Both the position numbers and the translations under genes were made by a program. From positions 1 through 64,000 of the forward strand of contig JAQYWK010000001.1 of the NCBI GenBank assembly GCA_030145055.1: DNA of 64,000 nucleotides. Reading direction: 5' to 3'. This DNA is from Desulfovibrio sp. Lineage in GTDB: Bacteria; Desulfobacterota; Desulfovibrionia; Desulfovibrionales; Desulfovibrionaceae. The notes under the pieces were generated by a model. It did no database searches. It was not told where the DNA came from and saw only the letters and a list, made by a program, of their open reading frames with translations. Numbering within the stretch: the stretch's first letter is position 1; the number at the start of each line of letters is the position of its first letter. Positions 1 to 64,000 of the stretch are shown one piece after another.

Positions 1-166
1 AAACTCTCAGAGACGCTGTGCCGTTAAGGCGTTGCTGACCCGAGAAAGAGGTTCTATGTAAAACACGCTCCCACGTCAATGGGTTTCTGCGTTATTGTGG
101 TTATCTGTTGAGATTTGTTTGGTAAATGGTGCCGAGAGAGATGTAGAAAGGTTCGAGGTTGAGATG
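1..166. other. unassigned edge sequence
   Basis: No gene can be assigned here. One plus-strand frame is open from the window edge to a stop at about base 60 (19 codons), too short to identify. The rest has stops in all frames and no clear RNA fold. It may be the tail of a gene that starts outside the window. Confidence 0.4.
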
Positions 167-1399
167 TTATCCATATATATATGGAATTACTAGCCAGACC
201 CACACGGAGAGCAGAACGGCCCCGCACATGTTCAGCACCATTCCTAAGGTCAGCATAGTACTTAGTGAGACTCTTCGCATCTCACCGAAGGCTAGGCTAT
301 TACATGGTGTGGCTATAGGAGTCATGAATGCGCATGTCGATCCTATCGAAACTAGTATCATTAACGCCATAGGGTTAATGCCGTATGTACTCGCCGTATG
401 AACCACCACCGCAAAGAAGGCTGTTGAGACCACCGTGTTGCTTAGTACCTCCGTAAGCATGATCACGACTACGGCCGTTACCAGATAGAGTAAATAGCCA
501 CCTTGTTCGTCGATTGGCAGCACGTTTAGCACCTTTGCAAACAAGTCCGCACCGTATTTATCAATTCTAAACAACATTACTATAGAGATCACTACGGCAA
601 GAACTGCAAGGATCATTAGCCCCCGTTTAGGCACGCCCTCAACTAAACTCTTTAAGTTCATCAACGGCCCTTCACTCGCCCCTTCATCAATGCCAAACGA
701 CAGTTTGCTGAATATCGTAAATAAGAAAACTATTGTGAATACAATCGCTATTGCAGGCTCTACCTCAATATAGGAATCGCTGAATTCCCTGATAATAGAT
801 GTTGCCATCCAGAAGAAGATGAACAGCCCGAAAACTTGTATCCCCTGCTTTTGCTTTAAGGTTACTTGTTCAGGTTTATTGATAAGCTTTGCTGGAATCC
901 TATTACTTTCTTTTGGAATGGCCACCTTGAGAACGATCCACGCCAGCAGTAAAAACAACACGACAACAGGCAGCGCCCACATAAACCAATTGAAGAAGGT
1001 TATCTGTCCTCGCCCCTCTACATTGAATAGATCCAGCGCCCCTAGCAAAAGTAGATTCGCAGGACTTCCTATCAATGAGCCCATGCCGCCAATATTTGCC
1101 CCATATATAATAGATAGAGTGAGTGGAGTGGTCATGGACTTTAGTTCTCCATCGAGTTTGCGGATAACGGGGATCATTGCCAGTACCGTCACAGCATTGG
1201 GGATAAACATAGACATCCCTGCCGATACAAAAATTAGCGAAAGTAATAACCAGTCTACCCTGCCGCGACTGAACCGGACAGCCTTAGCCGAAAAATATTC
1301 AGGTAGACCGACGCATGCAATCACCCGGTACAAAATGTATCCGGTTGCGAAGAGCAGCAAAAGCGGCAAACGGTCATATATATATGATAGAGAGGTCAT
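167..1399 (-). CDS. SLC13/DASS-type anion permease
   Basis: Predicted inner-membrane carrier of the ion transporter superfamily, which takes up or exchanges organic or inorganic anions, often with sodium. The 410-residue protein is almost entirely hydrophobic helices. It carries two repeat-related hairpin motifs typical of the family: GSLIGSPANLLLLG in the N-terminal half, and the FMTPIATPCNSLAFG stretch in the C-terminal half. Length is near the lower end of the family (about 400-470). The start is ATG at 1399, with only a weak upstream GG-rich site. It is monocistronic and divergent from dnaE. The substrate (dicarboxylate, sulfate or another anion) cannot be read from the sequence. NhaD or ArsB relatives share the fold and are less likely alternatives. 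Both gene ends lie in (TA)n-rich DNA. Confidence 0.75.
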   Translation of the reverse strand: MTSLSYIYDRLPLLLLFATGYILYRVIACVGLPEYFSAKAVRFSRGRVDWLLLSLIFVSAGMSMFIPNAVTVLAMIPVIRKLDGELKSMTTPLTLSIIYGANIGGMGSLIGSPANLLLLGALDLFNVEGRGQITFFNWFMWALPVVVLFLLLAWIVLKVAIPKESNRIPAKLINKPEQVTLKQKQGIQVFGLFIFFWMATSIIREFSDSYIEVEPAIAIVFTIVFLFTIFSKLSFGIDEGASEGPLMNLKSLVEGVPKRGLMILAVLAVVISIVMLFRIDKYGADLFAKVLNVLPIDEQGGYLLYLVTAVVVIMLTEVLSNTVVSTAFFAVVVHTASTYGINPMALMILVSIGSTCAFMTPIATPCNSLAFGEMRRVSLSTMLTLGMVLNMCGAVLLSVWVWLVIPYIYG

Positions 1400-1533
1400 G
1401 CCCGAATAGTACCTTTTTTATTTTCAGTTCGTAAACTAAAGTTTGATCGTTTTAACGCACTGGCAACGCTTAATATTTTTGCAACTTAGCTTCCCGTCCT
1501 CTTAAGCTTGGACTTTTATGCATTTCAAACTTA

Positions 1534-1562
1534 TTGACGATCATACCTTATGTAAATATTAA
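1534..1562 (+). promoter_or_regulatory. sigma-70-type promoter for dnaE
   Basis: TTGACG at 1534-1539 and TATTAA at 1557-1562 are separated by 17 bases, about 60 bases upstream of the dnaE ATG in the divergent intergenic region. Spacing is ideal and the elements match the consensus at 5/6 and 4/6 positions. Inferred from sequence only. Confidence 0.5.
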
Positions 1563-1624
1563 CCCATCAATTGCTCCTAAGTACTAAAGTTTAATTCCAC
1601 GTTCATATCATCAGGAACTTATAT

Positions 1625-4600
1625 ATGTCAGAATTTGTCCATTTACATGTTCACACCGAATACAGTCTTCTAGACGGAGCGATCCGCATTAAAGACTTAT
1701 GCCAGCGGGCTAAAGACCTCGGTATGCCTGCGGTTAGTATTACAGATCACGGAACCATGTTCGGAGCCGTAGCCTTTTATATGACTGCGCTCGATATGGG
1801 GATCAAGCCGATTATCGGTTGTGAAGTATATGTGGCCCCCGGCGACATTGATGATGAAAATGCCCACAAGAGCAAGGACCACAGGCATCGCTACCACTTA
1901 GTCCTCCTGGCCAAGAATCAGCAGGGCTACAAGAATATTATTAAACTCGTATCACTCGGATATCTGGAAGGGTTCCACTACAAGCCGCGTGTAAGTAAGT
2001 ATCTGCTCAATAAATATAGCGAGGGAGTCATCTGCCTTTCCGCTTGTCTTGCCGGAGAAGTATGTAAATCCCTCATGAATGAAGGGATAGACGCGGGCGT
2101 TGAAATGGCGCGCACCTACTCTAAAATGTTCCCTGACAATTTTTATATTGAAGTACAGGCCAACGGCCTTGCTATTCAAGAAGATGCCAACAAGCTACTT
2201 ATTGAATGTGCAGAGCGCACAGGGTTGCCACTTGTTGCCACCAACGACTGCCATTACCTCACTAAAGATGATTACGAAGCGCATGATCTACTGCTCTGCA
2301 TCCAGACTCAGACCACCGTTGATGCTGAAAAACGAATGCGCATGGACACGGATGAGCTTTATTTCAAAACACCCGAAGAGATTGAACAATATTTTGCTCA
2401 TGTTCCCGAAGCGGTAGCCAATACTCAGCGCATTGCTGAAATGTGTAACCTCGAAATCGAACTTGGTAACTACTACTTCCCAGATTATCAACTGTCTGAA
2501 GGCATGACCATCAATACGGAGTTTGAGCACCTCTGCCGGGAAGGGCTGAAGAGACGCATAGCCAATGTTCCATATGATATTGAAGAGAAAAAGTATTGGG
2601 ACAGGCTTGATTATGAGCTTGGAATTATTATTGAAATGGGTTTCCCTGCCTATTTCCTTATTGTTCAGGATTTCATAAACTGGGCTAAGGACAATAAAAT
2701 CCCTGTTGGCCCGGGACGTGGTTCAGCTGCAGGCTCAATCGTTGCGTGGGCACTGCGCATCACCAACATTGATCCACTTCCGTATGATCTTCTTTTTGAA
2801 AGATTCCTGAATGTTGAACGTATCTCCATGCCTGATATCGACGTCGACTTTTGTGAGCGCAGAAGACTTGAGGTTGTTAAATACTGTTCGGATAAATACG
2901 GCTGGGACCACGTAGCCCAGATCACCACCTTCGGAACCATGAAGGCCAAAGCAGTAATTAAAGACGTAGGCCGCGCGCTTGGAATGGACTTTGCCCAGAC
3001 CAATAAAATCGCAAAATTTATTCCTGATGACCCTGCCCTACTGGCTAAAATGCTCGGTGTTAAGAAAGCCAAGATCAATGTTGCCAATGCTGTAGCTGCT
3101 ATCCCAGAGTTACAGAATATGGTGGATTTTGATCCCAAAGTCGAAAAGCTGATTGATATCGCCAAACGACTCGAGGGCATGTCTCGCCACGCATCAACTC
3201 ATGCGGCGGGTGTTGTTATCTCTGACAAACCGATGATGGAATACCTTCCACTCTATCGCGGTAAAAAGGGTGAGGTTGTAACACAGTACGACATGAAAAA
3301 GGTCGAAAAAGTCGGCCTGATCAAGTTTGACTTTCTTGGTCTCCGAACAATGACCGTTGTAGAAGACTGTCTTGACGTCATTCGCGGACAGGGCAAAGAA
3401 GCGCCCGATCTCGACAACCTGATTCTTGACGACCCCGCCACTTACGATATTTTTTGCAAAGGCGACACAGACGGGATCTTTCAGGTTGAATCATCGGGAA
3501 TGCGCAAATATTTGCGTATGCTTAAGCCTAACTGCTTTGAAGATATTATCGCGATGCTCGCGCTATATCGTCCTGGCCCACTCGGGTCCGGTATGGTTGA
3601 TGAGTTCATTAAGCGTAAACACGGTGAGATAGAAGTATCCTATCTGTGGCCGACACTTGAAGACAGCCTGTCCCCTACTTATGGGGTTATTGTTTATCAG
3701 GAGCAGGTTATGGCGGCGGCTATGATAATCGCCAACTTTTCACTTGGTGAAGGTGACTTGCTCCGTCGTGCAATGGGTAAAAAAGACCCAGACGAGATGG
3801 CCAATCAGCGGGTAAGATTCCTTGAAGGTGCTAAAGAAAATGAAATTCCGGCTACAACAGCCAACGCGATATTTGACCTTATGGAAGAATTTGCGGCTTA
3901 CGGTTTCAATAAATCTCACTCAGCCGCTTACGCCCTCATTTCATATTATACAGCCTTCCTGAAAGCACATTTTCCGGTAGAATTCATGGCAGCTCTGATG
4001 AGTACTGAAATGAATAACACCGAAAAAATCATCATGTACATCAATGCCTGTCGCGACATGGAAGTAACTGTACGCCAGCCGGACATTAACCTTGGTAAGG
4101 CCAGATTCTCCGTACATGAAGGCGATATCCTTTACGGTATGGCAGGAATCAAAAATGTCGGAGAAGAGGCTATTGATGAAATCGTTATCGAACGCGAAAA
4201 AGATGGACCATTTGCAAGCCTCATAGATTTCTGCTCCAGAGTAAATCTGCGACGCGTAACCAAAAGGGTCATCGAATATTTGATCAGAGCTGGTGCGATG
4301 GATTCTTTGAAAATTTCCCGTGCAGGACTGATGGCGGGTCTCGATAAATCTGTCGCTTACGGCCAGAAGCAAACAAAAGATAAAGAATCCGGCATGATCA
4401 ATATGCTAGACATGCTTGGCAGCTCAGATGAGGCAGAAAGTGAGCCGATCCCCCTAAGCTTTGACGAGTTTAATACCGAAGAGTGGGATGACACAGAGAA
4501 ATTGAAGCTTGAAAAAGAAGCTCTAGGATTCTTTTTAACAAGTCACCCTCTTCTCGCATATCGTCATGAAATGAAAAGGCTGGGCCTTGTTACAATTGAT

Positions 4601-5137
4601 GAGTGCAAGCAAATGTCCAACGGAGCGCAAGTCAGGCTCGGCATAATTATTCCTACTTATAAGGAATACGTCACCAAAAAAGGTGACAAAATGGCCTTCT
4701 GTCAAATGGAAGATATGACTGGTTCCGGAGAATTGACCATGCTTCCCAATACCTTTGCTGTTGCCGAACAATTTTTATCGCAAGATCAGCCCCTCCTTAT
4801 AAAGGGGAAGATTGACCTGCGTGATCAGGAAGACGGCGATAATGACGCGCCTAAGCAAGCAAAAGTTCTAGCGGAGGAAGTATCACTTCTATCCGCCGCA
4901 CAGGCTGGATGCCAAGAAGCTGTTCCTCTCCCGATCAACTGCAAGCTATGTTCGGACGAAGGAATTAAGGAACTGAAAGCAATTTTAGGAGGTTACCCCG
5001 GTTCAGCGCCGGTAACGCTCCAGTTGTACTTAGAAGAATCTGTCTGTTCACTTAGACTCGGTCCTTCATACACAATCAGGCCTAACGGTGATTTCTGGAA
5101 AGAATTCAATGAATGGCGTAAAAGGGCAGCAGCATAA
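1625..5137 (+). CDS. dnaE: DNA polymerase III subunit alpha
   Basis: Replicative polymerase catalytic subunit (DnaE1 type, 1170 residues, the usual length). The N-terminal PHP domain begins HLHVHTEYSLLDG, followed by SITDHGTMFG and NDCHYL. Its metal-binding residues look intact, unlike the degenerate PHP of E. coli, so a PHP proofreading activity is possible (inference). The palm motif PDIDVDF supplies D404 and D406, and the third acidic residue is near D569 in KFDFLGL. A helix-hairpin-helix region and a C-terminal OB fold follow (around residue 1000). The start has AGGAAC 9 bases upstream. It is the first gene of a plus-strand series ending at the terminator near 11.33 kb. queD follows 103 bases downstream, so linkage to later genes is possible but not proven. 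Confidence 0.98.
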   Translation: MSEFVHLHVHTEYSLLDGAIRIKDLCQRAKDLGMPAVSITDHGTMFGAVAFYMTALDMGIKPIIGCEVYVAPGDIDDENAHKSKDHRHRYHLVLLAKNQQGYKNIIKLVSLGYLEGFHYKPRVSKYLLNKYSEGVICLSACLAGEVCKSLMNEGIDAGVEMARTYSKMFPDNFYIEVQANGLAIQEDANKLLIECAERTGLPLVATNDCHYLTKDDYEAHDLLLCIQTQTTVDAEKRMRMDTDELYFKTPEEIEQYFAHVPEAVANTQRIAEMCNLEIELGNYYFPDYQLSEGMTINTEFEHLCREGLKRRIANVPYDIEEKKYWDRLDYELGIIIEMGFPAYFLIVQDFINWAKDNKIPVGPGRGSAAGSIVAWALRITNIDPLPYDLLFERFLNVERISMPDIDVDFCERRRLEVVKYCSDKYGWDHVAQITTFGTMKAKAVIKDVGRALGMDFAQTNKIAKFIPDDPALLAKMLGVKKAKINVANAVAAIPELQNMVDFDPKVEKLIDIAKRLEGMSRHASTHAAGVVISDKPMMEYLPLYRGKKGEVVTQYDMKKVEKVGLIKFDFLGLRTMTVVEDCLDVIRGQGKEAPDLDNLILDDPATYDIFCKGDTDGIFQVESSGMRKYLRMLKPNCFEDIIAMLALYRPGPLGSGMVDEFIKRKHGEIEVSYLWPTLEDSLSPTYGVIVYQEQVMAAAMIIANFSLGEGDLLRRAMGKKDPDEMANQRVRFLEGAKENEIPATTANAIFDLMEEFAAYGFNKSHSAAYALISYYTAFLKAHFPVEFMAALMSTEMNNTEKIIMYINACRDMEVTVRQPDINLGKARFSVHEGDILYGMAGIKNVGEEAIDEIVIEREKDGPFASLIDFCSRVNLRRVTKRVIEYLIRAGAMDSLKISRAGLMAGLDKSVAYGQKQTKDKESGMINMLDMLGSSDEAESEPIPLSFDEFNTEEWDDTEKLKLEKEALGFFLTSHPLLAYRHEMKRLGLVTIDECKQMSNGAQVRLGIIIPTYKEYVTKKGDKMAFCQMEDMTGSGELTMLPNTFAVAEQFLSQDQPLLIKGKIDLRDQEDGDNDAPKQAKVLAEEVSLLSAAQAGCQEAVPLPINCKLCSDEGIKELKAILGGYPGSAPVTLQLYLEESVCSLRLGPSYTIRPNGDFWKEFNEWRKRAAA

Positions 5138-5240
5138 AAGCCGCCTAAAAAAGCATAATACATACCATTGACGACTTACGGTCATAACCGCTAAGCAACT
5201 CACTTCGTTTATACCAAAGATAAGACAGCAGGAGAATATA

Positions 5241-5627
5241 ATGGGCAAGGGTAAGTGGAGACTTAAAGTCAAAAAAGATTTTGCAGCAGCTCACCAGCTA
5301 AGAAATTACGGCGGTAAATGTGAAAACATGCACGGCCATAATTTCGGGGTAGAAGTCGAGATTGAAGGAAGCCACCTCGATTCCAAAGTAGAAATACTTA
5401 TGGATTTCAAAGTGCTGAAAAATGAGTTAGGCGCAGTCCTTGAAACCCTGGACCACAAGCACCTCAACTCTATCGATTACTTTGAACATAGAAATCCATC
5501 GTCTGAAAACATTGCGCACTACATATATAATGAGATGAAAAAAAGAATACAGACTGACGGAATCAGGCTTGTTTATGCCTCTGTTTCTGAAAAAGACTCT
5601 TCTGTAGCGACCTACAGCGAGGATTAA
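5241..5627 (+). CDS. queD: 6-carboxytetrahydropterin synthase QueD
   Basis: Converts 7,8-dihydroneopterin triphosphate to 6-carboxy-5,6,7,8-tetrahydropterin in the queuosine (preQ0) pathway, in the cytoplasm. The 128-residue protein has the zinc ligands H18, H31 and H33 (CENMHGHNF), the catalytic C27, and the LDHKHLN motif near residue 71. The last part contains the [10 protein letters not shown]-type substrate-binding glutamate. Length fits the family (115-140). CAGGAG precedes the ATG by 6 bases. The stop lies 4 bases before dtd, so the two genes are translated from one message. A role as PTPS-like enzyme in another pterin route is a less likely alternative. Confidence 0.9.
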
Positions 5628-5631
5628 GTTC

Positions 5632-6099
5632 ATGCGGCTAGTCATTCAGAGAACAAGCAAAGCGAAGGTTGAAGTTGCGGATCGCACCGTAGGCGAAATC
5701 GGCCCCGGAATACTAGTCCTGGTAGGTTTCGGTAAAGGAGACACCGAAGACCTTCCTTCTTCAAAAGCATGGGACACCCTCATTAATAAAATGATCGGTC
5801 TCAGAATATTCGAAGATGACGACGGGCGCATGAATCTGGCACTTGATGACTTTAAAGGTGACATTCTGCTAGTTTCACAATTTACCCTGTATGCATCTTG
5901 CCGCAAAGGGCGCAGGCCATCCTTTACAGGGGCGGCTCAGCCCGATTTAGCCAAAGACTTATTTGATAAATTTACTGAGGCAGTTAGGACAAAAGCTCCC
6001 GGAAAAGTGGAAACCGGCGAATTCGGTGCGATGATGAATATAGATTTTGTAAACTCGGGTCCCGTTACGATAATCCTTGATTCTGAAGATTTCGCTTAA
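5632..6099 (+). CDS. dtd: D-aminoacyl-tRNA deacylase
   Basis: Hydrolyses D-amino acids wrongly attached to tRNA (also Gly-tRNA-Ala). The protein of 155 residues begins [13 protein letters not shown] as in the family. It has the SQFTL motif (S82-L86) and the cross-subunit Gly-cisPro motif NSGPVT (G143-P144), the two halves of the chiral proofreading site in the homodimer. It starts 4 bases after queD, with GAGGATTAAGTT as ribosome site inside the queD end. Confidence 0.97.
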
Positions 6100-6233
6100 A
6101 ATTCAGCTTAACAGCTGTCTTCTTTTGCTAAAAAGAACGGATTAGGATATTAATTTAATCACTCGTATAAACAGTACGTTGCAACACTTGACCGGAAGAC
6201 AAATTCCGCTCAAAAAGGACATCCGGAGCATTC

Positions 6234-6665
6234 ATGCATAAATTTGTGCTGGAAGCAGTTCCAAACCCTGAAGAGAGTAGAGAAATTGCCAGACAGGCGA
6301 TTCTCATACTTAAAAATTTCATTTCAGACGAGAACATACTTCACGACATTGACTTAGTCTTGACGGAAGCGTGCTCGAACGTTGCCAGACATGCTTACGA
6401 CAATAGAGCTGACTGCAATAGACTTGAATTGAACATAACCGTAGTTCCCCCTGAATATATCGTCCTTGAAATTGCGGACTGGGGCAGAGGTCTATGTTCT
6501 GAATCAATAGATTTTACAATGCCTTCACCAGAAGCTGTTGGCGGAAGAGGCATGTTTATTATGTCTAAACTTATGGATAATTTTGAGCTTATCAAAGAAG
6601 ATAACAAAAATATTATCAAGTTAACTCGCAAGGTACAGGAAGACCAATGGCTGACGAAAGAATAA
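6234..6665 (+). CDS. RsbW-like anti-sigma serine kinase
   Basis: Small GHKL ATPase of the HATPase_c_2 group (143 residues), the class of SpoIIAB/RsbW partner-switch kinases. The N-box is EACSNVARHAYD with N49. The G1 box is DWGRGL (D82, G84, G86), and the glycine-rich lid is VGGRGMFIMSKLMD. No histidine-kinase dimerisation domain is present. The stop overlaps the downstream STAS gene by 19 bases, so the kinase and its presumed substrate are co-translated. The target could be a sigma factor or another protein, since Desulfovibrio partner switches often control non-sigma outputs. CCGGAG lies 8 bases from the ATG. Confidence 0.88.
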   Translation: MHKFVLEAVPNPEESREIARQAILILKNFISDENILHDIDLVLTEACSNVARHAYDNRADCNRLELNITVVPPEYIVLEIADWGRGLCSESIDFTMPSPEAVGGRGMFIMSKLMDNFELIKEDNKNIIKLTRKVQEDQWLTKE

Positions 6666-6976
6666 TTATATCAGACGGAATTCTCACGTTACAGTGCGGG
6701 GAAGAAATAACGATAGAAACTATCCACGAATTCAAGGAAGAGGTTGAGGAAAAAAGTAACTCTTCCGAGATAACTACTGTCATAGCCAATCTATCCGAAG
6801 CCCGTTTTCTAGATAGCTCTGGAATCGGATTCCTCGTTTCTCTCAACTCGCGATTGAAAAGAAATGATAAAAGAATGTTTCTCCTACGCCCTAGCGAACA
6901 TATATGTAAAACACTTGAACTCGTACGACTTATTTCCTTCTTTACGATTATTCAAGATGAACGTGAAATTGTGTAG
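6647..6976 (+). CDS. STAS-domain anti-sigma factor antagonist
   Basis: Protein of 109 residues with a single STAS domain of the RsbV/SpoIIAA type. The motif LDSSGIGF places D56 and S57-S58 where the family is phosphorylated by its kinase. Dephosphorylated antagonist is expected to bind the RsbW-like protein encoded directly upstream, with which it overlaps by 19 bases. The ribosome site AGGAAG lies inside the upstream gene. A PP2C-type phosphatase to complete the switch is not in this window. Confidence 0.88.
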   Translation: MADERIIISDGILTLQCGEEITIETIHEFKEEVEEKSNSSEITTVIANLSEARFLDSSGIGFLVSLNSRLKRNDKRMFLLRPSEHICKTLELVRLISFFTIIQDEREIV

Positions 6977-7003
6977 TTTAAACGCTCTCTTCCGGAGATT
7001 TTT

Positions 7004-8113
7004 ATGCCCTGCCTAAAGCACTATTTTAATCCAGATTTTGACTACCAGAACCTAAAGCCCACTCAAAAACAAGATGGCAGCACCGATTTCTATAATATAG
7101 GCTATGTTCAAAGTGTCGTTATTGGGCAGGTTTTAGCGGAATGGAAAGATGAAGAAAACGGGGTCTGTGCAAATGGATACAGGCATTATCCGGAAAAAAT
7201 TTTTCCGAAAGGACCACATACAAGAATTAATCCTGATGATCCAAATCAGTTGATTGCAACGAAGAACGGATATGTTTTTTACAATGCAGATCAGCAGATC
7301 ATGGTTAAAGAACTACTCAATATTCGCGGAGATGTTGGCCTCTCGACCGGAAATATTTTTTTCATAGGCGACCTTGTAGTTCATGGATCAGTAAAGTCTG
7401 CTCTAGAAATAAAGGCCTACAATATTAATATAAAGGGAGTTATCGAGCAGGCTACAATTAAAGCCGGCGGATTTTTGAAATGCGATGGAGGCATCAAAGG
7501 TAACAGCATAGCGCATATTGAATCAAAAGGTAGTCTCCGCGCCAGCTTTTGCGAAAATGCAACATTGATCAGCGGTAAAAATATTATCATTGATAAAAGC
7601 TGCATGCATAGTACCGTCTATTGCGAAGGTAAATTTGCGATTAAAGACCGACTATCCGGTGGGCCTTGCTATAGCAATCAATATATATATGTCGGAGGAC
7701 AGTTAGGAGGTGGCCTTAGTATCCCTGCTCAATTGATTGTAGGATACAGCCCAAAGGTTTTGCTACAAATAAATAAAATTTCAAAGCAGATTGCCAAGCT
7801 ACGGATTCGCATAGAACATTTCGAGAAAGACAAGCTAGATGGAGACTCGAGTACAGCTAGCAGCGCCGACAATATCGAAAAATGCGAAGTTAAGATCAAA
7901 TTTCTTAATCATAAGAAAAAACACCTATGGAACGAACTTGAACAAACAAGTAAACTGGAATCATGTAGAATTATGTGTTCCGGAGTTGTCAAGCCAGGTG
8001 TTGAGATTAGCATTGGCCAGGCTTTTTTACAGGTTAATGAGCCCCTAGAAGATGTTTTCTTCTACTATGAAAACCATGAAATTAAAGTGGGATCTCCCGC
8101 GCTAAAGAAATAG
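7004..8113 (+). CDS. FapA/DUF342 domain protein
   Basis: Protein of 369 residues with the DUF342/FapA fold. The middle section (about 85-240) is rich in G and short beta strands typical of a right-handed beta helix (repeats such as GDVGLSTGNIFFIGDLVVHGSV). A helical segment around 245-310 is followed by a final beta section with VVKPGVEISIG. Many relatives are 500-650 residues, so this is a short form. Members occur beside flagellar or cell-envelope genes. Here it sits between a partner switch and motAB, 7 bases ahead of motA, suggesting a role in motility or polar localisation (inference). TCCGGAG precedes the ATG. Confidence 0.8.
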   Translation: MPCLKHYFNPDFDYQNLKPTQKQDGSTDFYNIGYVQSVVIGQVLAEWKDEENGVCANGYRHYPEKIFPKGPHTRINPDDPNQLIATKNGYVFYNADQQIMVKELLNIRGDVGLSTGNIFFIGDLVVHGSVKSALEIKAYNINIKGVIEQATIKAGGFLKCDGGIKGNSIAHIESKGSLRASFCENATLISGKNIIIDKSCMHSTVYCEGKFAIKDRLSGGPCYSNQYIYVGGQLGGGLSIPAQLIVGYSPKVLLQINKISKQIAKLRIRIEHFEKDKLDGDSSTASSADNIEKCEVKIKFLNHKKKHLWNELEQTSKLESCRIMCSGVVKPGVEISIGQAFLQVNEPLEDVFFYYENHEIKVGSPALKK

Positions 8114-8120
8114 AATACTT

Positions 8121-8876
8121 ATGGATATCGCAACTCTGATTGGTATTGTCGGTGGATTTGGACTTATTATAGCAACAATTTTCATGGGTGGAAATGCTGC
8201 GGGGTTTATTGACGCACCATCCGCTGTAGTTGTTTTCGGAGGAACATTTGCTTCAGCTTTTATTATGTTCCCCATGGCAGTAGTGCTTAAAGCATTCAAA
8301 ATTGCCCTGAAAGGGTTCTTTGCAAAAGCCAGAGACCCGAAAGCGATCGTTGATCAAATTGTTGCTCTTGCCGAAACAGCAAGAAAGGAAAGCCTTGTTG
8401 CTCTTGAAAAAGTTGCAATTGATGATGAATACCTGAAAAAAGGCGTTATCTTAGTTGCCGATGGAACGGATGGAGACCTTGTTCGTGCCATTATGGAAAT
8501 TGAAATTGATTTCATGAAAAAGAGACACTACCAAGGTCAGGACGTTATGAAAGGCATGGGCTCAATGGCCCCTGCGTTTGGAATGATCGGAACTCTTATC
8601 GGTCTTGTTAACATGCTCTCTAATCTCAGTGATCCTGACGCAATTGGGCCAGCTATGGCAGTCGCATTGCTCACAACTCTTTACGGCTCAATACTAGCCA
8701 ACGTCGTATTCCTTCCACTCGCCAAAAAGCTTCAAGAACGTTCAAATGAAGAAGCCCTATATATGGAAATTATGGTTGAGGGAGTAGTTGCGATTCAAAA
8801 AGGGGAGCACCCTTCAATTGTAAAAGAAAAGCTCCAAGCATTCATCGCCCCGGCAATGCGCGAAGCTGTAGCATAG
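8121..8876 (+). CDS. motA: flagellar motor stator protein MotA
   Basis: Proton- or sodium-conducting stator subunit, 251 residues, with four transmembrane helices. Helices 1-2 are near residues 2-50 (IATLIGIVGGFGLIIATIF onward). The large cytoplasmic loop follows. Helices 3-4 are near 150-200, with the conserved GMGSMAPAFGMIGTLIGLV and ALLTTLYGSILANVVFLP stretches. Shorter than E. coli MotA (295) and like the PomA-type stators. Only 12 bases separate it from motB. No ion specificity can be deduced safely. Confidence 0.96.
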   Translation: MDIATLIGIVGGFGLIIATIFMGGNAAGFIDAPSAVVVFGGTFASAFIMFPMAVVLKAFKIALKGFFAKARDPKAIVDQIVALAETARKESLVALEKVAIDDEYLKKGVILVADGTDGDLVRAIMEIEIDFMKKRHYQGQDVMKGMGSMAPAFGMIGTLIGLVNMLSNLSDPDAIGPAMAVALLTTLYGSILANVVFLPLAKKLQERSNEEALYMEIMVEGVVAIQKGEHPSIVKEKLQAFIAPAMREAVA

Positions 8877-8888
8877 CAACACTCTGCC

Positions 8889-9635
8889 ATGGCAAAAATA
8901 GTAATACTCACGCCGAAAGATAATAGCCCTCCGGCAGAAGAAGGACTACCACCGTGGATGGCGACCTTCGCTGACATGGTTACTCTTTTGCTGTGTTTTT
9001 TCGTACTGTTGCTATCTTTTGCGTCTAATGATGCAGAAAAATTCAAAGAACTTCTAGGCTCGGTTAGGAACGCTTTCGGTGTTAAAATGGAGCGAAAAGA
9101 AGCAGACCACTTAGTTCTTACACCCTCGGATTTACAGCGCAAAGAAGTAAAAATGGACAGCAACGAAAAACGGTTGCTAGGCCTTGTCCTGCGTATTAAA
9201 GCTCTTCTCGATGAAGACAACGCAACCCGTAAATCCTCAGGAGTGAATGCCGATCACGACGGCGTAACCATGAGCACCGACAGCGCATCTCTATTCCAAC
9301 CAGGTTCAGCAAAGTTAAAACCAGGCGCAAACAAAACACTTAATAAAGTTATCAGCATACTTAAAGAAAACAACTACAATCTTGTGGTGAGAGGGCATAC
9401 GGACACCTCTGAAACGCGCTCAGCCAAGTATCCATCAAATTGGGAACTTTCCTCAGCCAGAGCAGCAAGCGCACTGCGCTACATAACGGAACATGGTGGA
9501 ATTTCGACAAAAAGACTCAAGGCTGTAGGATATGCCGATACTCAGCCGTTAGTAAAAAATGATACCGTGGCCAATAAAAGAAAGAACCGCAGAATAGAGT
9601 TTTTCTACCATAAACCAGCACGCGACTCATGGTAA
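8889..9635 (+). CDS. motB: flagellar motor stator protein MotB
   Basis: Stator subunit that anchors the MotA ring to peptidoglycan, 248 residues. A single membrane helix follows PPWMATFADMVTLL, with the ion-carrying aspartate at D29. A plug/linker region follows, then a C-terminal OmpA-like domain (about 115-245) with VVRGHTDTSE and NWELSSARA peptidoglycan-binding motifs. It lies directly after motA. A paralogue without a motA neighbour is encoded at 59439-60191 and shares the helix sequence almost exactly. Confidence 0.96.
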   Translation: MAKIVILTPKDNSPPAEEGLPPWMATFADMVTLLLCFFVLLLSFASNDAEKFKELLGSVRNAFGVKMERKEADHLVLTPSDLQRKEVKMDSNEKRLLGLVLRIKALLDEDNATRKSSGVNADHDGVTMSTDSASLFQPGSAKLKPGANKTLNKVISILKENNYNLVVRGHTDTSETRSAKYPSNWELSSARAASALRYITEHGGISTKRLKAVGYADTQPLVKNDTVANKRKNRRIEFFYHKPARDSW

Positions 9636-9645
9636 AAGCTTAAAA

Positions 9646-11313
9646 ATGGCCGATAAATACGTAGCAAAGACTATAGAAGACGAAAGCGGACTAAAGGATG
9701 TTTGCGTTTCATATGATGATAAAATCAAACACATGTGGGGTAAATACGGAGCCCGCAATGAAGAGATTATTGCTGCCAAAGCTGATCCGCAAAAGTTACA
9801 ACTGCTGATAGGTTCGGGCATTGGAGTTGCAGCAGAATCAATATTACAAACAGGCAACCCCCTGCTAATTCTTGACTGTGAAGAGCCAATTCTAACGGCC
9901 ACAGATTTAAAGAACAAATTTAAGACCCACCAAAATCTTCACTGGATAGATACTTCTTCGCCAGAAAAAGCAGTGCGGCACATTTGGGAGCTGAAAAAAC
10001 AATTCCAACTTGAGATAGATATTCTGACCATCCCATTTTACTTAAGACTCTCTCCTTTTTACGCAGAAACGATCAGAAAAATTTCCAGCAGCTCAGAGCA
10101 GAAACAGCAGATACAAACATGGCCCAAGTTTCAATCGGTAAAACCTAGAATACTCCTCTTAACAAGCCAATATTTTCTTATGGGTGAAATTGTCTCAGCC
10201 TGTGAGAGACAATCCATTCCGCACATGTTCATTAACATGGACGCAAAAGAAATGGATCTGAACTTGTTCGTGTCTAGAATTTCATCAGCAATGAATATTT
10301 TTCGGCCAGACTTTGTACTCACTGTAAACCATCTCGGAGTTGATCAGGAAGGAATATTACACTCTATACTCCATAAATACGGAGTGCCGCTTGCTTCGTG
10401 GTTTGTAGATAATCCGCTATTACTACTGCCCCTATACAAGGCACAGGCCAGCGCAAATACGACTATATTCACATGGGACGCAGACCGCATGGAATCCCTA
10501 AAAGAGATGGGATACGATAATATTTTTCACCTGCCGCTCGGCACGGATCAAACTAGATTTACCCCGGGCAAAGGATGCTCCAATCCGGCATGGTCACGAG
10601 ACATTTCATTTGTCGGCAACTCAATGGTACACAAGACTGCGCGGCGACTTGAAGCAGCACAACCATCAGGAGAGTTGGAATTACGCTGGAAAGAGATTGC
10701 ACATAAATTTGGACAAAAGTCTGAGCCATCCGTGACTAATTTTTTGAAAACAGATTTTCCAGAACTACTGCCGCACTATGAAAACTTGACTTCTCCATAC
10801 CGCAAGCTCGCATTTGAAACACTCATAATCTGGCAAGCAACACTTGAATACCGCCTATCATGTGTTAAAAAAACGCTTGAATATGGACCACTAATCGTGG
10901 GAGATAGCGGCTGGAATACGCTACTAAAAGACGAAGAGAACTGGGATTATCATTCCGAGCTATCGTATTACGAAGATCTGCCGCACTTTTACCCATGCTC
11001 TAAAATAAATTTCAACTGTACCAGCCAGCAAATGAAAGGTGCAGTGAATCAAAGGGTATTCGATGTGCCAGCCTGCAACGGTTTTATCCTAACTGACCAT
11101 CGCTACCAAATGGAAAATCTGTTCGAACCTGGCAAAGAAATTGCGGTCTATTATGACATAGATGAAATACCTGACCTAATCGCAAAATATACCGCTGACT
11201 CAGAGTCTCGAACGGCAATAATTAAGGCCGCCCGCAAGCGAATTTTGGCGGAGCATACTTACGACAGCCGAATCATGGCATTAATAAAATGTATGCAAGC
11301 AACATATGCATAA
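9646..11313 (+). CDS. CgeB-type glycosyltransferase
   Basis: Protein of 555 residues resembling the CgeB/DUF3880 glycosyltransferase group. The middle region (about 165-330) has the Rossmann-like KPRILLLTSQYFLMGE and WFVDNPLLL motifs and DADR-type contacts. The C-terminal part has the GT-B donor-site pattern NQRVFDVPACNGFILTD followed by an acidic FEPGKEIAVYYD loop. No signal peptide or membrane helix, so cytoplasmic. It begins 10 bases after motB and is the last gene before a strong terminator. The location suggests glycosylation of flagellar or surface components (inference). The acceptor is unknown. Confidence 0.78.
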   Translation: MADKYVAKTIEDESGLKDVCVSYDDKIKHMWGKYGARNEEIIAAKADPQKLQLLIGSGIGVAAESILQTGNPLLILDCEEPILTATDLKNKFKTHQNLHWIDTSSPEKAVRHIWELKKQFQLEIDILTIPFYLRLSPFYAETIRKISSSSEQKQQIQTWPKFQSVKPRILLLTSQYFLMGEIVSACERQSIPHMFINMDAKEMDLNLFVSRISSAMNIFRPDFVLTVNHLGVDQEGILHSILHKYGVPLASWFVDNPLLLLPLYKAQASANTTIFTWDADRMESLKEMGYDNIFHLPLGTDQTRFTPGKGCSNPAWSRDISFVGNSMVHKTARRLEAAQPSGELELRWKEIAHKFGQKSEPSVTNFLKTDFPELLPHYENLTSPYRKLAFETLIIWQATLEYRLSCVKKTLEYGPLIVGDSGWNTLLKDEENWDYHSELSYYEDLPHFYPCSKINFNCTSQQMKGAVNQRVFDVPACNGFILTDHRYQMENLFEPGKEIAVYYDIDEIPDLIAKYTADSESRTAIIKAARKRILAEHTYDSRIMALIKCMQATYA

Positions 11314-11328
11314 GTAAATACTCAGACA

Positions 11329-11364
11329 AAAAGCCCCTTTAGAATATTTCTAAAGGGGCTTTCT
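11329..11364. terminator. bidirectional rho-independent terminator
   Basis: A perfect 14-bp inverted repeat (AAGCCCCTTTAGAA, loop TAT, and its complement) is flanked by A-rich and T-rich runs. It ends the dnaE-to-glycosyltransferase series on the plus strand and the Sec-ORF/fmdB pair on the minus strand. Confidence 0.9.
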
Positions 11365-11398
11365 AATATTCAAAAAACTTTTAACCAAAAACAAATAT

Positions 11399-11431
11399 GC
11401 TTTCCGACCGGGAAGCAGCTTACTAGCCTCA
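11399..11431 (-). promoter_or_regulatory. SECIS-like hairpin after fmdB UGA
   Basis: On the minus strand the fmdB reading frame ends TGA-GGC-TAG. About 14 bases after the TGA comes a 7-bp hairpin (TGCTTCC, loop CGGTC, GGAAAGCA with one bulged A). Its apical GGU lies 23-25 bases from the U of UGA, close to the bacterial SECIS geometry. It is not needed as a terminator because a better one lies at 11329-11364. Reading through would add only Sec-Gly. Tentative. Confidence 0.25.
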
Positions 11432-11641
11432 GGAAAACCCGCTGGGACCACATCCTTCAATAGGAGGAGCGTATGATCCGCTGCCACTACTTGCGCTAGC
11501 CGATTTACAGCAAGCCGATAAAAGCTTCACAGTATCCGGACTTTTGCAATCCGCGCATTTAGGTGACTCAGTACTCGAAGCGGATACAAGCTCTTCAAAA
11601 ACTTGTCCGCATTCGTTACATTTATACTCATAAATAGGCAT
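11429..11641 (-). CDS. FmdB-family zinc ribbon protein
   Basis: Small protein of 70 residues of the FmdB/CxxC_CxxC_SSSS family. The N-terminus MPIYEYKCNECG starts a four-cysteine zinc ribbon (CNEC at 8-11, CADC at about 29-32), followed by LLSACC and a low-complexity Ser/Gly tail ending GCGPSGFS. The function of the family is unsettled (putative regulators). The AAGGA ribosome site lies inside the preceding small ORF, whose TAG is 3 bases before this ATG, so the two are coupled. The stop is UGA, followed by one glycine codon and TAG, and by a hairpin resembling a SECIS. A C-terminal Sec-Gly is therefore possible but weakly supported. Confidence 0.85.
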   Translation of the reverse strand: MPIYEYKCNECGQVFEELVSASSTESPKCADCKSPDTVKLLSACCKSASASSGSGSYAPPIEGCGPSGFS

Positions 11642-11644
11642 AAA

Positions 11645-11797
11645 CTAATCGTCCTTACGACCGAGAATATCTTTATCAGACTGCGAACCGCAGTCTTTTG
11701 AAGGTCCTCACGGACTAATGCCGAGCTTAGGAAGAACGACTTTGAGCAGCACAAATACTGCTGCGCATACAGCAACTAGTGATAAAATATCCATCAT
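11645..11797 (-). CDS. candidate small membrane selenoprotein (in-frame UGA)
   Basis: ORF of 50 codons whose codon 30 is TGA (11708-11710). Before it lies a 29-residue start with a clear membrane helix (about 4-22, ILSLVAVCAAVFVLLKVVL). After it the frame continues GPSKDCGSQSDKDILGRKDD to TAG at 11645-11647, three bases before the fmdB ATG. Read as selenocysteine, the product has U30 and C36 (U-x5-C) on a short soluble tail. A perfect 7-bp hairpin (AGACTGC, loop GGTTC, GCAGTCT) follows the UGA. Its GGU occupies positions 22-24 counted from the U, as in the SECIS of E. coli fdhF; the bulged U17 of that element is absent. Alternatives are a 29-residue peptide with a spacer before fmdB, or a chance hairpin. 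The role is unknown. Confidence 0.6.
11678..11710 (-). promoter_or_regulatory. putative bacterial SECIS element
   Basis: UGA at 11708-11710, then arms at 11690-11696 and 11678-11684 closing the loop GGUUC at 11685-11689. All seven pairs are Watson-Crick. The apical G23-U24 position fits what SelB recognises in E. coli formate dehydrogenase mRNA. It lies inside the continued reading frame. Confidence 0.55.
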
Positions 11798-11900
11798 AAC
11801 AAACCCCACAAAGTATTATTAAGTTCATTTGAAAAGTAATGTTTCGATCGGATAAGTCAATGCTAATCTAGCAAACGAATTTTAAATAATAATAGTAAGA

Positions 11901-13613
11901 TTAGTAAGTAAGATTCACGTAAAACGAGAAGGATGATCCTTTGCCAAGTTGACTTTCGACAAATATCTCCCCTCCCATCATATTCACGAGTTTTTTAGAA
12001 ATTGGTAGCCCTAGCCCGGTACCGCCATATTTACGAGAAGTAGAGGAGTCAGCCTGAGTAAAACTTTCAAACATAGTATTTAGTTTATCTTCCGCAATTC
12101 CTATTCCGGTATCAGATACACTAAAAATAATTTGCTCAGAATCATTTTGAAAAACATTGATCTCTACAACTCCGGATCCTGTGAATTTAATAGCATTGCT
12201 GATCAAGTTAGTTAAGACCTGCCGAAGTCTGGTAGGATCTCCCGCAACCTTGGCCGGTACAGACTCTAAAACATTGCAATTAAGTGTAAGCCCTTTCTTT
12301 TCAGCCTCAACAGTAAGAACAGAAACCACTCTATGAACCATTTCCTGAAGTAAAAATTCATGCTTCTCAATTTCAAGATGGCCAGCTTCAATCTTCGATA
12401 TTTCAAGAACATCGTTAATAATTTCAAGAAGAGCTTCGCCCGCAGTTCCAGTTAAATCTAAAAAGTATTGCTGCTCCGTATCAAGTTTCGTTTCCTTCAG
12501 AAGCTCAACCATACCTAGAATAGAATGCATGGGGGTTCTTATCTCGTGGCTCATATTTGCTAGAAATTCACTTTTAACTCTATTCGCAATTTCAGCACGT
12601 TCCTTTTCTTTTTGTACCAAAAGCAATGTATCATTGATAGATTTTGAAAGATCGGTCAGTTCATCGTTTCCGCTCAAAATCACCTGAAAATTAAGATCAT
12701 CTGTAGTTGGTCCACCAGCAAGCTGTGATTTAAGTTTTTCGATCCGAGAAACAAAAACCAAGTTAACAAAGAAATTAGTTAAAACGCCTGCGATAAGTAA
12801 GGTTCCTGCAAATAAAACCAAGAAAACTCGAGTCATGGACATACCTACGGCATAAACCCCCTGTTCCATACTTAAGTCAACCTGAACAATCGGAATTCCA
12901 AGAGCATCTTTTAGGACTTTACTCCCAACCAAAGCGGTGTGTGTCGACATTGCAGATTCAAAAAAAACACCTTCATCAGCACGATTTGATATTTCGGTAA
13001 AAGAGAGATTCATGCGAAGGTCCTTGCCAAGCAATTCGATATCTTTATCTCCGTAAAAACGGCCCATAATTAGAGTACCACGTGGAGAACCTTCACCAAG
13101 ACTATTTATTATCTTCTGAGCGGAAAGCATCACGATTGAATGGGAGAACCTAAGAAGACCTTCTTTACCATTCAAATCTGTCGCCTCTACAAGCATTGTT
13201 CCGGCACAACCTTTTGTGGAAAAACATTTGGAAATACGACCAATATCATCAGCTGAATATGATTCAAAGATATTACCTTCATTATCAATGAACAACACAA
13301 AATCAATGTCTAAGGTGGTCAGCAGATCCGGCACAAGATTCGAATTAATGAAATACGGATTGTGATCTTCCATGAAAATATAAGCATCATCCCACCAAGC
13401 GGAGTCTCTGCAAACACGGCTGAGCCCTTCTGATGTTTTGGAAAGAGAATATAAAGCGCGGTCAAAATTTTCTTCGATTAATGATTTCTCAATTTTATAT
13501 GAACTATGAGCCATGAACTGAGAGATTCCAACCCAAGCGCCTGTAAGCATAGCAGAGCAAAGAAGGAAAACACCGATGATGGTCTTAGTTTTCAAGCAAA
13601 CTCTCATTAACAA
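11901..13613 (-). CDS. CHASE4-type sensor histidine kinase
   Basis: Membrane sensor kinase of 570 residues. Helix 1 is near 10-32 and helix 2 near 262-288. The periplasmic part contains a CHASE4-like signature, DSAWWDDAY (70-78), and a Cache-like [16 protein letters not shown] short HAMP-like linker leads to HisKA with H356 in [15 protein letters not shown]. HATPase motifs are the N-box [12 protein letters not shown]1 DTGIGI and G2 [10 protein letters not shown]. No receiver domain is attached and no response regulator gene is adjacent, so the partner is elsewhere. It is transcribed alone after the cysS terminator. The ligand is unknown. Confidence 0.88.
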
Positions 13614-13659
13614 CCTCTTTTACATGAATTTATTTATACCTTATTGTTACTCGTTAAAC

Positions 13660-13699
13660 AAAAAAAAAGAAACCGGATTTTACCTCGGTTTCTTTTTTT
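13660..13699 (-). terminator. terminator after cysS
   Basis: On the minus strand, GAAACCG and CGGTTTC pair around a short loop and are followed by a run of nine T. A-rich sequence on the other side would allow some plus-strand activity. It separates cysS from the sensor kinase gene. Confidence 0.85.
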
Positions 13700-13724
13700 A
13701 AGATTAATATGGCGTTAATAATTA

Positions 13725-15182
13725 TTAAATAACATCCCACGTAGGGCCTTGCGGAGTATCTTTTACTTCTACCCCTAGCTTAGCAAGCTCATCCCTAAGT
13801 CTATCGGACTCTGCAAAATCTTTGTTCTTACGTGCATCCTGACGCGCAGCAACAAACTCATCGACCTTAGCAACTTCAATACCTTTACGTTCAAGCATGC
13901 AAAGTTTTAGTTCTGATAAAAAGTCAGACGGGGTCTGAGTAAATATACCCAAAACTTCGCCCCACTTCTTCATATCCGCTAAAATGCGAATCCAAGCGTC
14001 GCGCCCACCTTCGCTTTTGCGCCAAGCTTTTTCTTCAGCAATACGCCCAGCCAGTCTAATCAGGTTAAATATATGCCCCATAGCACCGGCGGTGTTAACA
14101 TCATCTTCCATCGCCGCGTCCCAACCTTTCTCAGCGTCATCAAGTTCAGCAAGAACTTCCTCTGGAAGGGGGGCTTTAGACCACTTTGCTTTTCCAAGTG
14201 ATTCTTCCATCTGCTCCATCGCTGTATAAACTCGGCGGATGCCCTTTTCAGCATCTTCAAGAGCCTCAAAAGAAAAATCAAGCGGGCTGCGGTAATGCAT
14301 TGTTAACAAGAAGTAACGTAATGTTTCAGGCAAAAACTTAGCTATAATATCTCTAATAGTAAAAAAGTTACCAAGTGATTTAGACATTTTTTCAGAGTTA
14401 ATCTGAACAAAACCATTATGAACCCAAAAACGGGCCATAGGTTTTCCAGTGGCAGCTTCGCTTTGAGCAATTTCATTTTCATGATGAGGAAAGCTCAAAT
14501 CCTGCCCGCCCCCATGAATATCAAATGGCAGAGACAAATATTTTTCACTCATGGCTGAACATTCAAGATGCCAGCCGGGGCGTCCCTGTCCCCACGGGCT
14601 TTCCCATGAAGGCTCACCGGGCTTAGCGGCTTTCCAAAGAGCGAAATCAAGTGGATCTTCTTTCTCTTCACCCGGTTTGATACGTGCTCCGGACTGAAGA
14701 TCTTCGATATTTCTACCAGAAAGTTTTCCATACCCTTCAAAAGAGCGAACCTTAAAATAGACATCTCCAGAAGGAGTCGAGTAAGCATGCCCTTTATCAA
14801 TAAGGATCTGAGTCAAAGTTAGCATTTCAGGAATATGCTCTGTACACTTAGGCTCAATATCCGCCCGTAAAATATTAAGTCTATCCATATCAACGTAAAA
14901 TTCGCCAATAAATTTTTCTGCAAGATCGGCAGCAGAAACACCGGATTCATTTGCGCGATTGATAATTTTATCATCAATATCGGTAAAGTTGCGGACAAAT
15001 GTCACATCATACCCTTTGTATCTAAGGTAACGCACCAAAACATCAAAAACAACAGATGAGCGAGCATGCCCAATATGGCAAAGATCATAAGCAGTGATAC
15101 CACATGCATACAAACCAACCTTATTCCCATCTTTGGGAACAAATTCCTGTTTCTTGCGTTCAAGTGTATTATAGAGGCGCAT
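13725..15182 (-). CDS. cysS: cysteinyl-tRNA synthetase
   Basis: Class I synthetase charging tRNA-Cys, 485 residues, the usual length. Zinc ligand C27 lies in YACGITAYDL. The HIGH motif is at 36-39, and KMSKS is near residue 265 (SEKMSKSLGN). Internal zinc residues are present (ECSAMS and HHENE). A helical anticodon-binding region and a C-terminal DALR-like end follow. It is probably the last gene of the ispDF-unknown-cysS group, with 94 bases between it and the upstream unknown gene. Confidence 0.98.
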   Translation of the reverse strand: MRLYNTLERKKQEFVPKDGNKVGLYACGITAYDLCHIGHARSSVVFDVLVRYLRYKGYDVTFVRNFTDIDDKIINRANESGVSAADLAEKFIGEFYVDMDRLNILRADIEPKCTEHIPEMLTLTQILIDKGHAYSTPSGDVYFKVRSFEGYGKLSGRNIEDLQSGARIKPGEEKEDPLDFALWKAAKPGEPSWESPWGQGRPGWHLECSAMSEKYLSLPFDIHGGGQDLSFPHHENEIAQSEAATGKPMARFWVHNGFVQINSEKMSKSLGNFFTIRDIIAKFLPETLRYFLLTMHYRSPLDFSFEALEDAEKGIRRVYTAMEQMEESLGKAKWSKAPLPEEVLAELDDAEKGWDAAMEDDVNTAGAMGHIFNLIRLAGRIAEEKAWRKSEGGRDAWIRILADMKKWGEVLGIFTQTPSDFLSELKLCMLERKGIEVAKVDEFVAARQDARKNKDFAESDRLRDELAKLGVEVKDTPQGPTWDVI

Positions 15183-15276
15183 GGCAACTCCTTTCTCGAT
15201 TTCTTAATCTAATATTATAATTTATAAGACTTTATCATTTATACATTCTAATTAAAGTCACAAACAATTAGCAGTA

Positions 15277-16176
15277 CTAATTCAACGGAGAAGCCTTGGC
15301 TTCGGCTGTTACCCCATATAAACTGAGCAATTCTTCAAAACTATTTCCCATGAACAGATAGAGCAATGGAACCGGATCTGTCGGCGCGACTTTCACCTGT
15401 ATATTATCAGGGTTCGCAATAAACTCCATCAGTTCACCATAAAAATCTTCAGCATAACCATTTCCGGCACTTCGGGATTCCTGCATTTTAAGCTGTAGAT
15501 TTTCAAGAATTCCTTCTAGATAAGCTTCTGCCGTCATCTTTGCTGAAAACGCAGAGAATTCAATCATCCGAGAGATCAAGGAATTGTCGTGTAAAACAAC
15601 CCCTCCATCCAAAACTTTAACTCCGATTAAACCGCTTAACCCCGGACTGTCCAGCTTAACATCACTTAGATCAAAACCAATATTAAGCTTACAGGTATCG
15701 CTACCTTCAAAATCAAGCTTACGGACGTACATTCGTTTAGCTTCATCTTCATATAGGTAGTCGGCAGACAGGTCAAAACGTAGGTCCTTGTAACCCATCT
15801 TGCTGAAATCACGCGAGAGTGTTCCTAAATTCAAAAAATCGACGGGAACGTTTATCCCTTTCACATCTCCCTCGAAATAGTGCGGGATAGCATGCTTATC
15901 ATCAAATCTTTTTACCACAACAAAATCAGCGGAGCACGAACCACCAACCACAAAGTCGAGCTTAACGTTCCAAACCAGAATATGTTGATTCAGTGGATTG
16001 ACCAAAGCGTGGTCAAACGATATTTCAACTACGCCAGAATATTTTTCAGTAAATTCTTTAACTTTTTTCTGAGAATAACCCTGTAAAACAAAATATCCAC
16101 CAACTCCGGCAATTATAATCACCAAGAGAAATGCAACAAACCACTTCAAAAAGAAACTACCGCGCTTACCACTCAT
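15277..16176 (-). CDS. membrane-anchored protein of unknown function
   Basis: Protein of 299 residues with a Lys-rich start and one N-terminal membrane helix (about 11-32), the rest predicted exported. The body alternates short beta strands (KLDFVVGGSCSADFVVVKRF, DLRFDLSADYLY), reminiscent of AsmA- or DUF945-like lipid-transfer or envelope proteins, but no family can be named with confidence. AAGG lies 6 bases before the ATG. The start is only 2 bases after the ispDF stop, so it is co-translated with isoprenoid synthesis. A role in the envelope is an inference from topology. Confidence 0.7.
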   Translation of the reverse strand: MSGKRGSFFLKWFVAFLLVIIIAGVGGYFVLQGYSQKKVKEFTEKYSGVVEISFDHALVNPLNQHILVWNVKLDFVVGGSCSADFVVVKRFDDKHAIPHYFEGDVKGINVPVDFLNLGTLSRDFSKMGYKDLRFDLSADYLYEDEAKRMYVRKLDFEGSDTCKLNIGFDLSDVKLDSPGLSGLIGVKVLDGGVVLHDNSLISRMIEFSAFSAKMTAEAYLEGILENLQLKMQESRSAGNGYAEDFYGELMEFIANPDNIQVKVAPTDPVPLLYLFMGNSFEELLSLYGVTAEAKASPLN

Positions 16177-16178
16177 GA

Positions 16179-17438
16179 TTAACCTTTCTTAATTCTCTTA
16201 AGTCCAGTCACCGCAGCGACAGCTTTAATTCCTTTCTTTTCACCAGTAAAGCCGAGCCTCTCTTCTGTGGTAGCTTTCACATTAATCTGTGATTTATCAA
16301 GCCCCATAATAGCGGCAATATTCTTTTGAATAAGATTTCTGTGCGGTGAAAGTTTCGGAACCTGCGCAATAACAGTTAAATCCACGTGAACAATCTCGAC
16401 TCCAGCTTCTTCGGCCTGAGACAAAACTTCCGTAACGATTATGCCACTTGCCATATTCTCACAGGCCGCACTCGTATCAGGAAAATGAAACCCGATATCC
16501 CCGCCACCGAAAAGACCTAGAATAGCATCCGCTAGGGCGTGCAAAAGAACATCACCATCGGAATGAGCTATAACTTGCGGCGCCCCGGCAATAGGTACAC
16601 CGCCCAAAATCATTGGACGACCGGGACCATATTTATGAACGTCATATCCCCATCCGACACATGGGATAGGCTGAACGTGTTCTTCGATACGTTTTAAATC
16701 TTCTGGATTTGTGATCTTCACGTTAGTTTCCTCTCCGGCGCAAATGTGAACCTTTACTTTTGATGAATCAATTCCCACGATATTATTTGCACCCTCGACA
16801 GCCCCGCGCAATTCACTTCCGAGCATTTCTACCATGGAAGCATCATCAGTTACGTCCCACCCTTTCTCGTCCGCCATTTTATGAGCAGCGAGTAAAATAG
16901 GAAGATAAAACCCCTGCGGAGTCTGCACAGCGCGAAGATTTGATCTAACCAAAGTTTGTTTGACGGTATCACCATCAACTTCTTTGATCGTATCAGTAAC
17001 TTCAATAGCCGGAATGACTGCTGGAATTCCATTGTCTAAAGTATCAATAATATTTGTAACGAGAGGTCCGGAGGCGAAAGGGCGCGCGGAATCGTGAACG
17101 AGGGTATGTGTGCATTTAGTAGGTAAAACGCTAAGCCCGTTAAAAACTGAATCCTGCCTGCGCACTCCGCCAGCTACAACCTTAAAAGGAAGTCCAAGCG
17201 AATCTGTGCCATCAAGATCAGCAACAACTGTTTTCATTTCTTCCACCTGATCGGGCGGAAAAACGAAAACAATCCCTGAAATTTTGGGAGTATGTGAAAA
17301 GGTAATTGCGGAATGCCAGAAAAGCGGAAAGCCTTTCCATAAAAGAAACTGTTTTTTTACCCCGCCGACAGATGCGGCAAGGCGTGTACCACTGCCTGCG
17401 GCTAAGATAACAGCCCAGACTTCGGAGGATGTGCTCAT
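16179..17438 (-). CDS. ispDF: bifunctional IspD/IspF enzyme
   Basis: Fusion catalysing two steps of the MEP isoprenoid pathway. The IspD half (about 1-230) makes CDP-methylerythritol (WAVILAAGSGTRLAA nucleotide site, LVHDSARPF, VTDDASMVE). The IspF half (about 260-419) forms the cyclic diphosphate (GYDVHKYGPGRPMILGGV with Asp and His zinc ligands, HSDGDVLLHALADAILG, TTEERLGFTG). The chosen ATG at 17438 has AGGG 8 bases upstream. An upstream in-frame GTG at 17459 would overlap its own ribosome site and is unlikely. Such fusions are known in alpha-, delta- and epsilonproteobacteria. Confidence 0.96.
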   Translation of the reverse strand: MSTSSEVWAVILAAGSGTRLAASVGGVKKQFLLWKGFPLFWHSAITFSHTPKISGIVFVFPPDQVEEMKTVVADLDGTDSLGLPFKVVAGGVRRQDSVFNGLSVLPTKCTHTLVHDSARPFASGPLVTNIIDTLDNGIPAVIPAIEVTDTIKEVDGDTVKQTLVRSNLRAVQTPQGFYLPILLAAHKMADEKGWDVTDDASMVEMLGSELRGAVEGANNIVGIDSSKVKVHICAGEETNVKITNPEDLKRIEEHVQPIPCVGWGYDVHKYGPGRPMILGGVPIAGAPQVIAHSDGDVLLHALADAILGLFGGGDIGFHFPDTSAACENMASGIIVTEVLSQAEEAGVEIVHVDLTVIAQVPKLSPHRNLIQKNIAAIMGLDKSQINVKATTEERLGFTGEKKGIKAVAAVTGLKRIKKG

Positions 17439-17517
17439 AGAATATCCCTGCAACCGCACTCCTCCCGCGACCGCAGGAAAAACAAAATCATGGCCGGGGA
17501 AGAGTTAAAATAATAAA

Positions 17518-17888
17518 GATGGAGTCGGACTATAAGCCGGGTCTTGTACTCGATTAAAATCAAGTGACCATCATTCCTCTAGGATGCACGTTACCGTACA
17601 CCTCAAGCAACCTACCCGAAAGTATCGGCCGGGCCGGCCTCAAGCACTTTCCTATTTGGTCTTGCTCCGGACGGGGTTTACCTAGCCGGACATGTCACCA
17701 TGCCCGCTGGTGGGCTCTTACTCCACCGTTTCACCCTTACTCCAGTGACGAATCACCGGGGCGGTCTATTTTCTGTGGCACTTTTCCCGGAATCGCTTCC
17801 GCTGGGAGTTACCCAGCGCCCTGCCCTACGGAGCCCGGACTTTCCTCCCCGATATAAATATCGCGGCGATGATCCGTCCAACTCCATC
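17518..17888 (-). ncRNA. rnpB: RNase P RNA (class A)
   Basis: Catalytic RNA of RNase P, about 371 nt. The ends pair perfectly as P1 (13 bp: GATGGAGTTGGAC with GTCCGACTCCATC). Conserved segments appear in order: GAGGAAAGTCCGGGCTCC near the 5' end, GGGTGAAACGGTGGAGTAAG, AGACCAAATAGG, GAGGAATGATGGTCAC, and ACAAGACCCGGCTTATAG at the 3' side. No 3' T-run is obvious, so the end may be made by processing. Confidence 0.96.
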
Positions 17889-17915
17889 AAAAAAAGAAGG
17901 GAGCATAAACTCCCC
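17889..17915 (-). terminator. terminator between zinc-ribbon gene and rnpB
   Basis: GGGAG and CTCCC pair around a six-base loop and lead into TTCTTTTTTT on the minus strand, immediately before the rnpB 5' end. The short stem may allow read-through into rnpB. Confidence 0.55.
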
Positions 17916-17943
17916 TCAACTTTACTTAACTATCAAATTATCT

Positions 17944-18873
17944 TTATTCCGCTTTAGGCTCTTCAGCTTTAGGCGGATCGACTACTACTTCTGGTGCAGT
18001 TTCAGGTGCAACTACAGGAGCTTCCGCTTTAGCTACGTCCTTTTTAACTGCGGCCTTTTTCTTAGGAGCGGCTTTTTTAGCTGCAGCCTTTTTAGGAGCT
18101 GCTTTTTTAGCTGCGGCCTTCTTCTTAGGAGCTTTTTTAGGCTTAACTGGTTCTGGCTCAGGCTCTACTTCAACCCAGTAAGTCAAACGCTGACAGTTAG
18201 GACAGCTGATAATCTGCTTTCCTTCCTGTAGGCTATTGTAGACCTGTGGAGGAATCATGATATTACAACCGGTACAAACTGCTTCCATAACGGGAACAAT
18301 AACCGGATGAGCAAGGCGTGAGCGGATAAATTCATATCTGCCGAGAATAGGAGCAGGAACAACTAGTCCACACTTTCCTCTCTGCCTGTTCAGCTTATCA
18401 AGCTTAGTCTGAGCGCTTGAAAGCTTAGCTTTAAGTCCAACGCGTTTCTCTTCAAGCTCAAGGTTAAGAGCTTCGATCTTCTCGTTGGTTTCCACAAGCA
18501 TTTCGTTCTGACGAGTAGTTTCTTCAAGAACGGTAATTTTTTCTTCTTCGCGAAGTCTATTGAGCTTTTCGAGGCTATCCATTTCACGCATCATTGCATG
18601 ATATTCTTTAGTGGTGCCTACAAGCATCAGCTTGCTTTTGCTCTTTTTGACTTTTACGCCATCTTCTTCAATTTCAAATTCAAGCTTTTTCTGCTGCCCT
18701 TTAAGAAGTACAAGTTTCTCTTCAAGCTGCTCTTTACGCTTTTCAAGCGAAGTATGGCGAGATTCTAACTCTGCCACATCTTTGGGAGCCTGGTCGATTT
18801 CTACTTCAAGGAGAAGAATGTCGTCATCAACCTTCTGCAAAACTTTAAGCTGTTCAACTTGTTTTTCATACAT
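17944..18873 (-). CDS. coiled-coil zinc ribbon protein with Lys/Ala tail
   Basis: Protein of 309 residues. Residues 1-170 form a long antiparallel coiled coil rich in Glu/Lys/Leu. A C4-type zinc ribbon follows (CTGC near 200 and CPNC near 223). This is the layout of the widespread zf-RING_7/C4-type zinc ribbon family, whose biochemical role is unknown. Unusual here is the C-terminal extension of about 70 residues. It is built from Lys/Ala/Pro repeats such as KKAAAKKAAPKK, like histone H1 and some bacterial nucleoid proteins, then an acidic Pro/Glu/Val end. The tail suggests nucleic-acid contact (inference). AGGGGA precedes the ATG. It lies downstream of the Nif3-like gene and upstream of rnpB. 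Confidence 0.85.
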   Translation of the reverse strand: MYEKQVEQLKVLQKVDDDILLLEVEIDQAPKDVAELESRHTSLEKRKEQLEEKLVLLKGQQKKLEFEIEEDGVKVKKSKSKLMLVGTTKEYHAMMREMDSLEKLNRLREEEKITVLEETTRQNEMLVETNEKIEALNLELEEKRVGLKAKLSSAQTKLDKLNRQRGKCGLVVPAPILGRYEFIRSRLAHPVIVPVMEAVCTGCNIMIPPQVYNSLQEGKQIISCPNCQRLTYWVEVEPEPEPVKPKKAPKKKAAAKKAAPKKAAAKKAAPKKKAAVKKDVAKAEAPVVAPETAPEVVVDPPKAEEPKAE

Positions 18874-19035
18874 TATGGGGTCCCCTTTTGCGAATGATTT
18901 CTACAAATCTACGCCGCATCGATGTTCGGAAACTTATTAACCGGCTATGCCGATCTGTCCCGTAATAAAAACACAATCAAGTTCCGTAAGGCCTATACGA
19001 AACCCGTAATTTCTCTGTCGCTATAGCAGTCCCAC

Positions 19036-19845
19036 TTAGGACTTCAGAACACCTTTCCCTCGCAAATGATATGCAAAGGGATTGCGTCCAATAAAAAATC
19101 TTACTTCAATCTCGCCTTTCGACTCTTGCTCAAGAACAACAGCAAAGCGGCGCATCATCTCTTCTTCAAGAGAAAAATGCCCCACATCGAGGACGGCTCC
19201 AACGCTTTCCTGCGCCGGATGATACTTAACATCGCCAGTGATAAAGACATCCGCGCCCTGCGCAAAAGCTTTATTCATAAACGACGAACCTGAACCGGGA
19301 CACATAGCTACTCTACTGACGGTTTCGGGTTCCGAACCGCAAAGCACGATAACTCCGCAACCAGTAGTCTGAGCCACCTGCTCCACGAAAACTTCGTATG
19401 ACATAGCATACTCGAGATCACCAATACAGCCATACCCCAGCGTTTCACCGGAATCATTCTCTGCAACAGGATCAAGCACCCGCAGACTTCTAAGCCCAAG
19501 CTCGCGCCCAAGCCATGAAACAACACCGCCAAACTGCACATCTAGTGAAGTATGTGCTGCGCACAGTGTTGCATCTGCGCATAAAATCTGTTTCATCACA
19601 TCACGAAACCAATTAAGTTCAGCAGGTAGCTTCGGTTCAATAGTCAAAGGATGATGAGTCAGAATCATTTCTGCACCCCAATCCAAAGCACTGGACACAA
19701 CCTGCGGCAGAGGATCGAGAGCCACTGCTACTTTTTTGACTTCTCTCTCAGGTCCGGCAATCTGCACACCACAGTTATCCCATGATGCCGCAAAGCGTGA
19801 GGGTGCAAGCGTTTCAATAAGACTGATTACATTCGATGTTTTCAT
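19036..19845 (-). CDS. Nif3-like dinuclear metal protein
   Basis: Protein of the Nif3/YbgI/YqfO family, 269 residues from ATG 19845. Signature residues are DNCGVQI near the start, ILTHHPL (metal histidines), AAHTSLD in the middle, GSGSSF, and VGHFSLE near the end. These residues bind two metal ions in a hexameric ring. The activity is debated (proposed GTP cyclohydrolase-like or structural role). The longer frame begins with TTG at 19878 and lacks a ribosome site, while GGTGA lies 5 bases before the chosen ATG. It commonly neighbours the zinc-ribbon gene, as it does here. Confidence 0.9.
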   Translation of the reverse strand: MKTSNVISLIETLAPSRFAASWDNCGVQIAGPEREVKKVAVALDPLPQVVSSALDWGAEMILTHHPLTIEPKLPAELNWFRDVMKQILCADATLCAAHTSLDVQFGGVVSWLGRELGLRSLRVLDPVAENDSGETLGYGCIGDLEYAMSYEVFVEQVAQTTGCGVIVLCGSEPETVSRVAMCPGSGSSFMNKAFAQGADVFITGDVKYHPAQESVGAVLDVGHFSLEEEMMRRFAVVLEQESKGEIEVRFFIGRNPFAYHLRGKGVLKS

Positions 19846-19945
19846 AAAATCACCGTATACTCTCGCCGTTACTAACAATTTGCACTTTCAGGATGAAAGG
19901 ATCTCTCAACTACACTTACTATAAAATATCAATTTCAGAGAAAAG

Positions 19946-19979
19946 AAGATGCTCCCGAGGGGCTACCCCCTGGGAGCAC
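19946..19979 (-). terminator. tRNA terminator
   Basis: TGCTCCC and GGGAGCA enclose an inner GGGG/CCCC helix and are followed on the minus strand by TCTTCTTTTC, 70 bases downstream of the tRNA. Confidence 0.7.
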
Positions 19980-20049
19980 AGAATCTTTCTTGAATAGAAA
20001 GTCGTAAAATTATGAACTGTTTTGAAGAAGCATCCATATGATATTTTAA

Positions 20050-20125
20050 TGGTGGGCCAACCAGGATTCGAACCTGGGACCATCCGGTTATGAGCCGGGG
20101 GCTCTACCAACTGAGCTATTGGCCC
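20050..20125 (-). tRNA. tRNA with CAU anticodon (probably Met)
   Basis: A 76-nt cloverleaf with encoded CCA. The acceptor stem is GGGCCAA/TTGGCCC, the D-arm AGCTCAGTTGGTAGAGC, the anticodon arm CCGGCTCATAACCGG, and the T-arm CCAGGTTCGAATCCTGG. Anticodon CAU fits elongator tRNA-Met. A lysidine-modified tRNA-Ile(CAU) cannot be excluded from sequence alone. The initiator is unlikely because the acceptor end pairs fully. Confidence 0.95.
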
Positions 20126-20146
20126 TTTATTTCAAGAGAGGCGAGC

Positions 20147-20176
20147 TAAATAGCCCAACTAAGACAACCTTGTCAA
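20147..20176 (-). promoter_or_regulatory. tRNA promoter
   Basis: On the minus strand, TTGACA (20171-20176) and TATTTA (20147-20152) with 18-base spacing lie 22 bases before the tRNA. A GC-rich discriminator follows, as is typical of stable RNA promoters. Confidence 0.65.
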
Positions 20177-20265
20177 GCGTTCAAATAAAATCATTCTAAA
20201 AATTACTAAGAAAATTACTACCACAACTGCCGAAATATTTAAACAAGATACTTGCGTGGAAAATT

Positions 20266-20772
20266 CTATTCAATCTCATTATCCCTGATAAAGCGGATCA
20301 CAGAAGTCGTCGAATATCCGGGAAGCAAGGGAAGACTAAGCACAACGCCGCCGCGCTCTTCCACAATGTCGCGTCCGACAATATTATCAACGGTCCAGTC
20401 TCCGCCTTTAACGAGCACATCCGGCTGAACTTTGCTGATTAATTCAAGCGGAGTATCTTCATCAAAAAATATTACATAATCAATGCTGGCAAGTCCTGCC
20501 AACACAAAAGCTCTCTGTTTTTGAGAAACCACAGGCCTCTTTTCGCCCTTGATTGACCGCACAGATTTATCGCTATTCAGCCCGAGAACAAGAATATCAC
20601 CCTGCTCTTTTGCACGCGCTAAAAGATCGACATGTCCAGCATGAAGAATATCAAAACACCCGTTGGTAAAAACTATTTTACCATTTATACCTGCGCCGGA
20701 TCTTACCTTTTCAAATTCATCAGCTAGGAGTATCTTCGGACTAGCTAATTCAGTATTTAATGTTTCGGGCAA
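20266..20772 (-). CDS. rfaE2: heptose 1-phosphate adenylyltransferase
   Basis: Activates D-glycero-beta-D-manno-heptose 1-phosphate to the ADP-sugar for the LPS inner core. The 168-residue protein corresponds to the C-terminal half of E. coli HldE. The nucleotidyltransferase motif is TNGCFDILHAGH with H44 and H47, and the downstream motif is YSTTSVIRFIR. The N-terminal kinase domain is absent here and must be separate. The start is TTG at 20772 with GGAG 8 bases before it. A short N-terminal extension of about 30 residues precedes the domain. Confidence 0.93.
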   Translation of the reverse strand: MPETLNTELASPKILLADEFEKVRSGAGINGKIVFTNGCFDILHAGHVDLLARAKEQGDILVLGLNSDKSVRSIKGEKRPVVSQKQRAFVLAGLASIDYVIFFDEDTPLELISKVQPDVLVKGGDWTVDNIVGRDIVEERGGVVLSLPLLPGYSTTSVIRFIRDNEIE

Positions 20773-20873
20773 AGCAATGTCTCCGGTTCTAGTCTAATAA
20801 AGAAATTTCAAACATCCATAGATGCAAGGCAGATACTAATCAGCTTCCCGAACTTGGCAAGGAGAAATTCCCT

Positions 20874-21527
20874 GTGAATCCCAAAAATAAAATAACTTTT
20901 TTCATACTGGCAGCACTTCCGTTCTACCTTAACGACTTTTCAAACATATTCGTGAAAGACGAAGTCACATGGCTCGCTCTTGATTATTCACTAAAATTGA
21001 TCCCGCTTACTTTTTTACTATGCATGATCAAAGCGGGCAATCTCAGCTTTAAAGACCTTGGCTTAACCGCCCTTTCGCCAAACCGATTCATTTTCTGGAC
21101 CCTTTTTATCACGACTCTAGGACTTTGCCTCGATGAACCGGGCTTTTCGATATGGGGAAAAATTCTACCATCCATCAACCTCGGCTCCATCCCAATCGGA
21201 CAGGAGTCTCCATACTACGTGCTTGATATGACCGTGGGCTTAGCGCTTGTTGCCATAGCCGAAGAAGTCATATTCAGAGGGCTGGCCTTCACTGCGCTAA
21301 AGGAGAAAGGATACTCACCCTCATCCGTATTCATCATATCTGGTATAGCCTTCGGGTTGATTCACTGGTCTGCCGGGCCTGTTGCGATAGTAACAACAGC
21401 CATCACAGGGGCGGGGCTCATGGTCTGCATGTGGAAAACAAGGTCGATTCTTCCGACCATCATTGCCCATTATATAATTAACTATCTGTCATTTTCAGGA
21501 CTGGCAGCACAATTCTGGGAGATATAA
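20874..21527 (+). CDS. CPBP-family intramembrane glutamic protease
   Basis: Membrane protein of 217 residues with about six hydrophobic helices. The CPBP/Abi (Rce1-like) motifs are AEEVIFRG with E130, E131 and R135, FGLIHWSAG with the catalytic His, and a final HYIINYLS. The family cleaves within the membrane or has CAAX-protease-like roles, and in bacteria it is often linked to peptide export or immunity. The start is GTG with AAGGAG 9 bases upstream. Its TAA is directly followed by the ATG of the small Cys-repeat protein, so the two are translated together. Confidence 0.88.
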   Translation: MNPKNKITFFILAALPFYLNDFSNIFVKDEVTWLALDYSLKLIPLTFLLCMIKAGNLSFKDLGLTALSPNRFIFWTLFITTLGLCLDEPGFSIWGKILPSINLGSIPIGQESPYYVLDMTVGLALVAIAEEVIFRGLAFTALKEKGYSPSSVFIISGIAFGLIHWSAGPVAIVTTAITGAGLMVCMWKTRSILPTIIAHYIINYLSFSGLAAQFWEI

Positions 21528-21863
21528 ATGTATAAAATCATCTTTGTGACAATTCTTACTTTATTAATGACTACACAAACGGGACTATGCGAAAATTTAT
21601 GTGATCAAATATACAACCAAGATCTTTACCATCTCTGCTCTGACGAGCCAGAGCTGATCAAAAACGGAGATATGCGCAATCTTGCTCTGGGCCAATGCAA
21701 TTTAATAGAGAATGAAAATATGTATTACTACTGCAAAGGGGATAATGAACAGATTATTGATAGGAATTGGCGAGCACTTGCAGACGGCAATTGTCACCTG
21801 ATTTCAGGGGATCAGGGATTGTATTATTATTGTAAGAAGATGGTTGGCAAAAAAACCCGATAA
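21528..21863 (+). CDS. small secreted Cys-repeat protein
   Basis: Protein of 111 residues with a Sec-type signal (about 1-21). The mature part has three degenerate copies of a roughly 33-residue unit. Each has two cysteines spaced by 11-12 residues (CDQIYNQDLYHLC, CNLIENENMYYYC, CHLISGDQGLYYYC), separated by an Asp/Asn-rich segment ending LALGQ or ALADGN. Paired cysteines suggest disulfide-linked loops in the periplasm. No family recognised. It begins directly after the CPBP protease stop. The stop codon lies in the hairpin of the terminator serving the convergent gene. Confidence 0.7.
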   Translation: MYKIIFVTILTLLMTTQTGLCENLCDQIYNQDLYHLCSDEPELIKNGDMRNLALGQCNLIENENMYYYCKGDNEQIIDRNWRALADGNCHLISGDQGLYYYCKKMVGKKTR

Positions 21864-21884
21864 TGGCCAAAGCCATTACCGGGG
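21849..21884 (-). terminator. terminator of YkgJ gene overlapping opposite CDS end
   Basis: CCCG-A-TAATGGC, loop CAAA, GCCATTA-C-CGGG form a hairpin with one mismatch. On the minus strand it is followed by TTTTTTT. The plus-strand TAA stop of the Cys-repeat gene is inside the stem, so converging genes share it. Confidence 0.8.
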
Positions 21885-21923
21885 TAATCAAATTCAATTT
21901 TACTTTAAATCTATGTTTGAAAA

Positions 21924-22694
21924 CTAAACTTTAGGCTTCAAATTCTCAGATGATCCAAGAACGATCAGCTCTACCCAGTCGAGGGCAAATGCTAGACAAG
22001 CTTCTTCATCGCTGAGGATCGCGGCCTGTCTTTCTTCGGAGACATCAAGTCTTACGAATACGTTCATGTCTTTAACGAAATTCACGAAATTATCTACCTG
22101 ATAAAGCGCGAGGAAAACCATGTTCAGTTTCTTCTCGTCAAGCACAATTCCGGCTTTACGTGCACGAGTCATAATACGCATGTAGCGGTCGTTTACTTCG
22201 TTGTACTCTTCAAGCCCCTGATCTTTCAGCCATTCACCGGAAGACCATTCTTTCTTTTCTTCAAAACCGCGACAGTGTTGTTCCTGCACAACGAAGAACT
22301 GCTCAATCATTCCGCCTTCGCTATCCATCTGTGAAGCTCTACCAAGTGGGTAAGTACGGCAAGCACCCGGCCTATTTTCATAAACGGAACAACCTTCGTC
22401 ACGGACAAACGGACAGCTGCGCTTTGAATTATCAAGCATGCGGAGCTTTGCCATTGGGAAACCTACACCTGACGTGCTAGAAACATCAGCGTGATTATGA
22501 ATGAACTTCTTGCTGTCGTGACCAAGCCCTTTGCGGAGCCTAAGTACATCGTAAGGAGTGAGCATCAGGTGCAAATCTCCGCAACAGGCATTGAAACATT
22601 TAACGCCAGGATGACAGGAAAACGCAAAAGTTTTTCCTTCTTCAAGTTCAGGCAAACTATTCAAAAATTCTTCGGTGGTATCTTTTCTGGACAT
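21924..22694 (-). CDS. YkgJ-family cysteine cluster protein
   Basis: Protein of 256 residues. The N-terminal half holds the YkgJ/PF03692 cysteine cluster: FSCHPGVKCFNACCGDLHL, then CPFV, GCSVYENRPGACRTYPLG. These cysteines are thought to bind zinc or an iron-sulfur cluster. The C-terminal half (about 150-256) is helical and unassigned. GGAGAAATA precedes the ATG. It is 26 bases after the stop of the upstream glycosyltransferase gene, hence likely one transcript. Cellular role unknown. Confidence 0.87.
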   Translation of the reverse strand: MSRKDTTEEFLNSLPELEEGKTFAFSCHPGVKCFNACCGDLHLMLTPYDVLRLRKGLGHDSKKFIHNHADVSSTSGVGFPMAKLRMLDNSKRSCPFVRDEGCSVYENRPGACRTYPLGRASQMDSEGGMIEQFFVVQEQHCRGFEEKKEWSSGEWLKDQGLEEYNEVNDRYMRIMTRARKAGIVLDEKKLNMVFLALYQVDNFVNFVKDMNVFVRLDVSEERQAAILSDEEACLAFALDWVELIVLGSSENLKPKV

Positions 22695-22720
22695 TATTTC
22701 TCCATATATTTTTCCGGCAA

Positions 22721-24379
22721 TCAGCTTGTAAAAACACCCTTTTCTGCCAGATATTTAAGCTTTTTCTCAATATCTTGCTGAAGAAGCCTTTCTTCGTCAG
22801 CCATAATACTTAAAATTTCACTGCGCGGATGCATCGCCTGCATTTTATACTTATTTCCCAGAGCATTGCCTTCCTGAGAAACAGAAACACGGCTAGCCGC
22901 GCCAGTATTTTTTCGGTGCAATATCCGCAAATGACCTTGATACACAGCGAACTCACCTTTGAGGCAATTTCGCAAATCGTGCTCCATATCGTCATACTGA
23001 GACGGAGAAAGGAACAGGGAAAAGCCTCCGTTGTCAAGGAGCTTCTCAGTTCTAAACATATGACAGCACCCTGTCACAGACGCACAGGGACGTATGTAAT
23101 CGAAAAATCCGCCATCAAGCAGCTGATGATGCAAATCGGAAACTTTAAACGGATTAGGGGCAAGTTTACTTAAATCTACTTCCGGCCCATCACCCTCTTC
23201 CCCCGTAGGCTGAATCAGATGCAGATCAACGGACTGCATTACTGCGGGGGAAATATGGTCCACCACTTTACAGCCCCAAGCTCCGGCATCAGGGTACGCT
23301 TCTACCGCCGCTCCGAAACGCAAAAGCCAATCAGGATCAACTTCCACATCATCATCAAGGTAAATTGCAAAGTCGCTCGCTTTCACTTCCGGCTCATTCA
23401 TCAGCCAGTTACGAGCCGCCGCCGCGCCGACATTCACTGGCAGATCAATGCGGACCATCTGTTCACCGAATTCAGCCTGCCAGCGATCAACCACTTCTGA
23501 AGTGCTATCGCTTGAACCATTATCAAGCATGAAAATTTTAGCATCCCCTAATTCGGAACGGTGCAGAGAGCCGAGTGTCGCATCCAGCTCTTCATCTTTA
23601 TTAAAAGAATATAAAAGAATCGCGACCTTTCCATCCAGCGGAACAAATTTATCATCAAGCCCAACCGCGAGGTCGTAGAGGCGCAGAGTTTCCGAGCTTC
23701 TCCACGGCTGAATCATAACAGAGCCGGAAAGTAGACTGATCGCCAGATCCTTATCACCGAGCGTGAGCACAATCGATGCAGCCAAGTGCGAAAAGTTTTC
23801 GATACCGAAAGGCTCAGACGCAATCCGTAAAAGCTTAAATGCTTCGAGTGGATCTCCATCCATAAAAGTGAAGAACGCTTTTGAAGCGTTAACTGCTGGC
23901 ATAAGATCTGCGCCAAATTCTGCGGAAAGCACTTGGATACCGAATTCAAAATCTGAATTGGCGCCCGCATAAATGAGGCCCTGCTGAACCCAGAATAAAT
24001 TAGACGGTTCCTTCTCAATGGAGGACAAAATATATGAGCGAATTTTAAGATTATCGCGCTTGGCTATAATCCGTAAAAAATATGTGAGATTGGCGGGACA
24101 ATTCCAGTTTTCAGCAACAGCGGTAATGCACTGCGCAACAGGGGCAGGAAAAAGAGGAAGAAGAGCTTCAATATTTAAAAGCTGCTGCGCGCTATTGCCA
24201 TCAAGCGGATTTGCCGCATATGCGGAAAGTAATATTTCCACAGCAAGCTGAGGATCAGATTCCAGACAGTTAATGCCAATCTCAAATAGATGCTTCCCGC
24301 CTACGGAACCTTGCAGTAGCCGTGAACGGGCGGACATATCCATTTCAGACCAATATTTTTCCATGGGAGAGCTATTCAT
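22721..24379 (-). CDS. family 2 glycosyltransferase with helical N-terminus
   Basis: Protein of 552 residues. Residues 1-240 are helical and resemble TPR-like repeats (NPLDGNSAQQLLNIEALL and similar). The GT-A domain begins near 258 with VAILLYSFNKDEELDATLGSL. It continues through IFMLDNGSSDSTSEVV and the metal-binding YLDDDVEVDPDW. A later CCHMFRTEKLLDNGGF contains the acceptor-side region. It probably adds a sugar to a surface glycan or glycoprotein in the cytoplasm. It sits between the YkgJ gene and a deacetylase-glycosyltransferase fusion. The assigned ATG is uncertain, since a better ribosome site is not evident. Confidence 0.85.
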   Translation of the reverse strand: MNSSPMEKYWSEMDMSARSRLLQGSVGGKHLFEIGINCLESDPQLAVEILLSAYAANPLDGNSAQQLLNIEALLPLFPAPVAQCITAVAENWNCPANLTYFLRIIAKRDNLKIRSYILSSIEKEPSNLFWVQQGLIYAGANSDFEFGIQVLSAEFGADLMPAVNASKAFFTFMDGDPLEAFKLLRIASEPFGIENFSHLAASIVLTLGDKDLAISLLSGSVMIQPWRSSETLRLYDLAVGLDDKFVPLDGKVAILLYSFNKDEELDATLGSLHRSELGDAKIFMLDNGSSDSTSEVVDRWQAEFGEQMVRIDLPVNVGAAAARNWLMNEPEVKASDFAIYLDDDVEVDPDWLLRFGAAVEAYPDAGAWGCKVVDHISPAVMQSVDLHLIQPTGEEGDGPEVDLSKLAPNPFKVSDLHHQLLDGGFFDYIRPCASVTGCCHMFRTEKLLDNGGFSLFLSPSQYDDMEHDLRNCLKGEFAVYQGHLRILHRKNTGAASRVSVSQEGNALGNKYKMQAMHPRSEILSIMADEERLLQQDIEKKLKYLAEKGVFTS

Positions 24380-24516
24380 TATTTACGTACCATTCCTCGC
24401 TTATTAAGAACTGCACGGACAATCTTTCATAAAGACAACACAGCCTTACGGTTTCGTAAAAGCGAGATCATATGTAGCACGCATCGGAGAAGTGTCCAAC
24501 TCGTTACTGACCGGAT

Positions 24517-26592
24517 CTAATCGTCCAAAACACCGTCAATTCCAAGCGGCCCTCTTTTGGGGGCATCCTTTGTGAGAGAACTATAAACGCCAAGTAGCGC
24601 GCGTGACTTTGAAGAACTGCTCATGAGATTACGGACAATTTTACGGTTCAGCCTGCCCATATTTTTGCGCAGATCACCATCATCGATCAGCTTTTTAATC
24701 GAAGCAGAAATCGCGGAAACATCTTCAACGGGACAAAGAAACCCGTTCAGACCGTCACGAATTAGTTCAGAAGTTCCGCCTGCATCAGTACAAACCGTTG
24801 CAAGCCCCGCATCGAAAGCTTCGATAAGGGTATTTGGCATGGATTCCTGACGAGAACTCATCACGTAAATATGCGAAGTGGCAAGTATGCGCACAGCCTC
24901 ATCATGACTAACATAGCCAGGGCACTCTATACGTTCAAGCGTAGACGGAGAAACGATGTCCTTATATGCGGAAAGATCTTCTAGCCCGACAGCAATAAAC
25001 GAGACTCCCTCGCAAGGATCTTGCGAGAGCAAATTAGCCACAGCCTTGATGAAAACGTCAGGCCCTTTTGCGTAGCCCGAATTACCCACATAAGTCACAG
25101 TTGTTGCAACTGCACGGCGAGGCTTGCGACCGCCTGCGGCAAAGGAATTATAAACAACGTGCGCGCGCTTGGCCGGAACACCATGTTTCAAAAGAACATC
25201 ACGGCATTTTTCGGAATTACAAATGTATCCGTTACCGATGAGCGAAAAGAGCGGAGCCAGAGGATTAGGTTTGTAGATCACGCCTCTGTTAAAAAATAGT
25301 TTGAAATTCTTCCCGCTGAGCAGAGAGATCCCCTTCGCAATGCATGAGATTTTAACGGCGCGGTTGTGATAAGTATGAACCACGTCGATTTTTTTTTCGG
25401 CAACAAGATTGGCAAGGAAATTTGCAGCGGTTAGAATATTTTTGAAATCGTCCAGCACGACAACTTCTACGCCTGCCTTCTCCAGTTCAGGAATAAGACC
25501 GGACTCGGGAGGCAGAACAGCTGTAACTTCTATTCCAGTCGCGCGCATAGCTTTAGCGCTATTAATAAGCTGCCTGCTACCGCCGGACAATTTACCGGTG
25601 TCGGTTATGTATAGAACACGCCCGATGTCGTTTTTCTTGCTGAAAAACTTGAAACACGCCGTGGCAGAAGCTTCATTGCCATACATAAGCAAGCGTTTGC
25701 GAATCCACGCTGCGTCTTTACTCGAACCAACGCCTATACGGTTAATGTGCATAGGATCAGTTCCAATCATATTTGCGGAACGCTCAAGGGTGAATGTGCC
25801 GGAAAAACCACATAAGGACGCTTCCTGCATAGAGATGGAATCGAAATGACCCCAAGGCCAGCAGAAGAATTGACGTTTTGCCCCATTAATTTTTTTAATC
25901 TTTTGCAAACATTCAGTGAAATCTTTGCGGCAGAATTCTCTTCTTTCTTCGTCAGTGCGCCTTTTAAAAAGCACACGCCCTTTTTTAAATATGGGCCAGA
26001 ACCCATTATACGCGAACGCACTGCCATTTTCATAAACGGGAAGTTTCGAATTGAATCTGCGATAGATGCCCCATGTAGACCAGTGGGAATCGGAAGAATA
26101 GTTGCCACGTGAGCGAAAATCTTTGAAACAGCCCTGATGGTTGCGTGTATGCGCATAAACTTCCATCCCTTTGTCATGGACAAGAGATTTAAGTTCAGCT
26201 TCATTCATAAATTGTGATGTATCTTTTTCGGACAAAGCTTTGATAAAAGCTTCACGCATGGGCAGAACTTCAGGAACATCGGATTTTGAGCGGATATTTC
26301 CCTCGCCAATAAAATCACTGATCGCAAAGAATACACCTTTCATCCCACGCTCTTCAAGCATAGGCACAACAGTCAGCCAATTGCTGATGTGACAGTCGTC
26401 AAAAGTAAGGACCACGTACTTCTTATCAAGCTTACGTCGTCCCATGCATATGTCATATAGATGATTAGCCGAGATGGTTTGAAATCCCATTTCAGCAATA
26501 ACATCTAAATGTGCTCCGAATGTTTCAGGGGAATGCCCGTCTTCTTCGCAGACGGCGTGATAACAAAAAACAGGAATACTCTTACCAAACAT
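24517..26592 (-). CDS. polysaccharide deacetylase-glycosyltransferase fusion
   Basis: Protein of 691 residues with two enzymes. The N-terminal part (about 1-300) is a NodB-type carbohydrate deacetylase with VFCYHAV, LTFDDCH and HTRNH metal/active-site motifs and a final FCWPWGHFD. From about 325 comes a GT-B glycosyltransferase of the GT4 type. It has VLYITDTGKLSGGSRQLI, a donor-site block at about 595-625 (SSRQESMPNTLIEAFDAGL, GGTSELI) and a C-terminal helix. No signal peptide, so both halves should act in the cytoplasm, which is unusual for a NodB domain. GGAGAAGG lies before the ATG. Clusters with the GT2 gene. Confidence 0.88.
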   Translation of the reverse strand: MFGKSIPVFCYHAVCEEDGHSPETFGAHLDVIAEMGFQTISANHLYDICMGRRKLDKKYVVLTFDDCHISNWLTVVPMLEERGMKGVFFAISDFIGEGNIRSKSDVPEVLPMREAFIKALSEKDTSQFMNEAELKSLVHDKGMEVYAHTRNHQGCFKDFRSRGNYSSDSHWSTWGIYRRFNSKLPVYENGSAFAYNGFWPIFKKGRVLFKRRTDEERREFCRKDFTECLQKIKKINGAKRQFFCWPWGHFDSISMQEASLCGFSGTFTLERSANMIGTDPMHINRIGVGSSKDAAWIRKRLLMYGNEASATACFKFFSKKNDIGRVLYITDTGKLSGGSRQLINSAKAMRATGIEVTAVLPPESGLIPELEKAGVEVVVLDDFKNILTAANFLANLVAEKKIDVVHTYHNRAVKISCIAKGISLLSGKNFKLFFNRGVIYKPNPLAPLFSLIGNGYICNSEKCRDVLLKHGVPAKRAHVVYNSFAAGGRKPRRAVATTVTYVGNSGYAKGPDVFIKAVANLLSQDPCEGVSFIAVGLEDLSAYKDIVSPSTLERIECPGYVSHDEAVRILATSHIYVMSSRQESMPNTLIEAFDAGLATVCTDAGGTSELIRDGLNGFLCPVEDVSAISASIKKLIDDGDLRKNMGRLNRKIVRNLMSSSSKSRALLGVYSSLTKDAPKRGPLGIDGVLDD

Positions 26593-26623
26593 TAGCCTTC
26601 TCCGGACGCTTCAATTCAGAATC

Positions 26624-26654
26624 CTTCCCCTTACACAAAAAGCACAAGGGGAAG
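26624..26654 (-). repeat. intergenic hairpin after permease gene
   Basis: CTTCCCCTT and AAGGGGAAG pair over a 13-base loop directly after the permease stop. There is no T-run, so it may be an mRNA 3'-stabilising hairpin rather than a terminator. Confidence 0.4.
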
Positions 26655-26662
26655 TAAATCAA

Positions 26663-28444
26663 TTACATCTGCAGTCGGAAAGTGTCCGTAGACAGTTTCC
26701 GTTCAAGGCGTCTTGCCACGATGCTCATCATGTAGCAACAAATAAAATACAACGCTGCCACTGTAGTATAGATCTCAAAAGGATAAATCATCAGCCTGTT
26801 ATTGAGCCCCTGAGCCACAAATGTAAGCTCGAGAACGCCGATAACGAAGGCCAGCGATGAATCTTTGAAGATTGCGATAAACTGCCCGACAATGGCAGGA
26901 AGCATCTGCTTAAGAGCTTGCGGAAGAATAATTTTACGCATGGCCTGTAAGTATGTCAGCCCGGTACTTACGGCTGCTTCAAGCTGTCCCGGAGGAATAT
27001 TCTGAATACCACTTCGTACGATTTCAGCAAGATATGCACCGGTAAACACAGTCAGAGCAATGGTTGCACTCCAGAATACATTTAGGAATGCGCCAGTTAA
27101 AATCGGGATAAAGAAGTAAATCCAGAAAATAACCATGATCAGCGGGTTACCGCGAATCAATTCAATATATAAAGTACTTGGAATAAAGAACAATTTGTTC
27201 TTGGAAGTTCTACCAACACCTACGATGAGGCCGATAAAGAAACTGACCGAGATCGCGATAACAGACATAAGGATGGAGAAAGACAAACCACCGAGCCCCC
27301 ATAAAACCTCATTCGGACCACCTTGTGGGAAGCGCCAGTAGATCATCGTGCCAATATTGTCCCAGATAACCTGAAAGTTAAATCTGGAAAGACCAACTCC
27401 GGCCATAACAATCAAGAACAGTAAAAATGCGAGAAATGTTCCTTTCCATGCTAAAGAGAAAACCTTCACAACCTTAGCAAGCAAAACTTTTCTAGCGGCC
27501 TGTGCACTTGTAAGGCTGAAACCTTCAGTGCGTCTGCGGAAACAATTTCTGCTAAGCATAGAAAGTAGTGCAAGAGGAGCAATGAAAGGCCAGAAAAAGA
27601 CATCAGCAAGCACATGCCCTATGGTTCTATTCTTTTTAGGAATAATCTGGAGTTTAAGATTCACCAGATTAAGTATTCCGGCAATGATCAAGGAAAGTGA
27701 AAGATATACAACTGTAGCGGCAGTGGTTGCTTCAAACCCCTTAAAGGTAAGGGACTCAATCTGCTGAGATGCCCAGCAAAGCTCTGCAACACCGACAACC
27801 ATGGCGAGTGAAGAGTTCTTCATGTTGTTCAAGAACTCACTTCCGAGAGGTGGAATAATCGCTCTGAAAGCAAGAGGTAGAACAATTTTACTAAGTGCTT
27901 GGAACGGCGTGAGGCCGGATGAATAAGCAGCTTCAAGAAGTCCCTTCGGAATAGATTGAATCCCCGCACGAATAACCTCGGCCATAAATGCGCTGGTGTA
28001 GACACCAAGCCCTACGGTGGCAGAGATCATTTCGTAGTTGTAATCGAAAAGTTTGTAGCGCAACTCCTCCGGCAGGGCCATGGGGAGTGCAAAGTACCAA
28101 AAGAAAAGTTGGATCAGGAGCGGTGTATTTCTGAAAAATTCTACATAACAAGAAGCAAAATAATTAATTGGCTTAAACTGAGACAAGCGCCCAAGACCGA
28201 ATAAAACCCCTAGTCCAAGTGCAATAACAGAACTGATCAGGGAAATCGTGATGGTATTTCCAAGCCCGGTGATAAGCATATCACCCAGCACAATTCCATA
28301 GGACGCGTCTTTTACATAAAGAACAGTCCAGTCAAACTTATAGCCGAAGTCAAAAACCCAGCCGAAATAATATACGAGCAGAGCAGTTACAGCTGCAAGG
28401 CAGAAATACTGTACCCATGCTTTTTCAAGATAATGGTTAATCAT
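26663..28444 (-). CDS. double amino-acid ABC transporter permease
   Basis: Inner-membrane permease of 593 residues carrying two complete HisM/GlnP-type permease domains in one chain. The first is about 55-265 (YVEFFRNTPLLIQLFFWY, GLLEAAYSSGLTPFQALSKI). The second is about 380-585 (YIELIRGNPLIMVIFWIYF, GQLEAAVSTGLTYLQAMRKI). Normal transporters use two separate chains of 220-280 residues. The EAA-type loop that contacts the ATPase is present in both halves. It is downstream of the binding protein behind a strong hairpin. Confidence 0.92.
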   Translation of the reverse strand: MINHYLEKAWVQYFCLAAVTALLVYYFGWVFDFGYKFDWTVLYVKDASYGIVLGDMLITGLGNTITISLISSVIALGLGVLFGLGRLSQFKPINYFASCYVEFFRNTPLLIQLFFWYFALPMALPEELRYKLFDYNYEMISATVGLGVYTSAFMAEVIRAGIQSIPKGLLEAAYSSGLTPFQALSKIVLPLAFRAIIPPLGSEFLNNMKNSSLAMVVGVAELCWASQQIESLTFKGFEATTAATVVYLSLSLIIAGILNLVNLKLQIIPKKNRTIGHVLADVFFWPFIAPLALLSMLSRNCFRRRTEGFSLTSAQAARKVLLAKVVKVFSLAWKGTFLAFLLFLIVMAGVGLSRFNFQVIWDNIGTMIYWRFPQGGPNEVLWGLGGLSFSILMSVIAISVSFFIGLIVGVGRTSKNKLFFIPSTLYIELIRGNPLIMVIFWIYFFIPILTGAFLNVFWSATIALTVFTGAYLAEIVRSGIQNIPPGQLEAAVSTGLTYLQAMRKIILPQALKQMLPAIVGQFIAIFKDSSLAFVIGVLELTFVAQGLNNRLMIYPFEIYTTVAALYFICCYMMSIVARRLERKLSTDTFRLQM

Positions 28445-28474
28445 TGCTGAATTTTCTCATTGATTCAATTTTAT

Positions 28475-28513
28475 TAAAAAATGACGGGATCGACAATATA
28501 TGTCGATCCCGTC
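28475..28513 (-). terminator. attenuator/terminator between binding protein and permease
   Basis: A perfect 13-bp stem (GACGGGATCGACA with TGTCGATCCCGTC, loop ATATA) is followed on the minus strand by ATTTTTTAAT. Position inside the transporter operon fits partial termination that keeps the binding protein more abundant than the permease. Confidence 0.85.
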
Positions 28514-28546
28514 TGATCTCGCTATTACGTGAGACTGATGAACCTG

Positions 28547-29368
28547 CTAAGGCCAGAGTTCAATCTTTTCAGTCATTGGGAAGTAGTACTTAGTATCAGG
28601 ACCATACCATTTGTCGTAGATCTTCTGGTAAGTTCCATCTACCCACATGTCCTGGATTGCAAAGTTAACTGCATCACGCCATTTGGAATCATCCTGAGGA
28701 AGACCGATACCGTAAGGCTCGTTGGAGAAGAAATCACCTACAAGCTCAAATTTACCGGGAATCTGTGCAGCGTAACCAAGAAGGATTGTAGAATCAGTGG
28801 ACCATGCATCAACACGTCCCATCTGGAGGGCCTGAAAACACTCAGATTCTTTCTGGAAGGAAATAACTTTCGGTGCAGGATCGCCAAGTTTCTTAAGAGC
28901 AGCTATAACGTTCAGCTCAGAAGTTGTACCCTGCATAGTAGCAACTCTTTTGCCTACGAAGTCTTTAAGAGAAGAGAACTTGCCTTTAGGAGCAAGCATT
29001 TTCTGTCCGTCGAAGAAGTAAGTGATAGAAAAGTCAATGGACTCATCACGTGAACGTTTGTGAGTCATGTTGGAAACTGACATATCAATACGGCCCTGCT
29101 GCAAGAACCCGATACGAGTTTTGTTGCTGACAGGTACTTTATCAAGTTTAACGCCGAGTTTTTTAGCAATTGCTGCTGCGATATCTACGTCAAATCCAAC
29201 CCATTCTTTCTTTTCATTGTAGAAAGCACCGGGGATGGAGTCAGTCATGATACCAGTACGGACAACTTTGTCCTTCATTACTTTATCATAAGTTGCGCCA
29301 GCAAAAGCGGATGCTGCGAAAGCCATAACCAAAGAAGCCGCGAGAGCCAAAGTCACTAATCTTTTCAT
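28547..29368 (-). CDS. periplasmic polar amino-acid binding protein
   Basis: Solute-binding protein of family 3, 273 residues, with a signal peptide cleaved near ASAFA (about 24). It has the family core GIMTDSIPGAFYNEKKEWVGFDVDIA, then the RIGFLQQGRIDM and VATMQGTTSE motifs. The arginine and aspartate of the ligand site (residues in GRVDAWSTDS) suggest a polar or acidic amino acid such as glutamate or aspartate. AGGAGG lies 6 bases from the ATG. Partner of the double permease and the ATPase. Confidence 0.94.
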   Translation of the reverse strand: MKRLVTLALAASLVMAFAASAFAGATYDKVMKDKVVRTGIMTDSIPGAFYNEKKEWVGFDVDIAAAIAKKLGVKLDKVPVSNKTRIGFLQQGRIDMSVSNMTHKRSRDESIDFSITYFFDGQKMLAPKGKFSSLKDFVGKRVATMQGTTSELNVIAALKKLGDPAPKVISFQKESECFQALQMGRVDAWSTDSTILLGYAAQIPGKFELVGDFFSNEPYGIGLPQDDSKWRDAVNFAIQDMWVDGTYQKIYDKWYGPDTKYYFPMTEKIELWP

Positions 29369-29404
29369 CGTTTCCTCCTGCTTGAAAACATAAAGAACAA
29401 AGAT

Positions 29405-29439
29405 ATAAAAATAGCGGTTACCACCAAATGGAAACCGCT
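29405..29439 (-). terminator. weak hairpin terminator after the ATPase gene
   Basis: AGCGGTT and AACCGCT plus an inner CCA/TGG helix are followed on the minus strand by TATTTTTATA. It lies between the ATPase and binding-protein genes. Confidence 0.55.
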
Positions 29440-29444
29440 TTCAT

Positions 29445-30173
29445 CTAATGTGAGAGAATTTTGCTGAGGAAGAGTTTTGAACGCTCATGCTGCGGATTGT
29501 TAAAGAACTCATCCGGAGTATTTTCTTCAATTAGAGACCCTTCGTCCATAAAGATGACCCTATCGGCAACTTCACGGGCAAAACCCATTTCGTGTGTAAC
29601 ACAGATCATGGTCATCCCTTCACGGGCAAGAGCCTTCATTACGTCCAACACTTCATTGATCATTTCAGGATCAAGCGCGGAAGTCGGCTCATCGAAAAGC
29701 ATGATATTTGGACGCATGGCAAGGCCGCGCGCAATGGCGACACGCTGCTGCTGTCCACCGGAAAGCTGTGAGGGGTAATCGTGAGCTTTGTCAGGTATAT
29801 TAACCTTGGAAAGCAATTCCATTCCCAGCTCTTCGGCATCCCTGTGTTTCATATTGCGGACCATTGTCGGGGCCAACATTATGTTTTCCAGAACTGTCAT
29901 GTGCGGATACAGGTTGAACGACTGAAAAACGAATCCGATCTCTGCGCGAAGCAAAGGCAGGTTCACTCTCGGGCCGTTAACATCAATCCCTTCTACAATT
30001 ATCTCGCCTTCCTGAATTGGCTCAAGACGATTAATGCAACGGATCATGGTACTTTTACCTGAACCGGAAGGGCCACAGACCACAACCACCTCACCCTGCT
30101 TAATATGAATATCAAGATCGCGGAGGGCGTGGTAATCACCGTAATATTTATTGACGTTGTTAAACTTTATCAC
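29445..30173 (-). CDS. amino-acid ABC transporter ATPase (GlnQ-type)
   Basis: ABC ATPase of 242 residues that drives the double permease. Motifs are Walker [10 protein letters not shown] (35-43), Q-loop [16 protein letters not shown], signature LSGGQQQR, Walker [15 protein letters not shown], and switch His in VTHEMGF. Length is typical. The start is GTG at 30173 with a weak ribosome site. It is the first gene of a three-gene transporter unit, divergent from a sigma-54 activator gene. Confidence 0.95.
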
Positions 30174-30624
30174 TTTTGTATCAACCCGTTAAAAAATTTG
30201 TTCTGAACCTAAGCATGTCGATTTATCAAATGGACAAATTTTCAGCAAGTATTCACTTATTTTAATTTAAAGCCCTTTTTTTAGTTTTTTGCAGAATTTA
30301 TAAGCGCTAAATTCCCCATTACGCGAAAATGTGCCCACTTTTTAAGGCAATCCATCAATTGTTATGCAAAAGATGATTCCGTTAACCGAAATTTAATTCA
30401 ATTTATTTACGTTTTCATCAGAATACTACGGTTTTATCAACAAGTTAGAGGAAAGAGATTAAATATTAACTTAACTTAACATTTAATCTTTCAGATCAAA
30501 TATGGCTATTTAGAAGGGTCAAAACGACATCAATACCACTTCTAATACCCCATCAAACATAATTTTAACCGCTTTTATCAAATTCATTATTATATTGCAG
30601 TTGAAAAGGTTGCCACTTACAGCT
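30174..30624. promoter_or_regulatory. divergent regulatory region of transporter and sigma-54 activator
   Basis: About 450 bases of AT-rich DNA with no gene. On the minus strand, TGGGCACATTTTCGCGT (30321-30337) has the GG-N10-GC spacing of a sigma-54 promoter, although the bases around it match imperfectly. It would serve the ATPase gene about 140 bases downstream. No clear sigma-70 boxes stand out for the plus-strand activator. Confidence 0.3.
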
Positions 30625-32091
30625 ATGAAATCAAACATGCCTGATAATACTTTACTATTCATAGCCGAACCACAATCCGTGACTTCTGTCTTTTCGCCAC
30701 TAAAAGAAGCAGGATTTCAGGCTGGCCTCGCCGACAACCTTGCTGGCGCCATAAATTTTATTAAGAAATCTAAACCGTGTCTGATTTTTACCAGACCAAT
30801 TATGCAAGGATATTCAGCTCAAGCTCTGCTAGCTGAAGCTGTTAATATAGAAAATTTTCCGCCTGTAGTTATTTTTTCCCGTAACGGGTCTGCTGACGAA
30901 GCTCAAAAATTTCTTGAGCTTGGAGCCAGAGACTATTGGCTTGAGCCTCTTTCATGGGACAAGATTCAATTAATGCTCCCTGAAAAGCATCACCCGGACC
31001 AGCCTATCCCTAAAGAAGTAGCTTCTGCGTCCCCTTCAGAAGGAACACAGGGACGGTATCAGGTCATCGGTAATCATCCGGCAATGCTGAGGGTCCTCGG
31101 CCTTGCTAAACAAGTTGCCAAATCCAAAGCTACGGTTCTTATTTCCGGAGAATCTGGAACAGGTAAAGAGATGTTTGCCAGATTCCTGCATCATCATTCA
31201 GACAGGAACGCCAAAGCCTTCGTTGCTATCAACTGTGCAGCTCTTCCCGAACATCTTCTTGAATCTGAACTTTTCGGACACGAAAAAGGATCATTCACAG
31301 GTGCAATCAGCCGGAAGTTAGGTAAATTTGAACTCGCCAGCGGCGGAACAATTCTGCTCGATGAAATCACCGAAATGGAACTAGGCCTTCAGGCTAAGCT
31401 TTTACGAGTATTGCAAGAAGGTGAGATTGACCGTGTTGGCGGAGTTGAAACCGTTAAGGTTGATGTAAGAGTGCTGGCGACGACCAACCGAAATATCGAT
31501 GGGGCAGTTAAAGACGGTACGTTCAGACAGGATTTATTTTACAGACTAAACGTCATCCCGTTAAAATTGCCTGCCCTCGGTCAGCGCGGTGACGATATCA
31601 TGCTCCTCGCACAATTTTTCGTCGAAAAATATTCCAGTGAATATAATTTACCGCCCCTCGCATTTTCCGATGAAGCCAAAGCATGGCTTCTCGGGTACGA
31701 ATGGCCCGGTAATGTTCGCGAACTGCAAAACCTCATGGAAAGAGCAGTTCTCCTCGCAGGCGCAGGGCCGATTGAATCCAAACATTTCCTAAATGATCCT
31801 GAAGCATGGATGCCGGATGAACAATTCCAACCCGCAGATCCATCAGGCGCGCCATTATCCCCAACAGGTTCCGCCCCAAGCTCCGACACCGCACCGATCA
31901 GCGGGACAGCGCCAGCACCGAATACAAGCTTCGATGTCATGCCTATTTCAGAGATGGAAAAACATCTTATTGTAAAAAGCCTCGATAAAACCAGCGGCAA
32001 CAGAACCAAGGCCGCAGATTTGCTCGGAATCTCAGTGCGGACCTTGCGCAACAAGCTTAACGAATACAAGAAGCAAGGACTTGATTTGTAA
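30625..32091 (+). CDS. sigma-54-dependent transcriptional activator
   Basis: NtrC-like activator of 488 residues from the chosen ATG (30625). Longer forms start at TTG 30595. The N-terminal 120 residues look like a receiver whose phosphate site is lost: the expected Asp is Thr (LIFTRPIM) and the conserved Lys is Glu (YWLEPL). The AAA+ domain (about 150-380) has Walker A GESGTGKE near 175, the loop ESELFGHEKGSFTGA near 222 (GSFTGA replaces GAFTGA), and Walker B ILLDEITEM. A Pro/Ala/Ser-rich linker leads to a C-terminal Fis-type HTH (KAADLLGISVRTLRNKL). It probably works without phosphorylation. Confidence 0.9.
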   Translation: MKSNMPDNTLLFIAEPQSVTSVFSPLKEAGFQAGLADNLAGAINFIKKSKPCLIFTRPIMQGYSAQALLAEAVNIENFPPVVIFSRNGSADEAQKFLELGARDYWLEPLSWDKIQLMLPEKHHPDQPIPKEVASASPSEGTQGRYQVIGNHPAMLRVLGLAKQVAKSKATVLISGESGTGKEMFARFLHHHSDRNAKAFVAINCAALPEHLLESELFGHEKGSFTGAISRKLGKFELASGGTILLDEITEMELGLQAKLLRVLQEGEIDRVGGVETVKVDVRVLATTNRNIDGAVKDGTFRQDLFYRLNVIPLKLPALGQRGDDIMLLAQFFVEKYSSEYNLPPLAFSDEAKAWLLGYEWPGNVRELQNLMERAVLLAGAGPIESKHFLNDPEAWMPDEQFQPADPSGAPLSPTGSAPSSDTAPISGTAPAPNTSFDVMPISEMEKHLIVKSLDKTSGNRTKAADLLGISVRTLRNKLNEYKKQGLDL

Positions 32092-32113
32092 GTATTTGGT
32101 TTACAGTTAAATT

Positions 32114-32156
32114 AGAAAACGCCCTTTTGATTGCTCAAAGGGGCGTTTTATTTTTG
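32114..32156. terminator. bidirectional terminator
   Basis: AAAACGCCCTTTTGA and TCAAAGGGGCGTTTT form a 15-bp stem with one G-T pair, followed by T-rich sequence on the plus strand and preceded by A-rich sequence. It separates the convergent sigma-54 activator and serS genes. Confidence 0.85.
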
Positions 32157-32193
32157 GAATTATTGCGCTTCGTTTTTATGAAGGGGGTAGGTT

Positions 32194-33474
32194 TTAGCTC
32201 TCAGCCGTAATGACTTCTAACCCGCCCATGTATGGGCGGAGAGCTTCCGGTATTACTATTGATCCATCTTTTTGCTGATAGTTTTCAACTACGGCAACAA
32301 AAGTACGACCTACTGCTAGGCCAGACCCGTTAAGTGTGTGCACGAATTGTGCTTTCTTAGCGTCTTTGGACTTGAATTTAATATTTGCCCTACGCGCCTG
32401 AAAGTCCCCGCAGTTTGAAACAGATGAGATTTCACGGTACAGATCCTGACCAGGAAGCCAAACTTCCAGATCATAAGTCTTCTTTGATCCAAATCCCATA
32501 TCGCCAGTGCAAAGAGTAATTACCCTGTAATGAATATTGAGTCTCTTAAGGATTTCTTCTGCGTGAGAAGTCATCAGCTCAAGATCATCAAAAGATGTAT
32601 CAGGATGAGCAAATCTTACCATTTCCACTTTATGGAACTGATGCAGACGAATTAAACCTTTTGTATCTTTACCATATGATCCAGCTTCTGAACGAAAACA
32701 TGGAGTCGCGGCACAATACGCAACTGAAAGCTCACTTTCATCAAGGACTTCATCTCTGTGAAGGTTCGTCAGCGGAACTTCTGCTGTTGGAATCAGGAAA
32801 TATTCTGAATTCTCAAGCTTAAACAAGTCTTCTGCAAACTTCGGCAACTGTCCTGTTCCATATAAAGAATCGCGGTTAACGATATATGGTGGAATTATCT
32901 CAGTATAGCCGTGCTCTGTAGTCTGAATATCGAGCATGAATGAAGTCAACGCTCTTTCAAGCTTTGCGCCCCATTTACGCAGAACAGCAAAACGGGCCCC
33001 TGTGAGTTTAGCTGCGCGTTCAAAATCAACGCCGCCAAGTTCAACAGCAAGATCCCAGTGTTCGCGTGGTTCAAAGTCCATCACAGGCTTTTCGCCCCAA
33101 ACCCTTGTGACAGGGTTATCAGCTTCACTTGAGCCGAGTGGTACGGAATCATCTGGAATATTAGGAACAGATACGAGCCAGTCATGTTCTGCGGCTTCAA
33201 TATCTTTTAAATCTTCATCAAGAGCCTTGATCTTACCTGAAAGCTCACCCATACGGGCAATAATTTCATCAGCATTTCCGCCTTCGCGTTTGATCTTAGC
33301 AATATTTTCAGACGTAGCGTTTCGTTCAGCCTTCAGCACTTCAACTTCCTGAAGAAGTTCTCTGCGCTGTCCGTCAAGCTTCTCAAAATCCTTAACATCC
33401 AGCTTTGAATTTCTTTTCTTAAAGCTTTCACGGACTACGTCCAAATTATTACGAACAAATTTTAAATCGAGCAT
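32194..33474 (-). CDS. serS: seryl-tRNA synthetase
   Basis: Class II synthetase of 426 residues, the normal length. The N-terminal tRNA-binding coiled coil is at about 30-105. The catalytic core follows, with motif 2 ([26 protein letters not shown] region), EVSSVSNC-type serine site ([16 protein letters not shown]) and motif 3 ([20 protein letters not shown]). GAGGAGAAC precedes the ATG. It is convergent with the sigma-54 activator gene. Confidence 0.98.
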
Positions 33475-33565
33475 TTAGTTCTCCTCATATAAATCATTGC
33501 CTATGCTTTAACCAATGTCGGCCCACTAATAAAGGGGATTTTTAATCAAATCCCAGCAAAGACTG

Positions 33566-33973
33566 TTAAAGATCATCAATTCCCATCATTTTATTGGAAT
33601 GAACGCACCAAATATTTACGCAAAGTCCAACAAAGAAAAGTAAGCACATCATGCTCCCATACCAGCATGCGACAAGCACAAAAACTAAGCCGGAAATAAG
33701 CCCAAATGCCTGCAACCCCTTTTTCCATCCCCACAAAGAAGCAAGCCACGCCCGCTCTGACTCAAGTATTTTTTCAACTATAGCAAAGGGGGGCGTGGGC
33801 TCTGGAAGAATTCTTAGTGAGCCGATGAAACCAACAGCCGCAACCAAAAATATAAATAGAGAATGTTCCCATAGTGCTAATAAAAATACGCAAAATGACA
33901 ACATCTCCAGAATCCAGTTCCAATGGCTTTGATGGCGCTCCCAATAAAAATCTTTATATTTTCTTAATTTCAT
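33566..33973 (-). CDS. small membrane protein of unknown function
   Basis: Protein of 135 residues with two hydrophobic pairs, about 22-50 and 88-122, and a basic/aromatic N-terminus (KLRKYKDFYWERHQSHW). Trp and Cys content is high. No family recognised. The start is taken as ATG at 33973 (TTG at 33976 is possible), with no clear ribosome site. It lies 92 bases upstream of serS on the same strand and might be co-transcribed with it. Confidence 0.55.
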   Translation of the reverse strand: MKLRKYKDFYWERHQSHWNWILEMLSFCVFLLALWEHSLFIFLVAAVGFIGSLRILPEPTPPFAIVEKILESERAWLASLWGWKKGLQAFGLISGLVFVLVACWYGSMMCLLFFVGLCVNIWCVHSNKMMGIDDL

Positions 33974-34272
33974 CAATCTAATTCACACCAATTTTAAAAT
34001 AAAATAACAGACACCAATCTCAGTTAAGTATGCCCTATCACTTTCCATAGCAAGTTTACGGTAAGGACAGTTCCTGACTAATTATCATTTCCTTTTCAAT
34101 CTGTATTTTTTATGCCATATTTTAACATGAGGACAGCAAGCAGCATTCAGAAGGTTAAGAATCTAAACTGCCTATATTTATAGGATACTTTTTAAATAGA
34201 GCCTTTGTGATTTTTACAATACAGACCCGACACCATTCACGTTGTTAAGCATAAACGAGAGAGCCTTAAAAG
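33974..34272. other. intergenic region, no gene seen
   Basis: Roughly 300 AT-rich bases between the divergent small membrane gene and the binding-protein gene. CCTATATTTATAGG (about 34168) is an imperfect palindrome that could be an operator. No RNA or ORF of note is visible. Confidence 0.3.
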
Positions 34273-34992
34273 ATGCGCTACCTAGCACTACTTATCATCT
34301 TAAACTTTCTGTTCATAGCTCCTGCTGTTGCGGCTCCTACAAGTATGACATTTACTACGGGTGACGCCCGAAGTGATGGCAGAACCAAAGCAATGGAAGA
34401 ACTACTTACAGTATGTTTCAAACGGCTGGGTATACAAATTGAAGTAATACCGATGCCATCTGAAAGATCTCTTTATAATGCAAATGCTGGAACTCAAGAC
34501 GGAAATTTTCTGCGCACTGACGGCATTTCTAAATCATATCCGAACCTTATCAAGGTTCCAGAACCTTTCTTCGTAAACACAATTGTAGCATTTTCCCACA
34601 ATAAAAATATCAAAATTAACGGATGGGAAAGCCTACTTCCTTACCGCGTGGCATGGGTTAACGGTTGGAAAAATTGTGAACGAGAGCTAAGCACAGCAAA
34701 ATCTGTTAGCCGGATCAGGAGTGAAAAAGCACTTTTTTTATTTCTTGAGAAAAAGAGAGCTGATGTGGGTGTTTTTGGACTGCATACAGGAACCGCAGTG
34801 CTCAATAAATTAAACATAACCTCTGTCTACCCGCTATCACCACCAATAGTTGTGAGTAATTTATACCTCTACGTTAATAAGAAACATGAATCTATGATCC
34901 CTCAAATAGTCAAAACTATTCAAGAAATGAAACTCGAAGGGACATTTGAAAATGTGATCAACAAGCACAAGCCAATACCTCCAATCAAATAG
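34273..34992 (+). CDS. periplasmic substrate-binding-like protein
   Basis: Protein of 239 residues with a signal peptide (about 1-21, ending VAA). The mature part resembles family 3 solute-binding domains (SMTFTTGDARSDGRTKAM, LLTVCFKRLGIQIEVIPMP, RADVGVFGLHTG). It is shorter than typical binding proteins, and no ABC transporter genes flank it. Similar orphan proteins occur as free sensors in deltaproteobacteria. Start ATG with GAGAGAGCC upstream. Ligand unknown. Confidence 0.7.
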   Translation: MRYLALLIILNFLFIAPAVAAPTSMTFTTGDARSDGRTKAMEELLTVCFKRLGIQIEVIPMPSERSLYNANAGTQDGNFLRTDGISKSYPNLIKVPEPFFVNTIVAFSHNKNIKINGWESLLPYRVAWVNGWKNCERELSTAKSVSRIRSEKALFLFLEKKRADVGVFGLHTGTAVLNKLNITSVYPLSPPIVVSNLYLYVNKKHESMIPQIVKTIQEMKLEGTFENVINKHKPIPPIK

Positions 34993-35048
34993 CGAGATTG
35001 CCCTCTTTCCCTCTTTAAATACTGTTCAAATCAGTATAGAGTTACGAA

Positions 35049-35525
35049 ATGAAAAATATCGTACCTCAAATCGGGACTCTTCTTGTCCAAAAAAAATGGA
35101 CCATGGCAACTGCCGAGTCATGCACAGGCGGCTTAGTGTCCGCAACTCTGACAGATTTCTCAGGTAGTTCTGCATGGTTCTCAGGGGCCATAGTCGCATA
35201 TTCTAATGATGTTAAAATGTCTCTTCTTCACGTTCCAGAACTTATCATAATTGAACACGGAGCCGTCAGCGAACCTACAGTCAGAGCCATGGCCGAGGGC
35301 GTATGCAAGACGGTCGGTGTTGATGTGGGACTCTCTTTGTCAGGAGTTGCAGGACCTACGGGCGGTACACCTGAAAAGCCTGTAGGTACTGTTTGGATGG
35401 GCTGGCATGTTGGCGGAACTACATATTCAGAAAAATTTCTATTCTCCGGTGACCGGATGAGCGTAAAGCAGCAAAGCCTGCAAACTATATTAGAACGGTT
35501 ATTAAACATCCTCCAAAAAAGCTAA
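35049..35525 (+). CDS. pncC: nicotinamide-nucleotide amidase (CinA C-terminal type)
   Basis: Hydrolyses nicotinamide mononucleotide to NaMN, recycling NAD from DNA ligase. The 158-residue stand-alone CinA C-terminal domain carries TAESCTGGLVSATLTD, SGAIVAYSNDVK and SGVAGPTGG, with the catalytic serine in ESCTGG. Full CinA proteins have an extra N-terminal domain, absent here. It is followed 14 bases later by the barrel gene on the same strand. Confidence 0.92.
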   Translation: MKNIVPQIGTLLVQKKWTMATAESCTGGLVSATLTDFSGSSAWFSGAIVAYSNDVKMSLLHVPELIIIEHGAVSEPTVRAMAEGVCKTVGVDVGLSLSGVAGPTGGTPEKPVGTVWMGWHVGGTTYSEKFLFSGDRMSVKQQSLQTILERLLNILQKS

Positions 35526-35539
35526 GTCGGTAACTATAC

Positions 35540-36778
35540 ATGACAAGAATTTTCTCCTTTGTACTGTTGTTTATTTTGATACCATCCATATGTTTCGCTT
35601 ACACATCCAACAATCTCTATAAGCAGCTCGACCTGTACGGGCGGGCCCACGAAAGAGAAATTGGATTTATGGATGATTTCGACAAGACATGGACAGAAGT
35701 TCAAAATGCGACAGGTCCTTTAACCATTGACGGTGACGTGCTTGCTTACTGGCAGGGATACTCCGGTGCGACCATCGACGGTGATGACAAAGACAGTAAA
35801 AATTATCTCGGATTTAAAGCCAGACTACGCGTTAACTGGGACCCTACTGAAAACGGTCATGTATTCATACAAATGCAGGGCGGACGAGCCGACACTTATA
35901 ACAATCCTGCACGACGCGGAATGGTTGCAACGCCTCTTAACTCACTTGGCTCAAGAACCACTGCAGGCGGTCAGGCTTCAATTTCAGATGTCTTATATAC
36001 CCACCATTTCGCGAAGGACAAATATTACGTAACTCTAGGTTGGTCTGAACCCGAATCCTTTATTGATGAGAACCGCTTTGCCGGTAACGGACGAACCCAG
36101 TTCACAAATACCATATTTAATAACGAGCCAATTTTTGACACTGTGGACGAAAACCATCCCATTATTGCCTTTGGATTCAGCCCGTCTAAAATATTTAAGA
36201 TGACACTTCTAGCACAATCGACTAGCAAGTCTGTTCTGGAAAGAAGCGAACAGAAACAGGGATTTGAAAACCTAACCGATGATCCTTTCTTAGCGGCGCA
36301 GCTTACGTACTCGCCTTCCTTCATCGACCTTCCGGGCAGTTACCGAATTTTTGGTTGGACAAACACGTACACCCAGCCACGCCTTGATGGAAGCGGAGAA
36401 TCCGCAAACTGGGGATTCGCCTTTAACATGGACCAGAATCTTACCGAAGATTTCGGAGTCTTTGCGAGAGTGGGAAGAGGCAACGGAGCGGTGAACAACA
36501 TCACCTGGAGTTGGTCCATCGGCACGAACTGGCAGGGCTGTATTCCCGGTAGAGATGATGACGTTTGGGGAGTCGCGGCAGGTGGAGTTCAAGGCAACAA
36601 GCACACCGCCAATAAGGATATGGAGCTACACTATGAAACCTTCTATGAAATTAAATTAGGTACCAATTTTTCCATCGTTCCAGATTTAACTTATGTCTCG
36701 AATTCTATGACAAACAATGGTAATGATGACATTGTGTTCGGAATGTTGAAATTTTTCTTTTCTTTTTCCACACCCTGA
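35540..36778 (+). CDS. outer-membrane barrel protein, OprB-like
   Basis: Protein of 412 residues with a signal peptide (about 1-19). The mature chain is rich in amphipathic beta strands, with Asp/Gly-rich loops. It ends with aromatic strands (FGMLKFFFSF), as expected for an outer-membrane porin. The C-terminal ETFYEIKLGTNFSIVPDLTYV resembles the OprB carbohydrate-porin family. The permeating substrate is unknown. It is close to pncC and followed by thpR, with no transporter neighbour. Confidence 0.7.
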   Translation: MTRIFSFVLLFILIPSICFAYTSNNLYKQLDLYGRAHEREIGFMDDFDKTWTEVQNATGPLTIDGDVLAYWQGYSGATIDGDDKDSKNYLGFKARLRVNWDPTENGHVFIQMQGGRADTYNNPARRGMVATPLNSLGSRTTAGGQASISDVLYTHHFAKDKYYVTLGWSEPESFIDENRFAGNGRTQFTNTIFNNEPIFDTVDENHPIIAFGFSPSKIFKMTLLAQSTSKSVLERSEQKQGFENLTDDPFLAAQLTYSPSFIDLPGSYRIFGWTNTYTQPRLDGSGESANWGFAFNMDQNLTEDFGVFARVGRGNGAVNNITWSWSIGTNWQGCIPGRDDDVWGVAAGGVQGNKHTANKDMELHYETFYEIKLGTNFSIVPDLTYVSNSMTNNGNDDIVFGMLKFFFSFSTP

Positions 36779-36807
36779 TCGTAACTACTTTAACAGGTTG
36801 GTATTAC

Positions 36808-37374
36808 ATGCAAAATATACGAACATTTATTGCACACCCAGTTCCAGAAGAATGGAAAAACGTACTCTTAGAAAGTGCTGAGCTGTTAAATGAAGGACTG
36901 CAATCCAAAGTTGCATGGGTAAAGCCTGAAAACATGCATTTCACGCTGAAATTCTCCGGAGACATTCCAGAGGACGCTATCTCGCGCATAGACCCAGTGC
37001 TGAAGGCAATTCAGTTTGACCCATTTGAAATAAGCACAGGGCCGAGCGGCTACTTCCCTTCCCCTACAAAACCACGAGTTATTTGGGTAGGACTCGCCTG
37101 TGGTTCCAAAGAAATATGTGACAATGCTCTTGCTATTGATAGTGCACTTACATCCTTAGGATTTGCAAAAAACACCAAACCTTACCACGCCCATCTAACT
37201 CTCGGCAGAGTAAAAAAGCTGGCAAAAGATGACTGGGCGGCATTATCAGATAAAATAAATAATCTGCCTCTTCCGACGAGCACTATCAGTGAGTTCGCTC
37301 TATATCAAAGTGAGCTGACACCTACCGGTCCAATTTACACCAAACTGAAAACATACACGGGTCGTCCATATTAA
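36808..37374 (+). CDS. thpR: RNA 2',3'-cyclic phosphodiesterase (ThpR)
   Basis: 2H-phosphoesterase of 188 residues. The two HxTx motifs are HFTL (H44) and HLTL (YHAHLTLGRV, near residue 130). Family members open 2',3'-cyclic phosphate RNA ends and were once called 2'-5' RNA ligases. Length is usual. It has a ribosome site AACAGG at some distance from the ATG. It is followed by a strong terminator. Confidence 0.93.
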   Translation: MQNIRTFIAHPVPEEWKNVLLESAELLNEGLQSKVAWVKPENMHFTLKFSGDIPEDAISRIDPVLKAIQFDPFEISTGPSGYFPSPTKPRVIWVGLACGSKEICDNALAIDSALTSLGFAKNTKPYHAHLTLGRVKKLAKDDWAALSDKINNLPLPTSTISEFALYQSELTPTGPIYTKLKTYTGRPY

Positions 37375-37400
37375 TTTATAGCATCGACTTTTCTACAAAA

Positions 37401-37438
37401 ATAAAAGCTCACATATTTGCGTATGTGAGCTTTTTAAT
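37401..37438. terminator. bidirectional terminator
   Basis: AAAAGCTCACATA and TATGTGAGCTTTT make a 13-bp stem with a six-base loop. T-rich on the plus strand, A-rich before it. It ends thpR on one strand and the Do protease on the other. Confidence 0.88.
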
Positions 37439-37455
37439 TTTGAATTTCGCTTATC

Positions 37456-38823
37456 TTACGAATTCAGCTTTACATGATAGTAATTTCTACCGCGCTGGAT
37501 TTTCATGAGCACGTTACCGTTCAAACGATACCGCAAAAATGAATCAAGGAAATCCTGCTGTGAATTAATCTGGCGATTTCCAATCTGATGAATCTTGTCA
37601 CCGGGCTTGAGGCCGAGTTTCGCAGCAGGGCTATTCGGTTTTACGTCTGAAACAAGCATTGCACGACCACGGCTATCCTTCTCTACGGCTATGCCCCATT
37701 TGGACCACGTAAAATTTTTCACCTGCTGGGGTTGTAGAGATTCAGGGCGAACTTTGATTTTTATTTTCTTATTTCTGTGCAAAACCTCAAGAACGACATC
37801 ACTACCCCGAGTCTGCGAGCGCAAAATCGAAACATAGCCATCCTTATCCTCAATCTCTATACCGTTCATGGAAAGAATCACGTCACCCGGAGCAAGTCCC
37901 GCTTTCTCAGCAGGCATGCCTCGATAAATGTCGCTCACAAGCAACCCAGACACACGGGGAAGCCCGAAATAATTAGCAGAACTTTGATCTAGATCCTGAC
38001 CACTAAGCCCAAGCCAGACAGGCGAAACCTTGCCGGAAGCCAAAAGTTCCCTGACCACCCGCTTCGCTCTATTGATAGGAATGGCAAATCCAATGCCTTC
38101 CGCACGGGCCTGCATGGCGGTGTTAATACCAATCAACTCGCCCATAATATTTAGTAATGGCCCACCACTATTCCCGGGATTGATCGCAGCATCAGTTTGA
38201 ATAAAATCCGTGAATGAACCATCATTTGATTTCACTGTCCGTTTCAAAGCGGAAACCACTCCAGTTGTAACGGTATGCGTGTACCCAAAAGGATTACCAA
38301 TCGCGATAACAGTTTCCCCGATGTAAATATCGGACGAATCTCCCATCTTAACCTGCGGCAATCCCCTTGCACCTTTTATTTTCAAAACAGCCAAATCGAA
38401 ATCGGCATCTGATCCTATGATTTCGGCTTCGAAATCTTCGCCATTAATCATTCTGACTTTAATTTCACTACCACCCGCGAGTACATGAGCGTTGGTAAGC
38501 ACAAGTCCCTTACTACCGTTAATGATAACACCCGACCCAGTACTTGTTGAACGAAACTTACGTTTCTGCATACCGGACCCGCCATCAAAAAACTGATCGA
38601 AAGGATCTCCGCCCCTGAACAACTGGGCAAAGGGTGAAACTCCGCGCTCAACAATTCGCGTGACGGTAATATTAACAACTGCGGCCGAAGTGTTCTGCAC
38701 CGCCCGAACAACAGGGGTAATCCGCAAGTCATCGCTTCCGGCACTAAGTGCAGGCAAAACAGACACTGCGAGAACAACTAAAACACAAAAGAACTGTGAT
38801 ATATTTCTAATGACTAAATTCAT
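37456..38823 (-). CDS. degP: Do-type periplasmic serine protease
   Basis: Envelope quality-control protease and chaperone of 455 residues. A signal peptide (about 1-28) precedes the trypsin-like domain with triad H113 (TNAHVLAGG), D143 (DFDLAVLK) and S219 (NPGNSGGPL). Two PDZ domains follow (about 260-355 and 365-450). This layout is the DegP/DegQ/MucD group, and which paralogue cannot be decided. It starts 13 bases after the htpX stop, so the pair forms a stress operon. Confidence 0.94.
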   Translation of the reverse strand: MNLVIRNISQFFCVLVVLAVSVLPALSAGSDDLRITPVVRAVQNTSAAVVNITVTRIVERGVSPFAQLFRGGDPFDQFFDGGSGMQKRKFRSTSTGSGVIINGSKGLVLTNAHVLAGGSEIKVRMINGEDFEAEIIGSDADFDLAVLKIKGARGLPQVKMGDSSDIYIGETVIAIGNPFGYTHTVTTGVVSALKRTVKSNDGSFTDFIQTDAAINPGNSGGPLLNIMGELIGINTAMQARAEGIGFAIPINRAKRVVRELLASGKVSPVWLGLSGQDLDQSSANYFGLPRVSGLLVSDIYRGMPAEKAGLAPGDVILSMNGIEIEDKDGYVSILRSQTRGSDVVLEVLHRNKKIKIKVRPESLQPQQVKNFTWSKWGIAVEKDSRGRAMLVSDVKPNSPAAKLGLKPGDKIHQIGNRQINSQQDFLDSFLRYRLNGNVLMKIQRGRNYYHVKLNS

Positions 38824-38835
38824 AATTAACTAGGA

Positions 38836-39684
38836 CTAAAGATTACGGGACATCTCCATCAACCGCGCGATGCGCTCTTCGGTCGAAGGATGTGTACTGA
38901 ACCATTTTGACATGCTCGAACCACTGAATGGGTTGACTATAAACATGTTCTCGGTTGCGGGATTTGCGTCCATAGGAATATTGCGAACTGTAGCATCCAA
39001 CTTGTAAAGGGCCGAAGCAAGAGCTCTGGGGTCATGAGAGATTCTCGCACCTGTGGAATCAGCCAGATATTCTCTTGAACGCGAAATTGCCATTTGAATT
39101 ACAGATGCGGCAATGGGCGCGATAATAGCTAGCGCGATTGCGGCTATCGGGCTTGGCCCATCCTCATCATCACTGCCGAATCCGAAAATAGTTGCCCACT
39201 GCAACATATTTGCAATCATCATAATTGCCCCGGCAAGTACCGCCGCAACGGACTGAATCAAGATATCGCGATTAGCAATATGCCCGATCTCATGAGCAAT
39301 AACTCCGCGTAGTTCTTCTGGAGTAAGAATGCGCATAATGCCGCTTGTGATCGCAACAACTGCGTTCTCAGGATTCCTGCCTGTGGCAAAAGCATTAGGA
39401 GAATCTTGATCAATCACATAAAGTCTCGGAGCCGGAACGCCCGCAGTAGCGGCTAGTTCCTGAACCATTTCGAAAACATACGGAGCATCGCTATGTGAAA
39501 GCTGTCTAGCTTTGTACATTTTAAGTACAATCTTATCAGAGTACCAATAACTTCCTACATTCATGAACAGAGTAATACCAAAGGCAATAATAATCCCTGT
39601 ACGTCCGCCAAGCATTCCACCAAGAAAAATAATAATAGCGCTAAGAGAAGCGAGTAGGAAAAATGTTTTAATCTGACTGGTCAT
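38836..39684 (-). CDS. htpX: membrane metalloprotease HtpX
   Basis: M48B zinc endopeptidase of the inner membrane, 282 residues. Two N-terminal helices (about 8-45) precede the zinc motif HEIGH (H131-H135) and the third ligand in SREYLAD. Additional helices (about 140-195) follow the motif. The conserved region NAFATG is present. It degrades damaged membrane proteins. It is upstream of the Do protease and transcribed with it. GAGGGA lies 9 bases before the ATG. Confidence 0.95.
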   Translation of the reverse strand: MTSQIKTFFLLASLSAIIIFLGGMLGGRTGIIIAFGITLFMNVGSYWYSDKIVLKMYKARQLSHSDAPYVFEMVQELAATAGVPAPRLYVIDQDSPNAFATGRNPENAVVAITSGIMRILTPEELRGVIAHEIGHIANRDILIQSVAAVLAGAIMMIANMLQWATIFGFGSDDEDGPSPIAAIALAIIAPIAASVIQMAISRSREYLADSTGARISHDPRALASALYKLDATVRNIPMDANPATENMFIVNPFSGSSMSKWFSTHPSTEERIARLMEMSRNL

Positions 39685-39767
39685 AGAATAAATCCCTCAC
39701 TGAGTTTATATAAACATAGCCGCAGCATAGTTCATTCTCGATATGCAGCGCCAAAATCCACAAAAGT

Positions 39768-39798
39768 AAATACCGCGCTGAAAAACGCGGTATTTAAA
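39768..39798 (-). terminator. hairpin after sensor kinase gene
   Basis: AAATACCGCG and CGCGGTATTT form a 10-bp stem with an eight-base loop, 47 bases after the kinase stop on the minus strand. The following sequence is only moderately T-rich. Confidence 0.5.
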
Positions 39799-39844
39799 AG
39801 ATATTTATTAATACCAAACCGTCAAGAGCAGAAAACCAATCTAA

Positions 39845-42163
39845 TTATCCTTCTACGATATCCAAAGGAAGCTTAATAATAAAAGCTGTTCCTTCGCCAT
39901 TTGCACTAGAGCATAAGATCGAACCGCCAAGGCGGCTTGTCACTAAATTGTAGACAATACTCATGCCGAGGCCGGTTCCACCTCTTCCTCTGCGCGTGGT
40001 AAAGAACGGCTCAAAGATTTTTGAGACATTTTCACTGCTCATTCCTTTACCATCGTCACTGTAGTGTACTTGCACAGAGTCCTCTGTAACCTCAACCCGT
40101 ATGGATATATTTCCAGCCTCAATTCCATCGAATCCGTGTATCAGGGAATTGATTATTAAATTCGAAAAAATCTGCATAAATGCACCGGGCCATGTGTTTA
40201 ACACAAGATCTTCAGGACAGAATACATTAATTTTATGCTGGGTTCTTTTGTATTTCGAGCGCAAACTAAGCAATATTTCATTTAGATAATCGTGCAAATT
40301 AATTTTACGTCTATGGCCGGAAGTCTGGTCAACAGCAACCTGTTTAAAGTTACCTATCAACTCAGCCGCCCTGTGCAAATTAACCATGCTGGAGGAAGTC
40401 GCCTCCTGAGCAATAGACAAAAATTTATCCAAATCAGACTTGCGCAGCTCACCCTTACTGATTTTATCCACAAGTCCGTTCAAGCGCTCTTCCATGTAGC
40501 TGATACTTGTTACGCTAATACCAATAGGAGTGTTAATCTCATGCGCAACTCCGGCAACAAGATCACCAAGTGCAGCCATCTTTTCAGATTGAATCAACTG
40601 ATTTTGAGCATTTTCCAACCTAACAAGCGAATCACTAAGCTCATGGGTTCTCTCTTCAACCTTATCTTCAAGCTCGGCATTCAAGTCTCGCAACTGGTCC
40701 TGAACCATTTTTAGCTCAGTAATATCACGCCCTTCAGCAATCAAGTAAAGTATATTGCCCTCCACTCCAAATGCAGGCTTCAGCGAGAAATCTATAAAGC
40801 GAACTTCTCCTTTAGCGGGATGGGTAGCAATCTGTCTGCGAATAGTCTGACCGTCAGCAGCACGTTTGATCCCGTCCTGAAGCATTGGGATTAAAGCCTT
40901 GGGTTCCTGCCACCATGGACCTTCCCAGAACGGCTTTCCGAGCACTTCCTCGCCTATAACACTCTTAAGAGCAAGTGCAGCAGTATTAACCTCAAGAAGA
41001 ATTCCATCAGTAGAGAGTACGCCCATAAATTGCATGGACTGATCAAACACTCCCTTGAACATTGCTTCGCTCAAGGCAAGCTGTTCCTCAGCTTTTTTCA
41101 AGGCGGTAATATCATGCCCCTCGATTATCAAAAAGAGGACTTCGCCCCCCCCATTCAAGACAGGTTTAATGGAAAAATCTACAGTGATTTTATGTCCTAA
41201 TCTATCAAAATGAGTAGCCACATCATGGCTAATTTCACCATACGAAGATTTTTTAATATACTCTTTCAGTCTTGTCTGAAGAACTACAGAGTGATTCCAC
41301 CACGGCGTATCCCAACAATATTCTCCAACAACTTCATCAGCAGTAACTTGAACAAGATCCAATGCGGTCTGGTTAACCATCCAAAGCACACCCTCAGGGC
41401 TAAGAACTCCCACCATCTGAAAACTATTTTTAAATACTCCCTCAAAAAGAGCCTCACTCTCTTCAAGCAACTCGCCGGCTTTTCTACTTTGGACTATTGA
41501 GTATACTGACAGAAGTAAAAGCACTGCGAGTATAGCCAAAGTGAACATGACCAGCTTTCGATTCTCTGCTTTAACCTCAGCATCAACATCCTCCAGATAA
41601 AGCCCTGTCCCGATTATCCAACCCCATGGTTCAAATCTCTTAACAAATGAAATTTTTTCATACTCAGTACCCGGCTTATCTTTCCACTGCCAATAATATG
41701 TCACATAACCTTCGCCATTTTTTTCCGTAACATCTCTCATCTTTTCAAAGAGACGATTACCTTTCAAATCTACGAAGTTTTTTAAATCTTTCCCGTCAAG
41801 CTCTGGCCGATAAGGATGCATAACCATTTGCGGCGTATAATCTGTAATCCAGAAATAGTCCTTATTTTCAGATCCGAAGCGCAGTGAATACAAAATTTCA
41901 GCGCCCTTCTTCTTAGCCGCTTTAGTTGAAATAAGCCCTTCTCTCTCCTGTGAACGAATATGCGCCAGCATGGATGTTGCAACCTGCGTCATATTTCGCA
42001 TAGAAGCCTTCTTCTGCTCTATCATTGCTTCACGCACTGCGGGCATGTGCACCAAAAACAAAACAATACAAAAAAGTAGCATGGAAGTAACAGTAGGAAT
42101 GGCAATTCTGAGCCATACAGGGATACCTTTCCCTGGATCTCTACCATTTTTCAAAAGCGCCAT
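39845..42163 (-). CDS. Cache-PAS-PAS sensor histidine kinase
   Basis: Membrane kinase of 772 residues from ATG 42163, preceded by GGAGGAAGTA. A longer frame to 42187 lacks this support. Helices near 18-40 and 205-225 flank a periplasmic single Cache domain (YFWITDYTPQMVMHPYRPEL, FEPWGWIIGTGLY). Two PAS domains, about 240-360 and 375-495, with near-duplicate sequence (EGVFKNSFQMVGVL versus KGVFDQSMQFMGVL) lead to a coiled linker. The kinase core has H-box VAGVAHEINTPIG, N-box FSNLIINSLIHGFDG, G1 DDGKGM and G2 GRGGTGLGMSI. No receiver is attached. It lies opposite the RTX gene. Confidence 0.92.
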   Translation of the reverse strand: MALLKNGRDPGKGIPVWLRIAIPTVTSMLLFCIVLFLVHMPAVREAMIEQKKASMRNMTQVATSMLAHIRSQEREGLISTKAAKKKGAEILYSLRFGSENKDYFWITDYTPQMVMHPYRPELDGKDLKNFVDLKGNRLFEKMRDVTEKNGEGYVTYYWQWKDKPGTEYEKISFVKRFEPWGWIIGTGLYLEDVDAEVKAENRKLVMFTLAILAVLLLLSVYSIVQSRKAGELLEESEALFEGVFKNSFQMVGVLSPEGVLWMVNQTALDLVQVTADEVVGEYCWDTPWWNHSVVLQTRLKEYIKKSSYGEISHDVATHFDRLGHKITVDFSIKPVLNGGGEVLFLIIEGHDITALKKAEEQLALSEAMFKGVFDQSMQFMGVLSTDGILLEVNTAALALKSVIGEEVLGKPFWEGPWWQEPKALIPMLQDGIKRAADGQTIRRQIATHPAKGEVRFIDFSLKPAFGVEGNILYLIAEGRDITELKMVQDQLRDLNAELEDKVEERTHELSDSLVRLENAQNQLIQSEKMAALGDLVAGVAHEINTPIGISVTSISYMEERLNGLVDKISKGELRKSDLDKFLSIAQEATSSSMVNLHRAAELIGNFKQVAVDQTSGHRRKINLHDYLNEILLSLRSKYKRTQHKINVFCPEDLVLNTWPGAFMQIFSNLIINSLIHGFDGIEAGNISIRVEVTEDSVQVHYSDDGKGMSSENVSKIFEPFFTTRRGRGGTGLGMSIVYNLVTSRLGGSILCSSANGEGTAFIIKLPLDIVEG

Positions 42164-42416
42164 TACTTCCTCCAAGCTAAAAAACATATCAATAAAATTT
42201 CAATTCCAATTATAGTCTACACTAAATTCTTGATCTTATACAAGCAACAAGACGGACTCAACAGAATACATTTTTAGGAAACGGAATTGGTGCAACCTCC
42301 TGTTAAAAGGCCTTTTCAACACTGTAAAAGAATGACTTTCATCATATTAAATGATAGTTGTAATAGCTCGCTTTAGTAAACTTGCAAAATAATTTAATTT
42401 CTCTCCGGAGCCCCCT

Positions 42417-45317
42417 ATGCCTGACTCTCAAAATAGCCCTACTGAAATCGGTATCATTACCGGCTTAATAGGAGAAGCTTACGCTGAATCTGATTCTGGT
42501 TCACGTGTTCTTGAACCAGGCAGCCCTATATTTCAAGGAGAACAGCTCGTTACAGGCCCTGAGGGCAATATCGAAGTAAAGTTTATAGATGACACACTTC
42601 TATCTCAAGGTGGCAATTCCCGCATCACTCTTGATGACTACGTTTATGATACAAGCGACACCTCGGCATCCGAGCTTCTGCTGGACATTACAGAAGGAAC
42701 ATTTCGCGTAGTTACAGGCAAGATAGCCGAACAAAATCCTGAAAGATTTAAAGTCGGTTCCCCGCTTGCCACCATCGGTATTCGCGGCACAATTACTGTC
42801 CATGAAGTTCAGCCAGGCGACTCCGAAAAACCTGGGTTTGAAAAACATGGGGTTGAAGAAATTCACAGCGGTAAAGCTCTTATAGTTCAAAGTAATATTG
42901 ATGGTACAATTCGCCAGATAGCAAGCCCGCTCGGCATGGTTGATGTTTCGCCATCCGGAGCACTTGGCCCAGTACGCCCTCTTTCCCCGCAGGAATTTAA
43001 CACTTTCCGAGAAATAGCCCCTGCAAACATACGAGCTGAACAAGAAATTATCCAAGAACGCCAAGAAGAGGTGGGTGAAGACACCCCCGATGATGAAGCT
43101 CAGGATGATGCACCAGAAGAAGGTGAAGGCGAAGAGCTTCCCGAAGATATTGATCCTGGTGGCAGCGAGCTTAAAGGGGGCGAAGGGGACCCAAATGAAT
43201 TTCAAAGAATACCACTAGGACAAGGGGAAGCCCCCCCTGAGAACGGCCAATCAGTCAGAGAGATTGAGGGCTTTCATGGTTCGGAAAGAATTTCGGAATT
43301 TGCGAGACCATCCAGAAGAACTTTTGACGAACTAGATCCAAAACTAGATCTAAAAACAGGTCTAAAACCAGATCCAAAATCAGATCTAAAACCAGATCCT
43401 GAGCCAGATCCTGTAGTCTCATACAACACCATCACAGGTGACGCTGGCGCAAACACCCTCACAGGAACTTCCGCTGCGGATAAAATCCTCGGACTCGGTG
43501 GAGATGATGAACTGAAAGGGATGGACGGCGACGACTCACTTAGCGGTGGAGACGGAGCAGATACGCTTAGCGGTGGCAAAGGAGCCGACATCCTTGACGG
43601 TGGCACTTCCGCAAGTGATATAGATTTCGCATCATACAAAGGTGCCGGCGGTTCCGTAACTGTAAACCTCGCGACCAATGCAGCAACAGGCGCAGACGGT
43701 AGCGATGTCTTAACCAACATAGAAGGCATCATCGGTTCCAACTATAATGACATCCTCACAGGCGACGAGAACGCCAACTGGCTTGAAGGATTAAACGGAA
43801 ACGATTCTATATACGGTGGAGGCGGTACGGACTGGGTACAATACTCACAAGCAGGAGATTCCGTAACAGTTGACCTAAGCCTTCACACTGCGACTGGAGC
43901 AGCAGGCAACGACCACATCGAGGGTATCGAAAATGTTATCGGCTCCAACTATAATGACAACCTCACAGGTGACGACACCGACAACTGGTTTGAAGGATTA
44001 AACGGGAACGATAATATCTACGGATTGGACGGTTCCGATGGAGTGTCGTACGAACATGCAGAAGGTTCCGTAACAGTTAGCCTGAATGATGGTGGCGGTA
44101 CCGCTTACGGTACAGCAGGCAACGACTACCTTGATAGCATCGAAAATGTTATCGGCTCCAAAGGTGCAGACAACATTACTGGGTCAGATGCGAATAACAC
44201 CCTCTATGGTGGTAGAGGCAATGATATTATCAACGGATTGGACGGAAATGACACCATTTATGGAGAAGGTGGGGATGATGTTCTCGTTGGCGGCAACGGA
44301 GTGAACTCTATCGATGGTGGTAGTGGAGTGGACAGCGTTTCTTACATCCATTCAACGGCTGGTGTCACAATAGATGTAGCAGCTAAATCAGCTATTCATT
44401 GTGGCGGCACAGACACAATTTTGAATATCGAAAGTTTTATCGGTTCCAACCACAATGACACCATGACTGGTGGCACAGGCAACGAACAATTCTTCGGCGG
44501 AAAAGGAAACAACGTGATTGACGGCGGAGACGGAACTGACATTGTTTCTTTTGCTAGCTCTACTACAGGTGTAGCATTCACAGTTAACAACGTCGGCCCC
44601 CTGACCACTATCACCCATAGTGACGGTTTTGACGTCATCTCGAACATTGAAGGGTTCATAGGCTCAGAAAAAGCGACTGTAAGCGATAATATGACTGGTA
44701 GCGACTCAGTTGCTGAAACATTTTTTGGCACCCTAGGCGACGACACCTACGATGGAAAGGGCATTGGCGAGAGTGGTGGAGTAGATACTCTCAGCTATGA
44801 ACTAGTGTCTAGCATAATGGATATTTCAATGAGTGACGGTGGAGCTTCTGCCACAACCGGAACTACTTTTAACGACACTTTTTCGAACATTGAAAAGATC
44901 ATAGGTTCAGCTCTTGATGATAACATTCAGGGTAATAACAATGAAAGTTTTGAAACCATTCAAGGGGGTAAGGGAGCTGACACTATCACCCTTGATAATG
45001 CGAGCACAACCCTCAGCTACGTATCTTTAGCCGACGGTGGAGATACTATCTCTAACTTCGACGCAACCACTGATGATTTTCATTTCAGCGGTAGTGATTT
45101 TGACCCTGCCGCAAGAACAGCAGATTTTGGTACAGTCATTGGAGCGTACAATGGTAGCTCAGACTTATTCGGTGGAGACACAAATGCTCATTTTGTATAC
45201 GACGCAGAATGCAATATATTGTGGTATGACTCCAATGGAGACGATGTCGGTGGTGCTACTAAAATAGCAACCATTAGCTCCGGTGATGATGTTACTGCCG
45301 CTGACATCACATTCTAA
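42417..45317 (+). CDS. FecR-domain RTX secreted protein
   Basis: Large surface or secreted protein of 966 residues. Residues 10-150 form a FecR-type domain (GSPIFQGEQLVTGPEGNIEV, GSPLATIGIRGT). An acidic Pro/Glu linker (about 215-270) and seven 4-residue repeats (LDPK-type, about 306-333) follow. From about 345 there are RTX calcium-binding nonapeptides (GGDGADTLSGGKGADILDGG) in several blocks, some in three near-identical ~70-residue units. The end, TTDDFHFSGSDFD and the hydrophobic C-terminus, fits a type I secretion signal. No signal peptide and no secretion genes are near. GGAG lies 9 bases before the ATG. Function could be adhesion or biofilm matrix (inference). Confidence 0.9.
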   Translation: MPDSQNSPTEIGIITGLIGEAYAESDSGSRVLEPGSPIFQGEQLVTGPEGNIEVKFIDDTLLSQGGNSRITLDDYVYDTSDTSASELLLDITEGTFRVVTGKIAEQNPERFKVGSPLATIGIRGTITVHEVQPGDSEKPGFEKHGVEEIHSGKALIVQSNIDGTIRQIASPLGMVDVSPSGALGPVRPLSPQEFNTFREIAPANIRAEQEIIQERQEEVGEDTPDDEAQDDAPEEGEGEELPEDIDPGGSELKGGEGDPNEFQRIPLGQGEAPPENGQSVREIEGFHGSERISEFARPSRRTFDELDPKLDLKTGLKPDPKSDLKPDPEPDPVVSYNTITGDAGANTLTGTSAADKILGLGGDDELKGMDGDDSLSGGDGADTLSGGKGADILDGGTSASDIDFASYKGAGGSVTVNLATNAATGADGSDVLTNIEGIIGSNYNDILTGDENANWLEGLNGNDSIYGGGGTDWVQYSQAGDSVTVDLSLHTATGAAGNDHIEGIENVIGSNYNDNLTGDDTDNWFEGLNGNDNIYGLDGSDGVSYEHAEGSVTVSLNDGGGTAYGTAGNDYLDSIENVIGSKGADNITGSDANNTLYGGRGNDIINGLDGNDTIYGEGGDDVLVGGNGVNSIDGGSGVDSVSYIHSTAGVTIDVAAKSAIHCGGTDTILNIESFIGSNHNDTMTGGTGNEQFFGGKGNNVIDGGDGTDIVSFASSTTGVAFTVNNVGPLTTITHSDGFDVISNIEGFIGSEKATVSDNMTGSDSVAETFFGTLGDDTYDGKGIGESGGVDTLSYELVSSIMDISMSDGGASATTGTTFNDTFSNIEKIIGSALDDNIQGNNNESFETIQGGKGADTITLDNASTTLSYVSLADGGDTISNFDATTDDFHFSGSDFDPAARTADFGTVIGAYNGSSDLFGGDTNAHFVYDAECNILWYDSNGDDVGGATKIATISSGDDVTAADITF
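43332..43415 (+). repeat. seven 12-bp tandem repeats in RTX gene
   Basis: Units similar to CCAGATCCAAAA run seven times from 43332 to 43415, encoding LDPK, LDLK, TGLK, PDPK, SDLK, PDPE and PDPV. In-frame unit changes would alter linker length without breaking the protein. Confidence 0.85.
43731..44200 (+). repeat. ~210-bp direct repeats in RTX gene
   Basis: The stretch starting ATCGGTTCCAACTATAATGA at 43731 recurs at about 43938 (over 80 bases nearly identical) and, more diverged, at 44151. Spacing is 207 and 213 bases. Each unit encodes an RTX block beginning IGSNYNDxLTGD. Confidence 0.8.
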
Positions 45318-45353
45318 TGATCATTGAAGCTCACCAAACCGCATACAAATTAA

Positions 45354-45393
45354 AGAAAAAGCCCCTCAGAAATAAATCTGAGGGGCTTTTTAA
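45354..45393. terminator. bidirectional terminator
   Basis: AAAAAGCCCCTCAGA and TCTGAGGGGCTTTTT pair around AATAAA. It separates the convergent RTX gene and the small coiled-coil genes. Confidence 0.9.
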
Positions 45394-45413
45394 TTAACAA
45401 TTACTATCTAACT

Positions 45414-45668
45414 CTATCTATTATCGAATCCATCATCCATATACTGGCTTTCAATCATATTCTTACAGTTAACAATCTCTAGCTTTATATTCCTCAGCTC
45501 GATCAGCGCATTTCTCTGCTTATCAATAGCTGCATCGAGTCTATTTCTGAGACCCACCTCTTCAATTTGGAAAGCCTTAATCTGATCTGTATGCCACGAC
45601 GTAATCATATTGTTTATGATCAACGCAAGAATCATGATTCCGCCGGAAAGAACTAAAAATAGGATCAT
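45414..45668 (-). CDS. small membrane coiled-coil protein A
   Basis: Protein of 84 residues with an N-terminal membrane helix (about 2-22) and a charged coiled coil (about 32-75). It has no recognised family. Its ATG overlaps the last bases of the preceding gene (ATGA arrangement), and GAGGT is just before. With protein B (81 residues) it makes a pair of similar topology. Likely partners in the inner membrane (inference). Confidence 0.65.
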   Translation of the reverse strand: MILFLVLSGGIMILALIINNMITSWHTDQIKAFQIEEVGLRNRLDAAIDKQRNALIELRNIKLEIVNCKNMIESQYMDDGFDNR

Positions 45669-45910
45669 ACCTCATCCCTCATATCACCGAGCTCTTCCTT
45701 TAGTTCTTCAAGCTGCTCCAGTTCAAGTGCAATATCTTCCTGAATCTGTCTCGTTCCAATCACAAGCCTCTTCACGCGAAATTCAACCTGATCACGAAAG
45801 TTATCAAGCTGCATTTTACGTCTGGATATATGCCCACTCACATTCATGAAGCGTCCATAAATAATCATAAAGATTATAAATCCTAAGACAAGTACTGAAA
45901 TCGAATACAT
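45665..45910 (-). CDS. small membrane coiled-coil protein B
   Basis: Protein of 81 residues with an N-terminal membrane helix (about 3-20) followed by a basic stretch and a long coiled coil rich in Glu/Leu/Gln (about 30-78). No family recognised. AGGA lies about 10 bases before the ATG. The stop overlaps the next gene's start by 4 bases. It follows the receiver-TPR gene by 59 bases and could belong to its transcript. Confidence 0.65.
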   Translation of the reverse strand: MYSISVLVLGFIIFMIIYGRFMNVSGHISRRKMQLDNFRDQVEFRVKRLVIGTRQIQEDIALELEQLEELKEELGDMRDEV

Positions 45911-45969
45911 CTATAAAAATCCTAGCTTTTAAAAATATGATAAGACACTAACAAAACATGAACACCTTT

Positions 45970-47298
45970 TTAATCACTTGTTTTCTTAAGCAACTTTTTA
46001 AGCTGAACATCGTTAGTAAAAACGGTTAAAGCTTCACCGATTATAACACGCGCATCCTCGTCCATGCCTACTTTTAAAAATATTGCACCAATGTTTCGGG
46101 CAACAGCAGGTGAGGATTTATGAATATCTCCATCAATATTAATGGCTCTCTTGAACGCCTGAGCACACTTAGCATACTCTTTACCATCAGTATAAGCCAA
46201 CCCTATATTATAATATAAGCCAGCTTCTTTGGGAGCAACCCTAAGAGCTTCTTTATAATTAGAAACTGCATTTTCCCATTTACCTTGCTTGCGCATAGCA
46301 ATCCCGAGCCGGTTATAGGTCTCAAGATCCTCGGAACTAAGACTTCCGGACTTTACCACGAGAAGTTTAGTATAGTACTTTTCAGCCATCGAAGGGGAAA
46401 CCTCGAACAATGACTCAGCAATCCCGCTCATAACCTGAGAAAGATAGCTATGCGCTTCTTTAACCGCACACTTACATGCCAGATCAAAGAAAACCTCTGC
46501 GTCATCAAGCTCATCGCGCTCCAGATGCACGCGTCCTATCTCACATTTTCGTTCAGTATTTAAAGGACTGATTCGGTCGAGCTTCTTCAAATAAAATAAG
46601 TACTGTTCGTCATCACTGTCTTTATAAAACTCAGCTAACTTCTTAATAGGCTCCATGAAAACAGTAGACTGCTCATGCGCCTGCATATAAGATTTCAGAG
46701 CTTCATCTCGACTACCAAGCCCGCTAAGAGCATCTCCTATCAACATCAGAGCTGCAGGACTGCCAGGCTTAATCTCTAAAATCTTTTCACCCACAAGCAT
46801 TACTTTTTCAAGCTCTCCCTTTCGGAGTAGCTCCTTACCCACCTGTACCAGCTGATTCAACTTACCCTGCGGCTTAATCGTGAAAGCCAATTTTTGAACT
46901 AAACTATCGACTGAAACAGGCTTGGTAATAATGTTGCTTGCGCCAATTTCATGCAAAAGAATTAGCTCTTCTTCGCTTATCTCACCAGTCAAAACAACCA
47001 TTTTTACATCAGGAAAAAGCTTTCTGATATTCAGAATAAAATCAGCAGAAGGTTTACCTTTTAAAAGCCTTTCCACAAAGACAATAACAGGACCACCTTC
47101 ACCAACTTTTTCTTTAACTTCGCGCATCGCCGGAGCCTGGTCCTGAAAAACCGACAGGCAATCTCTTCGAATTGCCAGAATTTTATATAAAGTTCCTCGA
47201 AGAAGCTTATAAAAACCGGGCTCATCGCTTAAAAGAACTATATATCCCGAACGGCCTTCAAAGTACTCGCGAACAATCTGATCGTAATGAGTTGCCAC
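45970..47298 (-). CDS. degenerate receiver-TPR protein
   Basis: Protein of 442 residues. The N-terminal 120 residues look like a response-regulator receiver (YIVLLSDEPGFYKLL, VVLTGE, NIITKPVSVDSL). The phospho-Asp is replaced by Val-Glu (IVFVERLL), so phosphorylation is doubtful. The rest is tetratricopeptide repeats, clearest at about 335-400 (NAVSNYKEALRVAPKEAGLYYNIGLAYTDGKEYAKCAQAFKRAI). Family of TPR-receiver proteins seen in Desulfovibrio, where they scaffold protein contacts. The start is GTG at 47298 with GAGAGGGG upstream. Confidence 0.82.
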   Translation of the reverse strand: MATHYDQIVREYFEGRSGYIVLLSDEPGFYKLLRGTLYKILAIRRDCLSVFQDQAPAMREVKEKVGEGGPVIVFVERLLKGKPSADFILNIRKLFPDVKMVVLTGEISEEELILLHEIGASNIITKPVSVDSLVQKLAFTIKPQGKLNQLVQVGKELLRKGELEKVMLVGEKILEIKPGSPAALMLIGDALSGLGSRDEALKSYMQAHEQSTVFMEPIKKLAEFYKDSDDEQYLFYLKKLDRISPLNTERKCEIGRVHLERDELDDAEVFFDLACKCAVKEAHSYLSQVMSGIAESLFEVSPSMAEKYYTKLLVVKSGSLSSEDLETYNRLGIAMRKQGKWENAVSNYKEALRVAPKEAGLYYNIGLAYTDGKEYAKCAQAFKRAINIDGDIHKSSPAVARNIGAIFLKVGMDEDARVIIGEALTVFTNDVQLKKLLKKTSD

Positions 47299-47604
47299 AA
47301 ACCCCTCTCTTTCTTATCGAAACAGCCAAATATATTTCAGAAGCACTAATCATCAATTATCTACCAGCCAAACTGATACTGTTCACCATCTAAGCCACAG
47401 TATGGTCTAACTCTATAAAGAGAGGTTCGCACGAAATGAGCGAGATGCACAAGTGCTACTTTCTTGATTTTAGAGATAAAAACGAATTTAAACCGATTAT
47501 TTAAATAAAAATACTTAAATAGAATCAGCAGGATGCAATAAACATCCCCAACTCGAATAAGGGAGTTTGAGAGAGTAGACCCCAACGAATAAGGTCCGCA
47601 CAAT
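47299..47604. other. intergenic region, no gene seen
   Basis: About 300 bases between sppA end and the receiver-TPR gene on the minus strand. The open frame across it lacks a start supported by a ribosome site and resembles no protein. Possibly holds the promoter of the receiver-TPR group. Confidence 0.4.
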
Positions 47605-48489
47605 TCAATACGAAAGAATAAAACCATCCCCTCCAAATGAACCGGAAGGTATAATGCCCAGCGAACCAAGTATTTCCTTAAGCAGCGGCTTATCTATTTC
47701 AGGTCCTTCAATAAAAGGGACATCCCCTTCAATGTTACATAGAGCCTTCAAAACAGTGACGCTGTCTTCGAATCCACCGAGCCTATCCACAAGACCAAGT
47801 TCTTTTGCTTCACGTCCGGACATAGCCCTACCGTCAGCAATTTTTTCTACATCTTTGCGGTCAAGCTTACGGGCCGCGGCAACGTCATCTACAAACATAT
47901 TATGCATGTCCATAATTAAGTGTTGAAGATATTTGCGTTGCTCTTCTGTCAACGCCGAAAACGGAGACCCTGCACCCTTTAGATTTCCACTGGTAATCAT
48001 GATCGGTTTAATGCCGATCTTGTCCATGAGCTGTTTGAAACTTGCGTACTCAGCTTTAACCCCGATACTGCCAGTGATCGAACCCGAGTTGGCAACAATC
48101 TGAGTGGCCGGGGCCGCAGCGTAATAGCCTCCTGAAGCCGCAACCGTTCCAAATGAAGCAACGATAGGCTTAACTTCCGCAAACCGCTTTACCGCAAGGT
48201 ATAGTTCTTGTGACGGCGCAATGGTGCCGCCCGGAGAATTAATCCGTAAAAGAACGCCCTTAACGGATTCGTCTCTACGTAATTCACGTAAAAACTTAAC
48301 CGTGGGTAAAGAGTCTGTAATAGTTCCCTGTATATTAACCACACCGATCATATCTGATCCCAGCATGCGGTCTGCTTTCCCATTAAAAAAGGCTGTGATC
48401 CCCCATAGGAGAATCACAGCCATTAAAAGCAGGCTAAATCCGAATATAAACGGATGCCTTACAGAGAAACTATGCCTAGGATTCGTCAT
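47605..48489 (-). CDS. sppA: signal peptide peptidase SppA
   Basis: Inner-membrane serine protease that degrades cleaved signal peptides, 294 residues from ATG 48489. One N-terminal helix (about 14-34) precedes the S49 domain. That domain has the nucleophile region SFGTVAASGGYYAAAPATQ, SGSITGSIGV and the lysine-containing KGAGSPFSALTEEQR. It is the short single-domain form, unlike the 618-residue E. coli enzyme. The ATG overlaps the rpsA stop region by 14 bases, so the true start is inside rpsA. Confidence 0.93.
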   Translation of the reverse strand: MTNPRHSFSVRHPFIFGFSLLLMAVILLWGITAFFNGKADRMLGSDMIGVVNIQGTITDSLPTVKFLRELRRDESVKGVLLRINSPGGTIAPSQELYLAVKRFAEVKPIVASFGTVAASGGYYAAAPATQIVANSGSITGSIGVKAEYASFKQLMDKIGIKPIMITSGNLKGAGSPFSALTEEQRKYLQHLIMDMHNMFVDDVAAARKLDRKDVEKIADGRAMSGREAKELGLVDRLGGFEDSVTVLKALCNIEGDVPFIEGPEIDKPLLKEILGSLGIIPSGSFGGDGFILSY

Positions 48490-50224
48490 CCTCAGACTCA
48501 GCAGCTTTCGCTTCGGTTGCATCTTCAAGCTTCTGCCTGAGGAGTTCACCCAAAGTGTTGCCGGAATCAGCAGGACCAGAACGGAATTCTTTTGGCTTGC
48601 TCTTGTCGCCATCTTCTTTCAGCTGTTTGATGGACAGACCTAGTCTGCGTTCATCAGCGCTAACGTGGATGACTTTGGCCTGAATAGTAACGCCTTCTTT
48701 AAACATCTCAGAAGGATTCTTGATCTTCTTATGAGAGATTTCAGAAACGTGAACCAAACCTTCGATACCTTCTTCAACCTCAACAAAGAGACCGAAGTCA
48801 GTGATATTGGTGATAAGTCCTTCAAGGGTACAGCCGACTGGGTACTTAGAAGGTACCTGAGACCATGGGTCATCGGAGAGCTGCTTTACGCCGAGGGTGA
48901 ACTTTTCGTTTTCTTTATCAACAGTGAGGACTTTCGCCTGAACGGCATCGCCAACGCTGTAAACTTCTGAAGGGTGACGTACTTTTCTTGTCCAGGAGAT
49001 ATCAGAAACATGAATGAGTCCGTCAATACCGTCTTCGATACCGATGAACACACCAAATTCAGTGATATTCTTAATCTGACCTTCGAGAACTGTTCCTTCA
49101 GGGAACTTCTCTGCAACAACGTCCCAAGGATTAGGCTTAACTTGCTTCATACCAAGAGAGATGCGTTTTTTGTCAGGATCAACACCCAAAACAATAACGT
49201 CAACTTCGTCACCAACACGAACCATCTGTGAAGGATGACGGAGTTTGCGGGTCCAGGACATTTCAGAGATGTGAACAAGTCCTTCAACACCAGCTTCAAG
49301 CTCAACGAAAGCACCGTAATCAGCTAGGTTTGTAACCTTGCCAGAGAACTTGGAACCTTCAGGGTACTTGCCGGAGATGTCTTCCCATGGATCAGGAACG
49401 AGCTGTTTGAGTCCAAGAGAGACTTTCTGTCCTTCCTGGTCAAAATTAAGTACTTTAAGCTCTAGTTCATCACCAAGTGCGACCATTTCTTTAGGATGCT
49501 TAATGCGCTTCCAAGACATGTCGGTAATATGGAGAAGTCCGTCTAGACCGCCGAGATCGATGAACACACCGTATTCAGTGATGTTCTTAACCTTACCGAC
49601 AATTGTCTGCTCTTCTTCAAGAGTTTCGAGCAATTTGGAACGCATTTCATTACGCTGTTCTTCGAGAAGAACACGTCTTGAAACGATTACGTTGCTACGA
49701 CGACGGTTAATCTTAAGGATCTTAAATTCGTATGTCTGATCTACCAGTGCGTCCATATCTGGAACTGGGCGAAGATCGACGTGTGAGCCAGGTAGGAATG
49801 CTTCAACACCGTCGAGATCGACTGTGTAACCACCTTTAATGCGGCGTACGATTCTACCTTCAACAATGCCTTCACTTTCCTGCATTTCTTCGAGTTTGTC
49901 GAAGAGCTGCATGCGTTTAGCTTTGTCGCGAGAAAGATGGATAGTTCCTTCGTTTTCGTTTTTGTTTGAAACATAAACGTCAACTTTGTCACCGACCTTT
50001 ACGGTCATTTCGCCATCAACATCCAAGAATTCAGAAGCAGCAATCTGTCCTTCAGATTTGAAGTTAACATCAATAAGAACGAAGTCCTTATCAACCTTAA
50101 CAACTTCACCTAGTACAATACTACCTTCGTCCAAGTTTCCGAAATCGGCATTTAGATAATCTTCAAGGGCAGCCTCGAAGTCCATATCCATTTCCATTTC
50201 AGAGTTCATTTCATTATTTTCCAT
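48476..50224 (-). CDS. rpsA: 30S ribosomal protein S1
   Basis: mRNA-binding ribosomal protein of 582 residues with six S1/OB repeats, as in E. coli. Repeated motifs include EGLVHISEMSWTRKLRHPSQ and DGLIHVSDISWTRKVRHPSE. The acidic N-terminus MENNEMNSEMEM follows GGAGGTTAATT, deciding the start. Upstream in-frame codons back to 50305 are non-coding. It precedes sppA with overlap. Confidence 0.97.
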   Translation of the reverse strand: MENNEMNSEMEMDMDFEAALEDYLNADFGNLDEGSIVLGEVVKVDKDFVLIDVNFKSEGQIAASEFLDVDGEMTVKVGDKVDVYVSNKNENEGTIHLSRDKAKRMQLFDKLEEMQESEGIVEGRIVRRIKGGYTVDLDGVEAFLPGSHVDLRPVPDMDALVDQTYEFKILKINRRRSNVIVSRRVLLEEQRNEMRSKLLETLEEEQTIVGKVKNITEYGVFIDLGGLDGLLHITDMSWKRIKHPKEMVALGDELELKVLNFDQEGQKVSLGLKQLVPDPWEDISGKYPEGSKFSGKVTNLADYGAFVELEAGVEGLVHISEMSWTRKLRHPSQMVRVGDEVDVIVLGVDPDKKRISLGMKQVKPNPWDVVAEKFPEGTVLEGQIKNITEFGVFIGIEDGIDGLIHVSDISWTRKVRHPSEVYSVGDAVQAKVLTVDKENEKFTLGVKQLSDDPWSQVPSKYPVGCTLEGLITNITDFGLFVEVEEGIEGLVHVSEISHKKIKNPSEMFKEGVTIQAKVIHVSADERRLGLSIKQLKEDGDKSKPKEFRSGPADSGNTLGELLRQKLEDATEAKAAESEDDES

Positions 50225-50266
50225 AATTAACCTCCAACAACAATGTCCCCGGACAATTTTTGGCAT

Positions 50267-50296
50267 AGTATAATGGGGGAAGTACATTGAAATCAA
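50267..50296 (-). promoter_or_regulatory. rpsA: rpsA promoter
   Basis: On the minus strand, TTGATT (50291-50296) and TATACT (50267-50272) with 18-base spacing, about 43 bases before the rpsA ATG. Confidence 0.55.
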
Positions 50297-50656
50297 TTCG
50301 AGCATGCGTTCCGAGGCAGCCGATACACAAATTGACCATTGACAGTTAAGTCATACTTCATCCCTATGCCCTGAAAGGGTATCTTAAGTTTCAAGTCCAA
50401 TTATCAACAACGTTTTGTTCGCTGCTGGCAACTATTACAGACTTTTCCTCTTAAGATTAAGAGAACTGCTTCTATCTTAAAATTTAATATATGTAAACCA
50501 AATTAAGACTTAGTTCAAATTCAAAAGGCGAATAGTTAAGCAAAAAAACTCCTTTACAAAACCACCTTGTCATAAATTATATTTTAAATACGACCTTTAA
50601 CATTTTTAACCATCCTCTTTATCAGTATATATCTGACCCATCTTTTGAAATTCAAT

Positions 50657-50685
50657 TTGACAAGCGTAATAATATTAGAAACTAT
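50657..50685 (+). promoter_or_regulatory. possible promoter of the GGDEF-hemerythrin gene
   Basis: TTGACA (50657-50662) is a perfect -35 box. The -10 candidate AACTAT (50680-50685) at 17-base spacing is poor, so the call is weak. Confidence 0.3.
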
Positions 50686-50750
50686 CTACTAATAATGAAA
50701 TGTGCACATTAGGATCATGATTTAGATTTTAAAGGACTTATCGAGGTATC

Positions 50751-52097
50751 ATGAAAACAGGATCTGAAGCTGAACTTTTCTCAAGCGCGTTTACTTTCGC
50801 ATCTATAGGCATGGCTTTAGTTTCAACCAATGGAAGCTGGCTTAAAGTAAACTCAGCTCTTTGCAAAATACTCGGCTATACAGAAGCAGAGCTTATGTCC
50901 AAGACATTTCAAGACATAACTCATCCAGACGACCTTGATGAAGACCTAGACCGTGTACAGCAAATGCTCGATGGCTACATCGACACATACCAAATGGAAA
51001 AAAGATACTTCCATAAAGACGGACACATCATTCATGTTCTACTGAGTGTATCCCTTGTCCACAACGAAGACGGCACACCCAAATTTTTCATTTCTCAACT
51101 TCAAGATATAACAAGAAGAAAACAGCTTGAAGAAGAACTTACCCTGTTCGCAAAAGAAGATTTCCTAACCAAGATTGCCAATAGAAGACATTTCATCGAC
51201 AATGCCACAAGAGAAATGGTTCGCGGAAAGAGATTTAACGAGCCTCAGGCACTACTCATGATCGATATCGATTACTTCAAACAAGTAAACGATACTTACG
51301 GACACGACGTCGGCGATGAAGCTCTTAAAGCCATGGCTGACTGCTGCAAAGAAGGATTAAGAGCCGTTGATGTTTTAGGCCGTTTAGGCGGTGAAGAATT
51401 CGGAGTATTATTAATTAACACTCTCCCGGACCTTGCCCATCAAGTTGCTGAGCGCATACGTAAAGATATCGAAAAAATGGTTGTTCAGACGAGTAAAGGA
51501 CCTGTTTCTTTTACTGTAAGTATAGGACTCACGAATTTCAAAGGCAGCAGCAAAACACTTGAAGCACGTATGAAGCTTGCAGATAAAGCTCTCTACAGCG
51601 CGAAGAAAGCCGGACGCAATAAAGTCAAAATTATTAACGACATTGCAGATGAGTGCGTTAAAACAGACAATGGCGACACGCCTTTTGAGTGCTTAACTTG
51701 GAAGAAAGAATACGAATGCGGTAATAACACTATTGATAGCCAGCATAGACACCTCTTCAATCTCGCAAATGAACTTCTTTCGGCAATCATAACAGGATTG
51801 CCTGACCAAGAAGTTGAAGCAATGAGCAAGAAATTAATCACTCATACAATCATTCACTTCCGTGACGAAGACGCCATATATCGCCAGACAGAATTCCCAC
51901 TTGCAGATGAACATAACAAAATTCACAATTCATTAATTAAAGAAATGCGTGAGCAAATTGCAAGATTTCAAGAGGACAACTCAACGGTTAATGAGTTGTT
52001 TGATTTTATGACCGTAAAAGTTGTCGAAGATCACATGATGAATGAAGATAGAAAGTTCTTTCCATACTTGCCAGAACATAAGAAGAAGCCGGATTAA
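50751..52097 (+). CDS. PAS-GGDEF-bacteriohemerythrin protein
   Basis: Cytoplasmic diguanylate cyclase of 448 residues. The PAS domain is about 10-125. The GGDEF domain is about 130-295 with the active loop GGEEF (G213-F217), and RAVD five residues before it forms the inhibitory I-site, so c-di-GMP feedback is likely. A complete bacteriohemerythrin domain (about 308-445) follows, with HRHLF, HTIIHFRDED, HNKIHNSL and EDHMMNED ligands for a di-iron centre that binds oxygen. The order implies that oxygen controls c-di-GMP synthesis (inference). No membrane helix. TCGAGGTATC precedes the ATG. Likely a single-gene unit. Confidence 0.93.
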   Translation: MKTGSEAELFSSAFTFASIGMALVSTNGSWLKVNSALCKILGYTEAELMSKTFQDITHPDDLDEDLDRVQQMLDGYIDTYQMEKRYFHKDGHIIHVLLSVSLVHNEDGTPKFFISQLQDITRRKQLEEELTLFAKEDFLTKIANRRHFIDNATREMVRGKRFNEPQALLMIDIDYFKQVNDTYGHDVGDEALKAMADCCKEGLRAVDVLGRLGGEEFGVLLINTLPDLAHQVAERIRKDIEKMVVQTSKGPVSFTVSIGLTNFKGSSKTLEARMKLADKALYSAKKAGRNKVKIINDIADECVKTDNGDTPFECLTWKKEYECGNNTIDSQHRHLFNLANELLSAIITGLPDQEVEAMSKKLITHTIIHFRDEDAIYRQTEFPLADEHNKIHNSLIKEMREQIARFQEDNSTVNELFDFMTVKVVEDHMMNEDRKFFPYLPEHKKKPD

Positions 52098-52132
52098 ATC
52101 CGACCTTCCTTATTCATCAAATTAAATAAACT

Positions 52133-52813
52133 TTACACCAGAGAATAATTATCCAAGCAGTCATGCTTAACATTTATACCCTGAGTAATGAAAATCACTG
52201 ATTCGGCGATGTTCGTCGCTTGATCCGCCACTCGCTCAAGATGATTGGATGCCATAATTAAATGAACGCCCCTTTCTACAAGCCGTGTTTCATGAACCAT
52301 ATCTTCAATCAGTCCCTTCAAAATTCTCACGTTCAAGCTATCGGCACTGTTATCCATGCCGCATACTTTTCCCGCAAGAACAGGATCTTCATCCGCAAAA
52401 GCTTTTACGGCCTTAGCTACCATTTCGTTCGCAATATCCGTCATCTGCTCAAGCATTTTATTATAAGGCAATGCCGGACGTGTGCTCAAAAACACTGCGC
52501 GTTGCGCCAAATTGACAGCTTCATCGCCAATTCTTTCAAGATTACTACTTATACGCATAGCTCCGACAATGAACCGCAAGTCTCCTGCCATAGGCTGATC
52601 CAAAGCTAATAGTCCGATATTAAATTTATCAAGTTCACATTCGAGCTCGTTGATTTTTATATCATTCATTATGACTTCTTCCGCCAGTTCCACATTATTC
52701 TCAAGCATAGCTTTAACCGCATTATGTAACGCGCCCTCAGCCATACTCGACATGCGTAAAATCTGAACCTTCAAATCATCCATTTTTTTGGTAAAATGCC
52801 CACGCTGCTCCAT
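52133..52813 (-). CDS. phoU: phosphate-signalling protein PhoU
   Basis: Helical regulator of 226 residues with two PhoU repeats. Each has the metal-binding E/D pattern (ERIGDEAVNLAQRAVFL and ERVADQATNIAESVIFI). It links the Pst transporter to PhoR. It follows pstB on the same strand by 67 bases. The other Pst and Pho genes are not in the window. Confidence 0.95.
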   Translation of the reverse strand: MEQRGHFTKKMDDLKVQILRMSSMAEGALHNAVKAMLENNVELAEEVIMNDIKINELECELDKFNIGLLALDQPMAGDLRFIVGAMRISSNLERIGDEAVNLAQRAVFLSTRPALPYNKMLEQMTDIANEMVAKAVKAFADEDPVLAGKVCGMDNSADSLNVRILKGLIEDMVHETRLVERGVHLIMASNHLERVADQATNIAESVIFITQGINVKHDCLDNYSLV

Positions 52814-52880
52814 ACTATATCTCCTACACTAACTTTAAATTCAAACAAATTAGACCTCACCGAGATGCAACCTTATATAT

Positions 52881-53642
52881 TTAACCGAAACGTCCGGTGA
52901 TATAATCTTCAGTCTGCTTGTTCTTGGGTTTGGTGAACATCGCCTCGGTTTGCCCTGTTTCAATCAACCGCCCCATGTAAAAAAAAGCAGTTTGATCAGA
53001 AACCCTTGCTGCTTGCTGCATGCTGTGAGTTACAATAATTATCGTAAACTTCTTCTTCAATTCATGGATCAAATCTTCAATCTTTTGTGTCGCAATAGGA
53101 TCCAGAGCAGAAGCAGGTTCATCCATAAGTAAAATCTCAGGCTCGACAGCGAGAGCTCTTGCAATACAAAGCCTCTGTTGCTGCCCACCGGAAAGGCTGA
53201 GAGCTGAAGCATGAAGTCTATCTTTGACCTCATCCCAAAGAGCACTGCCCTTTAAGCTCTCTTCCACCTTTACCGCCAGATACTCTTTATCTTTGATACC
53301 GTTTACACGCAGTCCGTAAGCAACATTTTCAAATATGGACTTCGGGAAGGGGTTCGGTTTTTGAAAAACCATGCCCACACGGCGTCTCAAAGTAACAACA
53401 TCTAGTCCCTGAGCATATATATCTTCATTATCAAGAGTGAGATCACCCTCAACCTTCGTACCAGGAATAAGATCATTCATTCTATTTAAACAGCGTAAGA
53501 AAGTACTTTTGCCACAACCGGAAGGACCGATAAGAGCGGTAACTCTATTCTCCGCAAAATCCATGGAAATCCCTTCAAGAGCTTTGAAGTCTCCATAGTA
53601 AAAATCTAGATTTCGGGAAGCGATTTTAACAACTTGCCCCAT
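52881..53642 (-). CDS. pstB: phosphate ABC transporter ATPase PstB
   Basis: Drives high-affinity phosphate uptake, 253 residues. Motifs: Walker [11 protein letters not shown]-loop [16 protein letters not shown], signature LSGGQQQR, Walker [14 protein letters not shown], switch His in VTHSM. The start is ATG 53642 with GGAGAG 7 bases upstream. The frame continues upstream to 53684 but is not supported. A candidate PHO box lies 55-72 bases upstream. Orphaned from pstSCA. Confidence 0.95.
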
Positions 53643-53696
53643 TGGACACTCTCCATAAGTATTTACGTAATAAAAAAATCGCAATGCTGGCCAAAT

Positions 53697-53714
53697 GTGA
53701 ATCTTATGTGACAG
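53697..53714 (-). promoter_or_regulatory. candidate PHO box
   Basis: On the minus strand CTGTCACATAAGATTCAC resembles two direct PhoB repeats with the standard 11-base step. The first repeat matches well and the second only in four of seven bases. The position 55-72 bases before pstB ATG fits a PhoB-activated promoter. Confidence 0.45.
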
Positions 53715-53897
53715 CGCGATAAGAAGTAACTAGCCGCCATGGGTTACAGCCCAATGACTCGTTTGTTACATTTCAGTTACGCAGGGATTATGGAGAGAAA
53801 ATAAAGAAGAAAGGCAGGAGAAATAAGAATGAATGACCAAGACGATTAACAAATGCCTAGGGGCTGCTAAGTGCTAAGCAACCCAAAAAGAATCAAA

Positions 53898-54608
53898 CTA
53901 AAGCTTTATTTTAAGCTCTAAACCGTCAGCAGTTTTTTTAATTTCAGGGGCAATTCTGGTAGCAACACCGCTCTTATTGATGTACAAAACCAGTCTCAAT
54001 CTATCAGCCTGTTCCCCAAGAACGATTTTTTCGACAGAACAGTTTTTCAACCGATAAATTGATTTCGCGTAATTCTTCCACTGTCCACGAACATCTATAA
54101 CTAATTTCCTAGGACTACTTACATTAAACCAAGTAACCCGCTCAGCTTGCTGAGAAAGGGATAGCTTCAAAGTAACATATTCATTGGTGCAATCAACCTT
54201 AAGATCGCTAATTTTACCAGCTGCTCTTTTAGCCTTAACGACCTTTGCCGGACTTTCAGTAACAGCTACCGCCGCAACTTTTTTCACTTCTGAAACTTTC
54301 ATAGACAGAGAACTTCCAGAATCGGAGACGTTTGCTACAGTAGAATTCCCTGCGGCAACGACCGGCACATAATCAGTGGTAGAGTTCGTAGAGGCTTCAG
54401 CAATCACAACTTCATCTTCTGATGAAGAAAGAGGCAAAACAATATTACTCACGGGCTTTCTAACCACAGAACTTGAGGTTTCGTTCGTGACAGCACCGAA
54501 TTCAGCAATATAAGAATCAAAAGTCCCCATATAGTACAAAGCGTAAGCTGCTGAACTGAGTAGAACCATAAAAATCATAAATATCGTAATAGAGCGTAAA
54601 GACATCAT
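53898..54608 (-). CDS. AMIN-domain membrane protein
   Basis: Protein of 236 residues from ATG 54608 (AAAAGG just upstream). One N-terminal helix (about 5-25) is followed by a Ser/Thr/Val-rich linker. The C-terminal AMIN domain is about 135-235 (SDLKVDCTNEYVTLKLSLSQ, KLVIDVRGQW, RLRLVLYI). AMIN domains target proteins to peptidoglycan and secretin complexes. No amidase or secretin is attached here. It lies beside the pstB promoter region and has no clear operon partner. Confidence 0.82.
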   Translation of the reverse strand: MMSLRSITIFMIFMVLLSSAAYALYYMGTFDSYIAEFGAVTNETSSSVVRKPVSNIVLPLSSSEDEVVIAEASTNSTTDYVPVVAAGNSTVANVSDSGSSLSMKVSEVKKVAAVAVTESPAKVVKAKRAAGKISDLKVDCTNEYVTLKLSLSQQAERVTWFNVSSPRKLVIDVRGQWKNYAKSIYRLKNCSVEKIVLGEQADRLRLVLYINKSGVATRIAPEIKKTADGLELKIKL

Positions 54609-54733
54609 TATCCTTTTAAGTTTCAATGCTTAATTTAATTGCCAAAAAGCAATGTATGTAATTTTTGCACCGAAAGCAAAGCTAAACACCCCACTATCTT
54701 GACTCACACAGAGATTCAGGGTTCAATCACGAC

Positions 54734-56152
54734 GTGAATAAAAATACCCACCATATCCGTCTACTATGCACGGTCGTAATACTGTTGCTACTTACGCCCC
54801 TTCTTCTGGGCGCAGACAGCGGATGTGGCACTTCCAGCCCGTATAATCATGTGCTTGTCATCAGTGACGTACATTTCGATCCCTTTGACGATCCTACTAT
54901 TTTTAATGATTTGGTAATTGCAAATGCCGCAGACTGGAATCCGATATTTGCAAAATCCACCGCTACGGACCTACCTGAGTATGGATCAGAAACAAACTAC
55001 CCGCTATTGTCAAAAGCTCTGAACTCAGCGACATCTATGCATAATAGTCCTTCGCTGATCATCTTCCCAGGGGATATTCTGCGGCACAACTTCAACACAA
55101 CTTTCAATGGATTGTTCGGTGCCGGTGTAACTTCTCGCGACCGCAACACCTTTATTCTCAAGACAATAAAATTTTTCATTCTACAAGTGCGGGAGCGCTA
55201 TCCTAGCACACCAGTACTATTTACCCTTGGCAATAATGACTCCTATCTGGGAGACTACCTACTCGAAACAGAGGGAGAATTTCTTTCAGACACAGCTGAT
55301 ATCTTCTACAGTGACTTCCTCAAATCTCAGGCTGACCACAGTGCATATTCAACCACATATAAAGCAGGAGGATATTACACAGCAACGTTCGGAAGAGACG
55401 ACATAATATTCATCAACCTCACATCCATCCTTTTCTCCAAAGATCGTCCCGCCCCGATACCTGGAGATTCGGCCTACATACAACTCGACTGGCTAGAATC
55501 ACAACTACTTGCGGCTAGACAGGCGGGGAAAAGAGCCTTTATCATAACCCACATTCCTCCGGGAACAGATATATACGGTACGGTAAAGCAGTTCATGGCA
55601 CCCACAGGTAAGATATCTGACGTAGCCCCTATGTGGCACGCGGACTATCAAACACGCTTCATGAGCATCGCCGACACCTATGCAGATGTGCTTGAAGTAG
55701 TCTTCAACGGGCACACACACCTTGACGAATTCAGACTCATATTTGACACAACGCGCACCCGCAATGGTGATCCGGTGCTGACCTGCCAATCCATAAGTCC
55801 AGTATTCCGCAATAATCCCGGATATAAACTGTTCACGCTAAACGCCACCAACTGGGAATTGGTAGATTATGAAACCTACACCCTTGATCTAACCGATCAA
55901 AATGCTGATTTTAAATTAGCATACAGCTTCCAAAATCAATATGAAGTGGGCGCGCCAACTTCACAGGGCATGACGGATCTATTCACAAAGTTTGGCGTCA
56001 GCTCAGCAGCAAAAGACGATTACATAGCAAGCTACTACTCAGGTAGCCCGCACAACGCCATCAACGACACAAGCTGGCCTTCATACCGTATGGGCGCAGG
56101 CTACATTCGGCCAGCTCTATACAAAGCGGCAGTAAATGCGAGTATACCTTAA
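54734..56152 (+). CDS. exported metallophosphoesterase, sphingomyelinase-like
   Basis: Exported protein of 472 residues with a signal peptide (about 1-26, LLLLTPLLLGADS) and a Cys near 31. That Cys lies in a poor lipobox, so a lipoprotein anchor is uncertain. The calcineurin-type motifs are SDVHFDPF, GDILRHN, GNNDS, ITHIPPG and FNGHTHLDE, arranged as in acid sphingomyelinase-like phosphodiesterases. The substrate could be a phospholipid headgroup or nucleotide. The start is GTG without a strong ribosome site. Its end overlaps the glgP end on the other strand by 4 bases. Confidence 0.82.
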   Translation: MNKNTHHIRLLCTVVILLLLTPLLLGADSGCGTSSPYNHVLVISDVHFDPFDDPTIFNDLVIANAADWNPIFAKSTATDLPEYGSETNYPLLSKALNSATSMHNSPSLIIFPGDILRHNFNTTFNGLFGAGVTSRDRNTFILKTIKFFILQVRERYPSTPVLFTLGNNDSYLGDYLLETEGEFLSDTADIFYSDFLKSQADHSAYSTTYKAGGYYTATFGRDDIIFINLTSILFSKDRPAPIPGDSAYIQLDWLESQLLAARQAGKRAFIITHIPPGTDIYGTVKQFMAPTGKISDVAPMWHADYQTRFMSIADTYADVLEVVFNGHTHLDEFRLIFDTTRTRNGDPVLTCQSISPVFRNNPGYKLFTLNATNWELVDYETYTLDLTDQNADFKLAYSFQNQYEVGAPTSQGMTDLFTKFGVSSAAKDDYIASYYSGSPHNAINDTSWPSYRMGAGYIRPALYKAAVNASIP

Positions 56153-58632
56153 TCCTCTTCGCCATTCATAGGATGAACGCCCCAGATACTTGTGGCATAA
56201 TCCATGATGGCTCTATCACTGGAAAAATGACCTGATCCAGCAGTGTTCAAAATAGACTTTTTAATCCATTCTTTACGGTCCAGCCAAACTTTTTCAAGCG
56301 CATCTTGCTCATTAATATATGCCCTATAGTCAGCTAAAGTCATATACTGGTCGCCACCTTCAAACAGAGAATCCAGAATAGGAGCGAAAAGCCCGCGATC
56401 ACCTTCTGAGAAAGTGCCATCACCAAGCAAGTGCAGGACCTCAGCCAGTTCCTGATCTCCCGCAACAACATCACCGGGGGAATAACCATCGCGTTTGCTT
56501 CTTTCAACCTCATCGGAGTCCATACCGAATATAAATATATTCTCCCTACCGACTTCTTCCATAATCTCAATATTAGCACCGTCCAAAGTTCCTATGGTCA
56601 AGGCGCCATTAAGAGCAAATTTCATATTACCAGTTCCGGAAGCTTCAGTTCCTGCCAATGATATCTGTTCAGAAACATCCGTGGCAGGGATAATGAATTC
56701 AGCCTGCGAAACACGATAGTTCGGCAAAAATGCAATACGTAGCCTATGGTTGACAGCACTATCAGAATTAATCACAGCCCCTACGGAGTTAATTAAACGA
56801 ATAATGCGTTTAGCAAGAAAATATCCGGGCGCGGCCTTACCTGCAAAAATCTTAAGGCGCGGAACCTTAACACTAGAAGGATCTTTCTTGAGACGGCAAT
56901 ACAACGTAATAGCATGTAATACGTTCAGCACCTGTCGCTTATATTCATGAATTCGCTTAACCTGAACGTCATACATCCAGTCCGCAGGAAGATATAAACC
57001 GTACTCTTGGCGTGCATACTCAACTAGCCGTTTCTTCGCCTGCAAGCGGCACTCGTACCATTTATCCTGAAACGGACCGTCCTCTGCCAGCGATTCAAGC
57101 TTACGAAGCTGCGACAAATCTGTAACCCAGCCCGGGCCAATTTTATCTGTGATCAACGCAGAAAGAGGAGTATTACACTGCTTGAGCCATCTGCGCGGAG
57201 TAATTCCGTTAGTCACGGAAGTGAATCTATTGGGGAACATCTCTACGAAATCGAAAAAGATATTCTTCCTTATAAGCTCACCGTGCAATGTGGACACACC
57301 ATTAACGGTAAAGCTTCCCACAACTGCGAGCCACGCCATGCGAACTTGAGGAAATTCTCCATCCTCAATAATAGACATGCGCGACAGCCTGTCTCCGTCA
57401 TCGGGGAAATGGCTTTTAACATCGTCGAGAAAACGCCTGTTAATTTCGAAAATGATTGAGACGTGACGAGGAAGAACCTTGCGCATCATTTCAAGAGACC
57501 ATTTTTCGAGAGCCTCAGGCATTACGGTATGATTCGTATAAGCAAAAGTACGCCTGCAAATTCTCCATGCATGATCCCAATTAAGAAAATGTTCATCAAT
57601 CAGTATTCTCATCAGCTCTGGAATTGCGATCGCAGGGTGCGTCTCATTAAGATGAACCACCGCCCTGTTCGGCAGCTCTGAAAAATCGAGTTTTAATTTT
57701 TCAAATCGACGCAGCATATCCTGAATAGTCGCGGACACGAAAAAATACTGTTGTACAAGTCTAAGCTCACGCCCTTCGCTTAACCGGTCACTAGGGTAAA
57801 GGACTTTGGAGATGGTTTCGGTTTTAACGGCATCTTCCATTGAACGGATATAATCACCGCTATTAAATAAATCGAGGTTGAACCGTCTTGCAGGCTGAGC
57901 CTCCCAAAGTCTCATATTAATGACATTCCCATTTTTATAGCCGGGAATCAGCATATCTACAGGCATAGCCATAACTTTTGCCCTATCGGCCCATCGATGT
58001 CTTACAGATCCATCATCGTGGGTGTACTGCTCTTCTTTACCGTAAAGTCCTATAGTAAATACAAACCCTCTTCTACGGAATTCCCATGGATTACCGACAT
58101 GAAGCCAGTCATCCGGCAGCTCGACTTGTTCTCCATTTTCTATGGCCTGCTTAAAAATTCCGTATTCATAACGGATCCCGTAGCCATATCCAGAAATACC
58201 AAGCGTAGCCATTGAATCTAAGAAACATGAAGCTAATCTGCCTAAGCCACCATTACCGAGTCCGGCATCAGCTTCAGCGCTTTCCACCTCTTCCAATGTT
58301 ACACCAAATGTCTCGAGAGCCTCTGAGGTTTCCTTCTCAATACCAAGGTTTAAGGCATTGCTCGTAAGCGACTTACCAACCAGAAATTCGAGTGAAAGAT
58401 AGTAAACACTTTTTGCGCTACTACTATAATAAGATCTCTGTGTTTTTATCCAATTACCCACCAGCTGATCACGTAATGAATATGCCAAGGATTGATAAAG
58501 TGAATGCTTATCGGTCCTTCCGTAATCTCTGCCTAGATCTGAAAGGTGATGTTGGCAAATACTGTCAACCAGTGATTCGGAGGTGAGCGCTCCGATGTCC
58601 TTTAAAACTTTGTCAAAATCCTTAGTAGGCAT
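56149..58632 (-). CDS. glgP: glycogen phosphorylase
   Basis: PLP-dependent GT35 enzyme of 827 residues, full length, releasing glucose 1-phosphate from glycogen. Motifs: GNGGLGRLASCFLDSMATL near 107, the PLP-lysine block EASGTGNMKFALNGAL near 665, and TLDGANIEI. GGAGAG precedes the ATG. Other glycogen genes are not nearby. Convergent with the phosphoesterase gene. Confidence 0.97.
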   Translation of the reverse strand: MPTKDFDKVLKDIGALTSESLVDSICQHHLSDLGRDYGRTDKHSLYQSLAYSLRDQLVGNWIKTQRSYYSSSAKSVYYLSLEFLVGKSLTSNALNLGIEKETSEALETFGVTLEEVESAEADAGLGNGGLGRLASCFLDSMATLGISGYGYGIRYEYGIFKQAIENGEQVELPDDWLHVGNPWEFRRRGFVFTIGLYGKEEQYTHDDGSVRHRWADRAKVMAMPVDMLIPGYKNGNVINMRLWEAQPARRFNLDLFNSGDYIRSMEDAVKTETISKVLYPSDRLSEGRELRLVQQYFFVSATIQDMLRRFEKLKLDFSELPNRAVVHLNETHPAIAIPELMRILIDEHFLNWDHAWRICRRTFAYTNHTVMPEALEKWSLEMMRKVLPRHVSIIFEINRRFLDDVKSHFPDDGDRLSRMSIIEDGEFPQVRMAWLAVVGSFTVNGVSTLHGELIRKNIFFDFVEMFPNRFTSVTNGITPRRWLKQCNTPLSALITDKIGPGWVTDLSQLRKLESLAEDGPFQDKWYECRLQAKKRLVEYARQEYGLYLPADWMYDVQVKRIHEYKRQVLNVLHAITLYCRLKKDPSSVKVPRLKIFAGKAAPGYFLAKRIIRLINSVGAVINSDSAVNHRLRIAFLPNYRVSQAEFIIPATDVSEQISLAGTEASGTGNMKFALNGALTIGTLDGANIEIMEEVGRENIFIFGMDSDEVERSKRDGYSPGDVVAGDQELAEVLHLLGDGTFSEGDRGLFAPILDSLFEGGDQYMTLADYRAYINEQDALEKVWLDRKEWIKKSILNTAGSGHFSSDRAIMDYATSIWGVHPMNGEED

Positions 58633-58911
58633 GATGTAATCTCTCCAGTTTCAATGTAATATATTCCTGGCAACATATTTTACTAAAAATCACACTATAA
58701 ACTTGGATATCACAAGCCGAATTAATTTTCCAAAGAAACATCATTTTATTACGCACTTTTTTAACATTCCACTTCACCTTTATATCCATGTGATGCTACA
58801 ATTTAATATATAAAATATAACTAAGACATCTACAGCACCCCTCTTACGAAGCAGTGCAAATATAAATCATTTAAAACAGAGCACATCCATAACAAACAGT
58901 GGGGAGGTAAA

Positions 58912-59313
58912 ATGGAATATCATTTAAAGGCAGCTCTAGAAATTGTTAAAGCTCAAGCAAGTGTGCGGACTATGGCAGAAGACGAGATAACCTCTATGGT
59001 TCGAACTCTTTCAGCCGGAATAAAGACAATAAGTGAAGGTTTGCTGGAAGATTTATCTGCAAGCCCGGTTGCTCCGGTCGACCCCAAAAAAGCTATCAGA
59101 GAAAAAACCATCATTTGCCTTGAATCAGGCAAACCTTTTAAAGTCCTTACCAAACGGCACCTCGCTAAGTTCGACATAACCCCTGACGAATACCGGGAAA
59201 AATGGGGTTATGCGAAGAAAACACCGCTAGTATGTAAATCTCTCCAACGCGAACGCCGCAAGAAAATGAAAGAAATGAAATTATGGGAAAAGCGTAAAAA
59301 GAAAGAAGATTAA
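58912..59313 (+). CDS. MucR-family transcriptional regulator
   Basis: DNA-binding protein of 133 residues. The Ros/MucR zinc-finger region is ICLESGKPFKVLTKRHL, continuing DITPDEYREKWGY, with a very basic C-terminus (KERRKKMKEMKLWEKRKKKE-like). The N-terminal part is helical and likely oligomerises. In this group the cysteine pair of Ros is changed to one Cys, as in other MucR of deltaproteobacteria. AT-rich upstream DNA and GGGGAGG ribosome site. Targets likely surface polysaccharide or motility genes (inference). Confidence 0.9.
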   Translation: MEYHLKAALEIVKAQASVRTMAEDEITSMVRTLSAGIKTISEGLLEDLSASPVAPVDPKKAIREKTIICLESGKPFKVLTKRHLAKFDITPDEYREKWGYAKKTPLVCKSLQRERRKKMKEMKLWEKRKKKED

Positions 59314-59353
59314 ACTTTATCAGGATCTGTGAATTTATCAGGTTATATAAATT

Positions 59354-59403
59354 TTAAAAGCCCGAATTTGTATCTGCGTAAACAGTACAAACTCGGGCTT
59401 TTC
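59354..59403. terminator. bidirectional terminator
   Basis: AAAAGCCCGA-A-TTTGTA and TACAAA-C-TCGGGCTTTT pair with one mismatch and a loop of about 12 bases, followed by TCTTATT. It separates mucR and the convergent motB paralogue. Confidence 0.85.
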
Positions 59404-59438
59404 TTATTACTTTTCTCACCTACTTTAAACCAAACTAG

Positions 59439-60191
59439 CTACCAAGCATCTGACGGAGGCTGGTAATAGTATTCAACCCTGCGATTAAGAGCTCTGTTTC
59501 GATTAGATGTGTTAGGGACCAAAGGTTTCGTCCCCGCGTACCCCACAGCTTTAAGTCTAGTCGGAGAGACTCCGGATTTTTCTAATATATATCTCAAGCA
59601 AGATGCAGCGCGCGCCGCGGAAAGTTCCCAGTTCGATGCATATACATTATTCTTGGTTGCACGATCATCTGTATGACCTCTAACAACAAGATTAAAATTT
59701 TTAGTTTTCATTAAGCTCGAAATTTTATTGAGCACTCTGTGAATTCGAGGATCAAGAATTGCAGTTCCCGGCTTAAATATCGCACGGGAAGGAACACGTA
59801 CAAGAACCCCTTGCTGATCAGAATTAACGGACATAAGTTTGGACACTTTACCGGCGTTAATAAATGCTCTGATATCTAGCTCTAAAGCTGCCATTTCTTT
59901 CTTCGCAGCCTTTTTTTCAGAACTGGCTGAAAAAGGGCTTTCAGAATAAGCAACCTTACGTCCACTTTTATCCATGGTCTGGACACCGAAAGCATCTGTC
60001 ATTGACCCTTTCAGTTTCTCAAAGTTAGCAACATCCTGATTTGCAAACGACAAGAGAAGTACAAAAAAGCAAAGCAAAAGAGTAACCATATCCGCAAATG
60101 TCGCCATCCACGGAGGAAGTCCCTCTTCAGCAGGAGGGGCAACAGGAGCCTTCCCCATTATATATATAATTTCTTCGTCTTTCTTAGCCAC
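59439..60191 (-). CDS. MotB paralogue without motA
   Basis: Stator-like protein of 250 residues with a membrane helix after PPWMATFADMVTLL, ion-carrying D34, and an OmpA-like C-terminus (RGHTDDRATKN, NWELSAARA) like the motB at 8889-9635. The N-terminus is different and longer (MAKKDEEIIYIMGKAP). No motA gene is beside it, so it may work with the MotA at 8121-8876 or an unlinked one. The start is GTG with GGAG 7 bases upstream. Confidence 0.9.
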   Translation of the reverse strand: MAKKDEEIIYIMGKAPVAPPAEEGLPPWMATFADMVTLLLCFFVLLLSFANQDVANFEKLKGSMTDAFGVQTMDKSGRKVAYSESPFSASSEKKAAKKEMAALELDIRAFINAGKVSKLMSVNSDQQGVLVRVPSRAIFKPGTAILDPRIHRVLNKISSLMKTKNFNLVVRGHTDDRATKNNVYASNWELSAARAASCLRYILEKSGVSPTRLKAVGYAGTKPLVPNTSNRNRALNRRVEYYYQPPSDAW

Positions 60192-60298
60192 AACCTATCT
60201 CCGTAGATTCAATAAAGGAACACATAACAAGCATCCTTAATAACCACGAACATGCTGCACTGTAAATCCATAGAGTTCAAATCTTCCGCCATTTATAA

Positions 60299-62152
60299 TC
60301 ACCGAACAGCTGTCAAGCATTCACCGAAAGACGCCTCCTGCAACTGAGCAGGCTCTCCTATAGGCAATTTTACGATTAAACGTGACCAACTACCGGGTTT
60401 GGAATGAGCCTCCATAATACCCTTGTGCTGATCAGCAACAACAAAATATGAAACTGAAAGTCCCAACCCGCTTCCCTGTCCCGCTTTTTTCGTTGAATAA
60501 AATGGTTCGAAAATTCTCTTAAGCACATCTTCCTCCATGCCAAGGCCGTTATCTTCAACCTCAACGACAGCAAATTCACCTTCCTTTCGCACGCGAAGAA
60601 TAAATTTCGGGTGATCCCCGCGATACTCTTTAATCATCATGTACTGAGCACCGTTCTTAAGTAAATTAAAGAAAACCTGTTGAATATCACTACTTTCACA
60701 ATAGACTTCTGGAACGTCTGCATCATACTCGCGAACAATTTCTATCTTTCGGAAATCGTAATGCCGTTTAAAATCATAGTCATTTGCGGCAAGTTCCAAA
60801 GTCTCATCCAACATCGAAGCGAGGTTGTGCTTTCCGAAATTATCATCCGCTTTGCGACTGAAGCGGGCCATATTACCAACTATTTTGGCAGCCCGGTTAC
60901 TTGAAGAATAAATTCCATCAAGCATCCTCGGAACATCTCTTTTCTCTAGATACTCTCTCACCTTATTAAGTGAAACATCACACTCCGAAGCAACGGCCTT
61001 ATTCTTTTCAAGCTCACCGAAAACGCGATTATTGATGTTTTGAGCGTGCCCGAGAATTGCCGCAAGAGGATTGTTGATCTCATGAGCCATTCCTGCAGCC
61101 AAGCCGCCGACCGACATCATCTTTTCATTCTGGATCATTGACTGTTCCATTTTAATAAGCTCAGTCACATCATCAATCAGAATTACTGCTCCCTCCACTC
61201 CATTCGCTATTAAAGGAAATATTGTTACATCCTCATAACAGACTCCAGTCACCGAATGGCGCATTTTCCGCTGTTCCCGCCTGACTTTTTTTGTTTTGAT
61301 GCTTTCAATGATTCCAAGCATATCCTCTTCCATCTGCGGAAAAACCTGAGTCAACATCTTTCCCCGCACAACTTCAGCCGAAAGCCCTGTAGCCTCTGAG
61401 GCAGTTTTATTCCACAGAGTAACATTGCCATCCCCATCAACCCCCACGAGAACAGACGGCATTGAATCTACGATATTCGAAAGATAATTGCGAAGTTTTC
61501 CTAGCTCAGACTCCTGCCTATTACGTTCAGTCAAATCTCTAAAAACAAGAACAACGCCTGTTATCTCTCCATCATCACCAATAATGGGAGATGCTGAATC
61601 CGCTATTTGATACTTTTGCCCATTTCTTGAAACCAATACGGCATGACTCGGAAAGCTCTGACTCTCCTTTCGACGTAGAACTTTTTCGACAGGACTTACG
61701 CAAACAACTCCAGTCTTAGAGTCGACAACCTTAACAACCTCTGAAAGGCGAAGCCCCTCAGCATCTGCAAAAGGCCACCCAGTCATCACCTCCGCAATAG
61801 GATTCATGCGAACAACAACCCCTTTCGAGTCTGTTGAAATCACGGCCTCTCCGATTGAATCAAATGTGGTACTAAGATTTTTCTCACTTTGCCGTGCATA
61901 TCTTTCTGAAAGTTCAAGCTTAGCATACATCAAAGAACAAAAGCTTCCGCTGAGCACCAAAACACATGTAAACATCAATCTTACGAAAAGATCATGAGGA
62001 TCTTCTGTTGGTAAAAAAAACGATAAAAATGATTTCCCAGCCGGATTAAACCACAGGAACTCAATAAAAGAGTCACTCATCCAAAGCGCAACAGCAATGA
62101 ACGCAAAAACAGCCAACATATCTTTCCCTGAAAATTCAGATCTCTTGGTCAT
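60299..62152 (-). CDS. PAS-PAS sensor histidine kinase
   Basis: Kinase of 617 residues. Two N-terminal helices (about 10-30 and 55-75) precede two PAS domains (about 90-210 and 220-330) and the core. The core has H-box AAGMAHEINNPLAAI, N-box VFFNLLKNGAQYM, G1 EDNGLGM and G2 GQGSGLGLSVSYF. The start ATG overlaps the stop of the upstream MASE1 gene (ATGA), so sensor and kinase are two chains made together. No response regulator nearby. Confidence 0.9.
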   Translation of the reverse strand: MTKRSEFSGKDMLAVFAFIAVALWMSDSFIEFLWFNPAGKSFLSFFLPTEDPHDLFVRLMFTCVLVLSGSFCSLMYAKLELSERYARQSEKNLSTTFDSIGEAVISTDSKGVVVRMNPIAEVMTGWPFADAEGLRLSEVVKVVDSKTGVVCVSPVEKVLRRKESQSFPSHAVLVSRNGQKYQIADSASPIIGDDGEITGVVLVFRDLTERNRQESELGKLRNYLSNIVDSMPSVLVGVDGDGNVTLWNKTASEATGLSAEVVRGKMLTQVFPQMEEDMLGIIESIKTKKVRREQRKMRHSVTGVCYEDVTIFPLIANGVEGAVILIDDVTELIKMEQSMIQNEKMMSVGGLAAGMAHEINNPLAAILGHAQNINNRVFGELEKNKAVASECDVSLNKVREYLEKRDVPRMLDGIYSSSNRAAKIVGNMARFSRKADDNFGKHNLASMLDETLELAANDYDFKRHYDFRKIEIVREYDADVPEVYCESSDIQQVFFNLLKNGAQYMMIKEYRGDHPKFILRVRKEGEFAVVEVEDNGLGMEEDVLKRIFEPFYSTKKAGQGSGLGLSVSYFVVADQHKGIMEAHSKPGSWSRLIVKLPIGEPAQLQEASFGECLTAVR

Positions 62153-62691
62153 TCCGGCCTCCGGCTTTCAGCCCAGATCAAGTAAGGGAGTGCAAATAGT
62201 AATGTCCCCAGCGAATGAGCCATGGTCCATCTAACTATGGAAGAAAGAGCCATATCTGTAGAAAGCTCTCCAAAAAGAAGCATACTCCCTACTCCGCCTA
62301 GAGAAGCAACAAAGGGAACGAATACACACCCGATCAAAAACACTACAATAAAATCGCTAAAGCTCTTTATCTTCAGTTCGCTGGAAATCCTTTTCTTAAT
62401 AAGAACAGCCCCTAAAATTGGGGCGAGAGTGTTCATAATTGATACACTTGCGGCAAGATTTAACGAGACTCCCAAAGTGACACTATCTGCCAACACAACC
62501 CCGACAGCAATGCCGACCGCGACCAACCAACCACGGTATAGCGCGGCAATCAAGGCAAGAGCCGCAGCAGGCCATATTGGCATAGGCATAATCCCAACGC
62601 TGCTGAAAAGTAACCAGTTCAAATATGTAATGAACCAGTATCCAAGCGCAACAGCTCCATTTTCATAAGCAAATTTATTGAATCCTGCCAT
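62149..62691 (-). CDS. MASE1-like membrane sensor module
   Basis: Membrane protein of 180 residues from ATG 62691 (GGAG 8 bases upstream). A TTG at 62754 gives a longer form without support. It has about five or six helices and resembles part of MASE1 sensory domains (PMPIWPAAALALIAALYRGW, LVAVGIAVGV, NTLAPILGAVLI). MASE1 is usually fused to the kinase or GGDEF domain. Here it stops and the kinase, which carries two more helices, starts in an overlapping frame, so together they may form the whole module. Confidence 0.75.
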   Translation of the reverse strand: MAGFNKFAYENGAVALGYWFITYLNWLLFSSVGIMPMPIWPAAALALIAALYRGWLVAVGIAVGVVLADSVTLGVSLNLAASVSIMNTLAPILGAVLIKKRISSELKIKSFSDFIVVFLIGCVFVPFVASLGGVGSMLLFGELSTDMALSSIVRWTMAHSLGTLLFALPYLIWAESRRPE

Positions 62692-62926
62692 ACCGCAAAC
62701 TCCGGCAAATACTGATTTTGCAAAGACAAATAATCTTACATCAATTTTATACAACTGGCACCGAAATAATATATAAACATTCGAGTCTTCATTCCTGAAA
62801 AATCAGCACCAAAAGCATTACGCTACACCATGCGGAAAAAGACAAAGCAATGATTAGAAAATTAAAAACGATGCCTTATTTGTTACACATTTTGCTCACA
62901 AAAATATATTAAAATTTAAAAATACA

Positions 62927-62959
62927 TAAAAAAAAGGGTGAAAGCTAAAGCCTCCACCC
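62927..62959 (-). terminator. terminator of ald
   Basis: GGGTGGAGGC and GCTTTCACCC pair over 10 bp (including G-T) with loop TTTA and are followed on the minus strand by eight T. Confidence 0.85.
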
Positions 62960-63012
62960 CGTAATTCCGCATCCTCTGAACGAGGCGCGGAAAAGATTTA
63001 TATTAAGTTCAA

Positions 63013-64000
63013 TTATGCAAGAGCTTCATCTCGAGTAATTGTGTCTATCCCCAAAGCTTCACCGACGGCAGCACAAGTAAGTTTACCATTCATAGTATTC
63101 AAGCCCAGCTTCAATGATTCATTAGCACGCAGAGCATCAACACCCTTATCTGCTAACAGAATAGCATATGCTAATGTCTGATTTACTAGAGCGAAAGTAG
63201 AGGTCCTTGGAACCGCGCCAGGCATATTTGCCACGCCGTAATGAATTACACCATCTACAACATAGGTAGGGTCAGTGTGTGTCGTCGCCTTAATGGTCTC
63301 AACACAACCACCCTGATCAACAGCTACATCAACAATAACGGAACCTTCCTTCATAGTGGAAAGCATATCACGTGTAACTAAATTAGGAGCCTTTGCGCCG
63401 GGGATAAGCACCGCGCCAATGACAAGGTCAGCCTGCATTACTGCAGCGCGAATATTAGGCTCGGTAGAAGTCATTGTAGTAACTCTGCCGTTGAAAATAT
63501 CATCCAGATACTGAAGGCGTGAGTGGCTTACATCAAAAATAGTAACTCTAGCACCCATACCTGATGCGATTTTAGCGGCGTTAGTTCCAACAACACCACC
63601 ACCAAGAATCATTACGTTTGCAGGAGCAACACCGGGAACACCACCAAGAAGAACACCGCGTCCGCCTTTAGGCTTCTCAAGGTGTAAAGCACCCTCTTGC
63701 GCTGCCATTCTACCAGCAACTTCACTCATTGGTGTAAGCAATGGAAGTGAACGGTCAGGTAGCTGAACTGTTTCATAAGCAACACCGATTGTTCCGCTTT
63801 TCAGAAGCGCCTTAGTCAGAGCTTCGTCAGCCGCAAGGTGAAGATACGTGAAAAGAAGAAGGTCATCGCGGAGATACTTATACTCGGATGCAATAGGCTC
63901 TTTAACTTTTATTACCATTTCCGAAGCCCATGCTTCATCAACAGTAACCATTTTAGCTCCGGCAGCAACATACTCTTCATCTGAAAGTCCACTACCGATG
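63013..64000 (-). CDS. ald: alanine dehydrogenase (5' part missing)
   Basis: The 3' 328 codons of NAD-dependent alanine dehydrogenase, interconverting L-alanine and pyruvate plus ammonia. The catalytic KVKEP lysine, the Rossmann motif [19 protein letters not shown], and [14 protein letters not shown] are present. The frame is still open at base 64000, and its edge reads [18 protein letters not shown], so the gene continues beyond the window. Closed by a clear terminator. Confidence 0.97.

Follow-up and report, generated by a model that had tools for sequence, protein, structure and literature searches.

Is the UGA at codon 30 of a very small gene beside fmdB a stop signal, or is it read as selenocysteine (Sec)? 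The gene lies on the minus strand of the window, by which we mean the whole 64,000-nucleotide stretch of Desulfovibrio sp. DNA that was analyzed (contig JAQYWK010000001.1, positions 1 to 64,000). Read directly from the DNA, the frame at 11645-11797 would give a product of 50 residues, MMDILSLVAVCAAVFVLLKVVLPKLGISP-U-GPSKDCGSQSDKDILGRKDD. It starts with the ATG at 11797, the alternative being a second ATG one codon later (11794), and it ends with the TAG at 11647-11645, which is separated by a gap of 3 nt from the fmdB ATG at 11641. In this protein, PKLG lies at the end of the helix, the UGA comes after it, and Cys36 lies six residues past Sec. A preliminary description of the locus had placed a TGA at codon 30 with 20 more codons up to the TAG, and had proposed a membrane helix followed by U-x5-C on a short tail; the coordinates read from the DNA agree with this, and both the helix (predicted at residues 2-24) and Cys36 are in place (Table 1). 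We confirmed that observation, which proved to be larger in extent than had been stated.

Comparison with relatives makes it almost certain that the window gene is a Sec-containing member of an uncatalogued family of small single-pass membrane selenoproteins. It is this comparative evidence, and not the fold energy of the locus, that carries the reading beyond chance. The predicted layout of the family is a membrane helix of ~23 residues that runs up to a conserved P-[KR]-x-G turn; Sec generally lies 4 residues past the G of the turn, and a Cys usually 5-7 residues past Sec, on a short tail whose average charge is basic. Among 228 distinct sequences, the first Cys past Sec was at U+5, +6 or +7 in 208; a Cys was present within 12 residues in 216, and none within that distance in 12. 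A subgroup of the window's genus (L015, L018 and L020-L024) has no Cys close after Sec, and its Cys is mostly near the C-terminal end (GGCGG-like); the stem of the hairpin following the UGA is retained there with a different sequence, at only 4 bp in L024.

Table 1. Features of the locus, in coordinates of the window
Feature	Position	Strand	Basis or remark
Predicted selenoprotein gene, complete, 50 codons + TAG	11645..11797	-	Homologues with one TGA in 16/16 genomes of the genus
TGA codon 30, predicted to be read as Sec	11708..11710	-	Same column TGA in 79, Cys in 1 (best 80 of 144 loci)
Predicted membrane helix, residues 2-24 (MDILSLVAVCAAVFVLLKVVLPK)	11726..11794	-	Hydrophobic sequence and AlphaFold2 model
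Post-Sec tail, 20 codons	11648..11707	-	Cys36, likely second redox residue
Bacterial SECIS-like hairpin, 8-bp stem, GUU loop at nt 23-25	11678..11696	-	Fold and family-wide stem test
fmdB, zinc ribbon, downstream neighbor	11429..11641	-	TIGR02605 52.1 bits, PF09723 56.6 bits; outside the conserved unit

Relatives of the gene and the residue at the UGA column

When the source genome (3.9 Mb, 7 contigs) was checked for selA, selB, selC and selD, all four were found. The selA gene (607.6 bits) adjoins selB (374.7 bits), the tRNA-Sec encoded by selC scores 80.1 bits, where the gathering score is 47, and selD scores 329.6 bits. The selD gene (G000:C1:941762-942682) has one in-frame TGA, so that it is probably a further selenoprotein gene.

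How far does the family extend? The window protein, with C in place of U, was searched against 199 genomes of the family Desulfovibrionaceae, and matches at E <= 10, many of them weak, were obtained in 107. All 16 genomes of the window's genus were matched, and the best match of each has exactly one TGA in the aligned frame. A 17-row profile found relatives in at least 79 of the 199 family genomes at E <= 0.01 and in at least 121 of 348 genomes of the class at E <= 0.001; a 29-row profile with X at the UGA column found them in at least 168 of 395 genomes of the phylum at E <= 0.001, representing at least 113 of 246 genera. These profile counts, from family to phylum, are lower bounds, as the candidates were scored only in part in many genomes. 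Nearly every one of the profile matches listed carries the TGA.

A scan of named genomes with one helix pattern, from which the UGA column was left out, found 144 related loci, of which the best 80 were kept: UGA is present in 79 of them and Cys in the remaining one, L297 of Planctomycetales 71-10. As labeled in the records, these loci come from Desulfacinum, Geobacter, Desulfuromonas, Pelovirga and Syntrophobacterales, and also from Aquisphaera insulae, Singulisphaera, Spirochaetes and one Acidobacteriota, the labels of metagenome bins being taken as given; the UGA-form set includes L222, from Desulfacinum infernum DSM 9756 of the Thermodesulfobacteriota, whose protein is identical to that of G505, a genome of the window's phylum. 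Another member, L280, is from Pelovirga terrestris. Among 294 genomes of the Planctomycetota, the phylum of Aquisphaera, there were 27 matches, namely, 22 UGA forms, 3 Cys forms and 2 false hits, which leaves 25 true ones. The relatives reach far past the window's family and into more than one bacterial phylum. A pattern scan of contigs with the window protein alone, using window-specific patterns with Cys for Sec, found no relative.

Several matches were set aside or reassigned. The TGA-less match of G131 and the second match of G167 are not family members, nor is the second, TGA-less match of G080, which is a PF12669 protein; the TGA-less matches of G843 and G985 (Planctomycetota) are false, being parts of frames ~810 codons long. 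The match of G230 had seemed free of TGA because its alignment stopped short of the codon, which is present. The gene occurs in two adjacent copies ~200 bases apart in G029, G083 and G134. Two loci (L176 and L220, in genomes G546 and G627) have two in-frame UGAs (PSUGAP... and PTUDGPSCSIG) with a hairpin after each, and are likely two-Sec versions.

In the loci read, the UGA column never contained TAA or TAG; the codon found there in relatives is UGA or, in rare cases, one for Cys. Cys forms number five in all (G036, L297, G918, G975 and G904), four of which come without SelB over the cut-off and one, G036, with it. Among 12 named genomes, SelB was over the cut-off in 11, each with a UGA form, and the twelfth, with the Cys form L297, gave a SelB match of 166 bits, under the cut-off. 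In 26 further Planctomycetota genomes, a SelB match at E <= 1e-60 accompanied 20 of 21 UGA forms, none of three Cys forms and both false hits; the UGA form without such a match (G745) is from an assembly of 2.1 Mb only. When these other groups were pooled, SelB was found with 31 of 32 UGA forms compared with 0 of 4 Cys forms (p = 8.5e-5, kinship ignored), and the addition of G036 brought the Cys forms to 1 of 5 (p = 3.7e-4, kinship ignored). Similarly, within the family, SelB is present in 73 of 77 genomes with a TGA-bearing match (E <= 0.01) compared with 94 of 122 others (p = 6.6e-4, kinship ignored), 12 of the 32 SelB-negative genomes being so counted by absence among the matches listed. 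For the other 4 of these 77 (G022, G077, G109 and G174), which are drafts of 220-520 contigs, no SelB match reached E <= 1e-60. Sec appears to be kept nearly always at the same position across the family, and Cys appears to be rare.

The coding sequence and the hairpin after the UGA

Is the frame still protein-coding beyond the UGA? We compared 59 close pairs, ungapped and with each sequence used once. The differences at codon positions 1, 2 and 3 were 112, 88 and 234 after the UGA, and 162, 47 and 411 before it. The codon changes were 149 synonymous and 176 non-synonymous after the UGA, compared with 343 and 165 before. The 112/88/234 split means that the excess at third positions persists past the UGA under a weaker constraint, and the downstream frame is conserved in relatives.

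The hairpin that follows the UGA is AGACUGCG-GUU-CGCAGUCU. The preliminary description had put a hairpin at the position of a bacterial SECIS element, and this part stands; it had given a 7-bp stem with a GGU loop at nucleotides 22-24, whereas the last G-C pair closes too, which yields 8 bp and GUU at 23-25, counted from the U of the UGA. The 58-nt stretch at 11655-11712 folds at -17.6 kcal/mol (z = -2.46), with 4 of 200 dinucleotide shuffles as good, and this fold energy taken alone is only modest evidence.

The relatives were compared by a stem test. Each of 210 distinct windows, drawn from 232 entries, was scored by its longest unbroken stem, the loop being required to span 3-6 nt and to begin 18-30 nt from the UGA; the null consisted of 200 synonymous-codon reshufflings, with the codon usage pooled over the same windows. 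Stems of at least 5 bp were found in 182 of the 210 windows, compared with a shuffle mean of 70.8 (sd 6.5; the largest of the 200 runs was 87). At least 6 bp were reached in 148 windows (shuffle mean 33.2) and at least 7 bp in 114 (shuffle mean 14.4). With the loop shifted to nucleotides 34-42, a control clipped by the 48-nt length of the sequences used, only 2 windows had 5 bp or more. As a further control, the in-frame TGA that comes next in the same ORFs was followed by a stem of at least 6 bp in 15 of 78 cases, compared with 161 of 229 for the Sec UGAs (Planctomycetota windows included). The 125 windows with a Cys codon at U+5, tested in one fixed register, had 589 of 1000 cells paired; column shuffles gave 451 (sd 12) and slid partners gave 345-444, several registers being mixed in those windows. 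The loop mostly starts at nucleotides 22-28, and does so alike with the Cys codon in fifth, sixth or seventh place past the UGA; in 189 of the 210 windows, one of its first two nucleotides is a G. On the other hand, the fold energies of these 210 windows at full length had a median z of only -1.15 against synonymous shuffles, with p <= 0.05 in 60 (28.6%); stem length at a set position is the better test of the hairpin. The comparison indicates that the hairpin is very likely selected as RNA across the relatives, and SelB with Sec-tRNA would read UGA codon 30 by way of this hairpin, a step that the comparison supports.

In the five Cys forms, the stems at the SECIS position measured 7 bp in L297, 6 bp in G904 and 3-4 bp in G036, G918 and G975. 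The 7-bp stem of L297 (match at 1457), a Planctomycetales Cys form, would fit a recent loss of Sec and is possibly a fossil SECIS.

The alternative that the UGA is an ordinary stop, as it is in the standard code, ending a 29-residue membrane peptide of a kind that may exist, with the hairpin serving the fmdB operon as a regulatory element or a terminator, is scarcely credible, given that TAA and TAG are never at this column in the loci read, that the post-UGA frame still encodes a similar protein where the neighbors differ from fmdB, and that Cys takes the column in 4 genomes in which no SelB exceeds the cut-off.

Neighboring genes and known families

Could the selenoprotein work together with FmdB, the product of its coupled downstream gene? 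A start of an FmdB-like gene lies 3-4 nt past the stop in 10 of the 16 loci of the genus, as a partnership would have it. However, none was found within 60 nt of the stop in the other 6, two of which (L014 and L016) have only MTIYE-stop or MLIYE-stop at the place of fmdB just past the TAG; in these, fmdB seems to have decayed beside an intact selenoprotein gene. Elsewhere, the adjoining genes are purC, hisD, rpsF-rpsR-rplI-dnaB, histidine kinases, a DegT-type aminotransferase and others, and a partnership with FmdB is highly improbable. The coupled-operon spacing proposed earlier is thus borne out for the 3-nt gap, but the coupling is local and not general. The window protein itself gave no match to the FmdB family profiles (TIGR02605 and PF09723) at E <= 10. 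The pertinent part of the GOS survey describes an FmdB-family selenoprotein with Sec in FmdB itself (PMC2398784), whereas here Sec sits in a separate protein upstream of fmdB.

No constant neighbor was found in the loci compared. Elsewhere in the family, other genera often have the gene near purC and hisD or after a DegT-type aminotransferase, and ahead of rpsF-rpsR-rplI-dnaB (rpsF named by reading). A histidine kinase cluster is upstream in 13 loci, the window's genus among them, and a VOC-ccdA-tlpA-like run is downstream on the other strand, also in 13 loci (names by reading of the sequences); both look lineage-specific. In other groups, dacA-like genes (name by reading) are downstream on the other strand. 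Same-strand neighbors fell into clusters upstream in 49 and downstream in 38 of 180 loci, some of these clusters being meaningless overlapping ORFs. In seven loci (L175, L194, L265, L266, L275, L280 and L292), the distance from the end of a same-strand histidine kinase gene to the start is 65-89 nt, and that gene is preceded by a gene of a regulator cluster, names again by reading; an operon with a two-component system is possible there. The neighborhood pointed to no function, the recurrent neighbors being housekeeping genes or dependent on the clade.

Is the family already known under another name? When the window protein, a set of 17 members, a set of 10 members and 4 Cys forms were scanned against Pfam and NCBIfam, only weak hits came up, the best, at E 0.0045, being to the NCBIfam PP0621 family in 2 of the 10 members. 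A 2026 review (PMC13188914) tabulates 119 prokaryotic selenoprotein families and subfamilies; its table, in which some entries give no motif, contains neither a motif that places Cys 5-7 residues past Sec nor an entry presented as a single-helix protein of 45-60 residues. What those families share with the present one is the UGA, a bacterial-type SECIS hairpin, SelB, and Sec with Cys in a short motif. No published description of the family was found in the running text of the open-licence papers searched, passages of PMC12013277, PMC2398784, PMC1914089, PMC1242214, PMC1088965, PMC2702500 and PMC8318568 among them. The scans, the review table and the literature point to a new family whose layout is unusual and which uses Sec with unusual strictness, in line with the earlier statement that no described family is known to have such a layout.

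One known group deserves consideration, the FeoB-associated Cys-rich membrane proteins (PF12669), of which the present family might be a Sec-bearing branch with a metal-binding tail beside an iron transporter. Like the present proteins, they have ~50 residues, one N-terminal helix and a Cys-bearing tail; furthermore, the PF12669 protein L331 (G080:C1:2808406-2808537) was a weak profile match (E 0.0084), and hhalign gave a probability of 84.9%. However, by reading of the alignment, the hhalign similarity is mostly within the hydrophobic helix, and no match to PF12669 was obtained for the window protein (E <= 10) or for the 17 and 10 members and 4 Cys forms (E <= 1). L331, the one example compared, has a Cys-rich tail and no Sec, whereas the tail of the present family has as a rule one Cys and no Cys-rich run. 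FeoB is also absent among the labeled neighbors, the labels having been assigned without a targeted FeoB search. A distant relation between L331 and the present family is possible, but membership in PF12669 seems quite improbable.

In layout only, the family resembles the eukaryotic SELENOK and SELENOS, selenoproteins that are also small and membrane-bound and carry Sec close to the C-terminus. These depend on eukaryotic Sec insertion and have other sequences and sizes. Glycine reductase selenoprotein A, another point of comparison, is a redox protein of a different family. It was once held to be the sole selenoprotein without Cys homologues, and Cys homologues have since been reported, according to the relevant passages of PMC12013277. 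In SELENOS, Sec is proposed to form a selenosulfide with a Cys close to it (PMC3628699).

Topology, putative function and significance

Where would the Sec residue be, and what might it do? The AlphaFold2 model of the window protein has one helix at residues 2-24 and nothing structured after it, with a mean pLDDT of 67.1 (85 for residues 1-10 and 87 for residues 11-20). Over 129 proteins, the mean net charge was -0.6 at residues 2-4 and +2.6 from the P-x-x-G turn to U+20. By the positive-inside rule, we infer from this charge pattern that the tail and its Sec are on the cytoplasmic side, close to the membrane.

A helix-only model with a cytoplasmic Sec near the membrane suggests a putative membrane-tethered Sec/Cys redox site, a function that we propose tentatively and at somewhat less than an even chance. 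Sec would attack an oxidant or a disulfide at the membrane surface, the Cys would close a selenenylsulfide with Sec, and a cellular reductase would reopen it. The 12 of 228 sequences in which no Cys follows within 12 residues weaken the selenenylsulfide model.

The main rival on function is that Sec is no catalyst but a tether or recognition element for a partner, as in an adaptor. The very small size, the single helix and the tail without predicted structure would suit such a role, as would the sequences whose second Cys is not nearby, and an adaptor role has been discussed for eukaryotic SELENOK. We found no specific counterpoint, except that an adaptor role alone would leave the near-absence of Sec-to-Cys replacement unexplained; overall, it appears rather unlikely.

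Why has the family been missed? Its absence from the catalogues can be explained by the tiny size of the gene, with 29 codons before the UGA, and by the near lack of Cys relatives with which the usual searches could pair it. In the sections of PMC12013277 that bear on this point, the authors of deep-Sep state that Cys homologues now seem to exist for every known selenoprotein and that any selenoprotein lacking them may be filtered out by their own method. With one Cys form among the best 80 of 144 loci, the present family would be near that blind spot.

Very probably, then, bacteria hold an almost-always-Sec family that the catalogues have missed, present in a large share of the Thermodesulfobacteriota, also in Planctomycetota and, by record titles, in more phyla. 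It would be a bacterial counterpart, in layout, of the small eukaryotic membrane selenoproteins, with a membrane-surface chemistry that is seldom taken over by Cys where the Sec machinery is present. If so, the selenoproteomes of sulfate reducers, Geobacter-like bacteria and Planctomycetes would be undercounted, and small selenoproteins may go missed as a class. With ~50 residues, one helix and one Sec, the protein would also offer a compact model for testing why Sec, and not Cys, is used.
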